Source: Lacibacter sp. H407 (GTDB taxonomy: Bacteria > Bacteroidota > Bacteroidia > Chitinophagales > Chitinophagaceae). From it: DNA of 64,000 nucleotides. Of this stretch, positions 1-64,000 are shown in pieces (within the stretch, counting starts at the first letter, position 1; each line of letters begins with the position of its first letter). The stretch covers positions 1,736,001-1,800,000 of the forward strand of contig NZ_JBBKTU010000001.1 of assembly GCF_037892605.1 (NCBI RefSeq), in the 5' to 3' direction. A model generated the notes under the pieces. That model searched no databases. It worked only from the letters and a program-made list of their open reading frames with translations, and was not told the origin of the DNA. A program made the translations under genes and the position numbers.

Positions 1-2136
1 TCCGTTAATTACAAAACCATCCAGTGGTGCATACACATCACGGAAAACGGGATTGTTGATGGAACCGGTGTAAATACTGTCGAAACGTGTTTGTCTTGTA
101 TCAAGAAAATTTTCAAAGTTGATATAGATTGAAAATTTCTCCCACAAACGTTCCACCATAAAACCGGTGATCCAATAAGCTCTGCCGGTGCTTCCGTCGG
201 TCAATTGTTGTTTATCGAAATAGTAAGCTTCCAAACCGGCTTTCCATTTTTCTTCTACTTCATACATCAATACGGCATTAATGCGGTTACGTGCAGTAAG
301 TGGATTTACACGTTTGTTATTGCCTTCATGTATTTCAGTATCTGTAAACGTGTAACCAAGAAAGAGTTTAAAATCTTTATAACCCAATTTGATGTTTGTT
401 TCAATACCTCTTGTATCAATATGGCCGCTGCTGTTTACAAATACATAATTGAAACCACTGGTGCCGGTAAGTAATAATGGATCGTTGATGCGTGTATAAA
501 AGAATAGTTGGTTGATGTTGAAACTGATCTCATCAAACAATTTTGTTTTGTAGTTAACATCTGCATTAAAACCATAGCTTCTTTCCAGTTTATTGTTGTC
601 GCTGATTGGCAGCACCTGTCTGTATTGGATCCGTTCACTCTCTTCTGTAAAGATCGTTGGCGCTTTATAACCCATACCGCCACCAATACGTGAAGTGAAC
701 GATTCGGATGGTTTTAGTAAAACAGCTACACGTGGTAAAAAGGCAAAGCCATAGTTTGTTACATAATCGCCACGTACACCACTTTCAATATGCAGCCATT
801 CGTTTGCCTTGAACGTGTTTTGTACAAATGCGCCAACGGTGTTTTGTTGAAAGTTGCGTGCCGGAAAATTGCTGTAAGGACGTTCTTCAAAATTTTCGTT
901 CCATAGATTCATTCCCGCTACCCATTCAGCTATTTCTCCACGACGGGAATAACTGGCTTCCGTAAAACTGTTCAACTGCCGGCCTTCAAACACATAACCC
1001 GGCGAACTGAGTTGTCTGTTAAAATAACTTACACTTTGTTTAACGTTGAAATGACTGTGTTCGCCAAAATCGTGATCGATCGATAGCTGCGACGACAACC
1101 GTTCTGATTTATTTTTTTCAAAGTATCCTGAGCTTGTATTTTCCTTGATATAATCCATATTGCCACCTAACCGGTTTTCAATGCCGGCATTGATGCGCCA
1201 AACAATGGTCGTTTTATCAGATGGATAGAAAAACAAACTAGGATTAACCGTATAGCGTTGAAATTCGGGAATAGCTGATAGATTAATATCTGCCGGATCA
1301 TAGGCCACGTTACTGTTGCGTGATGTAAAAATGGTGAGCCCGAATTTCCTGAAGCGCTGACCATAAAACATGTTTACATCCAACCCTAAGGCATTTGTGC
1401 CATTGAGATGAAACTTCAACTCACGGTCAGCAGTAGGTGTTTTTGAGATCAGGTTCACCAAACCTGCAATGGCACCACCACCATACAATGTGGAGGCAGC
1501 GCCTTTGATCACTTCCACCTGTTTCAGATCAAGCGGCGGAATTTGTAACAAACCCAATCCGCTGGCAGCTCCGTTAAATAAGGGAAATCCATCTTTCAAC
1601 AGTTGCGTGTAGCGTCCATCCAAACCCTGTATGCGAATAGATGCATTGGCTGATGTGGCAGATGTTTGTTGTGTTTGTATACCTGTGCTTTCATTGAGCA
1701 GCATACGAATGTCGCCCGGTTTCATATTCGCTTTTTCATCCAGCTCTTCACCGGCAATAAACTCTACCCTGGTAGGAATGTTTTGAAAGGTTCTTGTGCT
1801 GCGTGTAGAGGTGATGATGATCTCTTCTTCTTCCCCTTCTTCAGCTTCGAGCAAAATGCTGAGCGGCCCGCTCGTTGGTATTGTTACGTTTGCCTTTGTT
1901 GTTTCATAACCAACATACGATACTTCAACTGTATAATCTCCTTGTGCCAAATTACTGAAGGTGGCTGTACCGGTGCTGTCGGTAACAGTTGATTGTTTTG
2001 TACCAACGAGTAGTACAGTTGCCGATGCTAATGCTTCTTTTGTTGTTTGATCTTTTACGATGACGGTAAGTGAATGTTGTGCGATGCTTTTACTGCCGAT
2101 GCATACCAGCATCAACAGCAAGAATAATTTCTGCAT
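1..2136 (-). CDS. TonB-dependent outer-membrane receptor, 3' end outside the window
   Basis: The minus-strand frame is open from an ATG at 2136 to base 1, giving 712 codons without a stop. The N-terminus is a signal peptide ending near SIAQ. It is followed by a carboxypeptidase-regulatory-like beta domain (about residues 20-100), an acidic linker (EAEEGEEEEI), a plug domain with the IRIQGLDGRYTQLLKDG motif, and a barrel rich in alternating aromatic strands. The last visible residues (PLDGFVING) resemble the penultimate barrel strand, so probably only a few residues are lost. Family knowledge: such receptors import metal chelates or cofactors using TonB energy. It lies 40 bases downstream of a small Cys-rich protein gene on the same strand, and the two probably form an operon. 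Substrate unknown; a metal is a guess from the neighbour. Confidence 0.9.
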   Translation of the reverse strand, partial: MQKLFLLLMLVCIGSKSIAQHSLTVIVKDQTTKEALASATVLLVGTKQSTVTDSTGTATFSNLAQGDYTVEVSYVGYETTKANVTIPTSGPLSILLEAEEGEEEEIIITSTRSTRTFQNIPTRVEFIAGEELDEKANMKPGDIRMLLNESTGIQTQQTSATSANASIRIQGLDGRYTQLLKDGFPLFNGAASGLGLLQIPPLDLKQVEVIKGAASTLYGGGAIAGLVNLISKTPTADRELKFHLNGTNALGLDVNMFYGQRFRKFGLTIFTSRNSNVAYDPADINLSAIPEFQRYTVNPSLFFYPSDKTTIVWRINAGIENRLGGNMDYIKENTSSGYFEKNKSERLSSQLSIDHDFGEHSHFNVKQSVSYFNRQLSSPGYVFEGRQLNSFTEASYSRRGEIAEWVAGMNLWNENFEERPYSNFPARNFQQNTVGAFVQNTFKANEWLHIESGVRGDYVTNYGFAFLPRVAVLLKPSESFTSRIGGGMGYKAPTIFTEESERIQYRQVLPISDNNKLERSYGFNADVNYKTKLFDEISFNINQLFFYTRINDPLLLTGTSGFNYVFVNSSGHIDTRGIETNIKLGYKDFKLFLGYTFTDTEIHEGNNKRVNPLTARNRINAVLMYEVEEKWKAGLEAYYFDKQQLTDGSTGRAYWITGFMVERLWEKFSIYINFENFLDTRQTRFDSIYTGSINNPVFRDVYAPLDGFVING

Positions 2137-2176
2137 GATTGAATGATTGATTTAAGTTGAGAAATAACAGGAGCTG

Positions 2177-2488
2177 TTAACTCAACTTTGGGGGTTGCCA
2201 GATAGGGCGGTAAACATCAAATACAGGAAGATCGCTGATCACCGGATGAAATACGGCAAACTGTGCCGGTGTTTTGATGTTTACACAATTGCACACACGC
2301 ATCAGTTGCACTCCGCAACAGGCGCAGTCGCAATACGGCGGACAATCATCCTCTTCATTTGAATCAGAAGAATGTGTTGTTGCAACAACTGCTGATTCAT
2401 CTTCGAATGAAAATACTTCTTCCGGACATGGGAAAATGTTCAGCAGCAACAAATAAACCGTAAGCAGTGCAACAATGAATTTCACCAT
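2177..2488 (-). CDS. small Cys-rich exported protein, DUF6660-like
   Basis: This 103-residue protein begins with a hydrophobic segment (VKFIVALLTVYLLLLNIFPC) that can serve as a signal or membrane anchor. An acidic stretch and a Cys cluster CPPYCDCACCG follow at about residues 49-60, with another CNC shortly after. It resembles the DUF6660 family of Bacteroidota, which as far as I recall is often encoded next to TonB receptors; the family name is from memory. The Cys/Asp-rich centre suggests metal binding in the periplasm, which is inference. It is the first gene of a likely two-gene unit with the downstream TonB receptor. Confidence 0.7.
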   Translation of the reverse strand: MVKFIVALLTVYLLLLNIFPCPEEVFSFEDESAVVATTHSSDSNEEDDCPPYCDCACCGVQLMRVCNCVNIKTPAQFAVFHPVISDLPVFDVYRPIWQPPKLS

Positions 2489-2564
2489 ACAAAACTAAAC
2501 GATAGAACTGTGCACACAGAAAATATTCCTGCTGCCATGTTGCAAAAATAAAATCACACAGCCT

Positions 2565-2882
2565 CTATATTTTTACTGCTGTACCCGTTGCTACCACCAT
2601 GAGCATACTGCCACCACTACCCACCGTTTCAAAATCAAGATCAATACCTACTACTGCGTTGGCGCCAAGCTGTTGTGCTTTTTGTTGCAATTCAACCAAG
2701 GCATTTTGCCGGGCTTCTTCAATCACACGTTCATAGGTGCCGCTTCGGCCACCCACAATATCACGGATGCCTGCAAACAGGTCTTTAAAAATATTAGCGC
2801 CAATAATTGCTTCGGCAGTAACAATACCAATGTATTGCTGAATGGGTTTGCCTTCAATAGTGGGTGTTGTTGTGAGTAGCAT
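2565..2882 (-). CDS. YbjQ/UPF0145 family protein
   Basis: The 105-residue product matches the YbjQ (UPF0145) family along its full length. It has the TTTPTIEG start, the [12 protein letters not shown] core, the [13 protein letters not shown] helix and the C-terminal [14 protein letters not shown] strand with an [11 protein letters not shown] end. The family is a small homo-oligomeric fold often labelled heavy-metal-binding, but no function is firmly established. The gene stands alone, divergent from the TPR regulator gene that starts 117 bases away. Length is normal for the family (about 103-110 residues). Confidence 0.88.
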
Positions 2883-2973
2883 AGTTTTTTGTTTTAAAGG
2901 TACAACTCGGCAGAAGTCCGCAAGGTCATCTAACTAAAAATTCTTCTGCTTACATACAGCATACAGTGTTAGC

Positions 2974-2989
2974 TTTATTTTTCTATATT
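2974..2989 (+). promoter_or_regulatory. conserved AT-rich element upstream of TPR regulator 1
   Basis: TTTATTTTTCTATATT ends 10 bases before the ATG at 3000. The same element with one change occurs at 4940-4955, 8 bases before the paralogous gene. Conservation in both copies of the duplicated unit suggests a core promoter or shared control site. It does not match TAnnTTTG exactly. Confidence 0.4.
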
Positions 2990-2999
2990 AGCCCCGCTT

Positions 3000-4784
3000 A
3001 TGAATCGTCCCAAAACCAACCGGCACCGAATCTGCATAGCAATACTGCTGTTTTCTCTTTTCAACTGTCCGGTTGTGGCAGAAACATCTGCACCTACTGT
3101 AAATGAAATCATCAAATCATTAACTGGAAATTCCAGTAAAGCTGTTTTATATGATTATGCGTTGGTAGAACCGATTGCCAAAAGCAAACAGTCAGCAGCA
3201 ATTTTTCGTGAGTTGGAAGAAAAAGCGGATAACCATCAATTACGGGCACGGATCTATGGACTGAAAGCCGGAGTGCTTTATTACGAAGATGTAGATCCGA
3301 GTAACAACAGCTTAGGAGAAGAAGACCGGGTAAGTTCCGCAGCGAAATCGGAAATTCTTGAATTATGGAAAAAAACAATGAACGAAGCATATCTATCAGG
3401 TGATGATCGTTTGATTGCAGTGGCAAGTATTTTTTACGGAAATTCCTGCTCGATAATGAAAGAACTCGAGTTGGCGGTAACATACACAATGAACGGGTTG
3501 GAGCTGAATGAGAAACTGGGTATTACCAACAGCCCGGACAATTACATGGTGGTGGGGGAGATATTTTATAAAATAAGAGAGTATGAGGAATGCGCAAGAA
3601 ACAGTGTTAAGGCATTTCACATATTTGAAACATTGAAACGGCCGGGTGATACTGTTGGCATGTTGTTCACCAGCAATACAGCAGCGCTGGGTTATCATCG
3701 CCAACAGCAATACGATTCAGCTTTTTTCTGGTACAACACATCACTCAAAATAGCAACTGCATTGAAGCTCGATATATGGAAAGGAATTATCGGGGGCAAC
3801 ATGGGGCAGATGTATTTCGAGCAAAAAAAGTACGATACTGCACTTGCATTATTTCTGGCAGATCATCAATTCAGTAAAGAAGGAAAGTTGTACGATAATG
3901 CGGCTAATTCGCTGCAGTGGGCTGCACGCATTCAGGTGCAGTTAGGTAATAAATCTGCCGCTTTGAAATACGTACGGGAGGCACTCAGTCTCCTGGAACA
4001 CACGCCGGAAATGTTCTATCTCCGCAACACTTACTATGCAGCCGTGGATGTGTTCAAAGCAATGGGCAACTACGATAGTGCTTTTTATTACAACACAAAG
4101 TATAATGCGTTGAACGATTCATTAGAGAGAGTAATTACCTTAAGTGGTATTGCCGTTTCCAAAGCAAGGGCCAATGATGAAAAAAGCAGATACAGCATTC
4201 AATCTCTCCAAAAAGAAAAAGAAAAACAGTTGTTTCAGCGTAATATTTTGATCGCTGCGATTATTCTGTTGGGGATTGTTGGTTTCCTCGTAATTACAAG
4301 GCAGCGACTGAAAGCGAAGTTGCAGGTAGAGCGTATGGAAAAGGAAAAACAACGGATGCAACAGGAAATTGCATCGGCCCGTGAACAACTCAACATGTTT
4401 ACCGAAAACATTGTGGAGAAAACCAGCCTCATTGAAAAACTGGAAGAGCAGGTAAAGGGCAATAGCGTATCCGCCGAACAGCAACTGCTGATCACCGAAC
4501 TCAGCCAGCAAACGATCTTAACGGAAGATGACTGGTTGAAGTTTAAATCACTCTTCGAAAAAATTTATCCGTCCTTCTTCCAGAAACTGAAAGAGAATTC
4601 GGCCGATATAACAGTGGCCGAGCAACGCATGGCGGCTCTTACACGCATGCAGTTAACCAGCAAACAAATGGCCGCCATGCTGGGTATTTCGGTTGACAGT
4701 GTGCATAAAACAAGGCAACGGTTGCGTCAACGCCTGCAATTGAGTTCAGATACAAATCTCGACGAATACATTGCCGGTATTTGA
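3000..4784 (+). CDS. TPR / transmembrane / HTH signalling regulator, copy 1
   Basis: The 594-residue protein has a signal peptide (residues 1-27, ending VVAE), a TPR-like helical sensor region to about residue 385, and one transmembrane segment near residues 414-432 (NILIAAIILLGIVGFLVI). A coiled coil follows (RLKAKLQVERMEKEKQRMQQ), then a C-terminal LuxR/GerE-like helix-turn-helix at about residues 540-585 (MTSKQ-type helix, MAAMLGISVDSVHKTRQRLRQRL). Domain order places the TPRs in the periplasm and the HTH in the cytoplasm, a layout common in Bacteroidota. The ligand is unknown. It is followed by a close paralogue; the last ~200 residues of the two are almost identical. Confidence 0.85.
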   Translation: MNRPKTNRHRICIAILLFSLFNCPVVAETSAPTVNEIIKSLTGNSSKAVLYDYALVEPIAKSKQSAAIFRELEEKADNHQLRARIYGLKAGVLYYEDVDPSNNSLGEEDRVSSAAKSEILELWKKTMNEAYLSGDDRLIAVASIFYGNSCSIMKELELAVTYTMNGLELNEKLGITNSPDNYMVVGEIFYKIREYEECARNSVKAFHIFETLKRPGDTVGMLFTSNTAALGYHRQQQYDSAFFWYNTSLKIATALKLDIWKGIIGGNMGQMYFEQKKYDTALALFLADHQFSKEGKLYDNAANSLQWAARIQVQLGNKSAALKYVREALSLLEHTPEMFYLRNTYYAAVDVFKAMGNYDSAFYYNTKYNALNDSLERVITLSGIAVSKARANDEKSRYSIQSLQKEKEKQLFQRNILIAAIILLGIVGFLVITRQRLKAKLQVERMEKEKQRMQQEIASAREQLNMFTENIVEKTSLIEKLEEQVKGNSVSAEQQLLITELSQQTILTEDDWLKFKSLFEKIYPSFFQKLKENSADITVAEQRMAALTRMQLTSKQMAAMLGISVDSVHKTRQRLRQRLQLSSDTNLDEYIAGI

Positions 4785-4939
4785 TCTTATCCGGATACAG
4801 TATAGCGAAATTTCGTATCAGCTTGCAGTCGATTCAAGAGAATGAAGATGCACTTTCTTACATTAAAAGAAGCATCTTACGACACACTGTTTTCAATTTA
4901 ATAAGCGAAGCTGCCTCTACATTGAGGACGTTATCTCCA

Positions 4940-4955
4940 TTTATTTTTTTATATT
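4940..4955 (+). promoter_or_regulatory. conserved AT-rich element upstream of TPR regulator 2
   Basis: TTTATTTTTTTATATT matches the element at 2974-2989 at 15 of 16 positions and lies 8 bases before the ATG at 4964. Its presence in the 179-base gap argues that the second regulator has its own promoter. Confidence 0.4.
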
Positions 4956-4963
4956 TTGTTATT

Positions 4964-6742
4964 ATGAGTTGTTTCAAAACCCAATTACTCCGCATCTGCA
5001 TTGTCAGTTCATTTGCACTGCTTTGTTTGTGTTCGTTGAATGCACAATCAAAGAGTTTTAACGTAGATGAAGTAGCAAAGCTGTTAAACGATCCCTCAAA
5101 AAAAGGTGGGTTTTCGGCAGAATCATTAGGCTTGAAAATTTTTAAAAGCGGGAATGCAGATTCGGTTTTGTCGGCCTTAGAAGAAAAAATGGAAACGCAT
5201 GCCGCCTGGTCCTATTTCTACATGATCAAATCCACAGTTGTTTATCTCGAAGGGCTTAAAGCCGATTCAAATAATCACGAACCAAAACTCAATCCGCTAG
5301 TAAAACCAAAAGCCATGGAACTGTTTGCAAAAGCAATGCAGGAAGCCTATTTAACCGGAGATGATCGGTTTATTGCACAAACAAGTATTGTTTACGGACT
5401 CAGGTGCTATGCTATGAAAGAACTTGAACTTGCCGTAACCTATGCTTTGAATGGGTTGGAACTGAATGAGAAACTTAACATCGAAAACAGCCCCCCGAAT
5501 CATATGGTGGTTGGTGAAATTCTATATAAGATCAGGGAATACAAAGAAAGTGTGAAGCATAGTCTGAAGGCTTATACGATATGGGAACAGCGAAATGCGA
5601 CGAATGAAAAAAAACGAATGATGTGGAGCTGTAATACGGCAGCGCTTGGTTATCACCGCCTGCAGCAATACGATTCAGCTTTTATCTGGTACAGGAAAGC
5701 GATGGAATTGGCAGATGAATTAAAGCTGGAAGTATGGCAAGGAATCATCAGCGGAAATATGGGACAGGTTTATTATCAGCAAAAAAAATATGACTCAGCA
5801 CTCGTTTTGCTGTTAACCGATTACCGGATCAGTACAAAAGAGGAATTGTTTGATAATGCAGCTAATTCTTTGCAATGGGCAGCACGCACACAAGTACAAT
5901 TAGGGAATAAATCAACGGCGTTAAAACAGTTGCGGGAAGCGATGGCACTACTGAAAAACAATCCCGATGTACATTATTTGAGAAATGCATTATACACCGC
6001 AACAGAAGTATTTAAAGCATTAGGCGAGTACGACAGTGCTTTTTATTATAATGCAAAACATGCTGCGCTGAACGATTCACTGGAAAGAGTGATTGCATTA
6101 AGTGGTATCGCTGTTTCCAAAGCAAGGGCCAACGATGAAAAAAACAGGTACAGTATCCAATCTTTACAAAAGGAAAAAGAGAAACAGGTACTGCTGCGTA
6201 ATATATTAATTGCTGCCATTGTGCTCTTGGGTATTGTTGGATTCCTTGCAATTACAAGACAGCGATTGAAAGCAAAATTACAGGTCGAGCGAATGGAACA
6301 GGATAAACAACGCATTCAACTGGAGATTTCATCAGCCCGTGAGCAGCTCACTATGTTTACTGAAAACATTGTGGAGAAAACCAGCCTTATTGAAAAGCTG
6401 GAAGAACAGGTAAAGGATAAGAGCTTATCCACCGAAAAGCAATTGCTGATTACCGAACTCAGCCAACAAACCATATTAACTGAAGATGATTGGTTGAAAT
6501 TTAAATCGCTCTTCGAAAAAATTTATCCGTCCTTCTTCCAGAAACTGAAAGAGAATTCGGCTGATATAACAGTGGCCGAGCAACGCATGGCGGCTCTTAC
6601 ACGAATGCAGTTAACCAGCAAACAAATGGCGGCCATGTTAGGCATTTCGGTTGACAGTGTACACAAAACAAGGCAGCGGTTGAGGCAACGTCTTCAACTA
6701 AGCTCCGATATCAATCTCGACGAATACATTGCAGGCATTTAA
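4964..6742 (+). CDS. TPR / transmembrane / HTH signalling regulator, copy 2
   Basis: This 592-residue paralogue of the preceding gene has the same order: signal peptide (SCFKTQLLRICIVSSFALL), TPR region, transmembrane segment near residue 412-430, coiled coil, HTH. The frame is open back to 4781, but I start it at 4964. That ATG places the signal peptide at the N-terminus, gives the same length as copy 1 (594) and sits at the same distance from the shared upstream element. The N-terminal ~60 residues are strongly diverged from copy 1, while the C-terminal HTH half is almost identical even at DNA level. This suggests different inputs with the same DNA target, or recent gene conversion. Confidence 0.85.
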   Translation: MSCFKTQLLRICIVSSFALLCLCSLNAQSKSFNVDEVAKLLNDPSKKGGFSAESLGLKIFKSGNADSVLSALEEKMETHAAWSYFYMIKSTVVYLEGLKADSNNHEPKLNPLVKPKAMELFAKAMQEAYLTGDDRFIAQTSIVYGLRCYAMKELELAVTYALNGLELNEKLNIENSPPNHMVVGEILYKIREYKESVKHSLKAYTIWEQRNATNEKKRMMWSCNTAALGYHRLQQYDSAFIWYRKAMELADELKLEVWQGIISGNMGQVYYQQKKYDSALVLLLTDYRISTKEELFDNAANSLQWAARTQVQLGNKSTALKQLREAMALLKNNPDVHYLRNALYTATEVFKALGEYDSAFYYNAKHAALNDSLERVIALSGIAVSKARANDEKNRYSIQSLQKEKEKQVLLRNILIAAIVLLGIVGFLAITRQRLKAKLQVERMEQDKQRIQLEISSAREQLTMFTENIVEKTSLIEKLEEQVKDKSLSTEKQLLITELSQQTILTEDDWLKFKSLFEKIYPSFFQKLKENSADITVAEQRMAALTRMQLTSKQMAAMLGISVDSVHKTRQRLRQRLQLSSDINLDEYIAGI

Positions 6743-6786
6743 TTTACTTTAATCTTTTCCAGGCAAAACAGACTCCCGATTTGAAT

Positions 6787-6802
6787 TGTCCGGATTTTGT
6801 CC
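6787..6802 (+). promoter_or_regulatory. 16-nt motif, copy 1 of 4 (candidate operator)
   Basis: TGTCCGGATTTTGTCC lies 45 bases after the stop of regulator 2. Three relatives occur at 7137, 7159 and 7182, with consensus TGTCmGnnyTTTGT. Function is inferred only from repetition and location. Confidence 0.4.
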
Positions 6803-7006
6803 TGCTTCAAAAATGCAGATGAATGCAGGCATGCATTATTTTCATGTTCCTGACAATTCATTGATTGAAATAGCTACACGGCAGTTTGTCCGAAACCCAA
6901 CGTGTAGAACCATCTTTCTTGAAAACAGGTAAGCGGTTCATCAATCGTTTTAAGGCCGTTCTAACCTGCATCTTACTTTTTCCTCATGTTGATTAGATCA
7001 AGTATC

Positions 7007-7038
7007 AAAACCCATTTTCTAATGGGTTTTCTTTTTTT
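7007..7038 (+). terminator. intrinsic terminator
   Basis: A perfect 10-bp stem (AAAACCCATT / AATGGGTTTT) with a 4-base loop is followed by C and seven T. It lies 264 bases after the stop of regulator 2. It either ends a long 3' untranslated region or a separate short transcript in 6743-7006, where I see no convincing ORF. Confidence 0.75.
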
Positions 7039-7136
7039 AAAGTTGCACAAAGACTCTGTTTGAACCTTGTTCTAAAAATTAAGTACTGAAAACTCCTGTA
7101 GTTGAACCCGTTGATAACAAAGGGGTTTTATTAAGC

Positions 7137-7197
7137 TGTCCGGTCTTTGTCCGGTGCCTGTCAGTATTTTGTACCCCCACCTGTCAGCCTTTTGTCG
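7137..7197 (+). promoter_or_regulatory. array of three 16-nt motifs upstream of the giant secreted protein gene
   Basis: Three motif copies start at 7137, 7159 and 7182: TGTCCGGTCTTTGTCC, TGTCAGTATTTTGTAC and TGTCAGCCTTTTGTCG. The 22- and 23-base spacing (about two helical turns) places them on one face of the DNA. They lie about 250 bases before the 2132-residue protein gene and downstream of the two HTH regulators. A binding array for one of these regulators is a reasonable but untested reading. Confidence 0.45.
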
Positions 7198-7272
7198 CTT
7201 CAAATACTTGCATTGCCCTTTGCTTGCAACCTACCTTACCACCCATATTCTTTTTCATCTGAAACTGCATGT

Positions 7273-7389
7273 ATGAGAAAAAAAGACTGGACTCTGCTGG
7301 TATTGATTATCACCGTCCTGTTCCTCATCCTCCTTGTGTATTTCATTTTCGAAAAACGAATTGAAGCCATACCTGATAACATCAACTGA
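7273..7389 (+). CDS. possible 38-residue single-span membrane peptide
   Basis: An ATG at 7273 opens 38 codons encoding MRKKDW, then a strongly hydrophobic stretch (TLLVLIITVLFLILLVYFIF) and a charged tail (EKRIEAIPDN). The positive N-terminus plus one long hydrophobic helix is typical of real small membrane proteins. The frame remains open upstream to 7147, but that part has no coding character and overlaps the 16-nt motif array. It could equally be chance in a non-coding region. No family recognised. Confidence 0.35.
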   Translation: MRKKDWTLLVLIITVLFLILLVYFIFEKRIEAIPDNIN

Positions 7390-7445
7390 CAGTTCCGATA
7401 CCCTGCGTTAGCCCAAACTTTTCTTAATCACCAAACCTAAAATGT

Positions 7446-10400
7446 ATGTACAGGGTTAAAACCATCTGCCAAAAATTGCTGCTGAATCAGCGGGTCCATT
7501 TTAAACATTTATTTATGCTACTGCTTCTTGGCAGTAGTATTGCAGCCTTTGCCGGGCTGTATGCGAAAAAGGGAACCAACCTTTCGCAGTTTACCGTTAT
7601 CAAAAGCCTGTTCAGCAAAACAGCTGTTCCGGCGTATGCAGATTCAATTGTGCAGTTAAAAGCAACGAATATTACAGCTACGCAGGCAACACTCAGTTGG
7701 GCAAAATCTGCAATTGCTGAAAAGTATACAGCAACAGTATACAGGAAGGGATTGAAGGTGAAAAGTATAAGCACTTCTGCCAACACAACAACTGTTACCG
7801 CACTTGATGCCGGTACAACCTATACCTGGAAGGTAACCGGTGCTTTGAGTAACAGTACATCTTCAACCGCCACATTTACGACACTTGCTGGAGGAGAAGC
7901 GGTTGAGGGCGAAGGGCCGGAAGGTCAGTTTCTGATTTTAGATCCTGAAATTGGAGGCGGTGGAGGTGGAGGTGGTGGAGGTGGGTGCACTGCTCTAACC
8001 TGGTACCTCGATGCTGATGGGGATGGATACTGGAAGGAAGGTACGGGATCTGTTAGCAAATGTACTTCACCTGGTGCAGGCTATAGAAGCAGCGGCCTGA
8101 TAGCAGGTGGCGATTGCAATGATGGAAATAGTGCTGTATATCCCAATGCACCAGAAATTCCTAGCGATAATATAGACAATAACTGTAACGGACAAAACGA
8201 TGAGACTGATGCCGTTTTTACTTTTTACCGGGATGCAGATGGAGATGGTAAAGGCAATCCTGCTATTTCAACAACAGCCACTACAACCATAGCACCCGCT
8301 GGATATGTGGCCAATGCGCTTGATTGCAACGATAATGATGCAACAAATAGTACCATCCGTTATGTAAATGCTGGTGTGGCTGCCAATGGTAATGGTACAA
8401 GTTGGGGCAATGCCTATAAATATCTACAAGATGCATTGAACGATGATCTAGGCTGCGTAACCGAGATTTGGGTAGCGAAAGGCACTTATTATCCGGATGA
8501 AGGAACAGGTATCATTGATAATGATAGAACAGCATCCTTTAAACTATTAAAAGATGTCTCTATATATGGAGGTTTTGTAGGAACAGAAACCAGTTTAAAT
8601 CAGCGCTTTTGGGAAAGTAATCCAACTATTCTAAATGGAGATTTAAACAGAAACGACGCATCCAATTTTACAAACATGTCTGAAAATTCTCATCATGTTA
8701 TAAATGGAGGTGATGCTGGTGTAACAGGGAGTAGTAAGTTAGATGGATTTATTATACGAGGGGGGAGCGCTTTCGTATCCACAGTCTATGAGCCAAATAA
8801 TTTGGGCGGTGGTATGTATATTTTGGAAGCTACACCCTTCATTGTGAATTGCAAGTTTATAAATAACAGGGCTTATTACGGTGGGGGAGTTTATCTGGGA
8901 CCCCCTGATGCGGCTTCAGGTCGTGGTGCTGTTTTTTTAAATTGTGAATTTGATGGAAATATGGCTATTGCAGACGGAGGAGGTGTTTACAGCAAAGATT
9001 CATACAACATTTTTTATAACTCCAAGTTTTTGAATAACAAGGCTTCTATCGGAGGGGCATTAATGCTCTCAGAAGATAGAAATATTCCATTAGGTACTCC
9101 TTATGGAATGCAATTGGTGAACTGCCTTCTATACAAAAACGAGGCAACCAACGGTGGCGCAGTTTTCAATACAGGGTCCTACTTATATGTTATTAATTCA
9201 ACTTTTAATGGTAATCGTGCAACTCAAAAAGGAGGAGCCTTATATTTAACGGGCAACTGTGAGGCTGTTAACTCTATTTTTTGGGAGAACGCTGCAGGAG
9301 AGGAAGGCCCCGAAATTTTCTATTGGATAACAGATGGAATAATTAAAGTGACTTACTCCATTGTTCAAACAGGATTTTTCGGTACAGGTAATCTTAAAAC
9401 CGATCCTCAATTTGTCAACGCTGCTGCCGGAGATCTCCGCTTATCATCAAGTTCACCTGCAATTAATGCTGGCAGTGATGAATTATACCAGGAGGGTGTT
9501 ATTTATTCACTCGACTTGGATTCTAAGCCACGCAAGTTTGGTGTTATTGATATGGGGGCCTATGAACTACAGGTACAGGTTCAACCATGTCCTTCCATTT
9601 CTTCAATCACTACAAGCCCCACACCTGCATCCTGCCAAGGCACTAATGTTACGCTCACAGCTTCGGGCTTAATGGGTATGGGTGCTACTTATGGTATTAC
9701 ATTTAAATACTTTAATGAACAAACGACTGATCCCTATACAGGCGGGACAGTGATAGCCTCTTTGGCAAACAGTAGTTTGACAGACAATGGCACAGTGGCA
9801 ACTACTTCCACATCTGCGCTACCATCTGGCAACGGGTTCATCTACGCAGTGTTATCGCCTGTGCCGGCAAATACTGAATGCAGACCTGCGCAAATGGTCA
9901 ATGTCACGATAAATACCTTATCAACACCGCCCACAAGTATAACCGGCACAACCACGATTTGCAGCGGTCAAAGTACTACGCTGACACTTTCGGGTGGAAC
10001 AGCGGGAACTGCTGCTACAGCACAATGGTTTGCAGGTTCATGCGGAAGCACGCTTATTGGAACGGGTAACAGCATTACTGTTTCGCCAACAGGCAACACG
10101 ACCTATTTTGTAAGATATAGTGGAACATGTAATACCACCACCTGTGCATCGGTAGCGGTAACGGTTCAAAGTTTATCAATAGCGCCCACAAGTATAACCG
10201 GTACAACTACAATTTGTAGTGGTGCAAGTACTACGCTGACGCTTTCAGGTGGAACAGCGGGTACTGGTGCAATAGCAGAATGGTTTAGCGGTTCATGCGG
10301 AGGCACGCTTATTGGAACGGGTAACAGCATTACTGTTTCACCAACAGGCAACACTACCTATTTTGTAAGATATAGTGGAACATGTAATACCACCACTTGT

Positions 10401-13400
10401 GCATCCGTTGCGGTAACAGTCCAAACCTTATCAACAGCGCCCACCGGTATTACCGGCACTACTACGATATGCAGCGGTGGAAATACTACGCTGACGATTT
10501 CGGGCGGAACAGCGGGTACTGGTGCAATAGCCCAATGGTTTAGCGGTTCATGCGGAAGCACGCTTATTGGAACTGGTAACAGCATTACTGTTTCGCCAAC
10601 GGGCAACACTACCTATTTTGTAAGATATAGTGGAATATGTAATACCACCACCTGTGCATCAGTAACAGTAACAGTTCAAGCCTTATCAACAGCGCCAACA
10701 GGTATTACCGGCACAAACACGATTTGCAGTGGCGGAAGTACCACATTAACGATTTCGGGTGGAACAGCGGGTACGGGTGCAATAGTAGAATGGTTTGCCG
10801 GCTCATGTGAGGGCACGCCTATACAAACAGGAACAAATTCGATTAATGTATCTCCTGCTGCTACAACCACATATTATGCACGGTATAAAGGCAGTTGCAA
10901 TACAACAGAGTGTGCAATGCGAACAGTCACGGTTAACACGTTATCCGTAGCGCCAACTGGTGCCACAGGTAACCTCGTTATTTGCTCCGGCGAAAGCACC
11001 ACGTTAACAGCAGCCGGTGGATTTGCAGGCACTGGTGCTACAGCAGAATGGTTTACGGGTGCATGCGGAGGCACGCCTATTGGTACAGGTAACAGCATTA
11101 CTGTTTCGCCCACGGGTACAACAACCTATTATGTACGTTATGCCGGTATTTGTAATGTTACCACCTGTGCTACTATAACGGTAATAGTAAAAAGTTTATC
11201 AACGGCGCCAACTATCAACGGCACAAACATTATCTGTATCGGAGGAAGTACTACATTGACGGCTTCTGGCGGAATACGGGGTACTGGTTCAATAGTAGAA
11301 TGGTTTGCCGGCTCATGCGGAGGCACACCTATACAAACAGGAACAAATGCTATTACTGTATCGCCTGTTACCACCACCACTTATTATGCACGTTATAAAG
11401 GTGATTGCAATACCACCGAGTGTGCAATGCGAACAGTAACGGTAAATACGTTGTCCGTTGCACCAACGGGTGCATCAGGTAACCTCATTATTTGTGCTGA
11501 CGAAAGTACCACCTTAACGATAGCAGGTGGAACAGCGGGAACTGGTGCTACAGCACAGTGGTTTGCCGGCTCATGCGCAAGCACGCTTATTGGAACGGGT
11601 AACAGTATTACTGTTTCGCCCACTGGCACAACCTCCTATTTTGTACGTTATGCCGGCATTTGCAATACCACTACCTGTGCATCAGTAACAGTAACGGTGA
11701 ATACAGCCGCTTCAATTGTTGGACCGGGAAATCTCAATGTTGCGAATGCAGCCGGCCAATGCGGGGCAGCCGTTACTTACTCAAGTACAATTACAGGCAA
11801 CCCTGCACCCGTAGTTACCTATCAGTTTTCGGGTGCTACCAATGGATCAGGTCCGGGCACTGGCAGTGGTTCCTTTTTTAACGTGGGCACAACTGATGTA
11901 CTGCTGGTCGCTGAAAATGATTGCGGTGTCAGTAGAAGCACATTCTCAGTAACAGTTGCTGACAGTGAGCCGCCAACGGTTAACACGCAATCTGCAATCG
12001 TGTATCTGAATGCAGCAGGTACAGCAAGTGTAACAGTAGCCCAGATTGACAATGGATCAACCGACAACTGTGGTATTGCAACACGAACTTTGGATATAAG
12101 CAGCTTCACCTGTGCAAATGTTGGAGCGAACACGGTAACCTTAACAGTGAAAGATGTAAATGGAAATGAAGCAAGTGCAACAGCCACAATAACTGTTGTT
12201 GATGATATCAAACCAACAGTTAAAACCCAATCTGTAACCGTTTACCTGGATGCAAATGGCAACGCAAATGTAACGGCCGCACAAGTTGACAATGGTTCAA
12301 CTGATAATTGCGCTATTGCCACACGAGTACTAAATATTACCAGCTTCACATGTGCCAATGTTGGAGCGAACACGGTTACATTAACAGTAAAAGATGTAAA
12401 TGGAAATGAAGCCAGTGCAACAGCCACAGTAACAGTGGTTGACAATATAGCGCCAACAATCAGCAGTGTTAAAGCCAGTCCTTCATCACTCTGGCCTCCA
12501 AACCATAAAATGAAAGCCGTAACTGTAACAACCGTGAGCACCGATAATTGTGGCACACCCGATTGTAAGATCATCAGTGTAAGCAGTAACGAACCACAGG
12601 AAGGAACAGGTGATGATGATGTTGCAGGTGATTGGCAAATCACAAGCAATAATACCGTTAACCTGCGTGCAGAACGGTCTGGTTCGGGTAATGGTAGAAT
12701 TTATACGATAACAGTTGAATGTAAAGATGCATCGGGCAACCCAACACAGTCAACAACCAATGTCATCGTAGCACATAATATTACTGCACCAATGAGTGGC
12801 TCGTCCTACAAAATCGGAAGCACCGTAAGTTTTGCGGGCACCTTCTGGGATGTACCAGGTAACAAGCACACCGCCCGTTGGGTAATTGATAACAGCACTG
12901 TTACAGGCCGAGTAACAGCCGAACCAAGTGGATTGAAAAACGGAACGGTTACCGGTAGTTATAAATTCAGCACAGCAGGTGTGTACAAACTGAAAATGGA
13001 AATCATCGATCAGAACGGTAATGTAAGCTATGCTAATACCAATGGCGATATGGATGCCATTGTGGTGATCTATGATCCAAACGGAGGCTATGCATTTGGT
13101 GGTGGTAAGTTTTACTCAGAGGCAGGAGCACAAACAGCCAACCCGTCCGCAAAGGGAATGGTGAGCTATGGCTTCCAGAGCAACTACTTCAAAACGGCTA
13201 CTTATCCAAAAGGTGAAACACAACTGGAGTTTAAAGTAGGCGACTTCGAATTCAATGCGCTCAACTACGAGTACCTCGCCATCTCAGGAGCCAAAGCACA
13301 GTTCAGAGGAAGTGGCAAGATCACGAATGGACAAAGTGGTGTGAGCTTTATTATGACAGTTGTAGATGGTGAGTTAAATGGAACAGGCATTGATAAAATT

Positions 13401-13844
13401 CGTATGAAGATCTTCAATAAGAATACCGGTGAAGTGTTCTACGATAATCAACCGGGAGCAAGCGATGATATTGACCCAATAACGGTTGTAAAAGCGGGAA
13501 GCGTTGTTACCATCGTAAACCCTGATGCAACAAGTGGAGGCGGCAGTACAGGTGGTGGAGGTAAACCAACCAAACGTGAAGGTGAGTTTACAACCGAAAC
13601 CTTCGAAGTCATCACCGCACCAAACCCGAGCGACAGTTACTTCACCTTAACCGTGAAAAGCAGTAACACAACCGATCGCATTTTGGTACGTGTAATGGAT
13701 GAACTGGGCAGAGTGGTAGAACAAAAAGAAAATGTGATGTCTGGCACCACCATCCGCTTTGGTGATCGATACATTCCCGGTATGTACTTTATTATGGTAC
13801 AACAAGGGAAGAATAGTAAGGCAGTAAAATTGATACGTCGATAA
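7446..13844 (+). CDS. giant modular secreted protein with type IX secretion C-terminal domain
   Basis: The protein has 2132 residues. In order: an N-terminal hydrophobic export segment (about residues 19-40); a fibronectin-III-like domain (62-145); a glycine run (about 169-181); MopE-type calcium/metal repeats with DADGDG and GGDCNDG motifs and CNG (185-298); a right-handed beta-helix ending in a choice-of-anchor-Q-like DMGAYE (300-710); a Cys-containing Ig-like domain; seven near-identical Ig-like/CHU_C-type repeats of 85-86 residues (825-1420); two HYR-like repeats (about 1506-1665) and a third divergent one; a PKD-like region; and a C-terminal sorting domain (2049-2132) with APNPSDSYF, ELGRVV and PGMYFI. 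It is probably a cell-surface adhesin or matrix protein exported by T9SS. The function is not established. A terminator follows directly. Confidence 0.85.
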   Translation: MYRVKTICQKLLLNQRVHFKHLFMLLLLGSSIAAFAGLYAKKGTNLSQFTVIKSLFSKTAVPAYADSIVQLKATNITATQATLSWAKSAIAEKYTATVYRKGLKVKSISTSANTTTVTALDAGTTYTWKVTGALSNSTSSTATFTTLAGGEAVEGEGPEGQFLILDPEIGGGGGGGGGGGCTALTWYLDADGDGYWKEGTGSVSKCTSPGAGYRSSGLIAGGDCNDGNSAVYPNAPEIPSDNIDNNCNGQNDETDAVFTFYRDADGDGKGNPAISTTATTTIAPAGYVANALDCNDNDATNSTIRYVNAGVAANGNGTSWGNAYKYLQDALNDDLGCVTEIWVAKGTYYPDEGTGIIDNDRTASFKLLKDVSIYGGFVGTETSLNQRFWESNPTILNGDLNRNDASNFTNMSENSHHVINGGDAGVTGSSKLDGFIIRGGSAFVSTVYEPNNLGGGMYILEATPFIVNCKFINNRAYYGGGVYLGPPDAASGRGAVFLNCEFDGNMAIADGGGVYSKDSYNIFYNSKFLNNKASIGGALMLSEDRNIPLGTPYGMQLVNCLLYKNEATNGGAVFNTGSYLYVINSTFNGNRATQKGGALYLTGNCEAVNSIFWENAAGEEGPEIFYWITDGIIKVTYSIVQTGFFGTGNLKTDPQFVNAAAGDLRLSSSSPAINAGSDELYQEGVIYSLDLDSKPRKFGVIDMGAYELQVQVQPCPSISSITTSPTPASCQGTNVTLTASGLMGMGATYGITFKYFNEQTTDPYTGGTVIASLANSSLTDNGTVATTSTSALPSGNGFIYAVLSPVPANTECRPAQMVNVTINTLSTPPTSITGTTTICSGQSTTLTLSGGTAGTAATAQWFAGSCGSTLIGTGNSITVSPTGNTTYFVRYSGTCNTTTCASVAVTVQSLSIAPTSITGTTTICSGASTTLTLSGGTAGTGAIAEWFSGSCGGTLIGTGNSITVSPTGNTTYFVRYSGTCNTTTCASVAVTVQTLSTAPTGITGTTTICSGGNTTLTISGGTAGTGAIAQWFSGSCGSTLIGTGNSITVSPTGNTTYFVRYSGICNTTTCASVTVTVQALSTAPTGITGTNTICSGGSTTLTISGGTAGTGAIVEWFAGSCEGTPIQTGTNSINVSPAATTTYYARYKGSCNTTECAMRTVTVNTLSVAPTGATGNLVICSGESTTLTAAGGFAGTGATAEWFTGACGGTPIGTGNSITVSPTGTTTYYVRYAGICNVTTCATITVIVKSLSTAPTINGTNIICIGGSTTLTASGGIRGTGSIVEWFAGSCGGTPIQTGTNAITVSPVTTTTYYARYKGDCNTTECAMRTVTVNTLSVAPTGASGNLIICADESTTLTIAGGTAGTGATAQWFAGSCASTLIGTGNSITVSPTGTTSYFVRYAGICNTTTCASVTVTVNTAASIVGPGNLNVANAAGQCGAAVTYSSTITGNPAPVVTYQFSGATNGSGPGTGSGSFFNVGTTDVLLVAENDCGVSRSTFSVTVADSEPPTVNTQSAIVYLNAAGTASVTVAQIDNGSTDNCGIATRTLDISSFTCANVGANTVTLTVKDVNGNEASATATITVVDDIKPTVKTQSVTVYLDANGNANVTAAQVDNGSTDNCAIATRVLNITSFTCANVGANTVTLTVKDVNGNEASATATVTVVDNIAPTISSVKASPSSLWPPNHKMKAVTVTTVSTDNCGTPDCKIISVSSNEPQEGTGDDDVAGDWQITSNNTVNLRAERSGSGNGRIYTITVECKDASGNPTQSTTNVIVAHNITAPMSGSSYKIGSTVSFAGTFWDVPGNKHTARWVIDNSTVTGRVTAEPSGLKNGTVTGSYKFSTAGVYKLKMEIIDQNGNVSYANTNGDMDAIVVIYDPNGGYAFGGGKFYSEAGAQTANPSAKGMVSYGFQSNYFKTATYPKGETQLEFKVGDFEFNALNYEYLAISGAKAQFRGSGKITNGQSGVSFIMTVVDGELNGTGIDKIRMKIFNKNTGEVFYDNQPGASDDIDPITVVKAGSVVTIVNPDATSGGGSTGGGGKPTKREGEFTTETFEVITAPNPSDSYFTLTVKSSNTTDRILVRVMDELGRVVEQKENVMSGTTIRFGDRYIPGMYFIMVQQGKNSKAVKLIRR
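9918..11705 (+). repeat. seven tandem 255-258-base coding repeats (Ig-like domains)
   Basis: Units begin at TTATC/TTGTC positions 9918, 10173, 10428, 10683, 10941, 11196 and 11451, so the period is 255 bases with one unit of 258. Each encodes an 85-86-residue domain with TICSGGSTTLT at the start and an NTTTCASVTVTV end, including a conserved Cys pair. Neighbouring units share long identical stretches. This indicates recent duplication or homogenisation and possible length variation by recombination. Confidence 0.9.
11962..12441 (+). repeat. two tandem 240-base coding repeats (HYR-like domains)
   Basis: The shared GACAATGG(A/T)TCAAC sequence occurs at 12048 and 12288, a period of 240 bases (80 residues). 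Both units encode TVAQ(I/V)DNGSTDNC, SFTCANVGANTVTLTVKD and NEASATATxTVVD. The long identical stretches point to recent duplication inside the giant protein gene. Confidence 0.85.
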
Positions 13845-13866
13845 TTTTATTGGTTTAAGTAAAGTG

Positions 13867-13896
13867 AGGCCGCCTGTTTCTACGGGCGGCCTTTTT
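13867..13896 (+). terminator. intrinsic terminator of the giant protein gene
   Basis: The stem AGGCCGCC (13867-13874) / GGCGGCCT (13885-13892) is followed by a T run. It begins 22 bases after the stop codon at 13844. Confidence 0.85.
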
Positions 13897-13997
13897 ATTT
13901 CGAAAAAATAAAAAGGCTTACTGTTAAAACAATGCAAACAGTTTTCTCATCTTGTGCATTTTTACAAGCCACTGCATCCAATTGAAAAATCAACGCT

Positions 13998-15263
13998 ATG
14001 CAATCGTATCGCAAACCATTACTGGCTGCTGTAGTTATACTCGCAGCTATTGTTACCGTGTCAGCATTTAATGAACCTAAAAAACGTAAACAAGTAATTA
14101 CACAAACACAAACACAAACTCAGACTCAACCACATCCTTCAGCCGTTCAAACACCATCTTTGCAAACGCAAACGCAATCGGCACAAAATGAAACACTTCC
14201 TCCTCCAACAACCGATCAAAAAATACAGGTCGCTATTTTGCTTGATGTAAGTAATAGTATGGATGGACTAATCGATCAGGCAAAAGCTCAACTCTGGACA
14301 ATGGTGAATACACTCGGTCGTGTACATTGCGATAACAAAGCCAATCCAAAAATTGAAATTGCTTTGTATGAATATGGTACACCACGGAATGATGTGCGTA
14401 GTGGTTATATCAAACAGATCAATAATTTCATTACTGATCTTGATTCGCTTTCTGAAAATCTGTTTGCCTTAACTACCAATGGTGGTGATGAATATTGTGG
14501 CCATGTTATTTTCAAATCAATACAGCAACTAAAGTGGGATGCAAACCCCAATTCATACAAAGTTGTTTTTATTGCAGGGAATGAAAGTTTCCGCCAAGGC
14601 AATGTGAGTTTTACACAGGCTTGTACGGAAGCAAAAAGTAAAGGCGTGATCGTGAACACCATTTATTGCGGCGATCGTCAGCAGGGTATTCGTGAATACT
14701 GGAATCTGGTTGGGGAATGTGGTAACGGCAGCTTCAGCAACATCAACCAGGATCATAAGATCGAAGACATTGCGACACCTTATGATGATGAGATCTTTAA
14801 ACTCAATGAGAAATTGAACGGCACTTATATCACCTATGGGGCAAGAGGTCAGGAGTACTATAGCAAGCAACAGCAAATGGATGTGGCGAATGAAGCTATG
14901 AGTAAAAAAGCTGCCATCAAACGTGCCGAAACAAAAAGTAATTCGAAAGTATATAACAATGCAGGTTGGGACCTGGTTGATCGTGCAGGAGAGAATGAAG
15001 CAGAAATTGAAAAGATCGACAAGAAAACATTACCCGACAGTTTACAGAACAAAACAACAGCACAACTGAAAGTGATCGTGAATCAAAAGAAGAAAGAACG
15101 TGCTGCTATTCAAACAAAGATCATTGCATTGAATCAGCAGCGTCAGCAATACATCAACGATCAGAAAAAGAATGGTGGTGGCACAACAGTTTCAACACTT
15201 GAAACAGAAGTGGAACGAATTATTAGCGAACAGGTAAAACGTTTCAAGATGAAGGTGCAGTAA
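13998..15263 (+). CDS. exported von Willebrand factor A domain protein
   Basis: The 421-residue protein begins with a signal or anchor helix (KPLLAAVVILAAIVTVSAF). A low-complexity Thr-Gln linker (about residues 34-60) follows, then a VWA domain from about residue 75. The MIDAS-type motif is intact (LLDVSNSMDG, with D-x-S-x-S), followed by the KIEIALYEYG and VVFIAGNESF strands. The C-terminal third (from about residue 290) is charged and helical with predicted coiled coil (QKKKERAAIQTKIIALNQQRQQ). VWA domains bind divalent metal and protein partners, and a periplasmic location is likely. The gene stands alone, and its specific role is unknown. Confidence 0.85.
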   Translation: MQSYRKPLLAAVVILAAIVTVSAFNEPKKRKQVITQTQTQTQTQPHPSAVQTPSLQTQTQSAQNETLPPPTTDQKIQVAILLDVSNSMDGLIDQAKAQLWTMVNTLGRVHCDNKANPKIEIALYEYGTPRNDVRSGYIKQINNFITDLDSLSENLFALTTNGGDEYCGHVIFKSIQQLKWDANPNSYKVVFIAGNESFRQGNVSFTQACTEAKSKGVIVNTIYCGDRQQGIREYWNLVGECGNGSFSNINQDHKIEDIATPYDDEIFKLNEKLNGTYITYGARGQEYYSKQQQMDVANEAMSKKAAIKRAETKSNSKVYNNAGWDLVDRAGENEAEIEKIDKKTLPDSLQNKTTAQLKVIVNQKKKERAAIQTKIIALNQQRQQYINDQKKNGGGTTVSTLETEVERIISEQVKRFKMKVQ

Positions 15264-15303
15264 TAAATAAAACAATCATGTTGAATGAAGAATCAAGAGC
15301 AGA

Positions 15304-16812
15304 TCAAAGCTGCATACTTGGTTCTTCATTCTTCATTTGTGCCTGCACTTTTCGTCCTTCCTTTACAATGATCTCAATGATCTCTTCAATATCTTTCTTT
15401 GATGTACGGAAGTTGACAATGCATCCTCGTAAACAATACTTGCCGGCGATAACTGCATTGGATAAGAACACCTCGCCGCCTTGTTGCAGATCGTTCAGCA
15501 ATGCTTCGTTCAGTTTGTTTAAATAGGTTGCGGTTACTTCACTGTAGTTTTCAAAATTCAATGGAACATAACGAAGCGTAGTAATGCTCAGGTTTTGTGT
15601 TACTGCTTCCAGCTCGGGATGCTGATCAGCTAAATCAAAAAACAATTTCGATAATTGAATATCATCATCAATCATTTTGATATAACCACTGCGACCTACC
15701 TGTTGCAACATCATCCAGACTTTCAATGCACGGAAACCACGGGAGTTCTGTAAGCCATACTCATAAAAGTTTTGGGTAAGAGCTTCATCATTATTGCCGA
15801 AATTGTAATAAACAGGATGCGAACTGTAAGTATCGATCAAGTGATTGGGATCTTTTACTAACGTACAGCCTGCTTCCAACGGACTGTATAACCATTTATG
15901 CGGATCAAGTGCAATGGAATCCGCATCTTCAATGCCGGCAAATAATTCTTTTTGTTCAGGAATAACCGCAGCAGGTATACCATAAGCCCCATCAATATGA
16001 AACCACAGATCATACTTTTTGCAAATAGCAGCAATGCCTTTCAGATCATCCACAACACCGGTGCTCACATCGCCGGCAGTACCAACTACAAGGAATGGTT
16101 TCTTGCCATTCTGCAGATCAGCTTCAATGGTTTCGATCAGCACATCGTTGTTCATTTTGTTATTTGCATCCGTCTCAATCCAACGGATCGCATTCATACC
16201 ATGACCAAATAACACCGCTGCTTTTTCGATCCATGTATGTGTTGTTTTTGGACAATACAATACCAGTTCAGCTCCGGCTTTTGCAAGACCTTCCGCTTTC
16301 AAATTCTTTGGTGCTTTGGCTGTTCTTGCTGCAAGGAATGCAGTGAAGTTGGCCATATTGCCACCACTCACCAACACACCACCATACGATGGAGAAACAC
16401 CAATCAACTCCGCTAACCATCGTACAGTTTGCTTTTCAATAGCAGTGGCCATGGGGCTTAAAATGTTGGCGCCAACATTCGGATTCACAGTTGCTGCAAG
16501 TAAATCTGCCAATGCACCAATTGGCGCAGCAGACGAAGTGATATAACCCATGAATTTCGGATGACCATTGAGCAGTGAATGATTCATCATTAATTCGGTT
16601 GCCCTCTCAAGTAACGCAGAGGCATTTGTTCCTTGCTCAGGTAAAGAGGCAGTACCTAATAACTGTTGAATCTGTTGCGGTGTTTCGCCGGTGGTCACTG
16701 GTTTTTGATCAATGTTGCTGATGAAATCAGCAATGCTGTCAATTAATTTGTAGCCCATTTGTTTGAACTCTTCCTGGTTCATTTCAATGGCTGCTTCACG
16801 GTTAGTGGTCAT
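15304..16812 (-). CDS. PLP-dependent group II decarboxylase (aromatic-L-amino-acid decarboxylase-like)
   Basis: The 502-residue protein has the features of group II pyridoxal-phosphate decarboxylases. These are the NPNVGANILSPMATAIEKQTVRWLAE-type substrate region, the GVLVSGGNMANF phosphate-binding loop, HTWIEKAA, the WFHIDGAYG Asp that contacts the PLP ring nitrogen, and the Schiff-base lysine in SIALDPHKWLY. Length is normal for aromatic amino acid/glutamate decarboxylase relatives (about 470-510). The exact substrate (Tyr, Trp, Phe, DOPA or Glu) cannot be read from the sequence. It is convergent with the VWA gene, with 40 bases between the stops, and the start ATG at 16812 leads MTTNREAAIEMNQEEF. 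It is cytosolic. Confidence 0.88.
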   Translation of the reverse strand: MTTNREAAIEMNQEEFKQMGYKLIDSIADFISNIDQKPVTTGETPQQIQQLLGTASLPEQGTNASALLERATELMMNHSLLNGHPKFMGYITSSAAPIGALADLLAATVNPNVGANILSPMATAIEKQTVRWLAELIGVSPSYGGVLVSGGNMANFTAFLAARTAKAPKNLKAEGLAKAGAELVLYCPKTTHTWIEKAAVLFGHGMNAIRWIETDANNKMNNDVLIETIEADLQNGKKPFLVVGTAGDVSTGVVDDLKGIAAICKKYDLWFHIDGAYGIPAAVIPEQKELFAGIEDADSIALDPHKWLYSPLEAGCTLVKDPNHLIDTYSSHPVYYNFGNNDEALTQNFYEYGLQNSRGFRALKVWMMLQQVGRSGYIKMIDDDIQLSKLFFDLADQHPELEAVTQNLSITTLRYVPLNFENYSEVTATYLNKLNEALLNDLQQGGEVFLSNAVIAGKYCLRGCIVNFRTSKKDIEEIIEIIVKEGRKVQAQMKNEEPSMQL

Positions 16813-17017
16813 GTATATTTTTTATTTGTGTCAAAAAACTGTTTCAGGATCGTTGCGGTTAGCTATTAACGTTTTACTGAGTGCGAATGGAAAGGAAGGG
16901 TCAAGTTAATTCATTTAGCAGAGTTTTACAACCGGGAAGAAGAAATTGTAATAAACAACAACGCCACTACATTTCTGCAGTGGCGTCATTAAGTACTTTT
17001 ATCTTCTTATCTCGTTC

Positions 17018-20000
17018 TTACTTTGTTTCTTTCATCAATTCCTTCACCGCAACTTCTAATTGCTGGTCATTACCCATACTTACTTTTTCATTTTCCGGTT
17101 TCACTTTAATGTCAGGTTCTGTTTGTGCGTTCTCTAAATACTTACCATTGGAATCTTTACAACCAACAGTTGGTGCACCCCAACGGATACCGGTATCCAT
17201 CAAACTTTCCCATGCAGCAAAACTACAAGTGCCGGGCACCGGCATACCAACCAGTTTGCCAATACCAACTTCCTTCACCATATAAGCATAACAATGTCCA
17301 TCACTGTAATTGCCTTCATTTGCCAATGAAATACTTGGCTTGGTCCAGCGGAAGTTTGGTTCAAATCCATTGCTGCGTGTATCTGTTGCATAGTCCATAA
17401 ACTTTTTACCGCTCAGGAACATCGCCAGATCTGCAACAAGATCACCACCACCGTTATTACGGGTGTCAACTACAATTCCTTTCTTCTGGAAATGTTTACC
17501 CATGATCTCTTCATACGTTGTACGGAACGCACCATCGTTCATACCGGGAATATGTACATAACCCAATGTGCCGTTGCTCATCTTATCAACTTCATCCGCA
17601 TTGCGTTTTACCCAACGTGCATAAAGTAAACGGCTTTCTTCGCCGATGGTAACAGGCTTTACGATCAATTCTTTTTTCGTTGTGCCATCCACCAATACAA
17701 GCAATGTATTTTTTCCTGCTTTACGATTGAGGTATTGAGCAATGTCTTTATCAGGAGTGATCAATTCGCCATCGATCGACTCAATGATCATCCCTGCCTT
17801 TACATTCATGCCGGCTTTATCCAGCGGACCATCTTTGATCACTTCCAGTATCTTGATACCGTTGCCTTTGAAATTCACATCATAAAAAATACCGAGTGCA
17901 GCAGTAGCATCAGCAGTTGGATTGTTAGCACCACCGTATGCTGCACCGCTGTGGCTCACATTTAATTCACCCAACAATTCACTGAGTAATTCACTCATTT
18001 CATAATTGTTGCCAATGCCTGGTAAATGTTTTTCATAGTCAGGTTTGTAACTGTCCCAATCAATGCCATGGAATGATTGGGTGTAGAATGTATTTTTTGT
18101 TCTGCGCCATACATGATCAAATTGGTATTGACGTTCTTTCAATCCGTCAACGATCATTTCGCCATTGATGCTGATGCGGTCTTGCTTACCACTGTTGGGA
18201 TCAATTTTTGCAAAGCCACCATCTGTATTCAGGAAAATACTCTTCTGTTCTTTGTCCCACACCATATTGGCAAAGCCTGCATTGAGCGGAACCAACATTT
18301 TTGTTTCTTTTGTGCGGAGATTAGTGGTCCACAAATTCATTCCACGTTCAAAACGGGCGAGGTAATAGAGTGTTTCACCATCTTTGCTGATGAGTGCATC
18401 GCCCATTGCAGATGAATGGATCGTTAGTTTTGTTTTACGTTGTGTAAGTCCATCCCAATCGATCACTACTGAATCTTTAGCAGGCGTTTTCTTTTTCGTT
18501 GTATCGGCTTTTGCTTTTGTTTCTTCAGTTTCCTTTAATAACGCCGCATCTTCTTTGCTCAATTTAAAACGATCGAATGCATCTTGTGTAAAGAACAACG
18601 CATACGCATCACTTTGTGCGCCGCCGCTCATGGCTGCTCCACGCAAACCATCACGGTTGCTGAACCACAACATGGCTTTGCCACCATTGATCCACTTGGG
18701 ACGGGAATCATTAAACCCACTTTCGGTAAGGTTTACAATTTTTTTACCGTCAGCACTTACCAAACCTACTTCACCCACAGCACTGCCGGGCATTGCATAA
18801 TCAAACAACAACCATTTGCTGTCGGGGCTCCATTGGAAGTATTGATCGTTTTCTGTCCATGCAAAAAGATAATCGCCATTTAAAATGGTACGACTTTGTT
18901 TTGATGCAAGATTGTAAATGCGTAATTGATTTCTGTTTTCAATGAATGCAATTTCTTTTCCATCAGGTGAGTACACCGGTTGTGTATTGGTATTCTTATT
19001 TTCAAGCACTGCTGTTTCTTTCAAAATAGTAGACGCATAGAAATACGGTTCTTCTTTGCGTTCCATCCTGGTTTCATATACACTCCATTTACCATCACGT
19101 TCGCTGCAATAGAGAATGCTTTTTCCATCGGGCGAAAAATTCACACTGTTTTCTGCTTCGGGTGTGTTGGTAATACGTTTGGTAATACCACCATCAACGC
19201 TGGTTACAAATACTTCACCACGATACAGAAACGCAATTTCTTTTCCGTTGGGTGAAAGACTCATACCACTTCCCGTGCTTACACGAAATACCTGTTCTTT
19301 ATTATTCCGTGCATCAGACAGAATGGTAATGTTTACTTTTTGTGCAGATGCGCCGGGCTTCATGGTATAAATTTCACCATCGTATCCATAGCTCAACAAT
19401 CCGTCGTTACTGCTTGTAAGAAAACGCACCGGATGTTTTTTATACGAAGTGAGTTTTTCTGATTTGCCACCGCTCAAATTCATCTTGTGAATATTGTACG
19501 ATCCGCTTTCTTCACTCAAATAATAAAAACCACTTTCATCGGTGGTAAACACAGGACTTCTGTCTTCTCCATTAAACGAAGTGATCTGTTTGTGTGTATT
19601 GGTTTTGAAATCATACAGAACAATATCTCTTGTTACTGCAGATGTATGATGCTTGCGCCAAATGTTTTCACCACCTACTTTATTTTGATAGATAAGTTTG
19701 CTGCCATCTTTGCTGAATCTTACATCTTCAGCGGGAGTTGTAAAGAGTTGCGATACACGTCCGCCATTAACAGAAACGCTGTACAGCTCCGTCATATAAC
19801 CGGAAGGGTATTGGCGGTTTGTTGGAAGATCCATCCGTGTGCCACCAAACACTACATTCTTGTTATCGTTTGTAAAACTATACGGATATTCTGCTGATGA
19901 ATGATAGGTGAGGCGTTTTGCTTCACCACCTTCAACCGGAATTACATAAACATCGAAGTTGCCGTAGCGGTCGCTGGCAAAAGCAATGCTTTTACCATCC

Positions 20001-20218
20001 TTGCTCCACACAGGCATAAAATCATGTGCTTCGTGCAGGGTTAATGCGGTGGCTGTGCCACCTGTTGAAGATACTTTGTACAGATCGCCTTTGTACGTAA
20101 ACACAATGGTTTTCCCATCTGGCGAAATAGAAGGATAACGAAGCCAGGTTGGAGACTGGGCAAATGAACTAAAGCTGAAGCCAAAAGCTATCAGCACAGA
20201 CAGAATAATTTTCTTCAT
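17018..20218 (-). CDS. tricorn-like S41 family peptidase
   Basis: The 1066-residue protein is placed from the ATG at 20218 because a clean signal peptide begins there (KKIILSVLIAFGFSFSSFAQ). The frame is open upstream to 20332 but adds only non-coding-like sequence. Residues 25-620 carry repeated WD40/TolB-like beta-propeller blades (SPDGKxIxF motifs, about 12). A Lys-rich linker, a PDZ domain (about 770-860; GIKILEVIKDGPLDKAG) and the S41 catalytic core with GTLGYVHIPGM, VVDTRNNGGGD and the probable nucleophile Ser in NEGNYSDGH follow. By family it degrades peptides as a large oligomer. The signal peptide means a periplasmic or outer-surface location, unlike archaeal tricorn. Confidence 0.9.
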   Translation of the reverse strand: MKKIILSVLIAFGFSFSSFAQSPTWLRYPSISPDGKTIVFTYKGDLYKVSSTGGTATALTLHEAHDFMPVWSKDGKSIAFASDRYGNFDVYVIPVEGGEAKRLTYHSSAEYPYSFTNDNKNVVFGGTRMDLPTNRQYPSGYMTELYSVSVNGGRVSQLFTTPAEDVRFSKDGSKLIYQNKVGGENIWRKHHTSAVTRDIVLYDFKTNTHKQITSFNGEDRSPVFTTDESGFYYLSEESGSYNIHKMNLSGGKSEKLTSYKKHPVRFLTSSNDGLLSYGYDGEIYTMKPGASAQKVNITILSDARNNKEQVFRVSTGSGMSLSPNGKEIAFLYRGEVFVTSVDGGITKRITNTPEAENSVNFSPDGKSILYCSERDGKWSVYETRMERKEEPYFYASTILKETAVLENKNTNTQPVYSPDGKEIAFIENRNQLRIYNLASKQSRTILNGDYLFAWTENDQYFQWSPDSKWLLFDYAMPGSAVGEVGLVSADGKKIVNLTESGFNDSRPKWINGGKAMLWFSNRDGLRGAAMSGGAQSDAYALFFTQDAFDRFKLSKEDAALLKETEETKAKADTTKKKTPAKDSVVIDWDGLTQRKTKLTIHSSAMGDALISKDGETLYYLARFERGMNLWTTNLRTKETKMLVPLNAGFANMVWDKEQKSIFLNTDGGFAKIDPNSGKQDRISINGEMIVDGLKERQYQFDHVWRRTKNTFYTQSFHGIDWDSYKPDYEKHLPGIGNNYEMSELLSELLGELNVSHSGAAYGGANNPTADATAALGIFYDVNFKGNGIKILEVIKDGPLDKAGMNVKAGMIIESIDGELITPDKDIAQYLNRKAGKNTLLVLVDGTTKKELIVKPVTIGEESRLLYARWVKRNADEVDKMSNGTLGYVHIPGMNDGAFRTTYEEIMGKHFQKKGIVVDTRNNGGGDLVADLAMFLSGKKFMDYATDTRSNGFEPNFRWTKPSISLANEGNYSDGHCYAYMVKEVGIGKLVGMPVPGTCSFAAWESLMDTGIRWGAPTVGCKDSNGKYLENAQTEPDIKVKPENEKVSMGNDQQLEVAVKELMKETK

Positions 20219-20239
20219 ACATGAATTGTTGTGGAGCTT

Positions 20240-20271
20240 TAAAGATAACGGGAAAATAAAACGGATAGAAA
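20240..20271 (-). promoter_or_regulatory. probable promoter of the tricorn-like peptidase gene
   Basis: Read on the minus strand, TTTC is followed after 20 bases by TATCTTTA, close to the Bacteroidota TTTG-N19-21-TAnnTTTG pattern. The start codon is 22 bases downstream. Confidence 0.4.
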
Positions 20272-20328
20272 GAATTTGATGGGTGGTGAATTTGCTCAGA
20301 AACGCAAGCATTTTGCAGCCAATACGTA

Positions 20329-20365
20329 TCAAATAAAAACGGGCTGTACACTGTACAGCCCGTTT
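20329..20365 (-). terminator. intrinsic terminator of the DUF4197 gene
   Basis: A perfect 14-bp inverted repeat (AAACGGGCTGTACA, 20337-20350, against 20352-20365) has a single central base. It is followed on the minus strand by TTTTTATTT. It begins 22 bases after the stop at 20387. Confidence 0.85.
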
Positions 20366-20386
20366 GCATTACGATTCTTTTTCAGA

Positions 20387-21094
20387 TCAATTCCATGTAG
20401 CACCAAATACTTTCTTCAGTATTTCAGTAGTACGCTTCACTGGATTTTCACGAATTTCCAACTCTTCTTTTGCAATCTGATCAAACAAAGCATCCACTGT
20501 TTTACCAACCACATAGGCCGTTAGATCAGGGTTGAGTTTGTTCCTTGTTGTGGGTAAGCGATTGTATCCATTAACCAGGTCGCCATAATATTTCGTTGCT
20601 TCCACTTTGTCTAACGATGCTTTTACGGAAGGTGAGAACGCAGCGATCAACGCCGCACTTGTTTTCTCCCGGAAAAAATTGGTAGCACCATCTTTCGGAC
20701 CCCGTATGATATTAATGGCATCCGAAATGCTCATTTGCTTGATGGCATTCACAAAAATGGGTGTGGCAAATCCTACCGCATCTTCGGCACCACGGTTGAT
20801 CTGCAGAATAGCTTTGTCAACGGTTTGTCCAAGCCCGATGTTGCGGAGTGTACGTTCCACTTTCTGAACTTCGGGTGGTAACAGTATTTTGTAGAAAGCA
20901 TTGCCAAAAAATGCATCGGTTTTATTGAGATTCGATACAGCACGGGTAAGGCCCTGGCCCAATGCCTCTTTGATTCCCTGGCCGGCTTCAGCTTCTGTAA
21001 CGCCTGTTCCCATGGCGTTTGGCAGTTGACTCAACACTTCACAGGAGGTAAAAAACAAGGTAACGGACAAAATTAAAAGGTAACGCTTGATCAT
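20387..21094 (-). CDS. DUF4197 lipoprotein
   Basis: The 235-residue protein has a lipoprotein signal (LLILSVTLFFTSC, lipobox Cys at about residue 18). The body is typical of DUF4197: GIKEALGQGLTRAVSNL, the FFGNAFYKILLPPEVQKVE segment, INRGAEDAVGFATPIF, and a C-terminal YVVGKTVDALFDQIAKEE helix. The family is found in many Gram-negative genomes and has no assigned function. The protein should sit on the inner or outer membrane facing the periplasm. It is transcribed singly, with its own strong terminator. Confidence 0.88.
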   Translation of the reverse strand: MIKRYLLILSVTLFFTSCEVLSQLPNAMGTGVTEAEAGQGIKEALGQGLTRAVSNLNKTDAFFGNAFYKILLPPEVQKVERTLRNIGLGQTVDKAILQINRGAEDAVGFATPIFVNAIKQMSISDAINIIRGPKDGATNFFREKTSAALIAAFSPSVKASLDKVEATKYYGDLVNGYNRLPTTRNKLNPDLTAYVVGKTVDALFDQIAKEELEIRENPVKRTTEILKKVFGATWN

Positions 21095-21166
21095 AAATTA
21101 TCGGTTTTATACATTAAACGGATTTATAGCTAAAAGAGTTGCATACATCATGCCGAAGATACTCTC

Positions 21167-21198
21167 TTTGCTGATGTGGCGTACTTCCGGTAAATTTG
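21167..21198 (+). promoter_or_regulatory. promoter of lysS
   Basis: TTTG (21167-21170), 20 bases, then TAAATTTG (21191-21198) is an exact match to the Bacteroidota sigma-A consensus. The predicted start of transcription near 21205 leaves a leader of about 58 bases before the lysS ATG. Confidence 0.75.
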
Positions 21199-21262
21199 CG
21201 ACCTGTTAAAATTCAAGCAGGTGCAGCAACGCCCTGATTTGGGAGAATTACAGCCAATAATT

Positions 21263-22783
21263 ATGAGTACACATTTATCTGAGCAAGAGATCATTCGCCG
21301 GGAAAAATTAGCCGAACTCAACAAGTTGGGTATTGATGCTTATCCGGCTCCTTTATACCCCGTTTCACATTACTCTACTGCGGTTAAAGCAGGGTTTAAC
21401 GAAGAAACAAAAGAAGAGTACAAAGAAGTTTGTATGGCAGGCCGTATTATGAGTGTACGAGATATGGGGAAGGCTTGTTTTGCTGTGATTCAGGATAGCC
21501 ACGGCCGCCTGCAAGTATATGTACGCAGGGATGATATTTGCCCGGACGAAGACAAAACATTATACGATGTTGTGTTTAAAAAATTATTAGACATTGGTGA
21601 TATTATTGGTGTGAAAGGACTTGTGTTTACCACCAAAACAGGTGAAACAAGTTTGCATGTAAAAGAATTGACCGTGCTTACAAAATCTCTGAAACCATTG
21701 CCGGTAGTGAAAGAAGCAGAAGGACAAACCTTTGATGCAGTAACTGATCCGGAATTCAAATACCGTCAGCGTTATGCTGATCTCATTATTAATCCGCAGG
21801 TGAAGGATACGTTTGTAAAACGTACCATCATGATCAATACCATTCGTGAATATTTAAATGCACATGGTGCATTGGAAGTTGATACACCTGTATTGCAAAC
21901 TATTCCCGGTGGTGCAACAGCCAGGCCGTTCAGTACGCATCACAATGCATTGGATGTACCCATGTACATGCGTATTGCCAATGAACTGTATTTAAAACGT
22001 TTGATTGTTGGTGGATTTGATTGGGTATATGAGTTCAGCCGCAACTTCCGTAACGAAGGAATGGATCGCACACATAATCCTGAGTTTACGATTCTTGAAT
22101 GGTACACAGCTTACAAAGATTATTTCTGGATGATGAATGTGACTGAAAAACTACTGGAACAAATTGCCATTGCATTGCATGGTACAACTGATGTTACGGT
22201 GGGAGATAAAACCATCAGCTTTAAAGCACCGTTCAAACGTATTTCTATTTTCGATGCCATTAAAGAAAACACAGGCATTGATGTAAGTGGCTTGGAAGAA
22301 GATGGTTTACGTGATGTATGTAAACAACTCAACATTCATGTAGATACAACAATGGGGAAAGGAAAGTTGATCGATGAACTGTTTAGCGAAACAAGTGAAG
22401 CAAAATGTATTCAGCCAACATTCATTATTGATTATCCGGTGGAGATGAGTCCGCTTACGAAGAAACACCGCAGCAAACCCGGACTGGTAGAACGTTTTGA
22501 ATTAATGATCAACGGAAAAGAAGTAGCGAATGCATATACGGAGTTGAATGATCCAATTGATCAGCGTGACCGTTTCGAAGACCAGGTGAAACTGAAAGAA
22601 CGTGGTGATGATGAAGCGATGTTTATTGATTATGATTTTTTACGTGCATTGGAATATGGTATGCCGCCCACAAGCGGTATTGGTATAGGGATCGATCGTT
22701 TGTGTATGTTGATGACCAATCAGCCAAGTATTCAGGATGTGTTGTTGTTCCCGATGATGAGACCGGAGAAGACGGTGGAGTGA
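21263..22783 (+). CDS. lysS: lysyl-tRNA synthetase, class II
   Basis: The 506-residue enzyme charges tRNA-Lys with lysine using ATP. An N-terminal OB-fold anticodon-binding domain (about 55-170, GRIMSVRDMGKACFAVIQD) precedes the class II catalytic core. Visible motifs are GGATARPF, the motif 2 region (VYEFSRNFRNEGMDRTHNPEFT) and motif 3 (GIGIGIDRLCMLM). The C-terminal FPMMRPE is typical of LysS. I start at 21263 (MSTHLSEQEIIRREKL). The frame is open to 21221, but the extra 14 codons lie in the leader. Its promoter lies just upstream and a terminator follows. Confidence 0.95.
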   Translation: MSTHLSEQEIIRREKLAELNKLGIDAYPAPLYPVSHYSTAVKAGFNEETKEEYKEVCMAGRIMSVRDMGKACFAVIQDSHGRLQVYVRRDDICPDEDKTLYDVVFKKLLDIGDIIGVKGLVFTTKTGETSLHVKELTVLTKSLKPLPVVKEAEGQTFDAVTDPEFKYRQRYADLIINPQVKDTFVKRTIMINTIREYLNAHGALEVDTPVLQTIPGGATARPFSTHHNALDVPMYMRIANELYLKRLIVGGFDWVYEFSRNFRNEGMDRTHNPEFTILEWYTAYKDYFWMMNVTEKLLEQIAIALHGTTDVTVGDKTISFKAPFKRISIFDAIKENTGIDVSGLEEDGLRDVCKQLNIHVDTTMGKGKLIDELFSETSEAKCIQPTFIIDYPVEMSPLTKKHRSKPGLVERFELMINGKEVANAYTELNDPIDQRDRFEDQVKLKERGDDEAMFIDYDFLRALEYGMPPTSGIGIGIDRLCMLMTNQPSIQDVLLFPMMRPEKTVE

Positions 22784-22826
22784 GGTAGTTTGTAGTTAAT
22801 AGTTGATGAATAGTTTAATAAAAAGT

Positions 22827-22858
22827 AAGCCGCAGTTTTGAAAAGCTGCGGCTTATTT
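22827..22858 (+). terminator. intrinsic terminator of lysS
   Basis: The stem AAGCCGCAG / CTGCGGCTT (22827-22835 with 22846-22854) is followed by ATTTCTTT. Confidence 0.7.
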
Positions 22859-23048
22859 CTTTCCTTGGAATATGTTAAAATAAAATCATATTCGTTTGTT
22901 TGCTTTTTTATAACAATGCCCACTATTTTCTTTGCTGAAAATTAAAAGCATGAACTGAACTTTAAAAATATTCATTCGAACACGAATCGGTAACGAATTT
23001 TTTAGAGCGAATAACATGTAACCAATTAAAAACAACAAAAAACAACAC

Positions 23049-23639
23049 ATGAAAACATTTTACCTGGCTACACTGCTGCTAACATCATGCATCGCTGTAA
23101 CTGCACAAACACAAAAAGGCACGATCAATATCAATGGACAATTCGGCTCCAATCGTGGTGGAGATGGGCAGGTTTCATCTGGAAATTTAGTAAGAACTTT
23201 TTCGCTTCAATTAAGCCCGAATGTTGGATATTTTATAAAAAACAATTGGGAGATTGGTGGAGGTGTTGCACTTAGCACCAGTCAATCCAGATACAGAGAG
23301 ATATTTCCAAATAATCCGGAAAAGTATAGCTCTAATAACATAGGCCTGCAGATCTACTCAAAGTATTATTTCGGAAAAGGTGCGGTGAAACCTTACATAA
23401 CAGCTGGAACTCGATACAATTGGTTTGCAAATAATACATATTATGTAGATGCCAATACAGTTACATATAAAACGAATTACTGGAGTGCAAATGCTGGTGT
23501 AGGTGTTGCCTGGTTTGCATCGTCACGTGTTGCCTTGTTTTCGCAACTTACTTATGACAGAAATTGGAACGGCTATACTTATTCGTCGAAAACAATGAAC
23601 TTAAATTTTGGTGTGCAGGTCAATTTAGGTAAGAAGTAA
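23049..23639 (+). CDS. outer-membrane beta-barrel protein (OmpW/porin-like fold)
   Basis: The 196-residue protein has a signal peptide (KTFYLATLLLTSCIAVTAQ) followed by alternating amphipathic strands (NVGYFIKNNWEIGGGVALS, LQIYSKYYFGKGAVKPYITAG, ANAGVGVAWFASSRVALF). It ends in LNFGVQVNLGKK. This is the general pattern of the small 8-stranded barrel proteins annotated as outer-membrane beta-barrel in Bacteroidota. Specific function unknown. It is a single-gene unit between two terminators. Confidence 0.8.
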   Translation: MKTFYLATLLLTSCIAVTAQTQKGTININGQFGSNRGGDGQVSSGNLVRTFSLQLSPNVGYFIKNNWEIGGGVALSTSQSRYREIFPNNPEKYSSNNIGLQIYSKYYFGKGAVKPYITAGTRYNWFANNTYYVDANTVTYKTNYWSANAGVGVAWFASSRVALFSQLTYDRNWNGYTYSSKTMNLNFGVQVNLGKK

Positions 23640-23657
23640 CTCCAAACATAGCTTTTG

Positions 23658-23687
23658 AGCCGCAGTAAAAGAAACTGCGGCTTTTTT
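23658..23687 (+). terminator. intrinsic terminator of the barrel gene
   Basis: The stem AGCCGCAGT (23658-23666) / ACTGCGGCT (23674-23682) is followed by TTTTTT. Confidence 0.85.
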
Positions 23688-23758
23688 ATTCCATTCATCC
23701 AAATAGCAGTTTTCGTTTGCCTAAAAAAATTATCTTCATCCCCTTAAAAATTTCAAGC

Positions 23759-25891
23759 ATGAGAAAAACAGGATTGTTGCTGTTATGGATCGTAGCTACA
23801 GGTTCAGTGTCGGCACAAACAGCTTTGACCAATGATCAGATGCTCAAAGGAGCAAAGCAAAGTATAACAAAGCCGTTACCGCAATTTGTAGATTGGGCTG
23901 GTGACAACAGTTTCATTATCCGTCGTGAAGGAAAACAATATGTACACGACATTAAAACCGGAAAGGAAACCGACTACAAAGCACCCGATATGCAGATCAT
24001 GGTGGTGATTCCTGAGATCATTAATAAAGGAAATGATCTCTACCTTAAAATGGCGAACGAAGAAACCCGTCTCACCAATAATAAAGAGGAAGAAAAGAAT
24101 CCTGTTCTTTCGCCCGATAAACAATATGTTGCTTTTACAAGAAACAACAATCTCTTCACGATCAATCTTGCTACAAAAAAAGAAACACAGCTTACCAACG
24201 ACGGTACAGATGTGATCTTAAACGGTTATGCAAGCTGGGTGTATTTTGAAGAAATTCTTGGTCGTGCTACCCGTTACAAATCGTTTTGGTGGAGCCCCGA
24301 TAGTAAGAAGATTGCTTACATGCGCATGGATGAAAGCGAAGTGCCGATGTTCCCGATCTACAGCGAAGAAGGTCAGCATGGTTTTATTGAGCGCACACGT
24401 TATCCAAAAGCGGGAGATAAAAATCCTGAAGTAAAAGTAGGTGTGGTTGGTCCTGATGGTGGTGCAACGGTATGGGCCGATTTTAACCAGAAGGATGATC
24501 AGTATTTTGGTATGCCGTTGTGGAAGCCGGACGGCAGTGCCTTGTGGATCCAGTGGATGCCACGTACGCAGGACAACCTGAAAGTGTATGAAATGAATTT
24601 GACTGATGGCAGCAAGAAAGTGGTGTATGATGAAACACAAAAAACATGGGTTGATCTCGACGATCAAAACCGTATTACATTTTTACAAAACGGAAAGCAG
24701 TTCATTCTGCAAAGTGATGCAAGCGGATGGAATCATTTGTATCTGCACGATATGAGTGGCAACCGCATCAATGCCATCACCAGCGGTTCGTACACTGTTA
24801 CATCCGTAAATCTTGTTGATGAAAAAAATAAACTCGTTTATTTCACTTGCCGGAAAGATAACAGTGCACGGTTCGATCTGTACAAAGTGAAATTCGATGG
24901 CAGTGGTTTAATGCGATTGACATTTGGTGACTACACCCATCGCAATATCCGTGTATCACCCAACGGAACTCATTTTGTAACATCTTATTCCAATGTTGCT
25001 ACACCCGATGTAATGGTGGTGGTAAACAACAAAGGAAAACTGATCCGTGAATTAGGCAATGCAAAAGGCGAAGCATTTGCTACAACTGCATTGGCAAAAA
25101 CAGAATTGCTTCGTGTAAAAAGTGAAGATGGAAAATATGATCTGCCGTTGCGGATCGTTTGGCCGTTGAACTACGATAAGAATAAAAAGTATCCGATCAT
25201 GATCAGCATTTATGGTGGTCCAAATGCAGGAACTGTTTCAGATGGTTGGGCCTTGAATATGCAGCAACAGTGGTGGGCAAAAGAAGGATTGATCCAGGTA
25301 GCAATGGATCATCGTGCCAGTGGCCACTTTGGAAAAGAAGGGATCAATTACATGCATCGCAATCTTGGTTACTGGGAAATGAAAGACTGGATCACGATCG
25401 TAAAATGGTTGATTGAAAATGCAAGCGTAGATAAAAATAAAGTTGCCATCAGCGGTTTCAGCTATGGTGGTTATATGAGCGCCTATGCATTGACGTACGG
25501 TGCTGATTATTTTACACATGGTTTGGCAGGTGGTAGCGTAACCGACTGGAGTTTGTACGACAGTCATTACACCGAACGTTTTATGGACACACCAAAAGAA
25601 AACCCGGAAGGTTATAAATCATCTTCTGTTTATACGCACATTGATAAGTACAAAGGGTTGCTTCGTATCTATCATGGTACAATGGACGACAATGTACATA
25701 TGCAGAACAGTATGCAACTGGTAAAAAAATTACAGGAGAAGAAAAAGCATTTTGAGTTTATGCTGTATCCCGGCGGACGCCATGGATGGCGTAACCTGCC
25801 CAACCAGGACGCACACAGCACGAATGAAAACAATTTATTTATTTATAAGCATTTGCTGGAAAGAGAAGTACCGAAGGAAGTGGTGCGATAA
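23759..25891 (+). CDS. S9B dipeptidyl peptidase IV-type serine peptidase
   Basis: The 710-residue protein has a signal peptide (RKTGLLLLWIVATGSVSAQ), and I use the ATG at 23759 for that reason although the frame is open to 23717. An N-terminal beta-propeller (DPPIV_N, about 40-480) includes the YVFEE-like double-Glu segment WVYFEEILGR that binds the substrate amino terminus. A C-terminal alpha/beta-hydrolase domain follows, with nucleophile Ser in ISGFSYGGYMS, Asp in GTMDDNVH and His in GGRHGW. The family removes N-terminal Xaa-Pro dipeptides in the periplasm. It is a single-gene unit with its own terminator. Confidence 0.92.
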   Translation: MRKTGLLLLWIVATGSVSAQTALTNDQMLKGAKQSITKPLPQFVDWAGDNSFIIRREGKQYVHDIKTGKETDYKAPDMQIMVVIPEIINKGNDLYLKMANEETRLTNNKEEEKNPVLSPDKQYVAFTRNNNLFTINLATKKETQLTNDGTDVILNGYASWVYFEEILGRATRYKSFWWSPDSKKIAYMRMDESEVPMFPIYSEEGQHGFIERTRYPKAGDKNPEVKVGVVGPDGGATVWADFNQKDDQYFGMPLWKPDGSALWIQWMPRTQDNLKVYEMNLTDGSKKVVYDETQKTWVDLDDQNRITFLQNGKQFILQSDASGWNHLYLHDMSGNRINAITSGSYTVTSVNLVDEKNKLVYFTCRKDNSARFDLYKVKFDGSGLMRLTFGDYTHRNIRVSPNGTHFVTSYSNVATPDVMVVVNNKGKLIRELGNAKGEAFATTALAKTELLRVKSEDGKYDLPLRIVWPLNYDKNKKYPIMISIYGGPNAGTVSDGWALNMQQQWWAKEGLIQVAMDHRASGHFGKEGINYMHRNLGYWEMKDWITIVKWLIENASVDKNKVAISGFSYGGYMSAYALTYGADYFTHGLAGGSVTDWSLYDSHYTERFMDTPKENPEGYKSSSVYTHIDKYKGLLRIYHGTMDDNVHMQNSMQLVKKLQEKKKHFEFMLYPGGRHGWRNLPNQDAHSTNENNLFIYKHLLEREVPKEVVR

Positions 25892-25912
25892 GATGTTGAG
25901 TTGATCTAAACG

Positions 25913-25942
25913 AAAACCGGAGTGATGAGCTCCGGTTTTTTT
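25913..25942 (+). terminator. intrinsic terminator of the S9 peptidase gene
   Basis: The stem AAAACCGGAG / CTCCGGTTTT has a 7-base loop and continues into a T run. It begins 21 bases after the stop codon. Confidence 0.85.
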
Positions 25943-25949
25943 GTAAGCA

Positions 25950-26987
25950 TTAGTATGGCCAAGCAATGTTAGGAACCTTTGGTCTAGAAGGGTTACCAAC
26001 TGGTCCAAAATCTCCATCAAGTTCTGCAGAATTATCAGAGGAATTTTTTATACCACTGAAGGAAAGAGTAGTTGACCAAGAAACATTTTGAATGCGAAAT
26101 GTAGATGGAATCATCCATATCGGGTTGCTTTTCTTAATACATAACAATTTAAGTAATGGCAAATCCATAACAAAGCTGCTTCTTCTTTTTATTGTTACAC
26201 CCGTTCTTTTGCTTATTTCTTGCAATGCGATTGATTCTAGTGAAGATAAACTTCGTCTTATTTCAGAATAAAACTCACTGTTTCTAATACCTGATCCATG
26301 TGCAATTTTAGATCGCAGCTTTCTTATTTCTTGATATTGTTTATTATTAATTCCATAAGTACTAAAAAGATTTGCTAAAAATTTTGATGTTGCTTTTTGG
26401 GTCGGCGTCATACTGTTACAATTTTTACATTCTAAAAAAACCATTTCAGTGGTTTCTTGTTGTGCGACATAATCTAGAACAGAAAAGTAGTTTATAAACT
26501 TAGTTTCTAGGGATTCTGCATTAATTGCATCTTTAATAATAGTAAGTAAGTTAACATACTTAAGTTTATCACTTCTTGCAGAATAAGACTTAATATCAGC
26601 TCTAAAAATTTGTATTTTTTTAAGATGGAAATCTCCTTGTACTAAGAGCATTTCAAAAGGAATTCCAGGCTTAACAATATAAGGGGTGGTAGAAATTATT
26701 TCAATCAAATCACATTCTCCATATGAAATCACAGCAACTTGGCTAACAAATTCATTAATGATATCAATACTATAATACATGCTTTTACGTATGTCGTCAA
26801 ATTGATTCTTTTTTATGAAAACATCAGCAATGTAATAAGGGTGAGAGAATTTTTTGTCTGAAACTATTCTTATTATGTTGTCTCTAACTCCATATAACTC
26901 GTCTTCAAGTTCTGCCTTACTATACAGTACAAATCTTGTTCTCCAGTCATCCCCAGAAAAACTTATTTCTTGATCTAGGAGTTCCAT
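25950..26987 (-). CDS. uncharacterised protein with HEPN-like RSKIAH motif
   Basis: The 345-residue protein does not match a family I can name. The first ~150 residues are mixed alpha/beta. Residues about 165-275 are helical and contain a Cys pair (ECKNC) and, near residue 230, the sequence IRKLRSKIAHGSG. RxxxxH followed by G is the catalytic signature of HEPN-domain RNases, found in defence and toxin proteins. The C-terminal 80 residues look poorly structured and end PKVPNIAWPY. There is no signal peptide, so a cytoplasmic location is likely. The gene is clearly more AT-rich than its neighbours, with codon use to match, suggesting transfer. It has no antitoxin-sized neighbour on the same strand. 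Confidence 0.65.
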   Translation of the reverse strand: MELLDQEISFSGDDWRTRFVLYSKAELEDELYGVRDNIIRIVSDKKFSHPYYIADVFIKKNQFDDIRKSMYYSIDIINEFVSQVAVISYGECDLIEIISTTPYIVKPGIPFEMLLVQGDFHLKKIQIFRADIKSYSARSDKLKYVNLLTIIKDAINAESLETKFINYFSVLDYVAQQETTEMVFLECKNCNSMTPTQKATSKFLANLFSTYGINNKQYQEIRKLRSKIAHGSGIRNSEFYSEIRRSLSSLESIALQEISKRTGVTIKRRSSFVMDLPLLKLLCIKKSNPIWMIPSTFRIQNVSWSTTLSFSGIKNSSDNSAELDGDFGPVGNPSRPKVPNIAWPY

Positions 26988-27010
26988 AATTTACATTAAT
27001 TGATTTTTTG

Positions 27011-27388
27011 TTAATCGATTTTATTCCACAACACCAACCCCTCCATCCCCGAAAGCAGTGTAAACACAATTCCGAAAATCAGGATCACTTCTTTCGGCGC
27101 TCCATCAAATCCGCCAAGCCACAATACCACAACGGTAATTAAAAATGAAATGATGGTATTCAACACGGGCAGTAGCAAGGCCAATGCCCAGTTGGTTCGC
27201 TCAATGGCAAATTGCAATGCAACAAAATAAAAATACGTGATGAGCAAAAGCACGGTTAACGCAGTAAACAATTCATCGCCTTTCGTCGTTGGATAGGTGT
27301 GGTAATAGAACGCCCAGTACACCGTAAATAAAAGAAGCGCAAGGGTATAAAACAAAGTGATCACCTGCAACCGGCTGAGTGGAAACAT
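27011..27388 (-). CDS. small four-helix membrane protein, unknown family
   Basis: The 125-residue protein has four predicted membrane segments: VITLFYTLALLLFTVYWAF, LFTALTVLLLITYFYFVAL, LALLLPVLNTIISFLITVVVLW and VILIFGIVFTLLSGMEGLVLW. I start at the ATG at 27388 (FPLSRLQVITL). It follows the stop of the upstream DUF296-like lipoprotein gene by 2 bases, so the two are almost certainly cotranscribed and perhaps translationally coupled. The frame continues upstream into that gene, which I treat as overlap only. Function unknown. Confidence 0.7.
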   Translation of the reverse strand: MFPLSRLQVITLFYTLALLLFTVYWAFYYHTYPTTKGDELFTALTVLLLITYFYFVALQFAIERTNWALALLLPVLNTIISFLITVVVLWLGGFDGAPKEVILIFGIVFTLLSGMEGLVLWNKID

Positions 27389-27390
27389 AA

Positions 27391-27858
27391 CTATTGTTTT
27401 GGTTTTACCTGTAACTCTTCCCATTCAGTTGTTCCATCTTTTTCCCGTGTAAACACAAGTTGTTTGCCTTCGCCAATAACGATTTCGGCTGTTGTGTAAA
27501 CGATATTTTCGTCCAGTAAATGACCGCCGATGGTGGTGCCTGTACTATCGCTCACACTTAAATGCAAATGCGAACCATTAATGCTCACGGTACCCACCAG
27601 GCTTACAATTTCAAAATGGCCATTGGCTTTTTTGCCTTCGGGCATATTGGCAAAACGAAGATTGTATTGCGTAACACTGCCCACGCAGGTAACGATCCAG
27701 CCTGCTTCGATCTTGTGCAACTGCACGTACGCTGCAATTTCTTTTTTCAGATCCTGTCCCGGTTTTAAACGGAAGGCATGCATTTTTACTTCATCAGTTT
27801 GCATGGTTGGTTTTGTTTTACATGCGATGAATAGTAGCAGTATAGATAAGTATTTCAT
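27391..27858 (-). CDS. PPC/DUF296 domain lipoprotein
   Basis: The 155-residue protein begins with a lipoprotein signal (KYLSILLLFIAC, Cys at residue 12). It then has a full PPC (DUF296, PCC) domain: HAFRLKPGQDLKKEI, GWIVTCVGSVTQYNLRFA, HFEIVSLVGTVS, and the metal-ligand region GSHLHLSVSDSTGTTIGGHL. The PPC domain is best known from plant AT-hook proteins and bacterial cytosolic proteins annotated as DNA-binding. A lipidated periplasmic form cannot be a DNA-binding protein, so a ligand- or metal-binding role is more likely (inference). The ATG at 27858 is chosen because it starts the signal. It is coupled to the downstream membrane protein gene. Confidence 0.82.
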   Translation of the reverse strand: MKYLSILLLFIACKTKPTMQTDEVKMHAFRLKPGQDLKKEIAAYVQLHKIEAGWIVTCVGSVTQYNLRFANMPEGKKANGHFEIVSLVGTVSINGSHLHLSVSDSTGTTIGGHLLDENIVYTTAEIVIGEGKQLVFTREKDGTTEWEELQVKPKQ

Positions 27859-27971
27859 TTTTTTCAAAAGACGGTAAGGCGCAAGATGCACAAAGAAGAA
27901 TGATAATTTGATACCGGAAGATGAGTTGGGATTTCTTTGTGTTCCTTTCTGTCTTCGTGTCTTTGTGGCGA

Positions 27972-28793
27972 TCAGTCTACAAACAAATCTGTAAACAACT
28001 TTCCACCCGGCACCACACTGTATTTGCTGAGATCAGTAATTCCTTCCGCAGCAAATACCTGTTCATCCACAAACAAATTACCGCTGCATTCATTCGATGG
28101 TTTGCTTAAAATAATATGTGCAGCATCGGCCAATACATCAACTGTTCGGCTCATGTTCGCCAATGCTTCACCACCTAACAGGTTTCGTACAGCAGCTGTA
28201 TCAATTGTTGTGCGTGGCCACAATGCATTGGCAGCAATGCCATCTTTTTTTAATTCTTCTGCCCAGCCAAGCGTCATCATACTCATGTTGAATTTGGTAA
28301 GCGTGTATGCAATATGTCCGGCCAGCCATTTAGGTTTTAAATTCACCGGTGGCGATAACGTCAATATATGCGGATTCTTCCCTTTGCGTAAATGCGGAAT
28401 ACAGGCTTTCGTCATTAAAAACGTACCACGCACATTGATGCTGTGCATCAGATCAAAACGTTTGGCTTCGGTTTGTTCGGTGGGCGTTAGTGAAATCGCC
28501 GATGCATTATTGATCAAAATATCAATGCCGCCAAACGTTTCAACTGTTTTATCAACCGCTGCCTGTATCTGTTCTTCGAACCGAATATCTACCTGAATCG
28601 CTAATCCTTTTCCACCGGCGGCCGTCATTTCATCGGCAGCTGAAAAAATGGTGCCGCCGAGTTTCGGATTTTCTTCCACGCTCTTTGCAGCCACTACTAC
28701 ATTGGCGCCTTCCTTTGCAAGCTTTAATCCCATCGCTTTTCCAATTCCTCTCGATGCACCGGTAATAAACACTGTTTTTCCATTGAATGACAT
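27972..28793 (-). CDS. SDR family oxidoreductase, HSDL2-like
   Basis: The 273-residue NAD(P)-dependent dehydrogenase has the Rossmann motif TGASRGIG (residues 10-17), the NNAS motif and the catalytic YxxxK (YTLTK, about residue 160). The AAKSVEENPKLGGTI segment and the SPPVNLKPKWLAGHIAYTLTK region match the hydroxysteroid dehydrogenase-like 2 (HSDL2) subgroup. This subgroup is linked to fatty-acid metabolism in eukaryotes but has no defined substrate in bacteria. I start at ATG 28793 (SFNGKTVFITGAS). The frame is open to 28865 but adds nothing conserved. It is transcribed divergently from the beta-helix protein gene. Confidence 0.88.
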   Translation of the reverse strand: MSFNGKTVFITGASRGIGKAMGLKLAKEGANVVVAAKSVEENPKLGGTIFSAADEMTAAGGKGLAIQVDIRFEEQIQAAVDKTVETFGGIDILINNASAISLTPTEQTEAKRFDLMHSINVRGTFLMTKACIPHLRKGKNPHILTLSPPVNLKPKWLAGHIAYTLTKFNMSMMTLGWAEELKKDGIAANALWPRTTIDTAAVRNLLGGEALANMSRTVDVLADAAHIILSKPSNECSGNLFVDEQVFAAEGITDLSKYSVVPGGKLFTDLFVD

Positions 28794-28901
28794 AGCAAAT
28801 AATTTAGTAAGGAAAGTTAATGAAAGCAGACCATGCGTAGAAAAGAATTTGTAATTTGTTCCCAACCTAAGTACTACTATTATGCTTTGCTTGCAGTTTA
28901 T

Positions 28902-28919
28902 ACTGAGCTTGTCGAAGGA
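28902..28919 (+). repeat. short dispersed intergenic repeat (ACTGAGCTTGTCGAAGGA)
   Basis: This 18-base sequence, reverse complement TCCTTCGACAAGCTCAGT, is one I recognise as a frequently repeated intergenic word in Bacteroidota genomes. Only this copy occurs in the window. It overlaps the first possible codons of the downstream gene, which argues for a later start. Confidence 0.5.
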
Positions 28920-28926
28920 CGCTCTT

Positions 28927-30138
28927 GTGCAATCTTATCATTACTCAGCAAAATCGGCTTTACAATGGTTGTTCATCGCAACGTTTTTTTGCTGCTCTTT
29001 TCAATTGCAAGCCCAGGATACAGAACAGAAAAAACTACAGCGCCTTTTTGTTACAGCAACTGATAAGTCTACAGTTGAATTACCGGAAGGAACATTTCAA
29101 CTCAACGTAAGCCTGTGGCTCGACGGTAAGAAAAACGTCATCATCAAAGGAAAAGGAATGGACAAAACCATTCTCAATTTCACCAATCAGGTAAGTGGTG
29201 CCGAAGGAATTAAAGTTACTAACGGACAAAATATTACACTGCAAGATCTCACCGTGCAGGATACAAAAGGCGATGCCATTAAAACGCAACATGTAAATGG
29301 AATTACGTTCAAAAATGTAAGAGCAGAATGGACACGTGGTGCCAACAGTAAGAATGGTGCGTATGGACTGTACCCGGTGCAGTGTACCAATGTGTTGATC
29401 GATGGCTGCGAAGCAAGAGGCGCAAGCGATGCAGGGATTTACGTGGGCCAGAGTAATTACATCATTGTAAAAAATTCAAAAGCAACGGAGAATGTGGCCG
29501 GTATTGAAATTGAAAATTCAATGTATGCAGATGTGTTCGATAATGAAGCAACCAATAATACCGGTGGTATCCTCATTTTTGATTTGCCCGATCTGGTACA
29601 AAAGAAAGGAGGATATATCCGTGTGTTTCGAAACAATGTGCATCATAACAACCATCTCAACTTTGCACCCAAAGGAAATATTGTAGGCAAAGTTCCGCAG
29701 GGCACAGGTGTAATGATTCTTGCAACCAATCATGTAGATGTGTTTGAAAATAAGATCAGCAATAATATTACCGCCAGTACAGCTGTTGTAAGTTATTATA
29801 TTACAGAGAACCCTATCAACGACAGCAGTTATTATCCATTCCCTACGCAGATCAATATTTATAATAACAACTACGAACGTGAAGCGGTGCGAACAACCGG
29901 TAAAGGACGAATGGGAAAAATGTATCGTTTCAAATTGCGGTTTGGAAAAAATGTACCACACATTCAATACGATGGTATTACCGATAAAAAACAACCGGCA
30001 CAAATTTGCATCCGCAATAACAGTAATCAAAGTTTTGCAAACCTTGATGCAGAGAACGGATTTAAAAATATCAGTCGTGATGCATCGAAACATGATTGTA
30101 CGTTAGAAGCTGTACCCAAAGTGGAGTTGAAGAATTGA
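28927..30138 (+). CDS. exported right-handed beta-helix protein (TIGR03805-type)
   Basis: The protein has 403 residues from a GTG at 28927. I prefer this to the ATG at 28882 because the latter overlaps the dispersed repeat. The GTG has AAGGA 9 bases upstream and gives a normal 30-residue signal peptide (WLFIATFFCCSFQLQAQ). The body is a parallel beta-helix: LPEGTFQLNVSLWLDGKKNVIIKGKG, ITLQDLTVQDTKGDAI, LIDGCEARGASDAGIYVGQS. As recalled, the TIGR03805 family is usually encoded beside the TIGR03806-type cytochrome, as here. The role is unknown; a periplasmic polysaccharide-related activity is possible. Confidence 0.85.
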   Translation: MQSYHYSAKSALQWLFIATFFCCSFQLQAQDTEQKKLQRLFVTATDKSTVELPEGTFQLNVSLWLDGKKNVIIKGKGMDKTILNFTNQVSGAEGIKVTNGQNITLQDLTVQDTKGDAIKTQHVNGITFKNVRAEWTRGANSKNGAYGLYPVQCTNVLIDGCEARGASDAGIYVGQSNYIIVKNSKATENVAGIEIENSMYADVFDNEATNNTGGILIFDLPDLVQKKGGYIRVFRNNVHHNNHLNFAPKGNIVGKVPQGTGVMILATNHVDVFENKISNNITASTAVVSYYITENPINDSSYYPFPTQINIYNNNYEREAVRTTGKGRMGKMYRFKLRFGKNVPHIQYDGITDKKQPAQICIRNNSNQSFANLDAENGFKNISRDASKHDCTLEAVPKVELKN

Positions 30139-30150
30139 TGAAATGCGTTT

Positions 30151-30175
30151 GTCATCCCGACGCAGGAGGGATCTG
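30151..30175 (+). repeat. half copy of the GTCATCCCG...GGATCTG repeat
   Basis: These 25 bases match 36597-36621 with one change (position 12, C for A). This copy lacks the complementary right arm seen at 36646-36670. It lies between the beta-helix and cytochrome genes. Confidence 0.65.
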
Positions 30176-30243
30176 CTCATCAACAATACAAAGCCCAACA
30201 CATTGATCGTTGAAGTAAGCATTGAAATTTATACATTCGGAGC

Positions 30244-31290
30244 ATGAAGAAACTGTTTATTACAGGAGTTGTTTTAAGTTGTATGTTGATTGTTCTTTCA
30301 TTCAATCAACAAAAAACCGATCCATATTTTCAGTTTCATGAAAATTTGAGTGAGTACAATTTCTTTAAAGGCGAACTCAAACTACTTCAACCCGTTGACG
30401 AAATTCTTCCGTACGATCTCAACACGCCGTTGTTTACCAATTATGCAGAGAAAGCCCGCTTCATCAAATTACCTGCTGGCAAAAAGATCAATTACAACGC
30501 TGCATCAGTATTCGATTTGCCATTAGGCACGGTGCTCATTAAAAACTTTTATTATTACAACGATGTTCGAAAACCGGAACTCGGCCGACGCATCATTGAA
30601 ACACGGTTGCTGGCAAACATGCAGGATGGCTGGCATACCTATCAATACATCTGGAACGAGGAACAAACAGAAGCCGTGTTTGAACCGATCGGCGATGTTA
30701 CAACTGTTGAATACATTGATGGGGCAGGAAAAAAGATCAAAGCAGATTATGTGGTGCCCAGTCAACCGCAGTGCAAAGGATGCCACAACCGGAATGACAC
30801 CATCGTCCCGATCGGAATTGCAGCACGGCATCTCAATGGTGATTATAGTTATACAAGCGGTACAAAAAATCAATTGCAATATTGGCAACAGTTGGGCATG
30901 ATCGATCTTCCATCAGCAACTATCCCTGCAAATGCAAAATGGAACAATGAACAAAGCGGCAGTTTGAACGATCGTGCACGGGCATATCTTGATATTAATT
31001 GCGGTCATTGCCACAATGCAAACGGTCCGGCAAATACATCGGGCTTGTTACTCGATATTCATACAACCAATACAACTGCACTCGGTATCAACAAAACACC
31101 TGTAGCAGCAGGGAGAGGAAGTGGTAATCTTTCATTTGCGATCGAACCCGGCAAACCCAATCAATCTTTTTTAGTGTACAGAATGAGCAGTATCGATCCC
31201 GGTATTGCCATGCCTGAAATTGGCCGCAACCGAATTCATAAAGAAGGAGTGGCTTTGATCAGTAAATGGATCAAAGAAATGAATAAGTGA
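30244..31290 (+). CDS. di-haem c-type cytochrome (TIGR03806/SO2930-type)
   Basis: The 348-residue protein has a signal peptide (KKLFITGVVLSCMLIVLSF) and two CxxCH haem c sites, QCKGCHN (about residue 178) and CGHCHN (about residue 256). Between and before them is the family-specific region (LNTPLFTNYAEKARFIKLP, VPIGIAARHLNGDY). Methionines near the end (YRMSSIDPGIAMPEIGR) could be axial ligands. The protein is periplasmic. It follows the beta-helix gene by 105 bases, the conserved pairing of two families of unknown joint function. Electron transfer to or from an oxidation of an unknown substrate is the most that can be inferred. Confidence 0.88.
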   Translation: MKKLFITGVVLSCMLIVLSFNQQKTDPYFQFHENLSEYNFFKGELKLLQPVDEILPYDLNTPLFTNYAEKARFIKLPAGKKINYNAASVFDLPLGTVLIKNFYYYNDVRKPELGRRIIETRLLANMQDGWHTYQYIWNEEQTEAVFEPIGDVTTVEYIDGAGKKIKADYVVPSQPQCKGCHNRNDTIVPIGIAARHLNGDYSYTSGTKNQLQYWQQLGMIDLPSATIPANAKWNNEQSGSLNDRARAYLDINCGHCHNANGPANTSGLLLDIHTTNTTALGINKTPVAAGRGSGNLSFAIEPGKPNQSFLVYRMSSIDPGIAMPEIGRNRIHKEGVALISKWIKEMNK

Positions 31291-31352
31291 GTTAGTGAAT
31301 GAGTCATCAACAAACAACAACTATATTCTAATCTGTGTCAGACTAAGTATCA

Positions 31353-31383
31353 AATAAAAAAACGAACCATTGCTGATTCGTTT
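31353..31383 (-). terminator. terminator of msrB, possibly bidirectional
   Basis: The stem AAACGAA (31360-31366) / TTCGTTT (31377-31383) is followed on the minus strand by TTTTTTTATTTG. It lies between convergent genes, and the plus strand also has TTTCTTTT after the stem. Confidence 0.65.
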
Positions 31384-31410
31384 CTTTTGATAATTATCGA
31401 AACTAAAAAT

Positions 31411-31980
31411 TTATCCTTTCTTCTCGTTGAATTTCTTCTCGGTCTCTTTTGCTTTTTCGAAATCAAGGATCACACCGTTAATGCAATAACGCAAACCTGT
31501 TGGAGGCGGACCATCTTCAAACACATGACCTAAATGTGCTTTGCATCGTCCACACTGTACTTCGGTACGCTGCATACCAAGTGTGTTATCGGGTGTGTAA
31601 ATGATGGAGCTTTTGCTGATGGGTTCGTAAAAGCTGGGCCATCCGCAACCACTATCGAATTTGGTATCACTTTTAAACAATGAGTTACCGCAGGCAGCAC
31701 AGTAATATGTTCCTACTTCTTCAAATTTTTCAAACTTGCTGGTCCATGGGCGCTCGGTACCTTTTTGGCGTGCGATATAATACACATCAGAAGGCAGAAT
31801 TTTTTTCCATTCTTCTTCGCTCAAATTCACTTTGGAAGAATCATTTTTTGAATAAACCGGGTTTTTCTTTGTTTCACTCATAGTATTCTTTTTTTCTTTG
31901 GTTTGACTGGTTTGCGCTTCGCAGCTAACAAATGTAAGCTGTGCGAAGGCAAGAATCATCAATAGCTTCATCATGTTCAT
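31411..31980 (-). CDS. msrB: exported methionine-R-sulfoxide reductase
   Basis: The 189-residue MsrB reduces the R epimer of methionine sulfoxide in proteins. The zinc-binding CxxC pairs are present (CAAC near residue 95; CGRC near 140), as are GCGWPSF, the HLGHVFEDGPPPTGLRYCING block with the catalytic Cys in RYC, and VILDF at the end. An N-terminal lipoprotein-like signal (LLMILAFAQLTFVSC) and a Ser/Lys/Thr linker of about 40 residues place it in the periplasm, lipid-anchored. The start at 31980 has a second ATG at 31974 as an alternative. It is a single gene with its own terminator. Confidence 0.93.
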   Translation of the reverse strand: MNMMKLLMILAFAQLTFVSCEAQTSQTKEKKNTMSETKKNPVYSKNDSSKVNLSEEEWKKILPSDVYYIARQKGTERPWTSKFEKFEEVGTYYCAACGNSLFKSDTKFDSGCGWPSFYEPISKSSIIYTPDNTLGMQRTEVQCGRCKAHLGHVFEDGPPPTGLRYCINGVILDFEKAKETEKKFNEKKG

Positions 31981-32158
31981 TTCTGTTTAGTTGCTAAAGT
32001 TACGAAAGCCTGCAGGCTAACGGATGTCTGTTTAACGACAGTATTTTGATCTTAACAAACTCTTTTATTAAACAAATTGCAATCAAAATAGGTTCAGATT
32101 GCAGATTTTTAAATCATGCTGTTTATATTTACAACTTCATCAAGCTTACATTCTGCAT

Positions 32159-32740
32159 ATGTTTAATTTGATCTTATTTGGCCCTCCGGGCAGTGGTAAA
32201 GGAACCCAGTCAGAGAAATTAATTACAAAATATGGTCTGAAGCACCTGAGCACGGGCGATTTGCTGCGTAGCGAAATTGCAGGGCAAACGCCGTTGGGTC
32301 TGGAAGCAAAAAAGCTGATGGATAAAGGCCAGTTGGTGCCGGATGAAGTGGTGATCGGGATGATCAGCTCTGCATTGGATAGCAATCCACAAGCCAAAGG
32401 TTTTTTGTTTGATGGTTTTCCCCGCACCGTAGCCCAGGCCGAAGCGTTGGACAAATTATTGAAGCTGAAGGGCACACAGATCCATGCCATGATCTCGATG
32501 CTGGTGAGTGAAGAAGAACTGGTGAAGCGTTTACTCAACCGTGGTAAAACAAGTGGACGCAGCGATGATACAAACGAAGAGATCATCCGTGCAAGAATTG
32601 TGGAGTACCGCACCAAAACATCTGTTGTTGCAGATTACTACAAACAGTTTGATAAACTCGCCGAAATTGAAGGTGAAGGAACGATCGATGAAATTTTCGA
32701 ATCGTTGCAAAAGGAAATTGAAGTACATATGCCCGCCTGA
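32159..32740 (+). CDS. adk: adenylate kinase
   Basis: The 193-residue enzyme interconverts ATP + AMP and 2 ADP. The start at ATG 32159 gives FNLILFGPPGSGKGTQ with the P-loop GPPGSGKGT at residues 8-16. Further motifs are STGDLLRSEI (AMP site), LFDGFPRTVAQAEAL, and the short LID with RLLNRGKTSGRSDD. Absence of the zinc-LID insert makes it a short-type Adk, usual in Bacteroidota. The frame is open to 32099, but the added 20 codons precede the P-loop strand and overlap probable promoter sequence (TATATTTA at 32124). A terminator follows. Confidence 0.95.
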   Translation: MFNLILFGPPGSGKGTQSEKLITKYGLKHLSTGDLLRSEIAGQTPLGLEAKKLMDKGQLVPDEVVIGMISSALDSNPQAKGFLFDGFPRTVAQAEALDKLLKLKGTQIHAMISMLVSEEELVKRLLNRGKTSGRSDDTNEEIIRARIVEYRTKTSVVADYYKQFDKLAEIEGEGTIDEIFESLQKEIEVHMPA

Positions 32741-32788
32741 ATGACTTAGTCGGGCAGGGAGGCGTAATGCTTTACAGATATTGACTTA

Positions 32789-32815
32789 ACCCCGGCAGAA
32801 ATGCCGGGGTTTTTT
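32789..32815 (+). terminator. intrinsic terminator of adk
   Basis: The perfect stem ACCCCGGCA (32789-32797) / TGCCGGGGT (32802-32810) has a 4-base loop and is followed by TTTTT. Confidence 0.9.
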
Positions 32816-32885
32816 ATGTACCTGATTTTTCTTTCCGTCTTTCCGCTTCCCCCGCTTTACATTTGTTTTGGATAAATCACTTTGC

Positions 32886-33329
32886 ATGAAACAACTCTTT
32901 TTTATTTTCTTTCTCTTTTTTGCATTTGCTGCTGTTGCACAAAAAACAAAAGAAGAATCTGCCACAGAGAAATTTGTGTTGAAATTGCATGATGCAAAGT
33001 TTCGCTGGATGGTGCAGAAGAAACTTGACTCGCTCAATAATCTATTGGACGATCGTATTCAATATGTTCACTCAAACGGATGGGTACAAAACAAGAAAGA
33101 AGTAATTGATGACATACGCTCGGGAAAATTAACGATGAACAATGTTACCGTTACGGAGGCATCGGCAAGAGTGTACAAAGGTTTTGTGATTGTAAATGGT
33201 AAAGGAACTTTTAATGTGTTGATGGACGGCAAACCGGTTGACATTTATCTGCTCTATACAGAAGTTTATGCGAAGCGGCAGAACGGTTGGTTGCTGGTTA
33301 GCCGACATGCAAACAAACTAGTACAGTAG
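32886..33329 (+). CDS. exported NTF2-like (DUF4440/SnoaL) protein
   Basis: The 147-residue protein has a signal peptide (KQLFFIFFLFFAFAAVAQ) and an NTF2-like alpha+beta cone: KFRWMVQKKLDSLNNLLDDRIQYVHSNG, KKEVIDDIRSGKL, GTFNVLMDGKPVDIYLLYTEVYAKRQNGWLLVSRHAN. The H-S-N-G after the first helix and the terminal WLLVSRHA strand match the DUF4440 subgroup. The family binds small ligands or acts as an isomerase or hydrolase, and nothing more specific can be said. ATG 32886 begins the signal peptide. It is followed by an SDR gene after 48 bases, possibly cotranscribed. Confidence 0.8.
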   Translation: MKQLFFIFFLFFAFAAVAQKTKEESATEKFVLKLHDAKFRWMVQKKLDSLNNLLDDRIQYVHSNGWVQNKKEVIDDIRSGKLTMNNVTVTEASARVYKGFVIVNGKGTFNVLMDGKPVDIYLLYTEVYAKRQNGWLLVSRHANKLVQ

Positions 33330-33377
33330 AAACGATGGTCAGGACGCTTTGAGCGGCCTGAACAAAAAATATTTTTT

Positions 33378-34148
33378 ATGAATCTTGAATTAACTGATCA
33401 GCTCTTTATCGTTGGTGGTGCAACAAGTGGTTTTGGCAAAGCCATTGCCACTGCATTATTACATGAAGGAGCAAAGGTAATTGTGGTAGCAAGAGGCGAA
33501 GAGAAGCTCAACGAACAATATGGATCAACAGCAAATGCAGAAATAGTTACAGGCGACATTACGCAACATGAAGTAATTGAACAGTTGAAAGCAATTGTTG
33601 GCGATCGTCAACTGCATGGCATGCTGGTAAATGCAGGTGGCCCTCCTGCCAAAACAGTATTAGAAACTACGTTGGCTGATTGGGATGATGCTTATCAAAA
33701 ACTATTACGTTGGAAAGTTGAACTGACCCAAACATTTGTTCCTGCCATGGTCAAGGCAGGATATGGCCGTGTTGTGTTTATTGAAAGCTCCAGTGTAAAA
33801 CAGCCGATTGAAAATTTAGTGCTGAGTACATCTCTGCGTTTGGCAGTAGTTGGGTTGGTGAAAACATTAAGCCAGGAAATTGCAAAGAGTGGTGTTACGT
33901 TGAATATACTTGGTCCGGGTAGCCATAGCACACCAGCCATTGATCGGTTGTATTACAAGAAAAGTGAGCAGACGGGCTTACCTTTTGATGAAGTAAAGAA
34001 GAATGCAATTCAACAGATCCCTGTCGGTGCATTGGGTGAAGCAGATGATTTTGCATCACTTGCTGTTTGGTTGTTGAGTAAGCAAAGCCGGTTTGTAACG
34101 GGACAAACCATTATGGTTGATGGAGGCGCAGTAAGATCAACGTTATAA
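33378..34148 (+). CDS. SDR family protein with Ser/Arg in place of the catalytic Tyr/Lys
   Basis: The 256-residue Rossmann protein has GGATSGFG for cofactor binding, a Gly-Asp-Ile acidic position (VTGDIT), NAGGPP and a SSS catalytic-serine region. It ends with the SDR C-terminal FVTGQTIMVDGG. Where classical SDRs have YxxxK, it has SxSLR (NLVLSTSLRLAVVGLVKTL), so Tyr and Lys are replaced. I recall a FabG-related bacterial subfamily with the same change (NLxLSNxxR), which means the substitution is a family trait rather than decay. Enzymatic activity is uncertain. A terminator shared with the arsenic operon follows. Confidence 0.85.
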   Translation: MNLELTDQLFIVGGATSGFGKAIATALLHEGAKVIVVARGEEKLNEQYGSTANAEIVTGDITQHEVIEQLKAIVGDRQLHGMLVNAGGPPAKTVLETTLADWDDAYQKLLRWKVELTQTFVPAMVKAGYGRVVFIESSSVKQPIENLVLSTSLRLAVVGLVKTLSQEIAKSGVTLNILGPGSHSTPAIDRLYYKKSEQTGLPFDEVKKNAIQQIPVGALGEADDFASLAVWLLSKQSRFVTGQTIMVDGGAVRSTL

Positions 34149-34171
34149 ATTTTCGAATTGTATGAAATAAG

Positions 34172-34208
34172 AACGGAGCCCCGCATTTGCAGGGCTCCGT
34201 TTAGTTTT
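34172..34208. terminator. bidirectional terminator between convergent units
   Basis: The stem AACGGAGCCC (34172-34181) / GGGCTCCGTT (34192-34201) has TTAGTTTT after it on the plus strand and TCTTATTTC on the minus strand. It ends the SDR unit and the arsenic operon. Confidence 0.75.
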
Positions 34209-34290
34209 AACAACATCCCATGTCGGTGATGCCGCCGCAACAATCATTGTTGCCTGCGCAACACCCGGGATCATTTTGATTTGTGTTCAT
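34207..34290 (-). CDS. 27-residue Cys-Cys repeat peptide, last gene of the arsenic operon
   Basis: A minus-strand ATG at 34290 opens 27 codons to TAA at 34207. The peptide begins MNTNQNDPG and has three Cys pairs at residues 10-11, 17-18 and 26-27, separated by Gly/Asn/Asp-rich spacers (CCAGNNDCCGG). It ends in Cys-Cys. It starts 30 bases after the arsM stop and ends at the operon terminator. The arsM product also carries CC-rich tails (SSCCGAGGC near the start, CCAPGSGCC at the end), so the peptide resembles a detached arsM tail. A thiol peptide that binds As(III), like a minimal metallothionein, is the natural reading, but it is inference. It is easily missed because of its length. Confidence 0.6.
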   Translation of the reverse strand: MNTNQNDPGCCAGNNDCCGGITDMGCC

Positions 34291-34320
34291 GATGCTAAGG
34301 TTTATATGTGAAAAAAATAA

Positions 34321-35157
34321 TTAACAACAGCCGCTGCCGGGTGCACAGCAGGCAGGCTTTTGTGCAAATACTGTGATAGAGAAGATGCCGGTGTTTCCTT
34401 GTTTGAAATCGGCCAACTCTTGTTCGTTTAAATAATTTTTTAGAATATCATCGGGAATAACAATTGCTTTTTCTTTCTGGATGGTAATATGTTCAAATCC
34501 ATTTTGCTGGATCAGTTCGAGATACACTTCTTTTTGAATGGCGCCTGACACACAACCTGCATACATCTCCGCATCTTTCCGTAATGCATCAGGAAGATTT
34601 CCAACCAACACCACATCTGAAATACTGAAATGACCACCTGCTTTCAGCACCCGAAAAATATCTTTGAACACGCCATCTTTATTCGGTACTAAATTCAACA
34701 CACAGTTGCTCACAACCACATCTGCGGTGTTTGCAGTAACAGGCATATGTTCAATATCGCCTTGACGGAACTCCACATTATTCAATCCTCTTTTTTCTGC
34801 ATTGGTTCTTGCTTTGTCGATCATAGCAGGCGTAAAATCAATGCCGATCACTTTGCCGGTTGGCCCTGTTTCTGCAACAGCAATAAAACAATCGTTGCCT
34901 GCGCCGCTTCCTAAATCAATGACTGTATCACCGGGACGAATTTTTGCAAACTGTGTTGGCAAGCCGCAACCTAAACCAAGATCAGCATCAGGGTTGTAGC
35001 CTTTCAGATTTGTATAATCATCACTCATGATGTTATATACTTCAGTTGAGCATCCACCTGCACCGCAGCAGGAAGATTGATTGGTTTCTTTATCCTGCAA
35101 AGCAATTTCGCTGTACTTCTGTTTTACAATTTCTTTGAGTTGTGTTTCTGTTGTCAT
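34321..35157 (-). CDS. arsM: arsenite methyltransferase
   Basis: The 278-residue SAM-dependent enzyme methylates As(III). Motifs: SAM-binding VIDLGSGAGNDCFIA (about residues 79-93), IGIDFTPAMIDKAR, and VVVSNCVLNLVPNK with a Cys at the ArsM catalytic position. A further Cys in MYAGCVSGAI matches the third conserved As-binding thiol. The N-terminus carries SSCCGAGGC and the C-terminus CCAPGSGCC, extra thiols common in bacterial ArsM. Length is normal. It is the third gene after arsR and a PAP2 phosphatase, with gaps of 24 and 19 bases, so it is arsR-controlled. Confidence 0.93.
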   Translation of the reverse strand: MTTETQLKEIVKQKYSEIALQDKETNQSSCCGAGGCSTEVYNIMSDDYTNLKGYNPDADLGLGCGLPTQFAKIRPGDTVIDLGSGAGNDCFIAVAETGPTGKVIGIDFTPAMIDKARTNAEKRGLNNVEFRQGDIEHMPVTANTADVVVSNCVLNLVPNKDGVFKDIFRVLKAGGHFSISDVVLVGNLPDALRKDAEMYAGCVSGAIQKEVYLELIQQNGFEHITIQKEKAIVIPDDILKNYLNEQELADFKQGNTGIFSITVFAQKPACCAPGSGCC

Positions 35158-35176
35158 GGCCTGTAAGTTTATATGT

Positions 35177-36094
35177 TTAGAATCCTTTTGTATTTTTTAT
35201 TTCTTTGATCTCTGCTTTTGCAGCTGCAAAATCTTTTTGAAACTGTTCGTTCTTCATTAAGCGTTGAATAAGTTCATAAGCCAGCAAACGACCACTTTCT
35301 GAATCGCTGGGGTAATGCACACCAATGATCTCTCTTGAATGGGCCATATCAAACGCATCTTTTAAAAAGAATGATTCAAATTCAGGAATCAGTGCAGCAT
35401 AGAGATAGGCGTTTACGTATGAGTTTGTTGCATGTCCGCTGGGGTAAGCAGCCCAGGGAGTTTCTTCGAGATACTTTAATTCGGGTTCAAGTTTACCCGG
35501 TCTGATGCGGAGAAAATAATTCTTGTATTTCCAGATTACAAAACTTGCATCTTTCCAAACATTGACGGCTAATGCTGCAGTGACTGGTAACGAATCTGCA
35601 TTGAACCATGTGCCAATAGATCGACCAATATGAAAAAGATTGCGTTGCATTCTTTCATAATCTGCATCACCAGGTTTTGTTTCGGTGTTGTAATAAACCG
35701 TTGCATAATATTTTGATGCACGGATATCTTCTTCAGAACGGCGTTGTTGCAGTTGCAGTAAAAAATTCAATTCTGCTCTTGTTTGTGCTGAGCTGTTGGC
35801 CGGTGGTGGAGCAATGGAAAATGTTTCTGTTCCTTTTAAATAAAACGGCTTACGTAAACGAAATCCAAATACTTCAGTAACGGAAAGATCGGTTACCTTT
35901 TTGTGTGCGGTAGTTAATTCAAAGCGGCGTGCATCTGTTGCTTCCTGTCCAGCTTGTGCTGATGAAGGTAGTTGTTGCAATTTTAGATAGTGACCCCACG
36001 CTATTGGAACAGGGCCTTGTTTCGGTTGTGCACTTTGAGCAAAAACAAATTGAGTGATGATGATACTGATAAGGGATAATGATAATGGCTGCAT
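35177..36094 (-). CDS. exported PAP2-type phosphatase in the arsenic operon
   Basis: The 305-residue protein has a signal peptide (SLISIIITQFVFAQ) and the complete vanadium-haloperoxidase/acid-phosphatase signature: KNYFLRIRP (K-x6-RP), PSGHA, and SREIIGVHYPSD (SR-x5-H-x3-D). The family hydrolyses phosphate monoesters or lipid diphosphates, or, with vanadate, peroxidises halides. It is periplasmic. Its position between arsR and arsM with 24- and 19-base gaps makes it part of the arsenic response. A role with phosphate or arsenate esters is tempting, but no direct evidence exists. Confidence 0.9.
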   Translation of the reverse strand: MQPLSLSLISIIITQFVFAQSAQPKQGPVPIAWGHYLKLQQLPSSAQAGQEATDARRFELTTAHKKVTDLSVTEVFGFRLRKPFYLKGTETFSIAPPPANSSAQTRAELNFLLQLQQRRSEEDIRASKYYATVYYNTETKPGDADYERMQRNLFHIGRSIGTWFNADSLPVTAALAVNVWKDASFVIWKYKNYFLRIRPGKLEPELKYLEETPWAAYPSGHATNSYVNAYLYAALIPEFESFFLKDAFDMAHSREIIGVHYPSDSESGRLLAYELIQRLMKNEQFQKDFAAAKAEIKEIKNTKGF

Positions 36095-36118
36095 ATTGCT
36101 ATGGTTTAATGATGATAA

Positions 36119-36451
36119 TTAACAGCATTTGGCATTCGCTTCTTTTAGTTTTTCAAAGAGCGAATTAAAATCAGCATTGAATTTTTCAAAGGCTTTCCAG
36201 TTGATGCAATAACAACTGCGTGGTCCATCGGTTTCGCCATCGATGAGTCCTGCATTTTTTAATTCTTTCAGGTGCTGACTTACGGTGCTTTGTGCCAGTG
36301 GTAATATCTCAACGATCTCACCACAAATACATTGATTGCGTTTTGCCAATACACTCAGGATGGCAATACGGGCAGGGTGACTGATGGCTTTGGCAAATGC
36401 TGCCAGGTGTTGCTCTTTTGTACTGAATTCTTCTTTCTTGTGGATGGCCAT
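36119..36451 (-). CDS. arsR: ArsR-family metalloregulator
   Basis: The 110-residue winged-helix repressor has [21 protein letters not shown], a recognition helix [18 protein letters not shown] and a wing with [10 protein letters not shown]. Metal-site cysteines are visible in NQCICGEIV (the ELCVCDL-like alpha3 site) and in SCYC, plus a terminal CC. The start at 36451 ([15 protein letters not shown]) is chosen over the open frame to 36490, because the latter includes a probable operator copy (36459-36474). It heads the arsR-PAP2-arsM-peptide operon and should be autoregulated through the palindromes at its promoter. Confidence 0.9.
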
Positions 36452-36458
36452 TTTGTTT

Positions 36459-36474
36459 ATCGTGTTTTTGCGAT
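36459..36474. promoter_or_regulatory. candidate ArsR operator 2
   Basis: ATCGTGTTTTTGCGAT resembles the reverse complement of 36522-36537 (ATCGTATATTTGCGAT) at 14 of 16 positions. It lies in the leader, 8 bases before the arsR start. Confidence 0.55.
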
Positions 36475-36491
36475 GAATATGTTCAAACAAA

Positions 36492-36510
36492 AAGACGATT
36501 TGTTCGTCTT
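36492..36510. promoter_or_regulatory. inverted repeat between the two ArsR boxes
   Basis: AAGACGA (36492-36498) and TCGTCTT (36504-36510) form a perfect 7-bp inverted repeat with a 5-base spacer. It lies between the promoter and the arsR start. It could be an mRNA hairpin or a second regulator's site. Confidence 0.45.
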
Positions 36511-36521
36511 GTTTATTTTAT

Positions 36522-36558
36522 ATCGCAAATATACGATTAAGCATTTCAGATTTCCAAA
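36522..36558 (-). promoter_or_regulatory. arsR operon promoter with overlapping ArsR box
   Basis: On the minus strand TTTG (36558-36555) is followed after 21 bases by TATATTTG (36533-36526), a match to the Bacteroidota promoter. The palindrome ATCGCAAATATACGAT (36522-36537) covers the -7 element, as expected for a repressor site. Confidence 0.65.
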
Positions 36559-36590
36559 CAAAAAGCCGGAAAAATTTTTCCGGCTTTTTG
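36559..36590 (-). terminator. zero-spacer palindromic terminator of the AIM24 gene
   Basis: CAAAAAGCCGGAAAAA is followed directly by its reverse complement, a perfect 32-base palindrome with T runs on both strands. It closes the minus-strand gene at 36688, and its left end abuts the arsR promoter. Confidence 0.75.
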
Positions 36591-36596
36591 TTTTTT

Positions 36597-36670
36597 GTCA
36601 TCCCGACGAAGGAGGGATCTGTTGGGCTTTAGTACAAATGTTCTGCAGATCCATCATTCCCCGGGATGAC
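36597..36670. repeat. REP-like inverted repeat, complete copy
   Basis: GTCATCCCG (36597-36605) pairs with CGGGATGAC (36662-36670). Inside these, GGATCTG (36615-36621) pairs with CAGATCC (36645-36651). The left arm is repeated at 30151-30175. I recognise the GTCATCCCGACGAAGGAGGG word as a dispersed element of many Bacteroidota genomes (from memory). Confidence 0.65.
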
Positions 36671-36687
36671 AGTTATAATGAGCTTTA

Positions 36688-37482
36688 TTATCTACCGTCT
36701 CCGTCAAGCAAATTACCCAAACCACCCAGCAAGCTTCCTTCCTCTTTACGTGCACCTCTTCCATAAGAAAGAATACGGCTGGCCAATCTTGAAATAGGTA
36801 ATGTTTGGATCCATACTTTACCCGGGCCACGGAGTGTAGCAAAGAATAATCCTTCACCACCAAAAATGGTATTCTTGATACCACCTACAAACTGGATATC
36901 AAAATCAACCTGGTGTGTGTATGCTACCACACAACCTGTATCGATCTTCAGAACTTCGCCGGGTTTCAGCTCACGTTCAAACACATGACCACCTGCGTGT
37001 ACAAAGGCTAATCCATCGCCTTCAAGTTTCTGCATAATAAAACCTTCGCCTCCGAATAAGCCGGTGCCGAGTTTACGTTGCAATGCAATACCAACGCTTA
37101 CGCCTTTTGCAGCGCAGAGAAACGCATCTTTCTGACAAACGATTGGTCCGCCTAAACGCATCAGATCGAGTGGAATAATTTTACCGGGATAAGGCGATGC
37201 AAAACTCACCATCTTTTTTCCTTGACCGATGTTGGTATAAGCAGTCATGAATAAACTTTCACCAGTGAGTAATCGCTTTCCTGCTGAAAATAATTTACCT
37301 AATACACCTGTGCCCTGGTTTGCACTGCCATCGCCAAAAATAGTTTCCATCTGGATGCCTTCATCCATCAACATGAAACTACCTGCTTCTGCAATGGCTG
37401 TTTCATTGGGATCAAGTTCAATTTCTACATACTGCATTTCCTCGCCTACAATGCGGTAATCAATTTCGTGTGCTGTTGCCAT
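36688..37482 (-). CDS. AIM24/TIGR00266 family protein
   Basis: The 264-residue protein matches the AIM24-like family: ETAIAEAGSFMLMDEGI, a long beta-rich core (VCQKDAFLCAAKGVSVGIALQRKLGTGLFGGEGFIMQKLEGDGLAFVHAGG), and the WIQTLPISRLASRI C-terminal motif. A Gly-rich tail follows (GSLLGGLGNLLDGDG). The bacterial proteins are about 220-270 residues and cytosolic, with no agreed function; the yeast AIM24 relative is mitochondrial. It is a single gene between two terminators. Confidence 0.9.
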   Translation of the reverse strand: MATAHEIDYRIVGEEMQYVEIELDPNETAIAEAGSFMLMDEGIQMETIFGDGSANQGTGVLGKLFSAGKRLLTGESLFMTAYTNIGQGKKMVSFASPYPGKIIPLDLMRLGGPIVCQKDAFLCAAKGVSVGIALQRKLGTGLFGGEGFIMQKLEGDGLAFVHAGGHVFERELKPGEVLKIDTGCVVAYTHQVDFDIQFVGGIKNTIFGGEGLFFATLRGPGKVWIQTLPISRLASRILSYGRGARKEEGSLLGGLGNLLDGDGR

Positions 37483-37550
37483 GATGATAATTTTTTTTGT
37501 GAAATTAAATTGCTGCTGTCAAATAACGATCACTTTTTTGGTAAACTGAA

Positions 37551-37584
37551 AAGAAAAACCCTCTTCGTATTAGAAGAGGGTTTT
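37551..37584 (-). terminator. terminator of the RND efflux operon
   Basis: The stem AAAACCCTCTTC / GAAGAGGGTTTT has a 6-base loop and continues into TTTCTTTTC on the minus strand. It begins 22 bases after the RND permease stop. Confidence 0.85.
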
Positions 37585-37605
37585 AGAAAAAGGTTACTGA
37601 TTATC

Positions 37606-40600
37606 TTAAATTTTCGAAGGAACTGTTTTACGTTGTTGTCCCACCCAAACCTTCTTGCCTTGTATGGCTCTTACAAGGTACATAATACCTACAAAGATGA
37701 AGAAGAGCGGACCAAGGAAACCAAATAATGCAACATACTTGGTGCCATAGAAACTTTCCATTGGTCTTCTTAAACGTTCGGAGATAATATACATACTCGG
37801 TACCATCATCAGTGTTAAGAAGAAAGCGAAAACCAAACCATAGATGATCGTCCAGCTTAATGGTCCCCAGAAAACAACACTATCGCCACCAAAGAAGATC
37901 TTTGGATCAAGATGCTGGAAGAGCGATACGAAATCGATATTGAAACCAACAGCCAATGGTAACAAACCAAGCATGGTTGCCAATGCAGTTAACAATACAG
38001 GAATGATCCTGATCCTGCCTGCCTGGATAGCTGCTTCTCTGGTTTTGTAACCACGGCCACGTAATTCATCTGTGAATTCGATCAACAGGATACCGTTCTT
38101 AATTACGATACCGGCCAAACCAATGATACCTACTCCCAACATGATGGTTGCAATTACTTTACCTGTAATGGCATAACCCAACAATACACCAATAATGCTG
38201 AAGAAGATCTCCGTAATTACAATGAACGGTTTACTGATACTGTTAAACTGTAACACAAGAATGAGGAAGATGAGGCCAATGGCGATAATAAGAGCAGTCC
38301 CCAAAAACGCATTTGTTTCTGCTTCCTGTTCACTTTGTCCGCTTTGACGAATGGTTACATCTTCAGGAATACGTACTTTATTTTTAAAGTCATCGATCTT
38401 ACTCTTCAGCATTGCATTGATAGGTCCTGCCTGTGTAGGATCAGCAACATTTGACTGGAGCTGAATTGTACGCTTCAGATTTTTCCGTTTTACACCACCT
38501 GTTGTGCTTGTATAATCAAACTTAGCAACGGCATTAATGGGCACCTGCTTAATTTGTCCTGTATTAAAATCACGGAACGTGATCTTCATATTCATCAAGT
38601 TAATGATATTGTTACGTTGCATTTCGCTGTAGCGAAGCTGGATCTTGTATTCATCTTCACCTTCTTTCAGCTTGCTTACTTCTTTACCAAATAATGCAGT
38701 ACGTAATTCCATTCCCACCTGAGCCGTGCTTACACCTTCAATTAATGCACGTTCACGGTCAACACTAACGGTGATTTCAGGATTATTCAGATCAACATCC
38801 ATCAACAGGTTATCAATACCATCCACACGGTTTGTATCGAGATAATTGTATAACTCAGTTGCAACTTTCGCAATGTTGTTGAAGTTGTCGCCCACAATTT
38901 CAATATTCACCGGAGGATCAGTAGGAGGGCCACCGCCTTCCTGCTCAACACTAATGCTTGCACCCGGAATACCTTTTATATTTTCACGAATTTCATCGAT
39001 ATAAACCTTTGTTGATTTACCATGACGTTTTTCAAACTCAACAAATGAAACCTGGATACGACCTAAGTTTGGTTGTGTACTACGGTTATTATCTTCAGGT
39101 TTGTTAGCACTCACCGCAACGTTTGTAATAATACTTTCAACAATAGAACCTTCTTCGCCCGGTTTTTCTTTCTCCAGTACTTTATAAACTTTCTTTTCGA
39201 GCAGTTGTGTAATCGAATCGGTTTGCTTTACATCTGTACCTACCGGCATTTTCAAATACACATAAATAAAGTTTGGATCACCACTCGGGAAGAAGGTAGA
39301 TGGATTGCCACGTGCTATCAGCATAAATACTGCAATTGGAAAAAGTACGAATAACAATACAAGTGCCCATACCGGTCTCCATCCTTTCAACACCCAGCGT
39401 AACATTTTTTCATAACTGTTCATGAGTTTTGGTAATGCCTTTTCCTGGAAGAAATAGATCGCATCACGCAATACATAACGGTTAAGAATACCAACCAGTG
39501 CCATAAAGAACAGGAAGTTACCGGTGCCATGATTTCCGATCACATGATTGATGATGCCAATGATCCAGAATGCCCACCAATACCATTTGCGGAAGATGTT
39601 GCTTTTCTTATCATCGTAAGCACGGCCTTCAGGTTTCATAAAGCTTACGGCAAATACTGGGTTGATGATAAAGGCAACGATCAATGATGCAGCCAATGTT
39701 AAGATCAACATCACCGGCAGATAGATCATGAACTTACCAATGATTCCTTTCCAGAAGATCAACGGGAAGAATGGAGCAAGCGTTGTTGCTGTACCTGCAA
39801 GTACCGGAATAAATACTTCACCTGCAGCTTCTTTTGCACTTCGTATAATCGGCACTTTTCCATTATGATAGATACGGTGGGTATTTTCAATTACCACAAT
39901 GGCATCATCCACAATAATACCGAGCCCAAACAACAGCGCAAACAATACAATGAAGTTGAGCGTAACGCCCGTACCAATAATAAGATCGGCAACCGGTAAA
40001 AAGAGAAAGGCCACAAACACACTCAACGGTACACTCAATGCCACAAAGAAGGCGTTGGTTACTCCCATAAAGAACATGAGGATAAGTAATACAAGTATAA
40101 AACCGATCACAATTGTATTTACCAATTCATTGAAGGATGTTTTTGTTTGTTTACTTTGATCGCCTGTCAATGTTACCTTCAGATCTTTCGGCAGAATATC
40201 ATTGTCCTGCATTTCTTTTACAGCAGCTTTTACATTGTCCGCTGCGTTGATCAGGTTTTCACCACTACGTTTTACAATGTTGAGGGTGATAACGTTCTTG
40301 CCATCCAAACGGGCAAAACTTTCTTTTTCTTTAACCGTATCTTTTATTGTAGCAATATCTCTCAGGTAAACGGGTGAACCACTTACTCCTTTCACAATAA
40401 TATTATTGAGATCAAATGAACTGTTGAACTGTCCACGAACACGTACTGTACGTTTCATGGTACCGATCTCAACCTGTCCACCTGTAATGTCGTTGTTCTC
40501 ACGTGCAATTGCATTTTCAATATCAGTGAACGTAAGTCTTGCACTTGCCATACGGTAAGGATCAACATTTACCTGTATCTCTCTTTCTGGTGCACCAACA

Positions 40601-41175
40601 ATATCAGCACGGGTGATCTCTTTAAGTTCTTCGAAACGATCCTGCATTTTATCTGCATATTGTTTCAGTTTCACCGGATCGTAATCACCACTGATGTTTA
40701 CGAACATGATGGGCATTTCACTGAATGCAAACTCCTGTACATCCGGTTCGGCTGTAAGGTCTTGCGGAAGATCAGTTCTTGCTTTGTCAACTGCATCTTT
40801 TACTTTTTGTTTGGCGAGATCGGTTTTTACATCTGTATCAAACTCAACAACGATCAACGAAAAATCCTGTTGTGATGATGATTGTACTTTAATAACCCTT
40901 GCACCACTGATGCTCTTCAGTTGTTTTTCAATGGGCCGTGTTACTAAATTTTCAATATCAGCAGGAGAGTTACCTACATAAATAGTAGCTACAGAAATAG
41001 TAGGTACCACAATATCCGGGTATTGCTCCTTAGGCATGGTGTTGAATTTATACAACCCATACGCAGTAATTAAAATGGTGATGATATAGATGGCCGTGCG
41101 ATTGTCAACACTCCAGCTCGTAGGTTTAAATTCCTTGAACTTTTTGCTGAGACCTTCTAAAAAATTTGATTGCAT
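37606..41175 (-). CDS. RND efflux permease (AcrB/HAE1 type)
   Basis: The 1189-residue inner-membrane proton antiporter is the pump of a tripartite drug or metabolite efflux system. It shows the AcrB layout: IENLVTRPIEKQLKSISG and related porter motifs, FGLGIIVDDAIVVIEN with the proton-relay Asp pair in the TM4-like segment, and the second-half TM cluster (GIIGLAGIVIKNGILLIEF). It is 120-150 residues longer than usual. A hydrophobic insert lies at about residues 525-570 (WYWWAFWIIGIINHVIG, FLFFMALVGILNRYVL), and there is an extra C-terminal membrane segment (FGFLGPLFFIFVGIMYLVRAI). Bacteroidota homologues often have this insert. It is the last gene of the TetR-tolC-adaptor-pump operon. Confidence 0.93.
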   Translation of the reverse strand: MQSNFLEGLSKKFKEFKPTSWSVDNRTAIYIITILITAYGLYKFNTMPKEQYPDIVVPTISVATIYVGNSPADIENLVTRPIEKQLKSISGARVIKVQSSSQQDFSLIVVEFDTDVKTDLAKQKVKDAVDKARTDLPQDLTAEPDVQEFAFSEMPIMFVNISGDYDPVKLKQYADKMQDRFEELKEITRADIVGAPEREIQVNVDPYRMASARLTFTDIENAIARENNDITGGQVEIGTMKRTVRVRGQFNSSFDLNNIIVKGVSGSPVYLRDIATIKDTVKEKESFARLDGKNVITLNIVKRSGENLINAADNVKAAVKEMQDNDILPKDLKVTLTGDQSKQTKTSFNELVNTIVIGFILVLLILMFFMGVTNAFFVALSVPLSVFVAFLFLPVADLIIGTGVTLNFIVLFALLFGLGIIVDDAIVVIENTHRIYHNGKVPIIRSAKEAAGEVFIPVLAGTATTLAPFFPLIFWKGIIGKFMIYLPVMLILTLAASLIVAFIINPVFAVSFMKPEGRAYDDKKSNIFRKWYWWAFWIIGIINHVIGNHGTGNFLFFMALVGILNRYVLRDAIYFFQEKALPKLMNSYEKMLRWVLKGWRPVWALVLLFVLFPIAVFMLIARGNPSTFFPSGDPNFIYVYLKMPVGTDVKQTDSITQLLEKKVYKVLEKEKPGEEGSIVESIITNVAVSANKPEDNNRSTQPNLGRIQVSFVEFEKRHGKSTKVYIDEIRENIKGIPGASISVEQEGGGPPTDPPVNIEIVGDNFNNIAKVATELYNYLDTNRVDGIDNLLMDVDLNNPEITVSVDRERALIEGVSTAQVGMELRTALFGKEVSKLKEGEDEYKIQLRYSEMQRNNIINLMNMKITFRDFNTGQIKQVPINAVAKFDYTSTTGGVKRKNLKRTIQLQSNVADPTQAGPINAMLKSKIDDFKNKVRIPEDVTIRQSGQSEQEAETNAFLGTALIIAIGLIFLILVLQFNSISKPFIVITEIFFSIIGVLLGYAITGKVIATIMLGVGIIGLAGIVIKNGILLIEFTDELRGRGYKTREAAIQAGRIRIIPVLLTALATMLGLLPLAVGFNIDFVSLFQHLDPKIFFGGDSVVFWGPLSWTIIYGLVFAFFLTLMMVPSMYIISERLRRPMESFYGTKYVALFGFLGPLFFIFVGIMYLVRAIQGKKVWVGQQRKTVPSKI

Positions 41176-41256
41176 ATAATAAGATTATGTAGTCAGCACT
41201 TGTTTTAGTTGATCAGTAGAACATCATTTAATAATGATATTCTACTGATGATGTCT

Positions 41257-42423
41257 TTATCCGATCGTTACAACCTGCCTGTCGTAAACACTTTGGTAAC
41301 CCTCAGAGATCAATTGCTGGCCCGATTGTAAACCTGCTTTGATCTCGATCTTGTCGCCATATGATTCGCCAACTACAACTGGTTTTTTAACAGCTACAGA
41401 ACGTCCTTTGCTGTCTTTTTCTACAATGTACACGTACTTACCTTTATCATCTGTTTGAATGAGATTAACAGGAATTACCAATGCATTTGGTGCACTATAA
41501 TCTTTAATGCGTACTGTTGCCATTGAATTTGGACGAACACCGCCACCGGGAATAGCTGCTTCAACTGTAAATGTTCTTGTTGAAGGATTGATGGTTTGCG
41601 AAGAAAGCTTCACAGAAGAATTGAACGACTTGTTCATATCCGGGATCGTAACAATAACAGGGCTACCTAAACGTACACGTGTCATGTAATTTTCAGGCAC
41701 CTGAACCACCGCTTTTAAAGTGCTGTTATTGACAATACGTATTTGCGGGGATACGCCCATTACACCCGAAAAGAATTCACCTACTTTAACTGCTACCACA
41801 TCTGCAATACCACTTGCCGGCGAGTAAACGGTAAATAGTTTGATCTGCTCATAAGCAGTAGCGATCTGGCGTTCCAGTGCTTCTACATTTGTTTTGGCAG
41901 AAATTAATTGTACTTCGCTGCCAATGTTCTGATCCCATAAATTTTTCTGACGCTGGTACAGATCTTTTGCCAATGCCAATTGTGTTTCAGAAATTTTTAC
42001 TTGCTGACGTAACACTTTATCATCCATTTTTAAAATAAGCTGTCCTTTCTTCACAAACTGTCCTTCTTTAATGTAAAGATCAGTTACAAGACCGCCTTGG
42101 CCGTTTGGCGGAGCGATATAAGAAATATTATCTGCATCAATTGATCCCTGCAGATCAATATAATGCGAAAAATCTTCTGTCAACACAGGTGTTATAGCGA
42201 TCAGCTTTGCTTTATCGCTTTTACCTGCAGCAGTATCGAGCTTTGTAATTTCTTCTTCAAGCGTTTTGATTTTTGTAGCAAGTGTGATCTGCTCCGTTTT
42301 CAGTTTCTCAAGCTCGGCTTTCTTTTCGCCAAGTGATCCCTTTTTTTCTTTTGCACCTGCGCCGCAAGAAGCGAGAACAAGAGCAAAACCAGCGATGAAT
42401 GTGTATTGCAAAATGCGTTTCAT
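41257..42423 (-). CDS. RND efflux periplasmic adaptor (membrane fusion protein)
   Basis: The 388-residue lipoprotein has a signal (YTFIAGFALVLASC) with lipobox Cys at about residue 20. A coiled coil at 28-65 precedes the lipoyl half-motif (APPNGQGGLVTDLYIKEGQFVKKGQLILKMDD), an alpha-hairpin, the second lipoyl half (VYSPASGIADVVAVKVGEF), a beta-barrel and the membrane-proximal domain. It links the RND pump to the TolC channel. The additional N-terminal coiled coil before the lipoyl domain is longer than in AcrA. It lies between the tolC-like and pump genes. Confidence 0.92.
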   Translation of the reverse strand: MKRILQYTFIAGFALVLASCGAGAKEKKGSLGEKKAELEKLKTEQITLATKIKTLEEEITKLDTAAGKSDKAKLIAITPVLTEDFSHYIDLQGSIDADNISYIAPPNGQGGLVTDLYIKEGQFVKKGQLILKMDDKVLRQQVKISETQLALAKDLYQRQKNLWDQNIGSEVQLISAKTNVEALERQIATAYEQIKLFTVYSPASGIADVVAVKVGEFFSGVMGVSPQIRIVNNSTLKAVVQVPENYMTRVRLGSPVIVTIPDMNKSFNSSVKLSSQTINPSTRTFTVEAAIPGGGVRPNSMATVRIKDYSAPNALVIPVNLIQTDDKGKYVYIVEKDSKGRSVAVKKPVVVGESYGDKIEIKAGLQSGQQLISEGYQSVYDRQVVTIG

Positions 42424-42452
42424 GTTGTTTAATTTATAGTAATGGTTGATGA

Positions 42453-43868
42453 TTAGTTTAATTGTCCGATAGCTTTTAAGTAACTGATTTTGGCAACAAC
42501 TGCGTTGTACAGTGCGTCAAAATAATTTCCTTGTGCACGTTGCAGCTCTGTATCTGATTGTAATATTTCGAAACTGCTGCCAACACCCTGCTCATATTTT
42601 TTCTTGGTAGTGTTGTACACCCGCTCTGCCAACTCCAGATTTTTTTGCTGTGCATCCATATTAATAATGGCGTTACGCAAATTGATCTTTGCAGCGTTTT
42701 GTTCAAAATCGATCGCCTTCTTAATATTCTCGATGGTATTAGTTGTTTTGTCGAGTGTATATTTCGCCTGTTGAATTTTATACTTGCGCTGAAAGCCATC
42801 AAAAATGGGAATCGACAGGTTTAATCCAATCAAGTTGGAGTTAAACCAGAACCAGTTTTGCCCTGTAAAAGCAGAGAAGTTTTTATTCAACTGACCTTGC
42901 TGTTGAAACTGATAGAAGAATGCCAGTGTAGGTGCGTACCCTAATTTGTTACGGCGAACATCCAGCTCCTGTAATTTTTGTACGGTGTTGAGTAAACGCA
43001 CTTCGCTACGGTTGTTGTAGTTAACAGTGCCATCATCCAACACATTTTCTTTTACAGATTCGTTGTTCAACTGGTCTGTAAGAACGATCTTATCGTTTTG
43101 TGCAAGACCCATGGTAAACTTCAGTGACGCATAACCCAGTTCAATAATATTTTTTAACTGTGTTTCGCTCGACTTAGTATTATTGAAGCTTACTGTTGTT
43201 TTATCAATGTCCAGTTTTTCAATAAAACCATTCTTGAACAATTGTTCCTGATCGCTCAGTAATTTTTCGAAGCGTTGTAAACTTTGCTGAAGGGTTTTCA
43301 ACTGCTGCTCAGCGATCAACACCTGGTAGTATGCTTTCTGCACCTGCTCACGTGTTTTATCTTCCTGTACTTTGATGTTTTCTTTTGCATATTCAATAGA
43401 AGTTTTGCGAGCGATCAAGCCAACAAATACATCCGGTTGAAATAACAATTGATTCAAACTTACACCTGCGGTAATACTCCACGGTTGTACAAAGCTGAAT
43501 TCCTGAACGGTAAATTCATTTTTTGGCTGAATGGTGGCGCCATTTCCGTCTTTTACGCCTTCCTGGTTCAATACAGTATAAACATCTGTTTTACCTGCAC
43601 TGGGAAATAAAATTTTTGGTAAGGTAAGATAGTGTGCCACTTGTCCACTTCCGGTAACCTGTGGTAATGCAGAACCAAGGATCTCTTTGTTCTGTGCTTC
43701 CTGTTTCAATGAATCGATGCGAAGGTTTTTAATATCGGCTACATTATTCAAGGCCATATTCACGGCTTCTTTCACGGTTAGTCGGTATTCAGTTTGCGCA
43801 TTTGCAACAGTGAAACCAAGCAGCATGGTTGCAACCAGCAGCCACTTGTTTCTTTGATTTTTTTTCAT
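42453..43868 (-). CDS. TolC-family outer-membrane efflux channel
   Basis: The 471-residue protein has a signal peptide (WLLVATMLLGFTVANAQ). Two OEP-type repeats are present: LTVKEAVNMALNNVADIKNLRID at the start, NRSEVRLLNTVQKLQELDVRRNKLGYAPTLAFFYQF at the second repeat, and LNLSIPIFDGFQRKYKIQQAK before the last helical pair. It forms the trimeric exit duct for the adaptor and RND pump encoded after it. Gaps to neighbours are 29 bases (adaptor) and 69 bases (TetR gene upstream). Confidence 0.92.
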   Translation of the reverse strand: MKKNQRNKWLLVATMLLGFTVANAQTEYRLTVKEAVNMALNNVADIKNLRIDSLKQEAQNKEILGSALPQVTGSGQVAHYLTLPKILFPSAGKTDVYTVLNQEGVKDGNGATIQPKNEFTVQEFSFVQPWSITAGVSLNQLLFQPDVFVGLIARKTSIEYAKENIKVQEDKTREQVQKAYYQVLIAEQQLKTLQQSLQRFEKLLSDQEQLFKNGFIEKLDIDKTTVSFNNTKSSETQLKNIIELGYASLKFTMGLAQNDKIVLTDQLNNESVKENVLDDGTVNYNNRSEVRLLNTVQKLQELDVRRNKLGYAPTLAFFYQFQQQGQLNKNFSAFTGQNWFWFNSNLIGLNLSIPIFDGFQRKYKIQQAKYTLDKTTNTIENIKKAIDFEQNAAKINLRNAIINMDAQQKNLELAERVYNTTKKKYEQGVGSSFEILQSDTELQRAQGNYFDALYNAVVAKISYLKAIGQLN

Positions 43869-43937
43869 TGCTTGTCTTTAGTTTGTGATTGTGTGATCCT
43901 GTCGATTTCTTTTGTTGAATGATCAGCAGGATGAATG

Positions 43938-44567
43938 TTAAGGTTTATTGTTTCGTTTTTTATGATACTCCTCTTTGTACTTGCTGATCAACTTAAATCC
44001 CTTTAACGTTGCAAGCCCGAAAAGAAAATGCTCCATGGTTTCTCTTGTTACATCAGCAAGGTTAAATTTGCTCGGTGCCGTTGCTGCCATTGCAAAAGGA
44101 ACCATCATGGTTTCTACCCGGTAACGGCTCATCATTTCAACACTGATATCTGCCCGATACAATTCTTCAGCAATACCTCTGCGTATATTGTGGGCCACTA
44201 CTTCCATCAAATACACTTCTTTCATCTTCCTGAATTTTTCAAATGCTTTCGGATGAAATTTTTCGGCATCGTACAACACCATCGGGTTTAATTGCGAAAA
44301 CTGATCGTACAACTGTTCCAGCGTAAGAAAGATCTCATCCACTGCATCTTTTGCATTTTTCTTACAGAATTCACAGTCGTGCTGGGTTTGTGTAACCTCA
44401 TCGTCCATTACGGCATTCACCAGTTCATCTTTTTCGGAAAAGAACTGATAAATGGTTTTTTTGCTCATGCCAAGCTGCGTGGCGATATCGTCCATTGAAA
44501 CGGAACGTATGCCGTAACGCAGAAACAGCTCGTGGGCCTTTTTTTGTATTCGTTCTTTTGTCTCCAT
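43938..44567 (-). CDS. TetR/AcrR-family repressor of the efflux operon
   Basis: The 209-residue protein has a standard N-terminal HTH (FLRYGIRSVSMDDIATQLGMSKKTIYQFFSEKDELVNAV, residues 13-51) and a divergent helical ligand domain. A CEFCKKN Cys pair at about residues 66-69 might sense oxidants or metal (inference). It is the first gene of the efflux operon. A perfect inverted repeat lies across its promoter, so it very probably represses itself and the pump, with the pump's substrate as inducer. Confidence 0.92.
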   Translation of the reverse strand: METKERIQKKAHELFLRYGIRSVSMDDIATQLGMSKKTIYQFFSEKDELVNAVMDDEVTQTQHDCEFCKKNAKDAVDEIFLTLEQLYDQFSQLNPMVLYDAEKFHPKAFEKFRKMKEVYLMEVVAHNIRRGIAEELYRADISVEMMSRYRVETMMVPFAMAATAPSKFNLADVTRETMEHFLFGLATLKGFKLISKYKEEYHKKRNNKP

Positions 44568-44583
44568 AATTGCAAATCGGACG

Positions 44584-44614
44584 CAAAACTATGGAAACTT
44601 TTATCGTTGCCAAA
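44584..44614 (-). promoter_or_regulatory. promoter of the TetR-efflux operon
   Basis: On the minus strand TTTG (44614-44611), 19 bases, then TAGTTTTG (44591-44584) matches the Bacteroidota consensus exactly. The start of transcription would fall near 44577, giving a very short leader before the ATG at 44567. Confidence 0.8.
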
Positions 44615-44622
44615 GTTTCCAT
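44591..44622. promoter_or_regulatory. TetR operator
   Basis: ATGGAAACTTT (44591-44601) and AAAGTTTCCAT (44612-44622) form a perfect 11-bp inverted repeat with a 10-base spacer. It covers the region between the -33 and -7 elements of the TetR-gene promoter, the usual position for TetR self-repression. Confidence 0.8.
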
Positions 44623-44708
44623 CTCTTTTTTTTACCATTTATCATAATAAATTAACCTGCACCCACCGCTGTCGAAAGCTGTATTTTTGAAAAGGCAAAT
44701 CCATCAAC

Positions 44709-45359
44709 ATGTTCAAATCATTCAATTACAAACAATTACTTCAGTATTTCTTACAAGGCTTACTGGTGTTAGCCCCCGTTGTAGTAACCGGATATGCGTT
44801 ATTCTGGATTATAACGAGTATAGACGAACTCATCCCCATTTTTACTTTTACGGATGATGAAGGAAAAGTAATTGTCCGCAACTTTGGCTTGGGCTTCCTT
44901 ATTATTATAGGTGCCATTTGCCTGGTTGGCTACCTGAGTACATTCTTTATTCAAAGCCGCATTTTCAATTTGTTTGATCATTGGCTGGAAAAAGTACCTG
45001 GCATCAAGTTTATTTATACTACGGTAAAAGATTTCTTTGAGGCATTTGCAGGTGAGAAAAAAAAGTTCAACCGCCCGGTGCTGGCAAATATTGATGATAA
45101 CGATGTGTGGCGTGTAGGTTTTTTAACGAGAGATGATACGGAAGATTTTGGTTTGAAAGATTATGTAGCTGTATACGTGCCCATGAGTTATTCGATTGCA
45201 GGGAACGTTTATTTGATACCGGCGAACAGAATTAAATCGTTGGAAGGACACTTGACCGGCACAGAAGCTATGAAGTTTGCAATTAGTGGTGGTGTTACTA
45301 AAATGGATGAAGAGATTGAAGAGGAGATTTTGAAAGAAGACAACGCACTCAAGAAATAG
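44709..45359 (+). CDS. DUF502 membrane protein
   Basis: The 216-residue protein matches DUF502. It has a first membrane helix (YFLQGLLVLAPVVVTGYALFWIITSID), a second (FGLGFLIIIGAICLVGYLSTFFI), then KVPGIKFIYTTVKDFFEAFAGEKKKFNRPVLA and VYVPMSYSIAGNVYLIPANRI. The family is widely conserved, its function not established; plant members are called COV-like. A TATTTTTG box at 44683 could be its -7 promoter element. It is divergent from the efflux repressor and followed after 5 bases by the phospholipase-like gene. Confidence 0.88.
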   Translation: MFKSFNYKQLLQYFLQGLLVLAPVVVTGYALFWIITSIDELIPIFTFTDDEGKVIVRNFGLGFLIIIGAICLVGYLSTFFIQSRIFNLFDHWLEKVPGIKFIYTTVKDFFEAFAGEKKKFNRPVLANIDDNDVWRVGFLTRDDTEDFGLKDYVAVYVPMSYSIAGNVYLIPANRIKSLEGHLTGTEAMKFAISGGVTKMDEEIEEEILKEDNALKK

Positions 45360-45364
45360 GTTTC

Positions 45365-46330
45365 ATGCGGAAGACTTTATTCGTTATTATTTTATTACTG
45401 GTTACAGAACAATGTTTCTGCTGGGGGTTTTATGGACACCGCAAGATCAATTACCAGGCGGTGTTTCTGTTACCACCTGATATGATCGGGTTTTATAAAA
45501 CACATATTGATTTTCTTACAGAACATTCAGTTGATCCGGATAAACGCCGCTACGCAATTCCGGAAGAAGGGCCACGCCATTATATAGATATTGATCATTA
45601 CGGTTCATTTCCTTTTTCTGAATTACCACATAACTACGATAGTGCTGTTGCAAAATTCAGTGCCGATACAGTGAATACGTATGGCATTGTTCCATGGTGG
45701 GTGCAAACTATGTTGTGGCGTTTAACCTCTGCCTTCAAAGAAAAGAACCAGGTAAAAATTTTAAAGCTTAGTGCAGAGATAGGCCATTACATTGCCGACG
45801 CACATGTACCGTTACATGCTTCGCATAATCATAATGGACAATTCACCAATCAAAACGGTATTCATGGTTTTTGGGAAAGCCGTGTACCGGAGTTGTTGGC
45901 CGAAAAAGAATTTGATTTCTGGATGGATAAGGCAGAGCATATTAAAAATCCGGGACAGTTTATTTGGGCACGTGTATTGGAAAGTGCTGCGGCTGCCGAT
46001 ACTGTGTTACGTTATGAAAAAGAATTGACTCAAAGTTTTCCTGCTGATCAGAAATATTCATTTGAAAACAGAAATGGCATAACAATAAGAACCTATTCAA
46101 CAGCTTTTACTACTACCTATAATAATAAGTTGAATGGAATGATTGAACGGCGCATGCGTCAAAGCATTTTTGCAGTTGCAAGTTTTTGGTATACTGCATG
46201 GATCAATGCTGGTCAGCCTGATCTGAAAAAACTCAGCAATAAAGAATTTACTGCTGAAGAGTTGAAAGAATTTGAAGAGTTGAATAATAACTGGCGCAAT
46301 GGAAAGATCGTTGGGAGAGAGCATGATTAA
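45365..46330 (+). CDS. exported zinc-dependent phospholipase C/S1-P1 nuclease-like protein
   Basis: The 321-residue protein has a signal peptide (KTLFVIILLLVTEQCFC) directly followed by WGFYGHRKIN. The Trp-Gly and His after cleavage are typical zinc ligands of the PLC/P1 family. Further ligands are RHYIDIDHYG, the LSAEIGHYIADAHVPLHASHNHNGQ block and a GIHGFWESRV His-x3-Glu motif, together sufficient for a tri-zinc site. The substrate (phospholipid or nucleic acid) is not resolvable. Its stop codon is immediately next to that of the opposing transporter gene, with no bases between. Confidence 0.86.
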   Translation: MRKTLFVIILLLVTEQCFCWGFYGHRKINYQAVFLLPPDMIGFYKTHIDFLTEHSVDPDKRRYAIPEEGPRHYIDIDHYGSFPFSELPHNYDSAVAKFSADTVNTYGIVPWWVQTMLWRLTSAFKEKNQVKILKLSAEIGHYIADAHVPLHASHNHNGQFTNQNGIHGFWESRVPELLAEKEFDFWMDKAEHIKNPGQFIWARVLESAAAADTVLRYEKELTQSFPADQKYSFENRNGITIRTYSTAFTTTYNNKLNGMIERRMRQSIFAVASFWYTAWINAGQPDLKKLSNKEFTAEELKEFEELNNNWRNGKIVGREHD

Positions 46331-47104
46331 TTAAATAAGCCCTGAGCCTAATGCAATTGAAAGAACGATCAGTAGCACTGCAACTAATTTTTGAATAAAA
46401 GCCAACGTTACTTTCTTCAGTAATTTCAAACCAATATAAGAACCGGTAATGCCACCGGCTACTGCACAAACGATCAACACAATATTTTCTTCAATCCCCA
46501 CTTTGCTGAATCTGCTTGCATAAACAGACAACCTTGTAAAATCAACAAAGGTTGATACAACAACTGCTGTACCGATGAATGTTTCTTTTGATAAACCTGC
46601 TTTAATGAGAAAGGCGCTGCGTAATGCTCCTTGGTTACCGGATAGTCCGCCAAAGAAGCCGCTCAGTATTCCACCGATCGGTAATTTGTTTTTATTGAAC
46701 TGCAGATGTTTAAAATAAGGAAGCAATTCAATGATGGCGAATGTGAGTAGTAAAAGCGAAACGAAAAACTTTACTGGAAACACATCGATAGTTTTACTGC
46801 CAATGCTGTAAGAGAACAATGGTTGCAGATCGGTAATTTGTAAAAGTAACCATGCGCCAGCAAACGCTGCAACTACAGCAGGTACACCAAACCTTAGTAG
46901 CACCTCTTTATCTGCTTTTGCGCCAACCAGGAAAAGTTTAAACAGATTGTTGCAGAAATGAACAATGCCTGTTAACGCAATCGCCAGTTCAACCGGGAAG
47001 AACAACATGAAAACAGGCGTGAGGATCGTACCCAAACCAAAACCTGAAAAGAACGTAAGGATGGCAACCAGGAATGCAGCGATGGTAATGATAATGATTT
47101 CCAT
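46331..47104 (-). CDS. TauE/SafE-family anion exporter
   Basis: The 257-residue integral membrane protein has about eight hydrophobic segments and two family half-motifs: FFSGFGLGTILTPVFMLFFP near the start and GGILSGFFGGLSGNQGALRSAFL in the middle. The family exports sulfite, sulfonates or related organic acids. The substrate is not predictable here. It is convergent with the phospholipase gene, with adjacent stop codons and no terminator between, so the 3' ends of the mRNAs must overlap. There is no obvious partner gene. Confidence 0.88.
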   Translation of the reverse strand: MEIIIITIAAFLVAILTFFSGFGLGTILTPVFMLFFPVELAIALTGIVHFCNNLFKLFLVGAKADKEVLLRFGVPAVVAAFAGAWLLLQITDLQPLFSYSIGSKTIDVFPVKFFVSLLLLTFAIIELLPYFKHLQFNKNKLPIGGILSGFFGGLSGNQGALRSAFLIKAGLSKETFIGTAVVVSTFVDFTRLSVYASRFSKVGIEENIVLIVCAVAGGITGSYIGLKLLKKVTLAFIQKLVAVLLIVLSIALGSGLI

Positions 47105-47309
47105 GTCTTGTATTGATTGCTGAGCAATAATTCATTGATCAAGCAGATGCACTATTAAAGGTAATACAAAGAGCATCTGCAGGAGGGAGCAGAACGAAAG
47201 TCATCTCCAGATCTGCATCGTAAAATATCTGTCATTAATAGTTTCCGGATTTCCTCTTTCTTATCACTACAGTACAAAGCCGTACATTTGAACGCTCAAT
47301 CGGGTGATC

Positions 47310-47888
47310 ATGTTTGAACTTCTTATAAAAAGTATACAGGATAAAGTACCATCTTCAGAAGAAGATCTGCATTTGTGTAAAACCTATTTTACACCCAAGA
47401 AGCTGCGCCGCAAACAATTCTTGTTACAGGAAGGTGATATATGCAACCGCATGGCTTTTGTTGAGAAAGGTGCTTTATATTCTTACACTACCGATGCAAA
47501 AGGCGGTCAGCGTGTAATGCAGTTTGCTTTTGAGGGATTTTGGATCTCGGATCTGTATAGTTTTTTTACAAGAGAAGAATCGAAACTCAATATCGAAGCA
47601 TTGGAAGATTGTGAACTGTTGCTGCTTGATCATGAACAACACGAAAACCTGTTAAAGAACGTACGTCAGTACGAAACTTATATCCGCATTTTATACCAGA
47701 ATGCTTATGTGGCATTGCAGCAACGATTGGAAGGAACAATTGGACTTACTGCTGAAGAAAAGTATTCGCACCTTGTTGATCAATACTCTACCATTGTAAA
47801 TCGTGTGCCCCAACATTTGATTGCTTCTTACTTAGGAATTACTCCCGAAACACTCAGTCGCATCCGCAAGCAGATGGCCTCCCGGTAA
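47310..47888 (+). CDS. Crp/Fnr-family transcription regulator
   Basis: The 192-residue protein has a cyclic-nucleotide-binding-type beta roll (KKLRRKQFLLQEGDICNRMAFVEKGALYSY, about 30-60) and a C-terminal HTH (VDQYSTIVNRVPQHLIASYLGITPETLSRIRKQM). The usual cAMP phosphate-binding Arg-Ser pair is not obvious and there is no FNR Cys cluster, so the effector is unknown, as for most Bacteroidota members. I start at ATG 47310; a GTG two codons earlier is possible. It lies directly upstream of an operator array and the redox cluster, which it probably controls. Confidence 0.88.
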   Translation: MFELLIKSIQDKVPSSEEDLHLCKTYFTPKKLRRKQFLLQEGDICNRMAFVEKGALYSYTTDAKGGQRVMQFAFEGFWISDLYSFFTREESKLNIEALEDCELLLLDHEQHENLLKNVRQYETYIRILYQNAYVALQQRLEGTIGLTAEEKYSHLVDQYSTIVNRVPQHLIASYLGITPETLSRIRKQMASR

Positions 47889-47893
47889 TTTCT

Positions 47894-47953
47894 CTTGACA
47901 TATGTCAAGATTTTTCTTATCCGATGTCAATGCCTTTTCTTATCACATGTCAT
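47894..47953. promoter_or_regulatory. Crp/Fnr-type operator array
   Basis: A perfect 16-base palindrome CTTGACATATGTCAAG lies at 47894-47909. ATGTCA words recur at 47902, 47924 and 47947, spaced 22 and 23 bases. The last two are each preceded by TTTTCTTATC, making a tandem repeat. TTGAC-N4-GTCAA resembles Crp/Fnr sites. The array ends at the -33 region of the following promoter. Confidence 0.65.
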
Positions 47954-47984
47954 TGGAGCAAGGAGCTTGCTCACGGTAGTTTTG
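47952..47984 (+). promoter_or_regulatory. promoter of the redox cluster with internal inverted repeat
   Basis: ATTG (47952-47955), 21 bases, then TAGTTTTG (47977-47984) approximates the Bacteroidota promoter. GAGCAAG / CTTGCTC (47956-47972) is a 7-bp inverted repeat between the two elements, a good position for a repressor site. Confidence 0.5.
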
Positions 47985-48003
47985 CATTATCAAATTCATT
48001 GAT

Positions 48004-48666
48004 ATGCAAACAAAAAGAACCATCGCAATTATAGGAGCTTCCGGTAACATGGGCTCTGCTATTGCCAAGTCACTTGCAAAAGGGAACGACAGGTTATTGC
48101 TGTTCAGCAAAGAGCTTGACAAAGTGGAAGCATTAAAGGCAGCGATCACAAGTGAATATCCGTTAGCAGATATTGACGGTATGACTTGCCCCATGCATGC
48201 AAGCTGGGAAGCCGATATTATTATACTCGCTACGCCTTATGAGGCGCAGGCAGAAATTGCTGATTCCATCCGACAGGTAGCCAATCAAAAAATAGTAATC
48301 AGTATTGCAAACCCACTCAATGCATCATACGATGCGCTTGTTACCAATCCAGAGACAAGTGCAGCTGAAGAATTGCAGGCTTTGTTACCACATGCCAAAG
48401 TGGTGAAGGCATTTAATACTACTTACGCTGCGAATTTTGCGCAAACAGTTATCGATGGCAAACAGGCCGATGCATTTATTGCGGGTAACAACGATGCTGC
48501 TTTGGAAACAACAGCAGAATTGGTGAAGACCACCGGTTTCAATCCCATCATAGCAGGTAAACTCTCTGTAAGTCGTACACTGGAAGCAATGCAGTTATTG
48601 CTGATACAACTTACCATGAAATATAACTATAACTGGCTCGCAGGTTGGAAGATCCTGCATCAATAA
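48004..48666 (+). CDS. NADPH-dependent F420-reductase-like protein
   Basis: The 220-residue protein has an N-terminal Rossmann motif IIGASGNMGSAIAKSLAKG and the F420H2:NADP oxidoreductase-like sequence: ILATPYEAQAEIADSIRQ, VISIANPLN, AKVVKAFNTTYAANF and FIAGNNDAALETTAELVKTTGF. Bacteroidota generally lack F420, so it probably uses NADPH and a flavin or other acceptor (inference). It is first in a same-strand run with YceI, DoxX, NAD(P)H-binding and dioxygenase-like genes with gaps of 14-34 bases. Confidence 0.85.
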   Translation: MQTKRTIAIIGASGNMGSAIAKSLAKGNDRLLLFSKELDKVEALKAAITSEYPLADIDGMTCPMHASWEADIIILATPYEAQAEIADSIRQVANQKIVISIANPLNASYDALVTNPETSAAEELQALLPHAKVVKAFNTTYAANFAQTVIDGKQADAFIAGNNDAALETTAELVKTTGFNPIIAGKLSVSRTLEAMQLLLIQLTMKYNYNWLAGWKILHQ

Positions 48667-48700
48667 GTAAACATTCATCAACATAAACAAAAAACAAAAA

Positions 48701-49270
48701 ATGAAAAAAGCAGCAATTATTCTTTCGGTATTCTTTTTAGCAACTGCCTTTACAACTGTTGCCGTGTGGAAAAATGACAAAGCACATTCTCAACTTGCAT
48801 TTACAGTTACACACTTAGGTGTTTCTGATGTATCAGGTACATTCAACGATTTTGATGTGGAAGTAAAATCATCAAAACCGGATTTCAGTGATGCTTCTTT
48901 TACGCTCTCGGCAAAAACAGCATCCATTGATACACGTATTGAAATGAGAGATAACCATCTAAAAAGCGTCGACTTTTTTGATGTAGCGAAATATCCTGAG
49001 ATAGCTTTTAAAAGCACGGGAATTAAAAGCGTTGGTAAGAACAAATACAAACTCAGTGGTGATCTTACTTTAAAAGGCATTACCAAATCTGTTGTATTAG
49101 ATCTTGAGTACAGAGGCATCATTGAAAACCCAATGAGTAAAAAGCCAACAGCAGGTTTCCAGTTATCAGGTATTATCAAACGTTCAGACTTTACATTGGG
49201 TAGTGGTTTCCCTGCACCAATGATCAGCGATGAAGTGATCATTAAAGCAGATGGTGAGTTTGCACAATAA
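48701..49270 (+). CDS. YceI-family periplasmic lipid-binding protein
   Basis: The 189-residue protein has a signal peptide (KKAAIILSVFFLATAFTTVA) followed by the YceI lipocalin-like domain: WKNDKAHSQLAFTVTHLGVSDVSGTFNDFD, DTRIEMRDNHLKSVDFFDVAKYPEIAFKST, YKLSGDLTLKGITKSVVLD, and a GFQLSGIIKRSDFTLGSGFPAPMISDEV end. Relatives bind polyisoprenoid-like lipids or quinones. In this redox cluster, quinone binding is a plausible role. Confidence 0.93.
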   Translation: MKKAAIILSVFFLATAFTTVAVWKNDKAHSQLAFTVTHLGVSDVSGTFNDFDVEVKSSKPDFSDASFTLSAKTASIDTRIEMRDNHLKSVDFFDVAKYPEIAFKSTGIKSVGKNKYKLSGDLTLKGITKSVVLDLEYRGIIENPMSKKPTAGFQLSGIIKRSDFTLGSGFPAPMISDEVIIKADGEFAQ

Positions 49271-49289
49271 ATAATCTAAATACTAAACA

Positions 49290-49730
49290 ATGAAAAAATT
49301 AACAAGTATTCACATCAGCCAAAAAGGGATTGACCTGGCTATACTCCTCACCCGTATTACAGCTGCTGCATTAATGCTGTCGCATGGGTTACCAAAACTG
49401 GGAATGTTGTTCTCAGGTAATGGAAATCAATTTCCTGCAGTACTTGGTATGAGCGGGGAACTATCATTAACATTAACCGTATTTGCAGAAGTGGGTTGTT
49501 CGGTATTTGTCCTGTTCGGATTGGGTACAAGACTGGCAGTGGTACCGTTGATCATTACCATGCTGGTAGCAGTATTGTATATCCATTCAGCTGATCCCTT
49601 TGCAAAACAAGAACCGGGTATTCAATATCTCATACTTTATGTGATACTCTTCATTACCGGCAGTGGTAAATATTCAATTGATTATTTGTTGCAACGCAAA
49701 CAATCATCGCTTGCGTGGACAAACAGATAA
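49290..49730 (+). CDS. DoxX-family membrane protein
   Basis: The 146-residue protein has four predicted membrane helices. The DoxX pattern is visible (AILLTRITAAALMLSHGLPKL, VFAEVGCSVFVLFGLGTRLAVVPLIITMLVAVLYIHS, YLILYVILFITGSGKYSIDYLL). The family is linked to quinol or thiosulfate oxidation and to redox stress membrane complexes. It lies 19 bases after yceI and 23 bases before the NAD(P)H-binding gene. Confidence 0.9.
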   Translation: MKKLTSIHISQKGIDLAILLTRITAAALMLSHGLPKLGMLFSGNGNQFPAVLGMSGELSLTLTVFAEVGCSVFVLFGLGTRLAVVPLIITMLVAVLYIHSADPFAKQEPGIQYLILYVILFITGSGKYSIDYLLQRKQSSLAWTNR

Positions 49731-49753
49731 CTAAACACTTAAACAGAATAAGC

Positions 49754-50404
49754 ATGAAAATAGCAGTGATAGGCGCAACAGGTTTTGTTGGCTCGGCAAT
49801 CGTAAATGAATTAAAGCATAGAGGACATCAGATAACAGCTATTGCACGTAATACAGACAAACTTCCTTCAGCAGAGAACGTAACGGCAGTAAAAGCAGAT
49901 ATTAATAAGGAAGACGAATTGATCAACGCAGTGGAAGGACATGATACGGTTATCAGTTCATACAATGCAGGATGGACAAATCCAAACCTGTATAATGATT
50001 TCCTGGAAGGATCAAAACGCATTCAATCTGCAGTGAAAAAATCTGGTGTGCAACATTTGTTTGTAGTTGGTGGTGGCGGCAGTTTGCATACAGCAACAGG
50101 CGAACAGTTTGTTGATCTTCCACAATTTCCTGCGGAATGGAAACCGGGTGCATTGGCAGCAAGAGATTACCTGAATGTGATCAGAGAAGAAAAAGATTTG
50201 AAGTGGACATTTTTAAGTCCAGCTTTGGAAATGCACCAGGGAACTTCAGGTGAACGTAAGGGAACCTACAGAAAAGGAAATGATACACCTGTGTTTGATG
50301 AAAATAACAGAAGTGTTATTTCAGTAGAAGATATGGCGATTGCCATTGCAGATGAAGTGGAGCAGAAGCAACATATTCAACAACGTTTTACAGTTGCATA
50401 TTAA
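49754..50404 (+). CDS. NAD(P)H-binding atypical SDR
   Basis: The 216-residue protein starts at ATG 49754 with KIAVIGATGFVGSAIVNELKHRGH, the atypical SDR Rossmann motif. NAYNAGW-like central residues, HLFVVGGGGSLH, and the FLSPALEMHQGTSGERKGTYR region match the NAD(P)H-binding (YwnB/NmrA-like) subgroup found in redox-response operons. The frame extends to 49715, overlapping the end of doxX, but the extra residues are not conserved. It probably acts on quinone or flavin substrates; the specific substrate is unknown. Confidence 0.88.
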   Translation: MKIAVIGATGFVGSAIVNELKHRGHQITAIARNTDKLPSAENVTAVKADINKEDELINAVEGHDTVISSYNAGWTNPNLYNDFLEGSKRIQSAVKKSGVQHLFVVGGGGSLHTATGEQFVDLPQFPAEWKPGALAARDYLNVIREEKDLKWTFLSPALEMHQGTSGERKGTYRKGNDTPVFDENNRSVISVEDMAIAIADEVEQKQHIQQRFTVAY

Positions 50405-50418
50405 TCAAGCGATCGTTC

Positions 50419-51300
50419 ATGCAACGGAAACAATTTATAACAACAGTATTAACAGGAGCAGCAGGTATGACAGGCTTGGCAGCGTTCAATCGCTTTACAG
50501 ATGAGTTGAAAGAAGAAGATCAATTGATGCCGGTGTTGTTCATTGGTCATGGTTCGCCCATGAATGGAATTGAAGACAATGAGTTCAGCAGAAGATGGGC
50601 GAAGATGGCTACTGAAATTCCAATACCAAAAGCAGTGTTGGTTGTATCGGCGCATTGGTTTTCGAAAGGAACACATATTACTGCAATGGATTTTCCTGAA
50701 ACCATTCACGACTTTGGCGGTTTTCCGCAGGCGTTGTTCGATGTGCAGTATCCTGCACCCGGTTCGCCTGAATTGGCAAAAGAAACAAAGTCGTTGATTC
50801 ATTCGGCAGATGTTGGCTTAAGTCACGACTGGGGATTGGATCATGGAACGTGGACCATCATTCGTCATATGTATCCCAAAGCAGATATTCCTGTGCTGCA
50901 GTTAAGTATTGATTATACCAAAGGTCCGCAATACCATTATGATCTCGCAAAAGAGTTGTACAGTTTACGTAAGAAAGGTGTGTTGATCATTGGCAGTGGC
51001 AACATGGTACATAATTTACGTATGGTGGCGTGGGATAAATTAGATGCTCCTGCATATGGTTATGATTGGGCTTTGCACATGAACAATAAGTTCAAAGAAT
51101 TGATTGGAAATAAAACACACGATAAGCTGATCAATTATTCATTGCTTGGAAAAGAAGCACAGCTTTCAATTCCAACCCCTGAACATTATCTGCCCTTGTT
51201 GTACACATTGGGGTTACAAAACAGTAAAGAAGATGTATCATTTTTTAATGACAAAGCCGTTGGCGGCTCGTTAACGATGACATCGGTTAAAATAGGTTGA
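50419..51300 (+). CDS. ygiD: 4,5-DOPA dioxygenase-like extradiol enzyme (YgiD type)
   Basis: The 293-residue class III extradiol dioxygenase homologue has MPVLFIGHGSPMNG with the zinc/iron His (about residue 46), VVSAHWFSKGTH, and LDHGTWTIIRHMYP. It ends LLYTLGLQNSKEDVSFF. YgiD homologues open the catechol ring of DOPA in vitro. The N-terminal ~35 residues (KQFITTVLTGAAGMTGLAAFN) are extra and look like an export or anchor signal, unusual for this cytosolic family. It is the last gene of the redox cluster; a terminator follows. Confidence 0.88.
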   Translation: MQRKQFITTVLTGAAGMTGLAAFNRFTDELKEEDQLMPVLFIGHGSPMNGIEDNEFSRRWAKMATEIPIPKAVLVVSAHWFSKGTHITAMDFPETIHDFGGFPQALFDVQYPAPGSPELAKETKSLIHSADVGLSHDWGLDHGTWTIIRHMYPKADIPVLQLSIDYTKGPQYHYDLAKELYSLRKKGVLIIGSGNMVHNLRMVAWDKLDAPAYGYDWALHMNNKFKELIGNKTHDKLINYSLLGKEAQLSIPTPEHYLPLLYTLGLQNSKEDVSFFNDKAVGGSLTMTSVKIG

Positions 51301-51320
51301 TGATGATGAGGTTGAATGAA

Positions 51321-51352
51321 AAAGAGTCGCAGCAATGCGACTCTTTGTTTTT
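51321..51352 (+). terminator. terminator of the redox cluster
   Basis: AAAGAGTCGC (51321-51330) / GCGACTCTTT (51337-51346) is a perfect 10-bp stem followed by GTTTTT. It lies between convergent units. Confidence 0.85.
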
Positions 51353-51353
51353 G

Positions 51354-51425
51354 TAGCCTCGACAGGAATCGAACCTGTATCTGGGGCTTCGGAGGCCCTT
51401 ATACTATCCATTGTACTACGAGGCC
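51354..51425 (-). tRNA. tRNA-Arg(CCG)
   Basis: The minus strand folds as a tRNA: 7-bp acceptor GGCCTCG / CGAGGCT (with G1-U72), T8-A9, a D-arm, the anticodon stem GGGC / GCCC enclosing CTCCGAA with anticodon CCG, and the T-arm ACAGG-TTCGATT-CCTGT. The discriminator is A. CCA is not encoded, as is usual in this phylum. Confidence 0.93.
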
Positions 51426-51478
51426 GGGATATTTAAAAATGAATGAATTTGACAATGACAGTTCTATTCATTTTTAAA

Positions 51479-52063
51479 TTATTTGATCAATCCACCTGCA
51501 TTACCAGCAAATATTTTTACGGCAATGGCCAGCAATATTACGCCGAAAAATTTTCGCACAGCAAGTAAACCTGCAGGACCTAGCAATTTCTCGATCCACT
51601 TTAAAGATTTGAGGACAAAGAATACCAACACCAGGTTCAAAAGTATTGCTACAAGAATCACTAAATCAGAATAGTTGGCACCCAGCGACATAATGGTAGT
51701 AAGCGTTCCGCTTCCGGCAATAATAGGGAAGGCGATCGGTACCACTGTTCCGCTCTTTGCATTTTTATCACTTTTGAAAAACTCATGCCCCAATACCATT
51801 TCCAAGCCCAACACAAAGATCACAATTGAACCGGCCACAGCAAACGAACGACGATCGACACCCAGCATCTGCAAAAACGATTCGCCTACAAATAAAAACA
51901 GGATCATCAATGCACCGGAGATGAGTGTGGCTTTGAATTCCCGGATAGCACCCATCTTATCCTTCATGGCAATCAGCAGAGGAATAGACCCGATGATATC
52001 AATAACGGCAAATAAAGTAAACGAAACAGTAAGCAGCTGGCTGAGGCTGAAGTCGAAGTTCAT
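51479..52063 (-). CDS. MarC-family membrane protein
   Basis: The 194-residue protein has six membrane segments. The MarC signature is visible at the start (FTLFAVIDIIGSIPLLIAM) and centre (VPIAFPIIAGSGTLTTIMSLGANYS), with PAGLLAVRKFFGVILLAIAVKIF at the end. The family function is uncertain despite the historical name. I start at 52063 (NFDFSLSQLLTVSF); the open frame to 52114 adds 17 basic residues in front of the first helix. It is a single gene after the tRNA. Confidence 0.88.
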   Translation of the reverse strand: MNFDFSLSQLLTVSFTLFAVIDIIGSIPLLIAMKDKMGAIREFKATLISGALMILFLFVGESFLQMLGVDRRSFAVAGSIVIFVLGLEMVLGHEFFKSDKNAKSGTVVPIAFPIIAGSGTLTTIMSLGANYSDLVILVAILLNLVLVFFVLKSLKWIEKLLGPAGLLAVRKFFGVILLAIAVKIFAGNAGGLIK

Positions 52064-52170
52064 AGCGATTGTTTCGGCAAAGATAACTTTTCTTTTAAGC
52101 CTGCATTTATGCAACGATTAGGCTGGTGAGTCACCTGTTTTCTTCAAGGTTAACTCATCGGCAAAAGGGA

Positions 52171-52773
52171 TTACTTAAAGCTTGGTTTATGTTGCTCCGA
52201 TGTGCTTTGTACATTATGTAATACGTCATGTTCAAACCGATCATCTTGCAAGTATAATTTTACAACACAACCATATTGCAGTTTAAATACATTGAATGAA
52301 TCGATCAATGCAGTATTGGTAAGATGAGAAAGAATGCTCCGTAGCACACCACCATGCGAAACGATGGCAGCACTTTCTTTTTTCTCCGCAATGTTTTGAA
52401 AAATGGTTGTGGTGCGTGCAAACAGATCGAGATAGCTTTCGCCGCCGGGTATCCGCACATTCACAAAATCATTCATCCAAGGCATTACAATTTCTTGAGG
52501 AATATCATCCCACTTGCGAAGCTCCCATTCGCCACAGTTGATCTCTTTCAAATCGTCGTGAAAAAAAATGTTGTGTGAAGGAAATAAATGTTGTGCCAAT
52601 TTACTGCAACGTTGTAACGGACTTGCATAAACCGATTTTATACTTGCAGGTAAACATTGTTTAATCAGTGCCGCTTCATCATAAAAACTTTCTGTTACAT
52701 CAAGATCAGCCTGGCCGTAACAGGTCCCTTTTTCAACAGCAGGTGTTGTATGTCGGATGAGATATATTTCCAT
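52171..52773 (-). CDS. cobC: alpha-ribazole phosphatase (CobC-like)
   Basis: The 200-residue histidine phosphatase has the catalytic LIRHTTPAVEKGTCYGQ (RHG-type His at residue 8), SPLQRC, GEWELRKWDD with the second catalytic acid, and VSHGGVLRSIL. The CYGQADLDV sequence is typical of CobC, which removes the phosphate from alpha-ribazole-5'-phosphate in B12 nucleotide-loop assembly. It is the last gene of the B12 operon, 26 bases after cobS. Confidence 0.88.
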   Translation of the reverse strand: MEIYLIRHTTPAVEKGTCYGQADLDVTESFYDEAALIKQCLPASIKSVYASPLQRCSKLAQHLFPSHNIFFHDDLKEINCGEWELRKWDDIPQEIVMPWMNDFVNVRIPGGESYLDLFARTTTIFQNIAEKKESAAIVSHGGVLRSILSHLTNTALIDSFNVFKLQYGCVVKLYLQDDRFEHDVLHNVQSTSEQHKPSFK

Positions 52774-52799
52774 GTACGATTCAGACTTGATTAAAACGT

Positions 52800-53573
52800 T
52801 TATAAAAAGTTATATTCTATTTTCCAAAATACCAACAGGTTCAGGTAGAACAAAACTTCGGCTACCTGTTGGGTAGCGCCTAAGCAATCGCCCGTGTAGC
52901 CACCGATCCATTTATGAAAATACCGACGTAAAAAGAATGTACCGAGCAATGGGAGAATGAGCACATATAAAATTTCAATACGTTGAAAAAGCAATAGTGG
53001 TGCTAATCCAAATACCACTGCCGGAATAATTTCTTTTGCAGTGATCGATTTAGCCAGTGGCTTTGCTTTTGCATCATCATTCTCCCGTACGTATTTGCTC
53101 GTTGCAACAATAAGTACTGCACACAAACGGGAAAAGCTATGTGCTGCCAATAACACGATCCACATCAGGCTGAATGGAATAGAACTCAATGATGTATATT
53201 TCAACAACAGGATCAGGATCATGCCAATGGCACCGTATGCGCCAACCCTGCTGTCTTTCATAATGTCGAGGATCTTTTGTTTGGTCCATCCTCCACCAAA
53301 CGCATCACATACATCTGCAAATCCATCTTCATGAAACGCACCAGTGGTCAAAACCCCTGCTATCATTGATAATAAAATGGCAACAGGAGTACCTACATAA
53401 AAATCTGTGCCGATGAACACCAGAGCACAAATGCCGCCAACGATCCAACCCATGAGTGGAAAGTAACGTGTGGCTTTGTTGAGATATTCCGGATCATGTG
53501 TTACCCATTTCGGGCAAGGGATCCTTGTATAAAACATCAATGCTGTAAAAAATATTTCAATCTGCTTCCTCAA
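52800..53573 (-). CDS. cobS: cobalamin synthase (adenosylcobinamide-GDP ribazoletransferase)
   Basis: The 257-residue membrane enzyme joins AdoCbi-GDP and alpha-ribazole. The family start FFTALMFYTRIPCP is followed by GVLTTGAFHEDGFADVCDAFGGG (metal-binding acidic motif), the DSRVGAYGAIGM motif and GGYTGDCLGATQQVAEVLFYL near the end. It starts with TTG at 53573; this codon overlaps the stop of the upstream gene (TTGA), so translation is coupled. No better ATG exists. Six or more hydrophobic segments are present. Confidence 0.92.
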   Translation of the reverse strand: MRKQIEIFFTALMFYTRIPCPKWVTHDPEYLNKATRYFPLMGWIVGGICALVFIGTDFYVGTPVAILLSMIAGVLTTGAFHEDGFADVCDAFGGGWTKQKILDIMKDSRVGAYGAIGMILILLLKYTSLSSIPFSLMWIVLLAAHSFSRLCAVLIVATSKYVRENDDAKAKPLAKSITAKEIIPAVVFGLAPLLLFQRIEILYVLILPLLGTFFLRRYFHKWIGGYTGDCLGATQQVAEVLFYLNLLVFWKIEYNFL

Positions 53574-53860
53574 AACTTATTGATTTTGCTGTTGAAAATA
53601 TTATCTGCTGTTTTCTTACTGTGGAAACGGGTATTGATGATGAGTTCATCAGCGCCTGCTTCTTCAGCTGTAGTTTTTAATTGTGCAATGAGTTGAAGGA
53701 TCTGTTCCGTGGTTCCATTCACCACTGTTTCAAATGGAGTAACAGTATATTCCATACCCGATTGCTGAATAACAGCAATGGCCTTGTCAACAATACTGTA
53801 GGTTGGATCAACGATATTGACCGGTACAACCTGAATACCGGCATTCATTATTTTTTCCAT
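53570..53860 (-). CDS. thiamine-binding-fold protein (MTH1187/DUF77) inside the B12 operon
   Basis: The 96-residue protein matches the MTH1187/YkoF-like thiamine-binding family: AGIQVVPVNI, the IVDKAIAVIQQSGMEYTVTPFETVVNG block and AEEAGADELIINTRFHSKK. These ferredoxin-like oligomers bind thiamine-type ligands in the few studied cases. It lies between cobT (2 bases before) and cobS (4-base overlap). Its place among nucleotide-loop genes suggests it might bind a B12 precursor such as dimethylbenzimidazole (inference). Confidence 0.85.
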   Translation of the reverse strand: MEKIMNAGIQVVPVNIVDPTYSIVDKAIAVIQQSGMEYTVTPFETVVNGTTEQILQLIAQLKTTAEEAGADELIINTRFHSKKTADNIFNSKINKF

Positions 53861-53862
53861 AC

Positions 53863-54882
53863 TTATTCTTTACCGGATACACCGGCGCTTTCAAAACTAG
53901 CCATTTCATTTAAAAACTGAACAGCGCTTTGTAATAAAGGGATCGCTAATGCTGCCCCTGTTCCTTCTCCCAGTCGCATACCCAATTGTAAGATTGGTTT
54001 TGCATTGAGATGTTCCAGCATTTTACGATGTCCGTTCTCATCAGAGCAATGTGCAAATACACAATGATCGGTAATTGTTTGATCGTATTGTTTTGCTACC
54101 AGTAAAGCAGCGGTTGCAATAAAACCATCCACAACAATGACCATGTTCAGTTCAGCTGCTTTGTGATAAGCGCCCACCATCATTGCAATTTCAAATCCAC
54201 CGATACGACAAAGCAATTGATGCGGCGTAATGTCATAGCGATTCAATTCATGTAAACGACTGACATCTTCTAATGTAACAAGTTTGCGTTGGAGTTGTTC
54301 ATCAGTAGAACCCGTTCCTCTTCCCACACATTCACTCAATGGAAGATTTAGTATGTGATGCATGATAAGTGATGCAGAGGAAGTATTACCAATGCCCATT
54401 TCACCAAAGCCGATTGTATTACAACCATCATCAAATAAATCTTGTACAATACTGCGACCTTTTTCAATCGCCGCATTTACTTCATCAATACTCATTGCAT
54501 TGAATTCACTGTAATCGGCTGTACTATGATTGATCTTTGCATGCACAATTGGTAACGAAGCATCAAAATCAACATTCACACCTGCATCAACCACTGTTAA
54601 ACCAATGTTGTGTTGTTTGGTGAATACATTAATAGCTGCACCGCCATTTACAAAATTCAAAACCATTTGTGCGGTTACTGCCTGCGGATAAGGATTTACT
54701 TTTCCTGTGGCAGCAATACCATGATCGCCTGCAAACACAACAATATGCGGTTTGCTGATAGCAGGTGATAAACTGTTTTGAATTACACCGATCTTCAATG
54801 CCAGTTCCTCCAGCATACCTAACGCACCAAGTGGCTTGGTTTTATTGTTGATCTTGTGTTGCAGTTGTTCTTTGAGTGTCAT
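53863..54882 (-). CDS. cobT: nicotinate-nucleotide-dimethylbenzimidazole phosphoribosyltransferase
   Basis: The 339-residue enzyme makes alpha-ribazole-phosphate from NaMN and a lower-ligand base. Family motifs: KPLGALGMLEELALKIG at the start, VVFAGDHGI, VTAQMVLNFVNGGAAINVF, GFGEMGIGNTSSAS, and CVGRGTGSTDEQLQRK, with the catalytic Glu in the final RLGEGTGAALAI. Length is normal. It overlaps the upstream PP-loop gene by 4 bases (ATGA). Confidence 0.95.
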   Translation of the reverse strand: MTLKEQLQHKINNKTKPLGALGMLEELALKIGVIQNSLSPAISKPHIVVFAGDHGIAATGKVNPYPQAVTAQMVLNFVNGGAAINVFTKQHNIGLTVVDAGVNVDFDASLPIVHAKINHSTADYSEFNAMSIDEVNAAIEKGRSIVQDLFDDGCNTIGFGEMGIGNTSSASLIMHHILNLPLSECVGRGTGSTDEQLQRKLVTLEDVSRLHELNRYDITPHQLLCRIGGFEIAMMVGAYHKAAELNMVIVVDGFIATAALLVAKQYDQTITDHCVFAHCSDENGHRKMLEHLNAKPILQLGMRLGEGTGAALAIPLLQSAVQFLNEMASFESAGVSGKE

Positions 54883-55604
54883 GCGTTGTTTGTTTGTAAA
54901 AGAAGGTCACAAAACCAGAAACCTTTTGTGCCCACATCTTTAATAGGAGTGGGGTGATCACTGGTTTTTATTTCTAAAGCTTTGTATGTTTTTTCACCGG
55001 TAGTAACAGGTATTGGTTGTTTAAAGACAGGGCCACTGAAACAGAAAGAATGAAACTCTCCATTCTCTCCACATGGATCAACAGTTGATGGAAGTTCGTT
55101 GATAAATTGCTGATCGATGGTTCTTCCAACCCAGCTTTCATCTAAGTAACCATCGTTGATGCAGCAAAGAACAGATTGAAAACCTTTCGCTACAAAATCA
55201 TTGATCATCCATTGTGTATCGGTTTTCCAGATAGGGAAGACACAATGCATATCGAGTTCGTTCATTTTTCTTTCACGGTAAGCACGCAGGTCTTCTAAAA
55301 ATAAATCACCATACAACACATGATTGATGCCTTCTGCTTTTGCCTGCAGCAAAATGCTTTTCATCTGTTGTTCATACTCTACATTGCTCGCTTCGTACAC
55401 ATACGCTTTCAATAGCGGAATACCGATAGATGCAGCTTGTGCTTCGATCAACTCTTCTCTTACTCCATGCATGGATAAGCGTTTGTAATTACCGTTAAAT
55501 GTGCTGAGTAAATACTTTACATCATACACGCCTTCCTGCAACACTTTATGCAATGCATAGCTGCTGTCTTTTCCTCCGCTCCAACAAAATATCGATGGGA
55601 TCAT
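54879..55604 (-). CDS. Dph6-like PP-loop ATP pyrophosphatase in the B12 operon
   Basis: The 241-residue protein begins with IFCWSGGKDSSYALHK, the PP-loop (SGGKDS) that adenylates substrates. It continues with LLSTFNGNYKRLSMHGV, YGDLFLEDLRAYRERKM and GKGFWFCD-like terminal residues typical of the diphthine-ammonia ligase (Dph6/MJ0570) group. Bacteria lack diphthamide, so the substrate must differ. Position between cobU and cobT suggests an amidation or amide-hydrolysis step on corrinoid precursors (inference). It is separated from cobU by 80 bases of degenerate TGAGT repeats. Confidence 0.85.
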   Translation of the reverse strand: MIPSIFCWSGGKDSSYALHKVLQEGVYDVKYLLSTFNGNYKRLSMHGVREELIEAQAASIGIPLLKAYVYEASNVEYEQQMKSILLQAKAEGINHVLYGDLFLEDLRAYRERKMNELDMHCVFPIWKTDTQWMINDFVAKGFQSVLCCINDGYLDESWVGRTIDQQFINELPSTVDPCGENGEFHSFCFSGPVFKQPIPVTTGEKTYKALEIKTSDHPTPIKDVGTKGFWFCDLLLQTNNA

Positions 55605-55684
55605 ATGATGAGTGGTGAATAATGAGTGATGAGTTGTAGGTGGTGAGTGCGATTGTTTTTTACTTGCTATTCACTACTTACTAC
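55605..55684. repeat. degenerate TGAGT/ACTCA-type intergenic repeat, copy A
   Basis: The 80-base gap holds short words of the type ATGAGTGGTGAATAATGAGTG on one side and ATTCACTACTTACTACTTAC on the other, an imperfect inverted repeat. Similar sequence occurs at 58344-58400 and inside the riboswitch. Confidence 0.55.
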
Positions 55685-56188
55685 TTACTTTATCTTGACA
55701 GCAATCCCGCTTACCATTAATACTGCTGTATGTGCATATGCAGCAATGTATTGGTTGGCCCATCCCTGCAGATCGGTGAACTTACGACCGATCTCTGTAT
55801 CAGCATGCACACCCATTCCAATTTCGTTACTGATGATGATAAACGTGCCGGGCTTTGTACACAACGCATCAATTTCTTTTTTCAGCAATGCAAGTGATGC
55901 TTCCACATCGTTCTTTGTATCCACAAAAAAATTGGTGAGCCACAATGTTACACAATCAATAACGCAAACACGGTTCACAATGGGTAGTGTACTTACACTG
56001 CGTTGTTCTTCCATATTCGTCCAACGTTCATCCCGATCGTTCTGATGCCGCTTCACCCGTTTCTCAAAATCATCATCCCACACTTTGGCAGTAGCTACAT
56101 ACACAGGACTGTCACTTAGTGATAAAGCCATCTCCTGTGCATACTTACTCTTACCACTTCTTGCACCACCTGTTATAAAAATGATCAT
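55685..56188 (-). CDS. cobU: adenosylcobinamide kinase/guanylyltransferase
   Basis: The 167-residue bifunctional enzyme phosphorylates AdoCbi and transfers GMP. The P-loop FITGGARSGKSKYAQ is at the N-terminus, followed by VYVATAKVWDDDFEKRVKRHQNDRDERW (with the guanylylated-His region), DCVTLWLTNFF and IISNEIGMGVHADTEIGRKF. It overlaps the upstream CWC-DUF5522 gene by 4 bases. Together with cobT, cobS and cobC it gives a nucleotide-loop assembly pathway from salvaged cobinamide. Confidence 0.95.
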   Translation of the reverse strand: MIIFITGGARSGKSKYAQEMALSLSDSPVYVATAKVWDDDFEKRVKRHQNDRDERWTNMEEQRSVSTLPIVNRVCVIDCVTLWLTNFFVDTKNDVEASLALLKKEIDALCTKPGTFIIISNEIGMGVHADTEIGRKFTDLQGWANQYIAAYAHTAVLMVSGIAVKIK

Positions 56189-56565
56189 GCTGTTTGTTTT
56201 TTAAAGCCGTACGGACAATACCTGCATCCGCTCCTGCAACAATATCCCCTGCGTAAATGATGCCACGCAGTGAACACAAAGTTTGTATTCTCCATATAGT
56301 AGTCAATCCCTTCTATTAATTGTTTTGCAGGTGCAAGATCTTTCGCTATGTTATGATTCAATGCTTTTTCAACCGTCATCTCAGCAACATACACATCGAT
56401 TTTTTCTTTGGTTGCGTTGTGCAGACATTCCGGGCACATGCAATTGACGACAGGGTCAGGAGTAAATAGCGGAGGATATTGATTGCACCAGCAACTGTTG
56501 CCGTTATCTTCTGTACTGCATCCGAAAGCAATACCACATCTGCTGCAATTCTTTTCTTTCGCCAT
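56185..56565 (-). CDS. Cys-rich CWC domain fused to DUF5522
   Basis: The 126-residue protein has an N-terminal CWC-type domain (NCSRCGIAFGCS, SCWCNQYP, CMCPECL, residues 6-50) with paired Cys ligands for metal. A C-terminal DUF5522 module (HHLRRGYCCRSGCRYCPYGF, about 102-121) has a second Cys cluster. I recall DUF5522 as a short conserved domain of unknown function shared with eukaryotes. A zinc- or iron-binding role fits. It sits 1 base after the paralogous CWC gene and overlaps cobU by 4 bases, so it belongs to the B12 operon. Confidence 0.8.
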   Translation of the reverse strand: MAKEKNCSRCGIAFGCSTEDNGNSCWCNQYPPLFTPDPVVNCMCPECLHNATKEKIDVYVAEMTVEKALNHNIAKDLAPAKQLIEGIDYYMENTNFVFTAWHHLRRGYCCRSGCRYCPYGFKKQTA

Positions 56566-56566
56566 A

Positions 56567-56791
56567 TCAACGATTGCTGTATAGATCTTTCTGTTCTACA
56601 AATAATGTGTATCTGCTCTTCAATTGCTGCAGACAGTTGCGGCATAAACAATCGGCAAATTGTTTTGTGATGAATGCTTCTTCTTCCACGCTCAACTCAA
56701 TACCGTAGCATTGGCAATTGGTAACATCGCCCACTTTACATTCAAAACCTTGACCACAACGTGGACAGTTTTTTTGTTCATGCTTACACAT
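56567..56791 (-). CDS. small Cys-rich CWC-family protein
   Basis: The 74-residue protein has four Cys pairs: KNCPRCGQGFEC, TNCQCYG, and DCLCRNCLQQL, the pattern of the Cys-rich CWC family. It is paralogous to the first half of the next gene. It overlaps the BtuF-like gene by 8 bases and is followed by the CWC-DUF5522 gene after 1 base. Function unknown; metal binding is likely. It is cytosolic, with no signal peptide. Confidence 0.82.
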   Translation of the reverse strand: MCKHEQKNCPRCGQGFECKVGDVTNCQCYGIELSVEEEAFITKQFADCLCRNCLQQLKSRYTLFVEQKDLYSNR

Positions 56792-57722
56792 GCTCTAACC
56801 TGGTTGAGAAGTGAAAGTATTTTGTTTGCAGGTGCTTGGGTACACGAAACAAGGAAGGATGAAATAACGCCGCTAATAATTCAATACCATCAACTAATGT
56901 TGAAGCAGATGGTTGTGTAAACAGATCGTAATCACAAATGAACACGGCGTTATTCTTTACAGCTTCCAGTTGTTGCCATTCTGGTTTATCAGTTAAGAGA
57001 TGCAGTTCTTCTCTGCTGCGATCCACATGGAAACCACAAGGAGCGATCACTAATATCTCCGGATTATACTTTACAATTTTTTCCCAGCTGGTAACGATGC
57101 TGTCGCCACCGGGATTACTTAACATATCAATACCGCCTGCCTGTGCCACTTGGAAAGGGATCCAATGGCCGCAATTATAAACCGGTGCGATCCATTCCAT
57201 CAGCAACACACGTTTCATCGGCATTTGATGGCGACGGAGTTTTTCAAGAATATGCGTTGTTCTTTTTTGCAAACCTGCGAGATAATGATAGGCTGCCGAT
57301 TCATGGCCCAACGCTGTAGCAATAGTTACGGCCGTATAATACACATCGTCGAGTGTTTGCGGCGTCAGCGTGATAAGCGTAGGTTGTTTTTCAAGGTTCG
57401 CAACGGCTGCCGCTGTGCAGGCGGTATCGATCTGGCATACTTCACATACATCCTGTGTAAAGATCACATCGGGTTGTATGTTTTGTAATACATCTTCATC
57501 CACATAATATAAACTCTTGCCTTGCGCTTTGCTGGCAGAAAATATTTTATCGATCTCTTCACTGCTGTAATTTTTTCCTTCCATTACACAACGAACAACT
57601 TTTTGTTTTTCGCTTAATGCTGTAGCAGAACATTCAAACGTAACGCCATGGAGCAGATGTTGCAAACCCATGTCGTAGATCATTTGCGTAGCGGCTGGTA
57701 AAAAGGAGCATGCTTTCATCAT
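56784..57722 (-). CDS. BtuF-like cobalamin/corrinoid-binding protein
   Basis: The 312-residue protein matches the periplasmic-binding-protein fold of the BtuF/FecB type: SFLPAATQMIYDMGLQHLLHGVTFEC, KSLYYVDEDVLQNIQPDVIFTQ, VLLMEWIAPVYNCGHWIPFQVAQAGG and WEKIVKYNPEILVIAPCG. The N-terminus (MMKACSFLPAATQ) has no clear signal peptide, so it may be cytosolic or use an atypical route; that is odd for a transport binding protein. No BtuCD permease/ATPase is next to it. It lies between DUF6580 and the CWC gene in the B12 operon. Confidence 0.85.
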   Translation of the reverse strand: MMKACSFLPAATQMIYDMGLQHLLHGVTFECSATALSEKQKVVRCVMEGKNYSSEEIDKIFSASKAQGKSLYYVDEDVLQNIQPDVIFTQDVCEVCQIDTACTAAAVANLEKQPTLITLTPQTLDDVYYTAVTIATALGHESAAYHYLAGLQKRTTHILEKLRRHQMPMKRVLLMEWIAPVYNCGHWIPFQVAQAGGIDMLSNPGGDSIVTSWEKIVKYNPEILVIAPCGFHVDRSREELHLLTDKPEWQQLEAVKNNAVFICDYDLFTQPSASTLVDGIELLAALFHPSLFRVPKHLQTKYFHFSTRLEHV

Positions 57723-57750
57723 GAGTTGAATAAGGTTAAATGGTTAATGG

Positions 57751-58341
57751 TTATGCTATCTGGAAGGAAGTGTTTTTAGCTTTCATCCATTCAAATGCAC
57801 CAAACATGATACCACTGTAAACCAATGTGCCGATCAGAAAGTTTTTCATGTATGGTGCACCTTGCGCATAGCATTTAATAAGACTTGCAAAACTGTGATC
57901 CATGGTTTGGCCGGTAGTAATATCAGTACATCCAAAAAAGAACACACCAAAATCAACAACCAGCCAGTAAATCAATGTTGCAGCAACGCCGGTGAACACT
58001 ACCGATTTTACTGATACTTTTTTCAGTAATAATCTTCCTAATAAAACAATCAACACAAAACCACCATACACCCAATACCAACTACCATACATAATGCCAT
58101 ACTGCCCGTCATAAACAAAAATGTTTATGATGAGATCGCTTGCAAGTAAAGTGAGTAATGGAAAACCAAATGCTTTCCAGTTTTTACTGAAATATGCTGC
58201 ACCAAATAAACCCATAGCGCCGATGGGTGTGAAATTACTCAATGGTCCAAGCTGTGCAGCATTGGGAATACGTAAGGCTGCTACTGCAACCATAATAATG
58301 GCCAGTACTGCAAAACGGGGATTGATTTTTTGTATTGACAT
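57751..58341 (-). CDS. DUF6580 membrane protein, candidate B12-related transporter
   Basis: The 196-residue protein has about five to six hydrophobic helices (FAVLAIIMVAVAALRI, LSNFTPIGAMGLFGAAYF, GFPLLTLLASDLIINIF, WVYGGFVLIVLLGRLLL, SVVFTGVAATLIYWLVVDFGVFFF, FLIGTLVYSGIMFGAFEW). The NFTPIGAMGLFG and SDLIIN motifs match DUF6580, which I recall as related to ECF-type S components. Its place between btuB and the BtuF-like gene under the cobalamin riboswitch makes a corrinoid or precursor uptake role likely (inference). Confidence 0.8.
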   Translation of the reverse strand: MSIQKINPRFAVLAIIMVAVAALRIPNAAQLGPLSNFTPIGAMGLFGAAYFSKNWKAFGFPLLTLLASDLIINIFVYDGQYGIMYGSWYWVYGGFVLIVLLGRLLLKKVSVKSVVFTGVAATLIYWLVVDFGVFFFGCTDITTGQTMDHSFASLIKCYAQGAPYMKNFLIGTLVYSGIMFGAFEWMKAKNTSFQIA

Positions 58342-58343
58342 TT

Positions 58344-58400
58344 GTAATGATTGATGAATGATGAGTAATGAGTGGGTTCAACTGATCACTCATTACTCAT
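58344..58400. repeat. TGAGT/ACTCA intergenic repeat, copy B (perfect 15-bp inverted repeat)
   Basis: GATGAGTAATGAGTG and CACTCATTACTCATC flank a 14-base spacer, all between btuB and DUF6580. The stem could stop or pause transcription or protect the mRNA end. It is a cleaner version of copies at 55605 and 60530. Confidence 0.65.
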
Positions 58401-58409
58401 CACTGATTA

Positions 58410-60335
58410 TTAAAATTGAAAGCTTACGCCTCCTGTTACATTAAACTTGCGGCTGTTATAACCCGGCACATCATAATACTCCTGATCGGTAACGTTACGC
58501 AGATCAACAAATACACGCAGATTTTTTGTTGCCTGGTAGCCGGTATATAGATCGATCGTGTAATAAGCAGGCATTTGCGTTGGTCCCGGATCATATGCAC
58601 CCTTTAATCTTGTACTAATGAAACGGAACGAAGGCATAACAGTTAATCCTTTAATTGGCTCAAGTGTAAGTGCACTGTTGAAGCTGAAGTTTGGACGACG
58701 GAATAGATTCTTCACTTTCACATTGTCGTTTTTTCCTTCACCATCAATGTAGGTGAAGTTATTTGTCCAGTTGCCGATCTTTCCAAGACCAATGCTGCTT
58801 TCTACTTCAAAACCATAATCATGTTGCTCGTCACGGTTAATGTACTGACTTGCGTAGGTTGTCATGTCAGTATAGAAAATGATGAGATTCTTAATATCAC
58901 GTTTGAATGCTACAAAACGGATAGAGTTCTTTCTATCTGCACTAAATGATTGTACACCTATTTCATAATTCTGCGTTGCTTCAGGTTTCAGTTCTTTATT
59001 ACCGTATTCGCTATACAATTGGTAGAGCGATGGTATTTTGTAACCTGATGAAATGTTTACAAATACTCTTGTTTTATCATCAATGTTGTATGAAGGGTTG
59101 AAGGTATAAGTTGCATTTGTTCCATAAATGCTGTGGCTGTTAATACGGAAACCTGCTTCCACATTAAAACCTGCAAGTTCGGTTGCAAGCAAAGAGGCAT
59201 AGAACGAAAAGTTATTTGCCTTGGCTGAATCGCCTAAAGCGGACTCATACGGACCATACACACTAATGCTTTTATAAGATTGAGTTGTGTTCTGAGCTAA
59301 ATTTTGAACACCAGCCACCAACGATAACTGATCGATGAAGCGGTAGTTACCGCTTAATTCAGTAATACTGCTGTTGCCTTCGTACGAACCTCTTGAATAT
59401 TTTGCAAAACCACCAACACTTGCACTGTCATCTAAATAAACTCTTGTATTGGTGAGGAAGTTTTGTGATAAAGTAAGGCTCAACTTTTTATTGTTGTACA
59501 GGAATGAAAGGCCGTTGTTCCTGTTCTTCTGCGTTACATTATTATCAGCATCATCATTATATGCGCCGGCATCAATGCCATTGACATATTGACCGAAATT
59601 ACTAAAGCCTTTCACTGAAAAGTTTTTGCTGAGATCGTAGCGAAGGTTGGCAACAAAGTTGTGTTGCTTGAATCCATCATTATCAAAATTCTTTGTGCCG
59701 GTTGTATCCTGTGCAGAAGAAAAGCCTTTGCTGTCAGTAAAATTATAATTCACATTATAAGAAAAGGCGTTCAACTTGCCGCCAACACCTGCATTTGCAC
59801 GCAATGTATTGTAACTGCCATAGCTAAGCAAACCATTTACTTCTGCCTTTTTGCGTCCTGCTTTTTTTGTGATGATATTGATCACACCGGCAACCGCATC
59901 GCTACCCCACATGGTGCTTTGTGCGCCTTTTAAAATCTCAATGCGTTCTACCATGCCTGTGCTGATATGATTCAGATCAAATGCATTGTTCACTTGTGAT
60001 GCATCGCCAACAGGAACACCATCTATCAGGATCAATACATTACCACTTACAGCACCACGGAAATAAACATCCTGGTTGGTGCCTAATGTATTGTTGGCGC
60101 CGTTGATGAATACACTTGCTTGCTGATTAATGATCTCGGAAACGGTACGACCTGCATTGCGTTGAATGGTTGCCTGATCGATCACTGTTACTACCTTACC
60201 TGTTGTACGTTGTTTCTGTTCAATGCGGTTGGCAGTTACAAATACTTCGCCTAATGATTTTGCGGTACTGTCCTGGGCATTTAGTTGACTGCTGATGAAT
60301 AATCCGGCAGCCACTACAAATAAATTCTTTTTCAT
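58410..60335 (-). CDS. btuB: cobalamin TonB-dependent receptor
   Basis: The 641-residue receptor starts at 60335 (KKNLFVVAAGLFISSQLNAQ signal). The open frame to 60518 runs into the riboswitch and is rejected. The TonB box-like SLGEVFVTANRIEQ, a plug domain (FRGAVSGNVLILIDGVPVGD, MWGSDAVAGVINIITKKAG) and a barrel ending in FNVTGGVSFQF follow. It lacks the carboxypeptidase-like N-terminal domain of the other receptors in the window, like enterobacterial BtuB. Direct control by the cobalamin riboswitch supports B12 or another corrinoid as substrate. Confidence 0.93.
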   Translation of the reverse strand: MKKNLFVVAAGLFISSQLNAQDSTAKSLGEVFVTANRIEQKQRTTGKVVTVIDQATIQRNAGRTVSEIINQQASVFINGANNTLGTNQDVYFRGAVSGNVLILIDGVPVGDASQVNNAFDLNHISTGMVERIEILKGAQSTMWGSDAVAGVINIITKKAGRKKAEVNGLLSYGSYNTLRANAGVGGKLNAFSYNVNYNFTDSKGFSSAQDTTGTKNFDNDGFKQHNFVANLRYDLSKNFSVKGFSNFGQYVNGIDAGAYNDDADNNVTQKNRNNGLSFLYNNKKLSLTLSQNFLTNTRVYLDDSASVGGFAKYSRGSYEGNSSITELSGNYRFIDQLSLVAGVQNLAQNTTQSYKSISVYGPYESALGDSAKANNFSFYASLLATELAGFNVEAGFRINSHSIYGTNATYTFNPSYNIDDKTRVFVNISSGYKIPSLYQLYSEYGNKELKPEATQNYEIGVQSFSADRKNSIRFVAFKRDIKNLIIFYTDMTTYASQYINRDEQHDYGFEVESSIGLGKIGNWTNNFTYIDGEGKNDNVKVKNLFRRPNFSFNSALTLEPIKGLTVMPSFRFISTRLKGAYDPGPTQMPAYYTIDLYTGYQATKNLRVFVDLRNVTDQEYYDVPGYNSRKFNVTGGVSFQF

Positions 60336-60380
60336 GTGTTGAAAAAAGGGTTTGTTGTGACTGCTTTCAGAAAAAGAAAT

Positions 60381-60475
60381 AGAAAATATAAAAGCTAACG
60401 AGCCGTTACACCTCCTGCCTTTCACCCGAAAGCAAATGATTAATGAAATAGTATCGGCAGGTCTTCTGGCTCGTT
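60381..60475 (-). promoter_or_regulatory. predicted expression platform of the cobalamin riboswitch
   Basis: Sequence in the aptamer 3' part (AACGAGCC, minus strand, 60475-60468) is perfectly complementary to GGCTCGTT (60404-60397). Nested inside, CCTGCC of the B12 box (60461-60456) can pair with GGCAGG (60419-60414), and CTTTC with GAAAG. The outer stem is followed by AGCTTTTATATTTTC, so the structure could be a terminator that competes with the aptamer. Pairing is by eye, and the direction of the switch is not settled. Confidence 0.5.
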
Positions 60476-60706
60476 CGCTGCTGAGCACCTTCCCGTTCGT
60501 GTGGCAAACACCTTTCATGAACAGTGGTATGTAGAATCAGCAGGTGAGTGGAGGGTTGTGAATAGTGAGTGGGATTCCCTTAAGAGAATCATTCACCATT
60601 GACGATTGACCATTCACAATTAGAACTTACAGCTACGGGGATAGCGCCGGATTTGCACCGGACTTCCCTTTTAATCCCGACTATGAACATCGGAAACCGC
60701 TACGGG
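60449..60706 (-). ncRNA. cobalamin riboswitch
   Basis: The minus strand has the conserved elements in order: GCTCCCGTAGCGG and GGTTTCCGATG near the 5' end, AAAAGGGAAGTCCGGTGCAA (core), CCGGCGCTATCCCCGTAGCTGTAAG, a degenerate GCCACACG region, then CCAGAAGACCTGCCGATAC (B12 box). The peripheral region between CTGTAAG (60627) and GCCACACG is longer than usual and contains TGAGT-type repeat sequence (about 60530-60620). It precedes btuB and thus heads the eleven-gene B12 operon. Family knowledge: it lowers expression when adenosylcobalamin or methylcobalamin is bound. Confidence 0.93.
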
Positions 60707-60708
60707 AG

Positions 60709-60740
60709 CAAAAGTAGGGGAGCCGTTGTGCAGTTGCAAA
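60709..60740 (-). promoter_or_regulatory. promoter of the B12 operon
   Basis: On the minus strand TTTG (60740-60737), 20 bases, TACTTTTG (60716-60709) is an exact Bacteroidota consensus. Transcription would start near 60702, at the 5' edge of the riboswitch. Confidence 0.8.
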
Positions 60741-60944
60741 TTTGTTTTACCTGAATTGTTCACATGGCATCTGAATAAATAAAATTCTATATATGAAATG
60801 ATGCGTTTTCTCTTCGCATGACTTTAACAATTTACAGATACGCACATGAGTTTCTCTCCGTTAATACAACAACCTGCTGATCTCTCTATTCGCAATTCTC
60901 CAAACTGGGCTTATCAGAAACATTGATCGTTACCAATTAAACCA

Positions 60945-61691
60945 ATGTTTATGATCCGTTTCATCAGCAAGTGCATTCTTGTTCTTATCAGTATATGTAC
61001 ACAGGTAAAGGCGCAGATCACGCAACCGAAGTATGAAGTAGGTGCGGCTGCAGGTGCCTTTGTTTATCAAGGCGACCTTACACCCAGCCGTTTTGGTTCC
61101 TGGAAAACCATCCGGCCGGGGTTGGTGCTGTATGGCTCACGCCTGTTGAATCGTACAATGGCGCTGCGTTTACAATTATCAATTGCATCATTACATGGCG
61201 ATGATGCGAAGTATAACAACCCTACTTACCGACAGCAACGCAATTTTAATTTTCGTACGTCATTAATTGAACTTTCGCCGCAATTTGTATGGAGTCCGCT
61301 TGGTTGGGCCGATGCAGGAAAACAATTGTCGCCCTATGTATTTGGCGGTGCAGCATTAAGTTTAGTGCGCATCCGGAGAGATGCAAGTGCATTCAATGCT
61401 GCTTATTTTGAAGCAGAGCCGGAATTGTTGTTGGAGTTGGCAACCGATCTCTCAACACGTACACCACGGTTGCTACCAGCAGTGCCTGTTGGAGTGGGAA
61501 TTCGCTATTCCATTTCGCCAACGATAGTATTGAATGCAGAAGCTTCGTATCGTTTTTTGTTTACTGATTATTTGGATGGATTCAGCCGTGCTGCCAACTC
61601 CGAACGGAAGGATCATTATTACAATATCGCTGTTGGATTGATCTATCGCTTCGGCCGGAAGAACAGTTGGGATTGTCCGCCGGTGCGATAG
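60945..61691 (+). CDS. outer-membrane beta-barrel protein, DUF6089-like
   Basis: The 248-residue protein has a signal peptide (RFISKCILVLISICTQVKA) and then the pattern of DUF6089-type barrels: YEVGAAAGAFVYQGDLTPS, LRLQLSIASLHGDD, LIELSPQFVWSPLG, LSPYVFGGAALSLV, and VPVGVGIRYSISPTIVLNAEASYRFLFTDYLDGFS. It ends in YNIAVGLIYRFGRK. The family function is not established. It is divergent from the B12 operon, and its role in B12 uptake is unlikely from sequence alone. Confidence 0.82.
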   Translation: MFMIRFISKCILVLISICTQVKAQITQPKYEVGAAAGAFVYQGDLTPSRFGSWKTIRPGLVLYGSRLLNRTMALRLQLSIASLHGDDAKYNNPTYRQQRNFNFRTSLIELSPQFVWSPLGWADAGKQLSPYVFGGAALSLVRIRRDASAFNAAYFEAEPELLLELATDLSTRTPRLLPAVPVGVGIRYSISPTIVLNAEASYRFLFTDYLDGFSRAANSERKDHYYNIAVGLIYRFGRKNSWDCPPVR

Positions 61692-61799
61692 TGTTGTTTG
61701 CTTGAAACAGAAATAGCGGGATTATCGTTTGTTGAATGTTATTCGGCAACCTTTGCTTTTATTTGTTTCAATAAAACATACCAGTTGCTATTAGGGTAT

Positions 61800-61935
61800 A
61801 ATTTACATGCTGCAAAATTTGTGGATGTATTACGGCAAGTCCCTTTTAGGAGACTCGCCTACGAATAAAAGAGTTAAACTTGTTTGCAACTCTCTAATTG
61901 TGTAGAGATGTCTAGTTCCTCGACATGACGGTTCG
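61800..61935. other. non-coding gap with degraded dispersed-repeat sequence
   Basis: The 344-base gap 61692-62035 between convergent genes holds no ORF I trust. GTAGAGATGTCTAGTTCC followed by TCGACATGACGGTT (about 61901-61934) resembles the GAGATCTC...TCGACATGACGG words of dispersed Bacteroidota repeats (from memory). No clear terminator was seen. Confidence 0.35.
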
Positions 61936-62035
61936 GTTAGTTTAAGTAAAGTTAGAGATGCAAATTTTCAGCGTCTCATCATTTCTACGAAAGAGAAATC
62001 TCTGCAATTTCAAACTGCTGAATAAAATGAACCAG

Positions 62036-64000
62036 TTACTTCTTCTTACATCCCTGAAAAACAGAAATCCCTGCATAGTAATTCCGTCCCGGTGCTACAT
62101 TGTAAAAGCGATTTACAGCGGCGTTGATGTCATTTCCTAAACTGTAGGTTTCATTAAAGAGATTATCGGCACCAACAAATACTTCAGCACGAAGTTTTCC
62201 AAAGTATAATTGTTTGTAGCCAAGTCTTGCACCCAGCAAATGAAAATCACCACCATAAAACGTATTGGCATCATTCAACGGCGTTTTCTCATTGTAGTTA
62301 TAAGTAACGTTGAGATAAATACCGGGCTTTAGGGTTATATCAACTCCTGCGGCAACGATATGTTTTGGTACACTGGGTAGTTGCTTGCCACTGAAATCGT
62401 TGGTGAGCTGTTTAAAATCTTTATAGGTAAAATCGTTATAGGAATAACTCAACCAAACATTTGCTGTTGAAAGAAACGTTTTTTCATCATCAACAATTGC
62501 ATAGCGGGCAAATGTTTCCACACCATGTTGCCGTGTGCTGCCGGCATTCACAAAAAAATCGGCGCCGCCACCATCTCTGCGTTGCACAATTGTATTGCTG
62601 AGGTTAAAGAGAAAGCCATTTACATCCAAAAATAATTTGCGTTTGTAGTTGAAACGGATACCAGCTTCATAGTTCCATCCTTCTTCTGCATTCAGGTTGG
62701 TAGAGATAACGCCGGTAGAAGGCAACACTTCAGCAGAAGTGGGGGCAGAGAACCCTTTGGCAACAGACGCATACAACGACAATTCTTCTTTGATCTTTTT
62801 CAAAACAGAAAGTCGTGGTGCAATTTCATTATCATACGTTCTGCGTTGCGGATTCAAAGGGAATTTATTCAGCCTTATGATCTCGATCTTATTCTGGTTA
62901 ATGCTTGCGCCTGCAGTAATGATCCAGCCTTGTGGTAATTTCCAATCGGCTTGTGCAAATACATTCCATAAGAATGGATTCACTTCATCCTCAGTTTGCA
63001 GGCTATCGCTTGTGCCATTCACATTCTTATATACACGAATGTTATACCAGCCTCGTTGCAATTCGGCGCCGGCAACAAACTTTAATTCACCAATTACATT
63101 GCGTGGAGTAAACGCTAATACTGTTCTTCCACCGGCATGAGGCTCGCTGCGGCGTTCGAAGTTGCGAACGGTTGGGTTTGCAAACTGTGAATAAGCTCCA
63201 TATAAAGAAGTGGTATTCTTAAACGTTTCCGTGATCTGGAAGTCATGACTCAATCCTGCAAAGAATGTTTCCTGGTTCACACTTGCATTAGCTTGCGCAC
63301 TCGAAGGAGTAGCACCCACCCTTGGCCTTGCCTGTCTTGGATTGGCCGCAAACTCAGCAGGAGTTAATCCGCCGGGAGTTTGATACGAAAGATCAGCATA
63401 CATCACATACGTACGGATGCTTTGTTTTTCGTTGAGTGCAAAGCGGCTGTCCCAACTAAAAACTGTGCGGTCGAGTTTTGTCCAGTCACGATAGCCATCA
63501 CTGTGCAGTCGATTATAGCTGATGGTTTGTTGCGTTGCACCTTCGCCAATACGTACAACAGCATTTACATTACTCAAACCAAAAATGCCACCTGTATAAT
63601 CAATACCAACACCTGAAGGTTGGTTGTTGCCATTTGTTTTCAGTAACACGGCACCACCGCTGCCGCCACCATACAAACTGCTTGATGGTCCTTTCAATAC
63701 TTCAACCGAGTTGATATTATAAAAACCCAACAGGTTTAAATAAGTGGAGCCGCCGGGTTCGGTAAACGGAATATCGTTGAGGTATACTTTTACATTGCGC
63801 ACACCAAACGGCGAACGCAATGAACTGCCACGAATATTTAATCGGTAACTGCCGGGACTTCGTTCTTCCATGCGTACACCGGGTGCCGCATTCAGAGCTG
63901 GAACAATCGATGCGTTACTGAATCGGTTCAATTGTTTCTGGCCCACATAACTGATAGCTGCGGGAACATCCATGAGCTTACGGTTCTGTTCAAACGCTGT
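62036..64000 (-). CDS. TonB-dependent receptor, 5' end outside the window
   Basis: The minus frame is open from the right edge to TAA at 62036, at least 654 codons. An ATG at 63973 is internal: the frame continues upstream with TAFEQNRKL, and the visible part starts inside the plug domain (RRSPGSYRLNIRGSSLRSPFGVRNVKVYLNDIPF). Barrel strands follow, ending FYNVAPGRNYYAGISVFQGCKKK, a rather basic, Cys-containing C-terminus in place of the usual aromatic end. The FhuA/FecA-like plug suggests siderophore or metal-chelate uptake, but the substrate is unknown. The missing N-terminus should contain a signal peptide and possibly a carboxypeptidase-like domain. Confidence 0.9.
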   Translation of the reverse strand, partial: TAFEQNRKLMDVPAAISYVGQKQLNRFSNASIVPALNAAPGVRMEERSPGSYRLNIRGSSLRSPFGVRNVKVYLNDIPFTEPGGSTYLNLLGFYNINSVEVLKGPSSSLYGGGSGGAVLLKTNGNNQPSGVGIDYTGGIFGLSNVNAVVRIGEGATQQTISYNRLHSDGYRDWTKLDRTVFSWDSRFALNEKQSIRTYVMYADLSYQTPGGLTPAEFAANPRQARPRVGATPSSAQANASVNQETFFAGLSHDFQITETFKNTTSLYGAYSQFANPTVRNFERRSEPHAGGRTVLAFTPRNVIGELKFVAGAELQRGWYNIRVYKNVNGTSDSLQTEDEVNPFLWNVFAQADWKLPQGWIITAGASINQNKIEIIRLNKFPLNPQRRTYDNEIAPRLSVLKKIKEELSLYASVAKGFSAPTSAEVLPSTGVISTNLNAEEGWNYEAGIRFNYKRKLFLDVNGFLFNLSNTIVQRRDGGGADFFVNAGSTRQHGVETFARYAIVDDEKTFLSTANVWLSYSYNDFTYKDFKQLTNDFSGKQLPSVPKHIVAAGVDITLKPGIYLNVTYNYNEKTPLNDANTFYGGDFHLLGARLGYKQLYFGKLRAEVFVGADNLFNETYSLGNDINAAVNRFYNVAPGRNYYAGISVFQGCKKK

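Follow-up and report, generated by a model that had tools for sequence, protein, structure and literature searches.

A riboswitch-controlled corrinoid salvage operon in a Lacibacter-like genome, with DUF6580 as candidate inner-membrane importer in Bacteroidota

The 64,000-nucleotide stretch of DNA analysed here (the window) contains an operon of 11 minus-strand genes behind a cobalamin riboswitch and a promoter-like match (Table 1). The genome is best read as Lacibacter-like, of the family Chitinophagaceae, and the operon as that family's standard set for B12/corrinoid uptake and salvage. With a probability of roughly 0.68, the arrangement is best explained as a riboswitch-controlled salvage operon in which a DUF6580 importer would replace BtuCD, a BtuF-like protein would act in the cytosol, and a DUF71-B12 protein would carry out a step independent of CbiB. 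Across 148 Bacteroidota genomes, DUF6580 and FecCD, the family of BtuC, are nearly mutually exclusive. Earlier papers acknowledge a gap for those B12-dependent bacteria that possess BtuB without BtuCDF, namely the route of corrinoids through the inner membrane (PMC6072759; PMC2667541). DUF6580, with its exclusive phyletic pattern, is a clear candidate to fill it and, if the proposal is true, would take B12 across the inner membrane in many Bacteroidota that do without the usual importer.

Table 1. Features of the operon and its surroundings (positions are those of the window).
Feature	Position	Strand	Evidence
Bacteroidota-type promoter-like match, TTG-N20-TACTTTTG	60709..60739	-	pattern match, front edge of riboswitch
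Cobalamin riboswitch aptamer, RF00174	60439..60716	-	covariance model 80.6 bits vs gathering score 31.5
btuB-like TonB-dependent receptor	58410..60335	-	TIGR01779 best NCBIfam match, below equivalog cut-off
DUF6580 (PF20221) membrane protein, candidate inner-membrane corrinoid importer	57751..58341	-	Pfam, phyletic pattern, predicted model
BtuF-like Peripla_BP_2 protein, no visible signal peptide	56784..57722	-	PF01497 62.6 bits
Cys-rich CWC protein	56567..56791	-	domain match, alignment
CWC-DUF5522 fusion protein	56185..56565	-	domain matches
cobU	55685..56188	-	CobU 175.5 bits; NF004469 151 bits, cut-off 161
DUF71-B12 ATP pyrophosphatase (PF01902), CGENGEFH motif	54879..55604	-	Pfam and motif
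cobT	53863..54882	-	TIGR03160 above cut-off
MTH1187/Thiamine_BP protein, local insertion between cobT and cobS	53570..53860	-	domain match, locus comparison
cobS	52800..53573	-	domain match
cobC (alpha-ribazole phosphatase)	52171..52773	-	TIGR03162 160.6 bits, cut-off 162.9
MarC-family membrane protein, conserved downstream gene	51479..52063	-	locus comparison

The first-pass annotation of this DNA had proposed eleven same-strand genes behind a riboswitch, and all eleven frames exist, in the families first named. The riboswitch ahead of them is equally well borne out, being the single RF00174 match in the entire 4.87 Mb genome, and the same gene order is found again in CobT loci across Chitinophagaceae. 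Folding of the riboswitch leader gave z -1.7, from which no terminator was called. For btuB, the top NCBIfam matches are two equivalog models, TIGR01779 and NF007926, both under their cut-offs (223 and 197 bits); its start codon, read from the sequence, is the ATG at 60335, and the ATG of the longest open reading frame, at 60518, falls within the riboswitch. The single promoter proposed earlier would correspond to the match where the riboswitch begins, which follows the Bacteroidota consensus and is one of two occurrences of the two-part pattern in 9.5 kb of minus strand (the second lies inside btuF, at 57665). A sigma-70 scan of the region was uninformative, with 16 matches versus a shuffle mean of 26.9. 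A MarC gene is kept at the same place, 3' of cobC, in related loci; counted in, it probably brings the operon to 12 genes, but it may have a promoter of its own (TATCTTTG at 52085). The tight packing once described, with overlaps of 4-8 bases, applies to four junctions (btuF/CWC, 8 bases; CWC-DUF5522/cobU, DUF71/cobT and MTH1187/cobS, 4 bases each), but at the remaining six the genes are separated by 1 to 80 bases; the DUF6580 gene overlaps no neighbour (gaps of 68 and 28 bases). The operon was rightly said to contain no adenosyltransferase, CbiB or BtuCD. A PduO-type adenosyltransferase is encoded elsewhere in the genome, and no match to CbiB (PF03186) or FecCD (PF01032) turns up anywhere in the genome at E 0.001.

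The identical set of 148 genomes was used for every family search, with DUF6580 counted above its cut-off and full-length FecCD above a cut of our own (>150 bits). DUF6580 was found in 59 genomes and full-length FecCD in 96, distributed as 8 genomes with both, 51 with DUF6580 only, 88 with FecCD only and 1 with neither (Fisher p 6e-30, on plain genome counts). When each genus was represented by a single drawn genome (83 genera, 200 draws), the means for the same four classes were 5.6, 35.2, 42.0 and 0.2, and leaving out families f21 and f19 gave 5, 33, 87 and 1. Seven genomes scored as FecCD-less carry partial Pfam matches of 30-47 bits, above the Pfam cut-off; with these counted in, 15 genomes have both and 44 DUF6580 only. 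On the importer side, all these exclusion counts cover FecCD, a family that serves siderophores and haem as well. Among the 145 genomes with a cobalamin riboswitch, DUF6580 is present in 50 of the 51 that have no full-length FecCD, versus 8 of the 94 that have it. In 15 genomes of 7 families a DUF6580 gene is at most 10 kb from a listed riboswitch; a single one of these 15 genomes has FecCD, not riboswitch-linked, and FecCD is near a listed riboswitch in none of the 8 genomes with both.

Could this exclusion be a by-product of lineage, certain clades having lost FecCD siderophore permeases while happening to carry DUF6580? Most families are indeed uniform (of 33, DUF6580 occurs alone in 9 and FecCD alone in 17), but both proteins occur within 7 families, and the 35 genomes in which a listed riboswitch is no further than 10 kb from FecCD all lack DUF6580. 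Moreover, family f21 switches as expected, with DUF6580 in 17 of 18 genomes and, in the exception (G081), FecCD placed between two riboswitches. A lineage effect would also leave unexplained the placement of DUF6580 in B12 operons, and we regard it as very unlikely. A comparable swap is seen in the window's own family, where locus L056 has BtuF and FecCD genes with a B12 box of their own and DUF6580 is missing from the locus.

Gene neighbourhoods separate the five accessory genes, which the first-pass annotation had treated alike as parts of a B12 salvage operon: the operon is as described, but its accessory genes are unequal in their linkage to B12. Against a rough chance of ~0.006 that a place falls within 10 kb of a listed riboswitch, the proposed co-occurrence with riboswitches is clear for DUF6580 (15 of 64 places) and DUF71 (15 of 40), partial for DUF5522 (9 of 46) and CWC (4 of 41), and fails for MTH1187 (Thiamine_BP; 1 of 47, the window's own), all counts being lower bounds because 114 of the 148 genomes are represented among the listed riboswitches. 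Many DUF6580 genes thus do not adjoin B12 genes, although by our reading a further 7 places adjoin a B12 box or btuB; the common copy in family f21 adjoins a YceI gene, and the window genome has a second, unlinked copy that could itself be the importer or have another role. In named genomes, a search with DUF6580 alone gave 405 loci, and in the best 80 of these (8 already among our other loci) a B12 gene or box is chained to DUF6580 in 78 and FecCD is in the stretch in none, a set biased to the operon clade because it was chosen as most like the window's protein. DUF5074, which we take to be a BtuG-like family, accompanies 20 of these best 80. The B12 box runs straight into DUF6580-DUF71 in two Runella loci, and outside Bacteroidota the gene set is present on contig L191, from a member of the Gemmataceae (Planctomycetota). 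Of 41 CobT loci, 7 show no DUF6580 in the stretch, and just one of these has FecCD there. Import of the lower ligand for CobT was considered as a role for DUF6580 and is disfavoured, since 53 of the 59 DUF6580 genomes have no CobT.

Structurally, the predicted DUF6580 model is confident (pLDDT 91.8) and has no PDB fold match at E 0.001. Its top match is a methane monooxygenase subunit, and the nine best include three ECF S-component systems, RibU (prob 0.94), a PanT entry (0.84) and ThiT (0.57), all weak (E 0.34-1.1; TM-scores 0.44-0.52; chain C of 6zg3 is taken by us as the S-component). BtuM is absent among the best 50 of 228 fold matches, and a profile of 58 DUF6580 proteins had no PDB sequence match at E up to 10, which informs on BtuM only if its chain is in that PDB copy. 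No cysteine is invariant: at position 157, the two alignments have Cys in 53 of 58 and 14 of 27 sequences. These features, with best membrane-protein candidates at E 0.16 to 1.1, the missing invariant cobalt-ligating cysteine and numerous copies unlinked to B12 genes, would suit a membrane protein that has an accessory or sensing part in B12 uptake, with some still unrecognised protein as the inner-membrane importer. Yet the nearly complete exclusion of FecCD, which holds over families as well as genera, and the exchange seen at the L056 locus are expected of a substitute rather than an accessory, and we hold this alternative to be unlikely. We keep to DUF6580 as a candidate importer, transporter-like rather than a biosynthetic step, for which the "pathway extension" suggested earlier is the wrong frame.

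The BtuF-like protein, which we infer to be a cytosolic rather than a periplasmic receptor, starts at its mature domain, with no export signal seen on reading by eye. By the same reading, all 71 judgeable proteins of the 72 listed start at or near the mature domain, and 9 of 9 periplasmic-type BtuFs have a hydrophobic leader ending in Cys. In L041 (the same genome as L134), an in-frame Met further upstream would lengthen the protein by a partly hydrophobic segment.

The Dph6-like protein falls within the DUF71-B12 subgroup, as judged from its CGENGEFH motif and the clustering of its gene with B12 genes. This subgroup of DUF71/COG2102, with an ENGEF/YH motif instead of the EGGE/DXE of Dph6, was proposed as a CbiZ replacement in 2012 according to excerpts of PMC3541065, and its link to B12 salvage is already published, not undescribed. 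A loose search found the motif in 62 of 67 DUF71 proteins, including 45 of the 46 in operons, and DUF71 is present in 32 of 41 CobT loci. Under the published hypothesis, which motif and clustering fit, DUF71-B12 would hydrolyse pseudo-B12 to cobyric acid for re-use by CbiB. In our data, however, CbiB is unmatched in the window genome, and across the 148 genomes DUF71 (38 genomes) and CbiB (28) never overlap; furthermore, neither CobT nor CbiB is present in 12 of the 15 genomes with riboswitch-linked DUF71. Cobyric acid would hence hardly be usable, and since no sampled DUF71 genome has CbiB, the data speak against CbiZ replacement in Bacteroidota, which we hold to be very unlikely.

The remaining accessory genes are of more local distribution. 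The CWC protein has eight invariant cysteines (19 of 19 aligned rows) and is frequent in the window's family; other copies lie in unrelated neighbourhoods, and CWC is not supported as a phylum-wide B12 marker. DUF5522 was likewise rejected as a general B12 domain: five stand-alone copies in the window's family (L006, L018, L019, L020, L028) lie 3' of a 'MGQKKL..' gene that is presumably trmB. Full CWC-DUF5522 fusions occur in the window and three same-genus loci (L041, L048, L055; L134 is L041), in five loci of genus g12 (L074, L084, L129-L131) and in L136, L137 and L161; the AlphaFold model of the fusion is poor (pLDDT 49.3). MTH1187 as a general B12 protein was rejected too, and in the window operon it is best read as an accidental or very local addition. 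Its position, flanked by cobT and cobS both in the window and in L068, and its being the genome's sole PF01910 match would fit binding of dimethylbenzimidazole or alpha-ribazole for CobT/CobS, but it is found in just 2 of 41 CobT loci, by a two-sequence profile that could for this reason miss diverged copies, and has no match there in the other five same-genus loci (L041, L048, L055, L063, L072), which leaves such a role quite unlikely.

Taken as a route, B12 would switch the operon off through the riboswitch, BtuB would carry corrinoids across the outer membrane, and DUF6580 would stand in for the ABC permease BtuCD at the inner membrane. On the far side the BtuF-like protein would receive them, in the cytosol and not, as usual, in the periplasm. 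CobU, CobT, CobS and CobC would give cobinamide or foreign cobamides a rebuilt lower ligand, and PduO would adenosylate. DUF71-B12 would perform an ATP-dependent, CbiB-independent step on imported corrinoids, most likely repair of hydrolysed side-chain amides or a modification by which the corrinoid is trapped in the cell, and the CWC proteins would probably contribute metal or thiol chemistry on the corrinoid. We infer by comparison the transport by DUF6580, the receptor role of the BtuF-like protein and all enzymatic roles of DUF71, CWC and MarC. More broadly, though at somewhat less than even odds, DUF6580 may represent a new family of importers that carry corrinoids through the inner membrane on their own and have no detectable sequence relation to BtuCD or BtuM; much of the Bacteroidota would use them, and at least one planctomycete would have received them. 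Combined with the BtuF-like receptor in the cytosol and with DUF71-B12, which would use ATP, DUF6580 would form a route whose binding protein and energy-using step lie behind the membrane, instead of ahead of it and within it, with transport followed by trapping.

An exact-phrase literature search for alternative B12 transporters found nothing, and known systems resemble the proposed route in part. Like the BtuB-BtuF-BtuCD system of E. coli and the BtuG-type loci of gut Bacteroides (excerpts of PMC6143338), the window operon has a riboswitch-controlled btuB and a BtuF-family protein, but it differs in having no FecCD permease and a BtuF-like protein without signal peptide. The CWC gene SMUL_1567 of Sulfurospirillum, likened here by family name, is also Cys-rich and lies amid corrinoid biosynthesis genes, with an expression ratio raised like those of its neighbours in a table of PMC7755780, but that cluster is biosynthetic and belongs to another phylum. 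The DUF71-B12 subgroup, as described in parts of PMC3541065, shares the motif and the clustering with B12 uptake genes, whereas here the gene often adjoins DUF6580 instead of BtuCDF, in genomes without CbiB and, for most riboswitch-linked cases, without CobT. Another such system is BtuM, a stand-alone S-component-like B12 transporter of Proteobacteria with a reported crystal structure (excerpts of PMC6072759). Both are small membrane proteins (DUF6580, 196 aa; BtuM, about 22 kDa) proposed to substitute for BtuCDF in Gram-negatives that have BtuB, with no ABC module alongside, but BtuM has the cobalt-ligating Cys80, to which DUF6580 has no invariant counterpart, and BtuM is proteobacterial whereas DUF6580 is found in Bacteroidota.

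The eleven-gene, minus-strand operon that the first-pass annotation had placed behind a cobalamin riboswitch was borne out, with all eleven genes found, and its aptamer is the only match to RF00174 in the whole window genome. MarC is probably a twelfth member, because it belongs to the cluster at 29 of 41 CobT loci compared across the family and, in two genomes that lack CobT altogether, also lies 3′ of btuB-CWC (L113) or btuB-DUF71 (L090); promoter-like TATCTTTG stands immediately before it, so that it may instead be transcribed separately. The tRNA gene beyond it and the hairpin with its T run likely mark the end of transcription units.

Features of the B12 operon and its ends, with second family matches elsewhere in the window genome (G000)
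Feature	Position	Strand	Remark
Two-part promoter pattern	60739-60709	-	pattern match to the Bacteroidota-type consensus
Cobalamin riboswitch aptamer RF00174	60439-60716	-	80.6 bits
btuB, DUF6580, BtuF-like, CWC, CWC-DUF5522, cobU, DUF71, cobT, MTH1187-type, cobS, cobC		-	in this order 3′ of the aptamer
MarC gene	51479-52063	-	directly after cobC
tRNA-Arg(CCG)	51353-51425	-	after MarC
Hairpin, 11 pairs, adjoining T run	51321-51346	scored on +	beyond the tRNA
Second DUF6580 gene	G000:C1:3109621-3110139		unlinked
Second DUF5522 match	G000:C1:1075383-1075514		

CobT is present in 44 of 294 family genomes (23 of 101 genera), and the 41 loci comprise the window and loci from 40 of the 43 other CobT genomes. 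Clustered around cobT are the B12 box (37 loci), btuB (37), cobU (36), DUF6580 (34), DUF71 (32), MarC (29), CWC (27), btuF-like (26), MTH1187 (2) and FecCD (1), in a stable gene order; because contents and order are kept, the window operon is the ordinary operon of CobT-bearing family members. The earlier proposal that five accessory genes belong to B12 physiology stands for DUF6580 and DUF71, with CWC frequent at these loci, and falls for MTH1187, which by a profile built from two sequences occurs only in the window and at L068 (2/41) and is a local insertion. The nearest DUF6580 from a named species among the best 80 of 405 matches, that of Lacibacter luteus (90% identity; L134, the same locus as L041), lies in an operon like the window's with no MTH1187 match; the search may have omitted the window's own record. 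Judged by this one protein, the window genome is Lacibacter-like (Chitinophagaceae). Three CobT loci (L063, L065, L068) carry btuB, cobT, cobS and cobC, with cobU and DUF6580 absent from the stretch; this is an incomplete salvage set, and the kinase must be elsewhere or absent.

FecCD, the family of BtuC, has no match in the window genome. Among 148 phylum genomes, DUF6580 occurs in 59 and full-length FecCD in 96 (cut at 150 bits, which affects the counts slightly), both in 8, DUF6580 alone in 51, FecCD alone in 88 and neither in 1; counting partial FecCD matches in seven genomes (30-47 bits, over Pfam's own cut-off) would raise the overlap from 8 to 15. A cobalamin riboswitch was found in 145 genomes, and DUF6580 is present in 50 of the 51 without full-length FecCD and in 8 of the 94 with it. 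With linkage to a listed riboswitch taken as a distance of up to 10 kb (the counts being lower bounds), FecCD is linked in 35 genomes, none with DUF6580, and DUF6580 in 15 genomes of seven families, one with an unlinked FecCD. The swap is seen within the window's own family at L056, where BtuF and FecCD genes follow their own B12 box and DUF6580 is absent from the locus. The first-pass interpretation of the operon was supported in part; new here is that DUF6580, judged from these distributions, is probably a BtuCD substitute.

In a named-genome search with DUF6580 alone, which covered the best 80 of 405 loci and hence the ones of greatest similarity to that of the window, DUF6580 was chained to a B12 box or to B12 genes at 78 of 80, with no FecCD in the examined stretches; in two Runella genomes the box runs directly into DUF6580-DUF71. 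A tree of 68 DUF6580 proteins places the window copy in a clade of 28 (support 100/99), 26 of them B12-linked, one Gemmataceae protein included. A few other linked copies fall outside this clade. Two observations count against a B12-importer reading: most copies outside the clade are not beside B12 genes (box or btuB in the stretch at 8 of 40 further places), and the window genome has a second, unlinked DUF6580, which groups with copies from other family members in a clade that is not B12-linked. Unlinked copies of family f21 (L213-L230) adjoin a YceI gene, and their gene neighbourhood is conserved. On a planctomycete contig (L191, Gemmataceae, LR594586.1), a B12 box and DUF6580-cobU-btuF-DUF71-DUF5522-cobT-cobS-cobC run in one direction, likely a transfer between phyla, provided the contig is assigned correctly.

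The BtuF-like protein carries a Peripla_BP_2 domain, and a sequence search of the PDB found no relative. Read by eye, its N-terminus (MKACSFLPAATQMIYDMGL in the window) lies at or near the mature domain in 71 of 72 rows, the other (L196) being cut and so not judged, and all nine periplasmic-type BtuFs have a hydrophobic leader ending in Cys; the L. luteus gene (L041/L134) has an in-frame Met upstream. The simplest reading is that it would be a cytosolic corrinoid receptor.

The window DUF71 protein has the CGENGEFH motif, of the type that defines the DUF71-B12 subgroup, for which replacement of CbiZ was proposed (both in PMC3541065). DUF71 (38 genomes) and CbiB (28) never overlap among the 148 phylum genomes. 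CobT and CbiB are both missing from 12 of the 15 genomes in which DUF71 is riboswitch-linked, so that producing cobyric acid would be pointless there. This speaks against the CbiZ proposal in Bacteroidota, the second novel point of the analysis; we favour a putative ATP-dependent amide repair or trapping modification.

The AlphaFold model of the CWC-DUF5522 fusion was unusable. DUF5522 copies like the second one in the window genome follow, in five family relatives, a gene that we presume to be trmB-like. At L003, L005, L007 and L016 (family f22), ORFs of 344-370 aa read as DUF5522 at the N-terminus, followed by a C-terminal part that looks secreted, either an odd fusion or a run-together frame. 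The eight cysteines of CWC domains are invariant in all 19 aligned rows, which suggests metal binding. CWC occurs at 27/41 CobT loci versus 4/41 phylum-wide places near a listed riboswitch; independent support for a B12 link is the CWC gene in a Sulfurospirillum corrinoid cluster, its expression ratio raised like its neighbours' (PMC7755780).

The DUF6580 model is confident (pLDDT 91.8, pTM 0.88). Foldseek against the PDB returned nothing at E 0.001, its nine best rows including three ECF S-component systems (RibU, PanT, ThiT) and methane monooxygenase subunits, and no PDB chain matched by sequence; the predicted fold is compatible with, and no proof of, an S-component-like importer. A literature search with most subscription papers outside it found no mention of DUF6580 or DUF5522, an earlier mention of DUF6580 under another name being possible, and DUF6580 is not mentioned in the S-component fold paper PMC11109136. 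Among known systems, about 10% of B12-importing organisms are reported to be without BtuFCD (PMC2667541), and many B12-auxotrophic Gram-negatives have BtuB without BtuCDF, as set out in PMC6072759, where BtuM is described.
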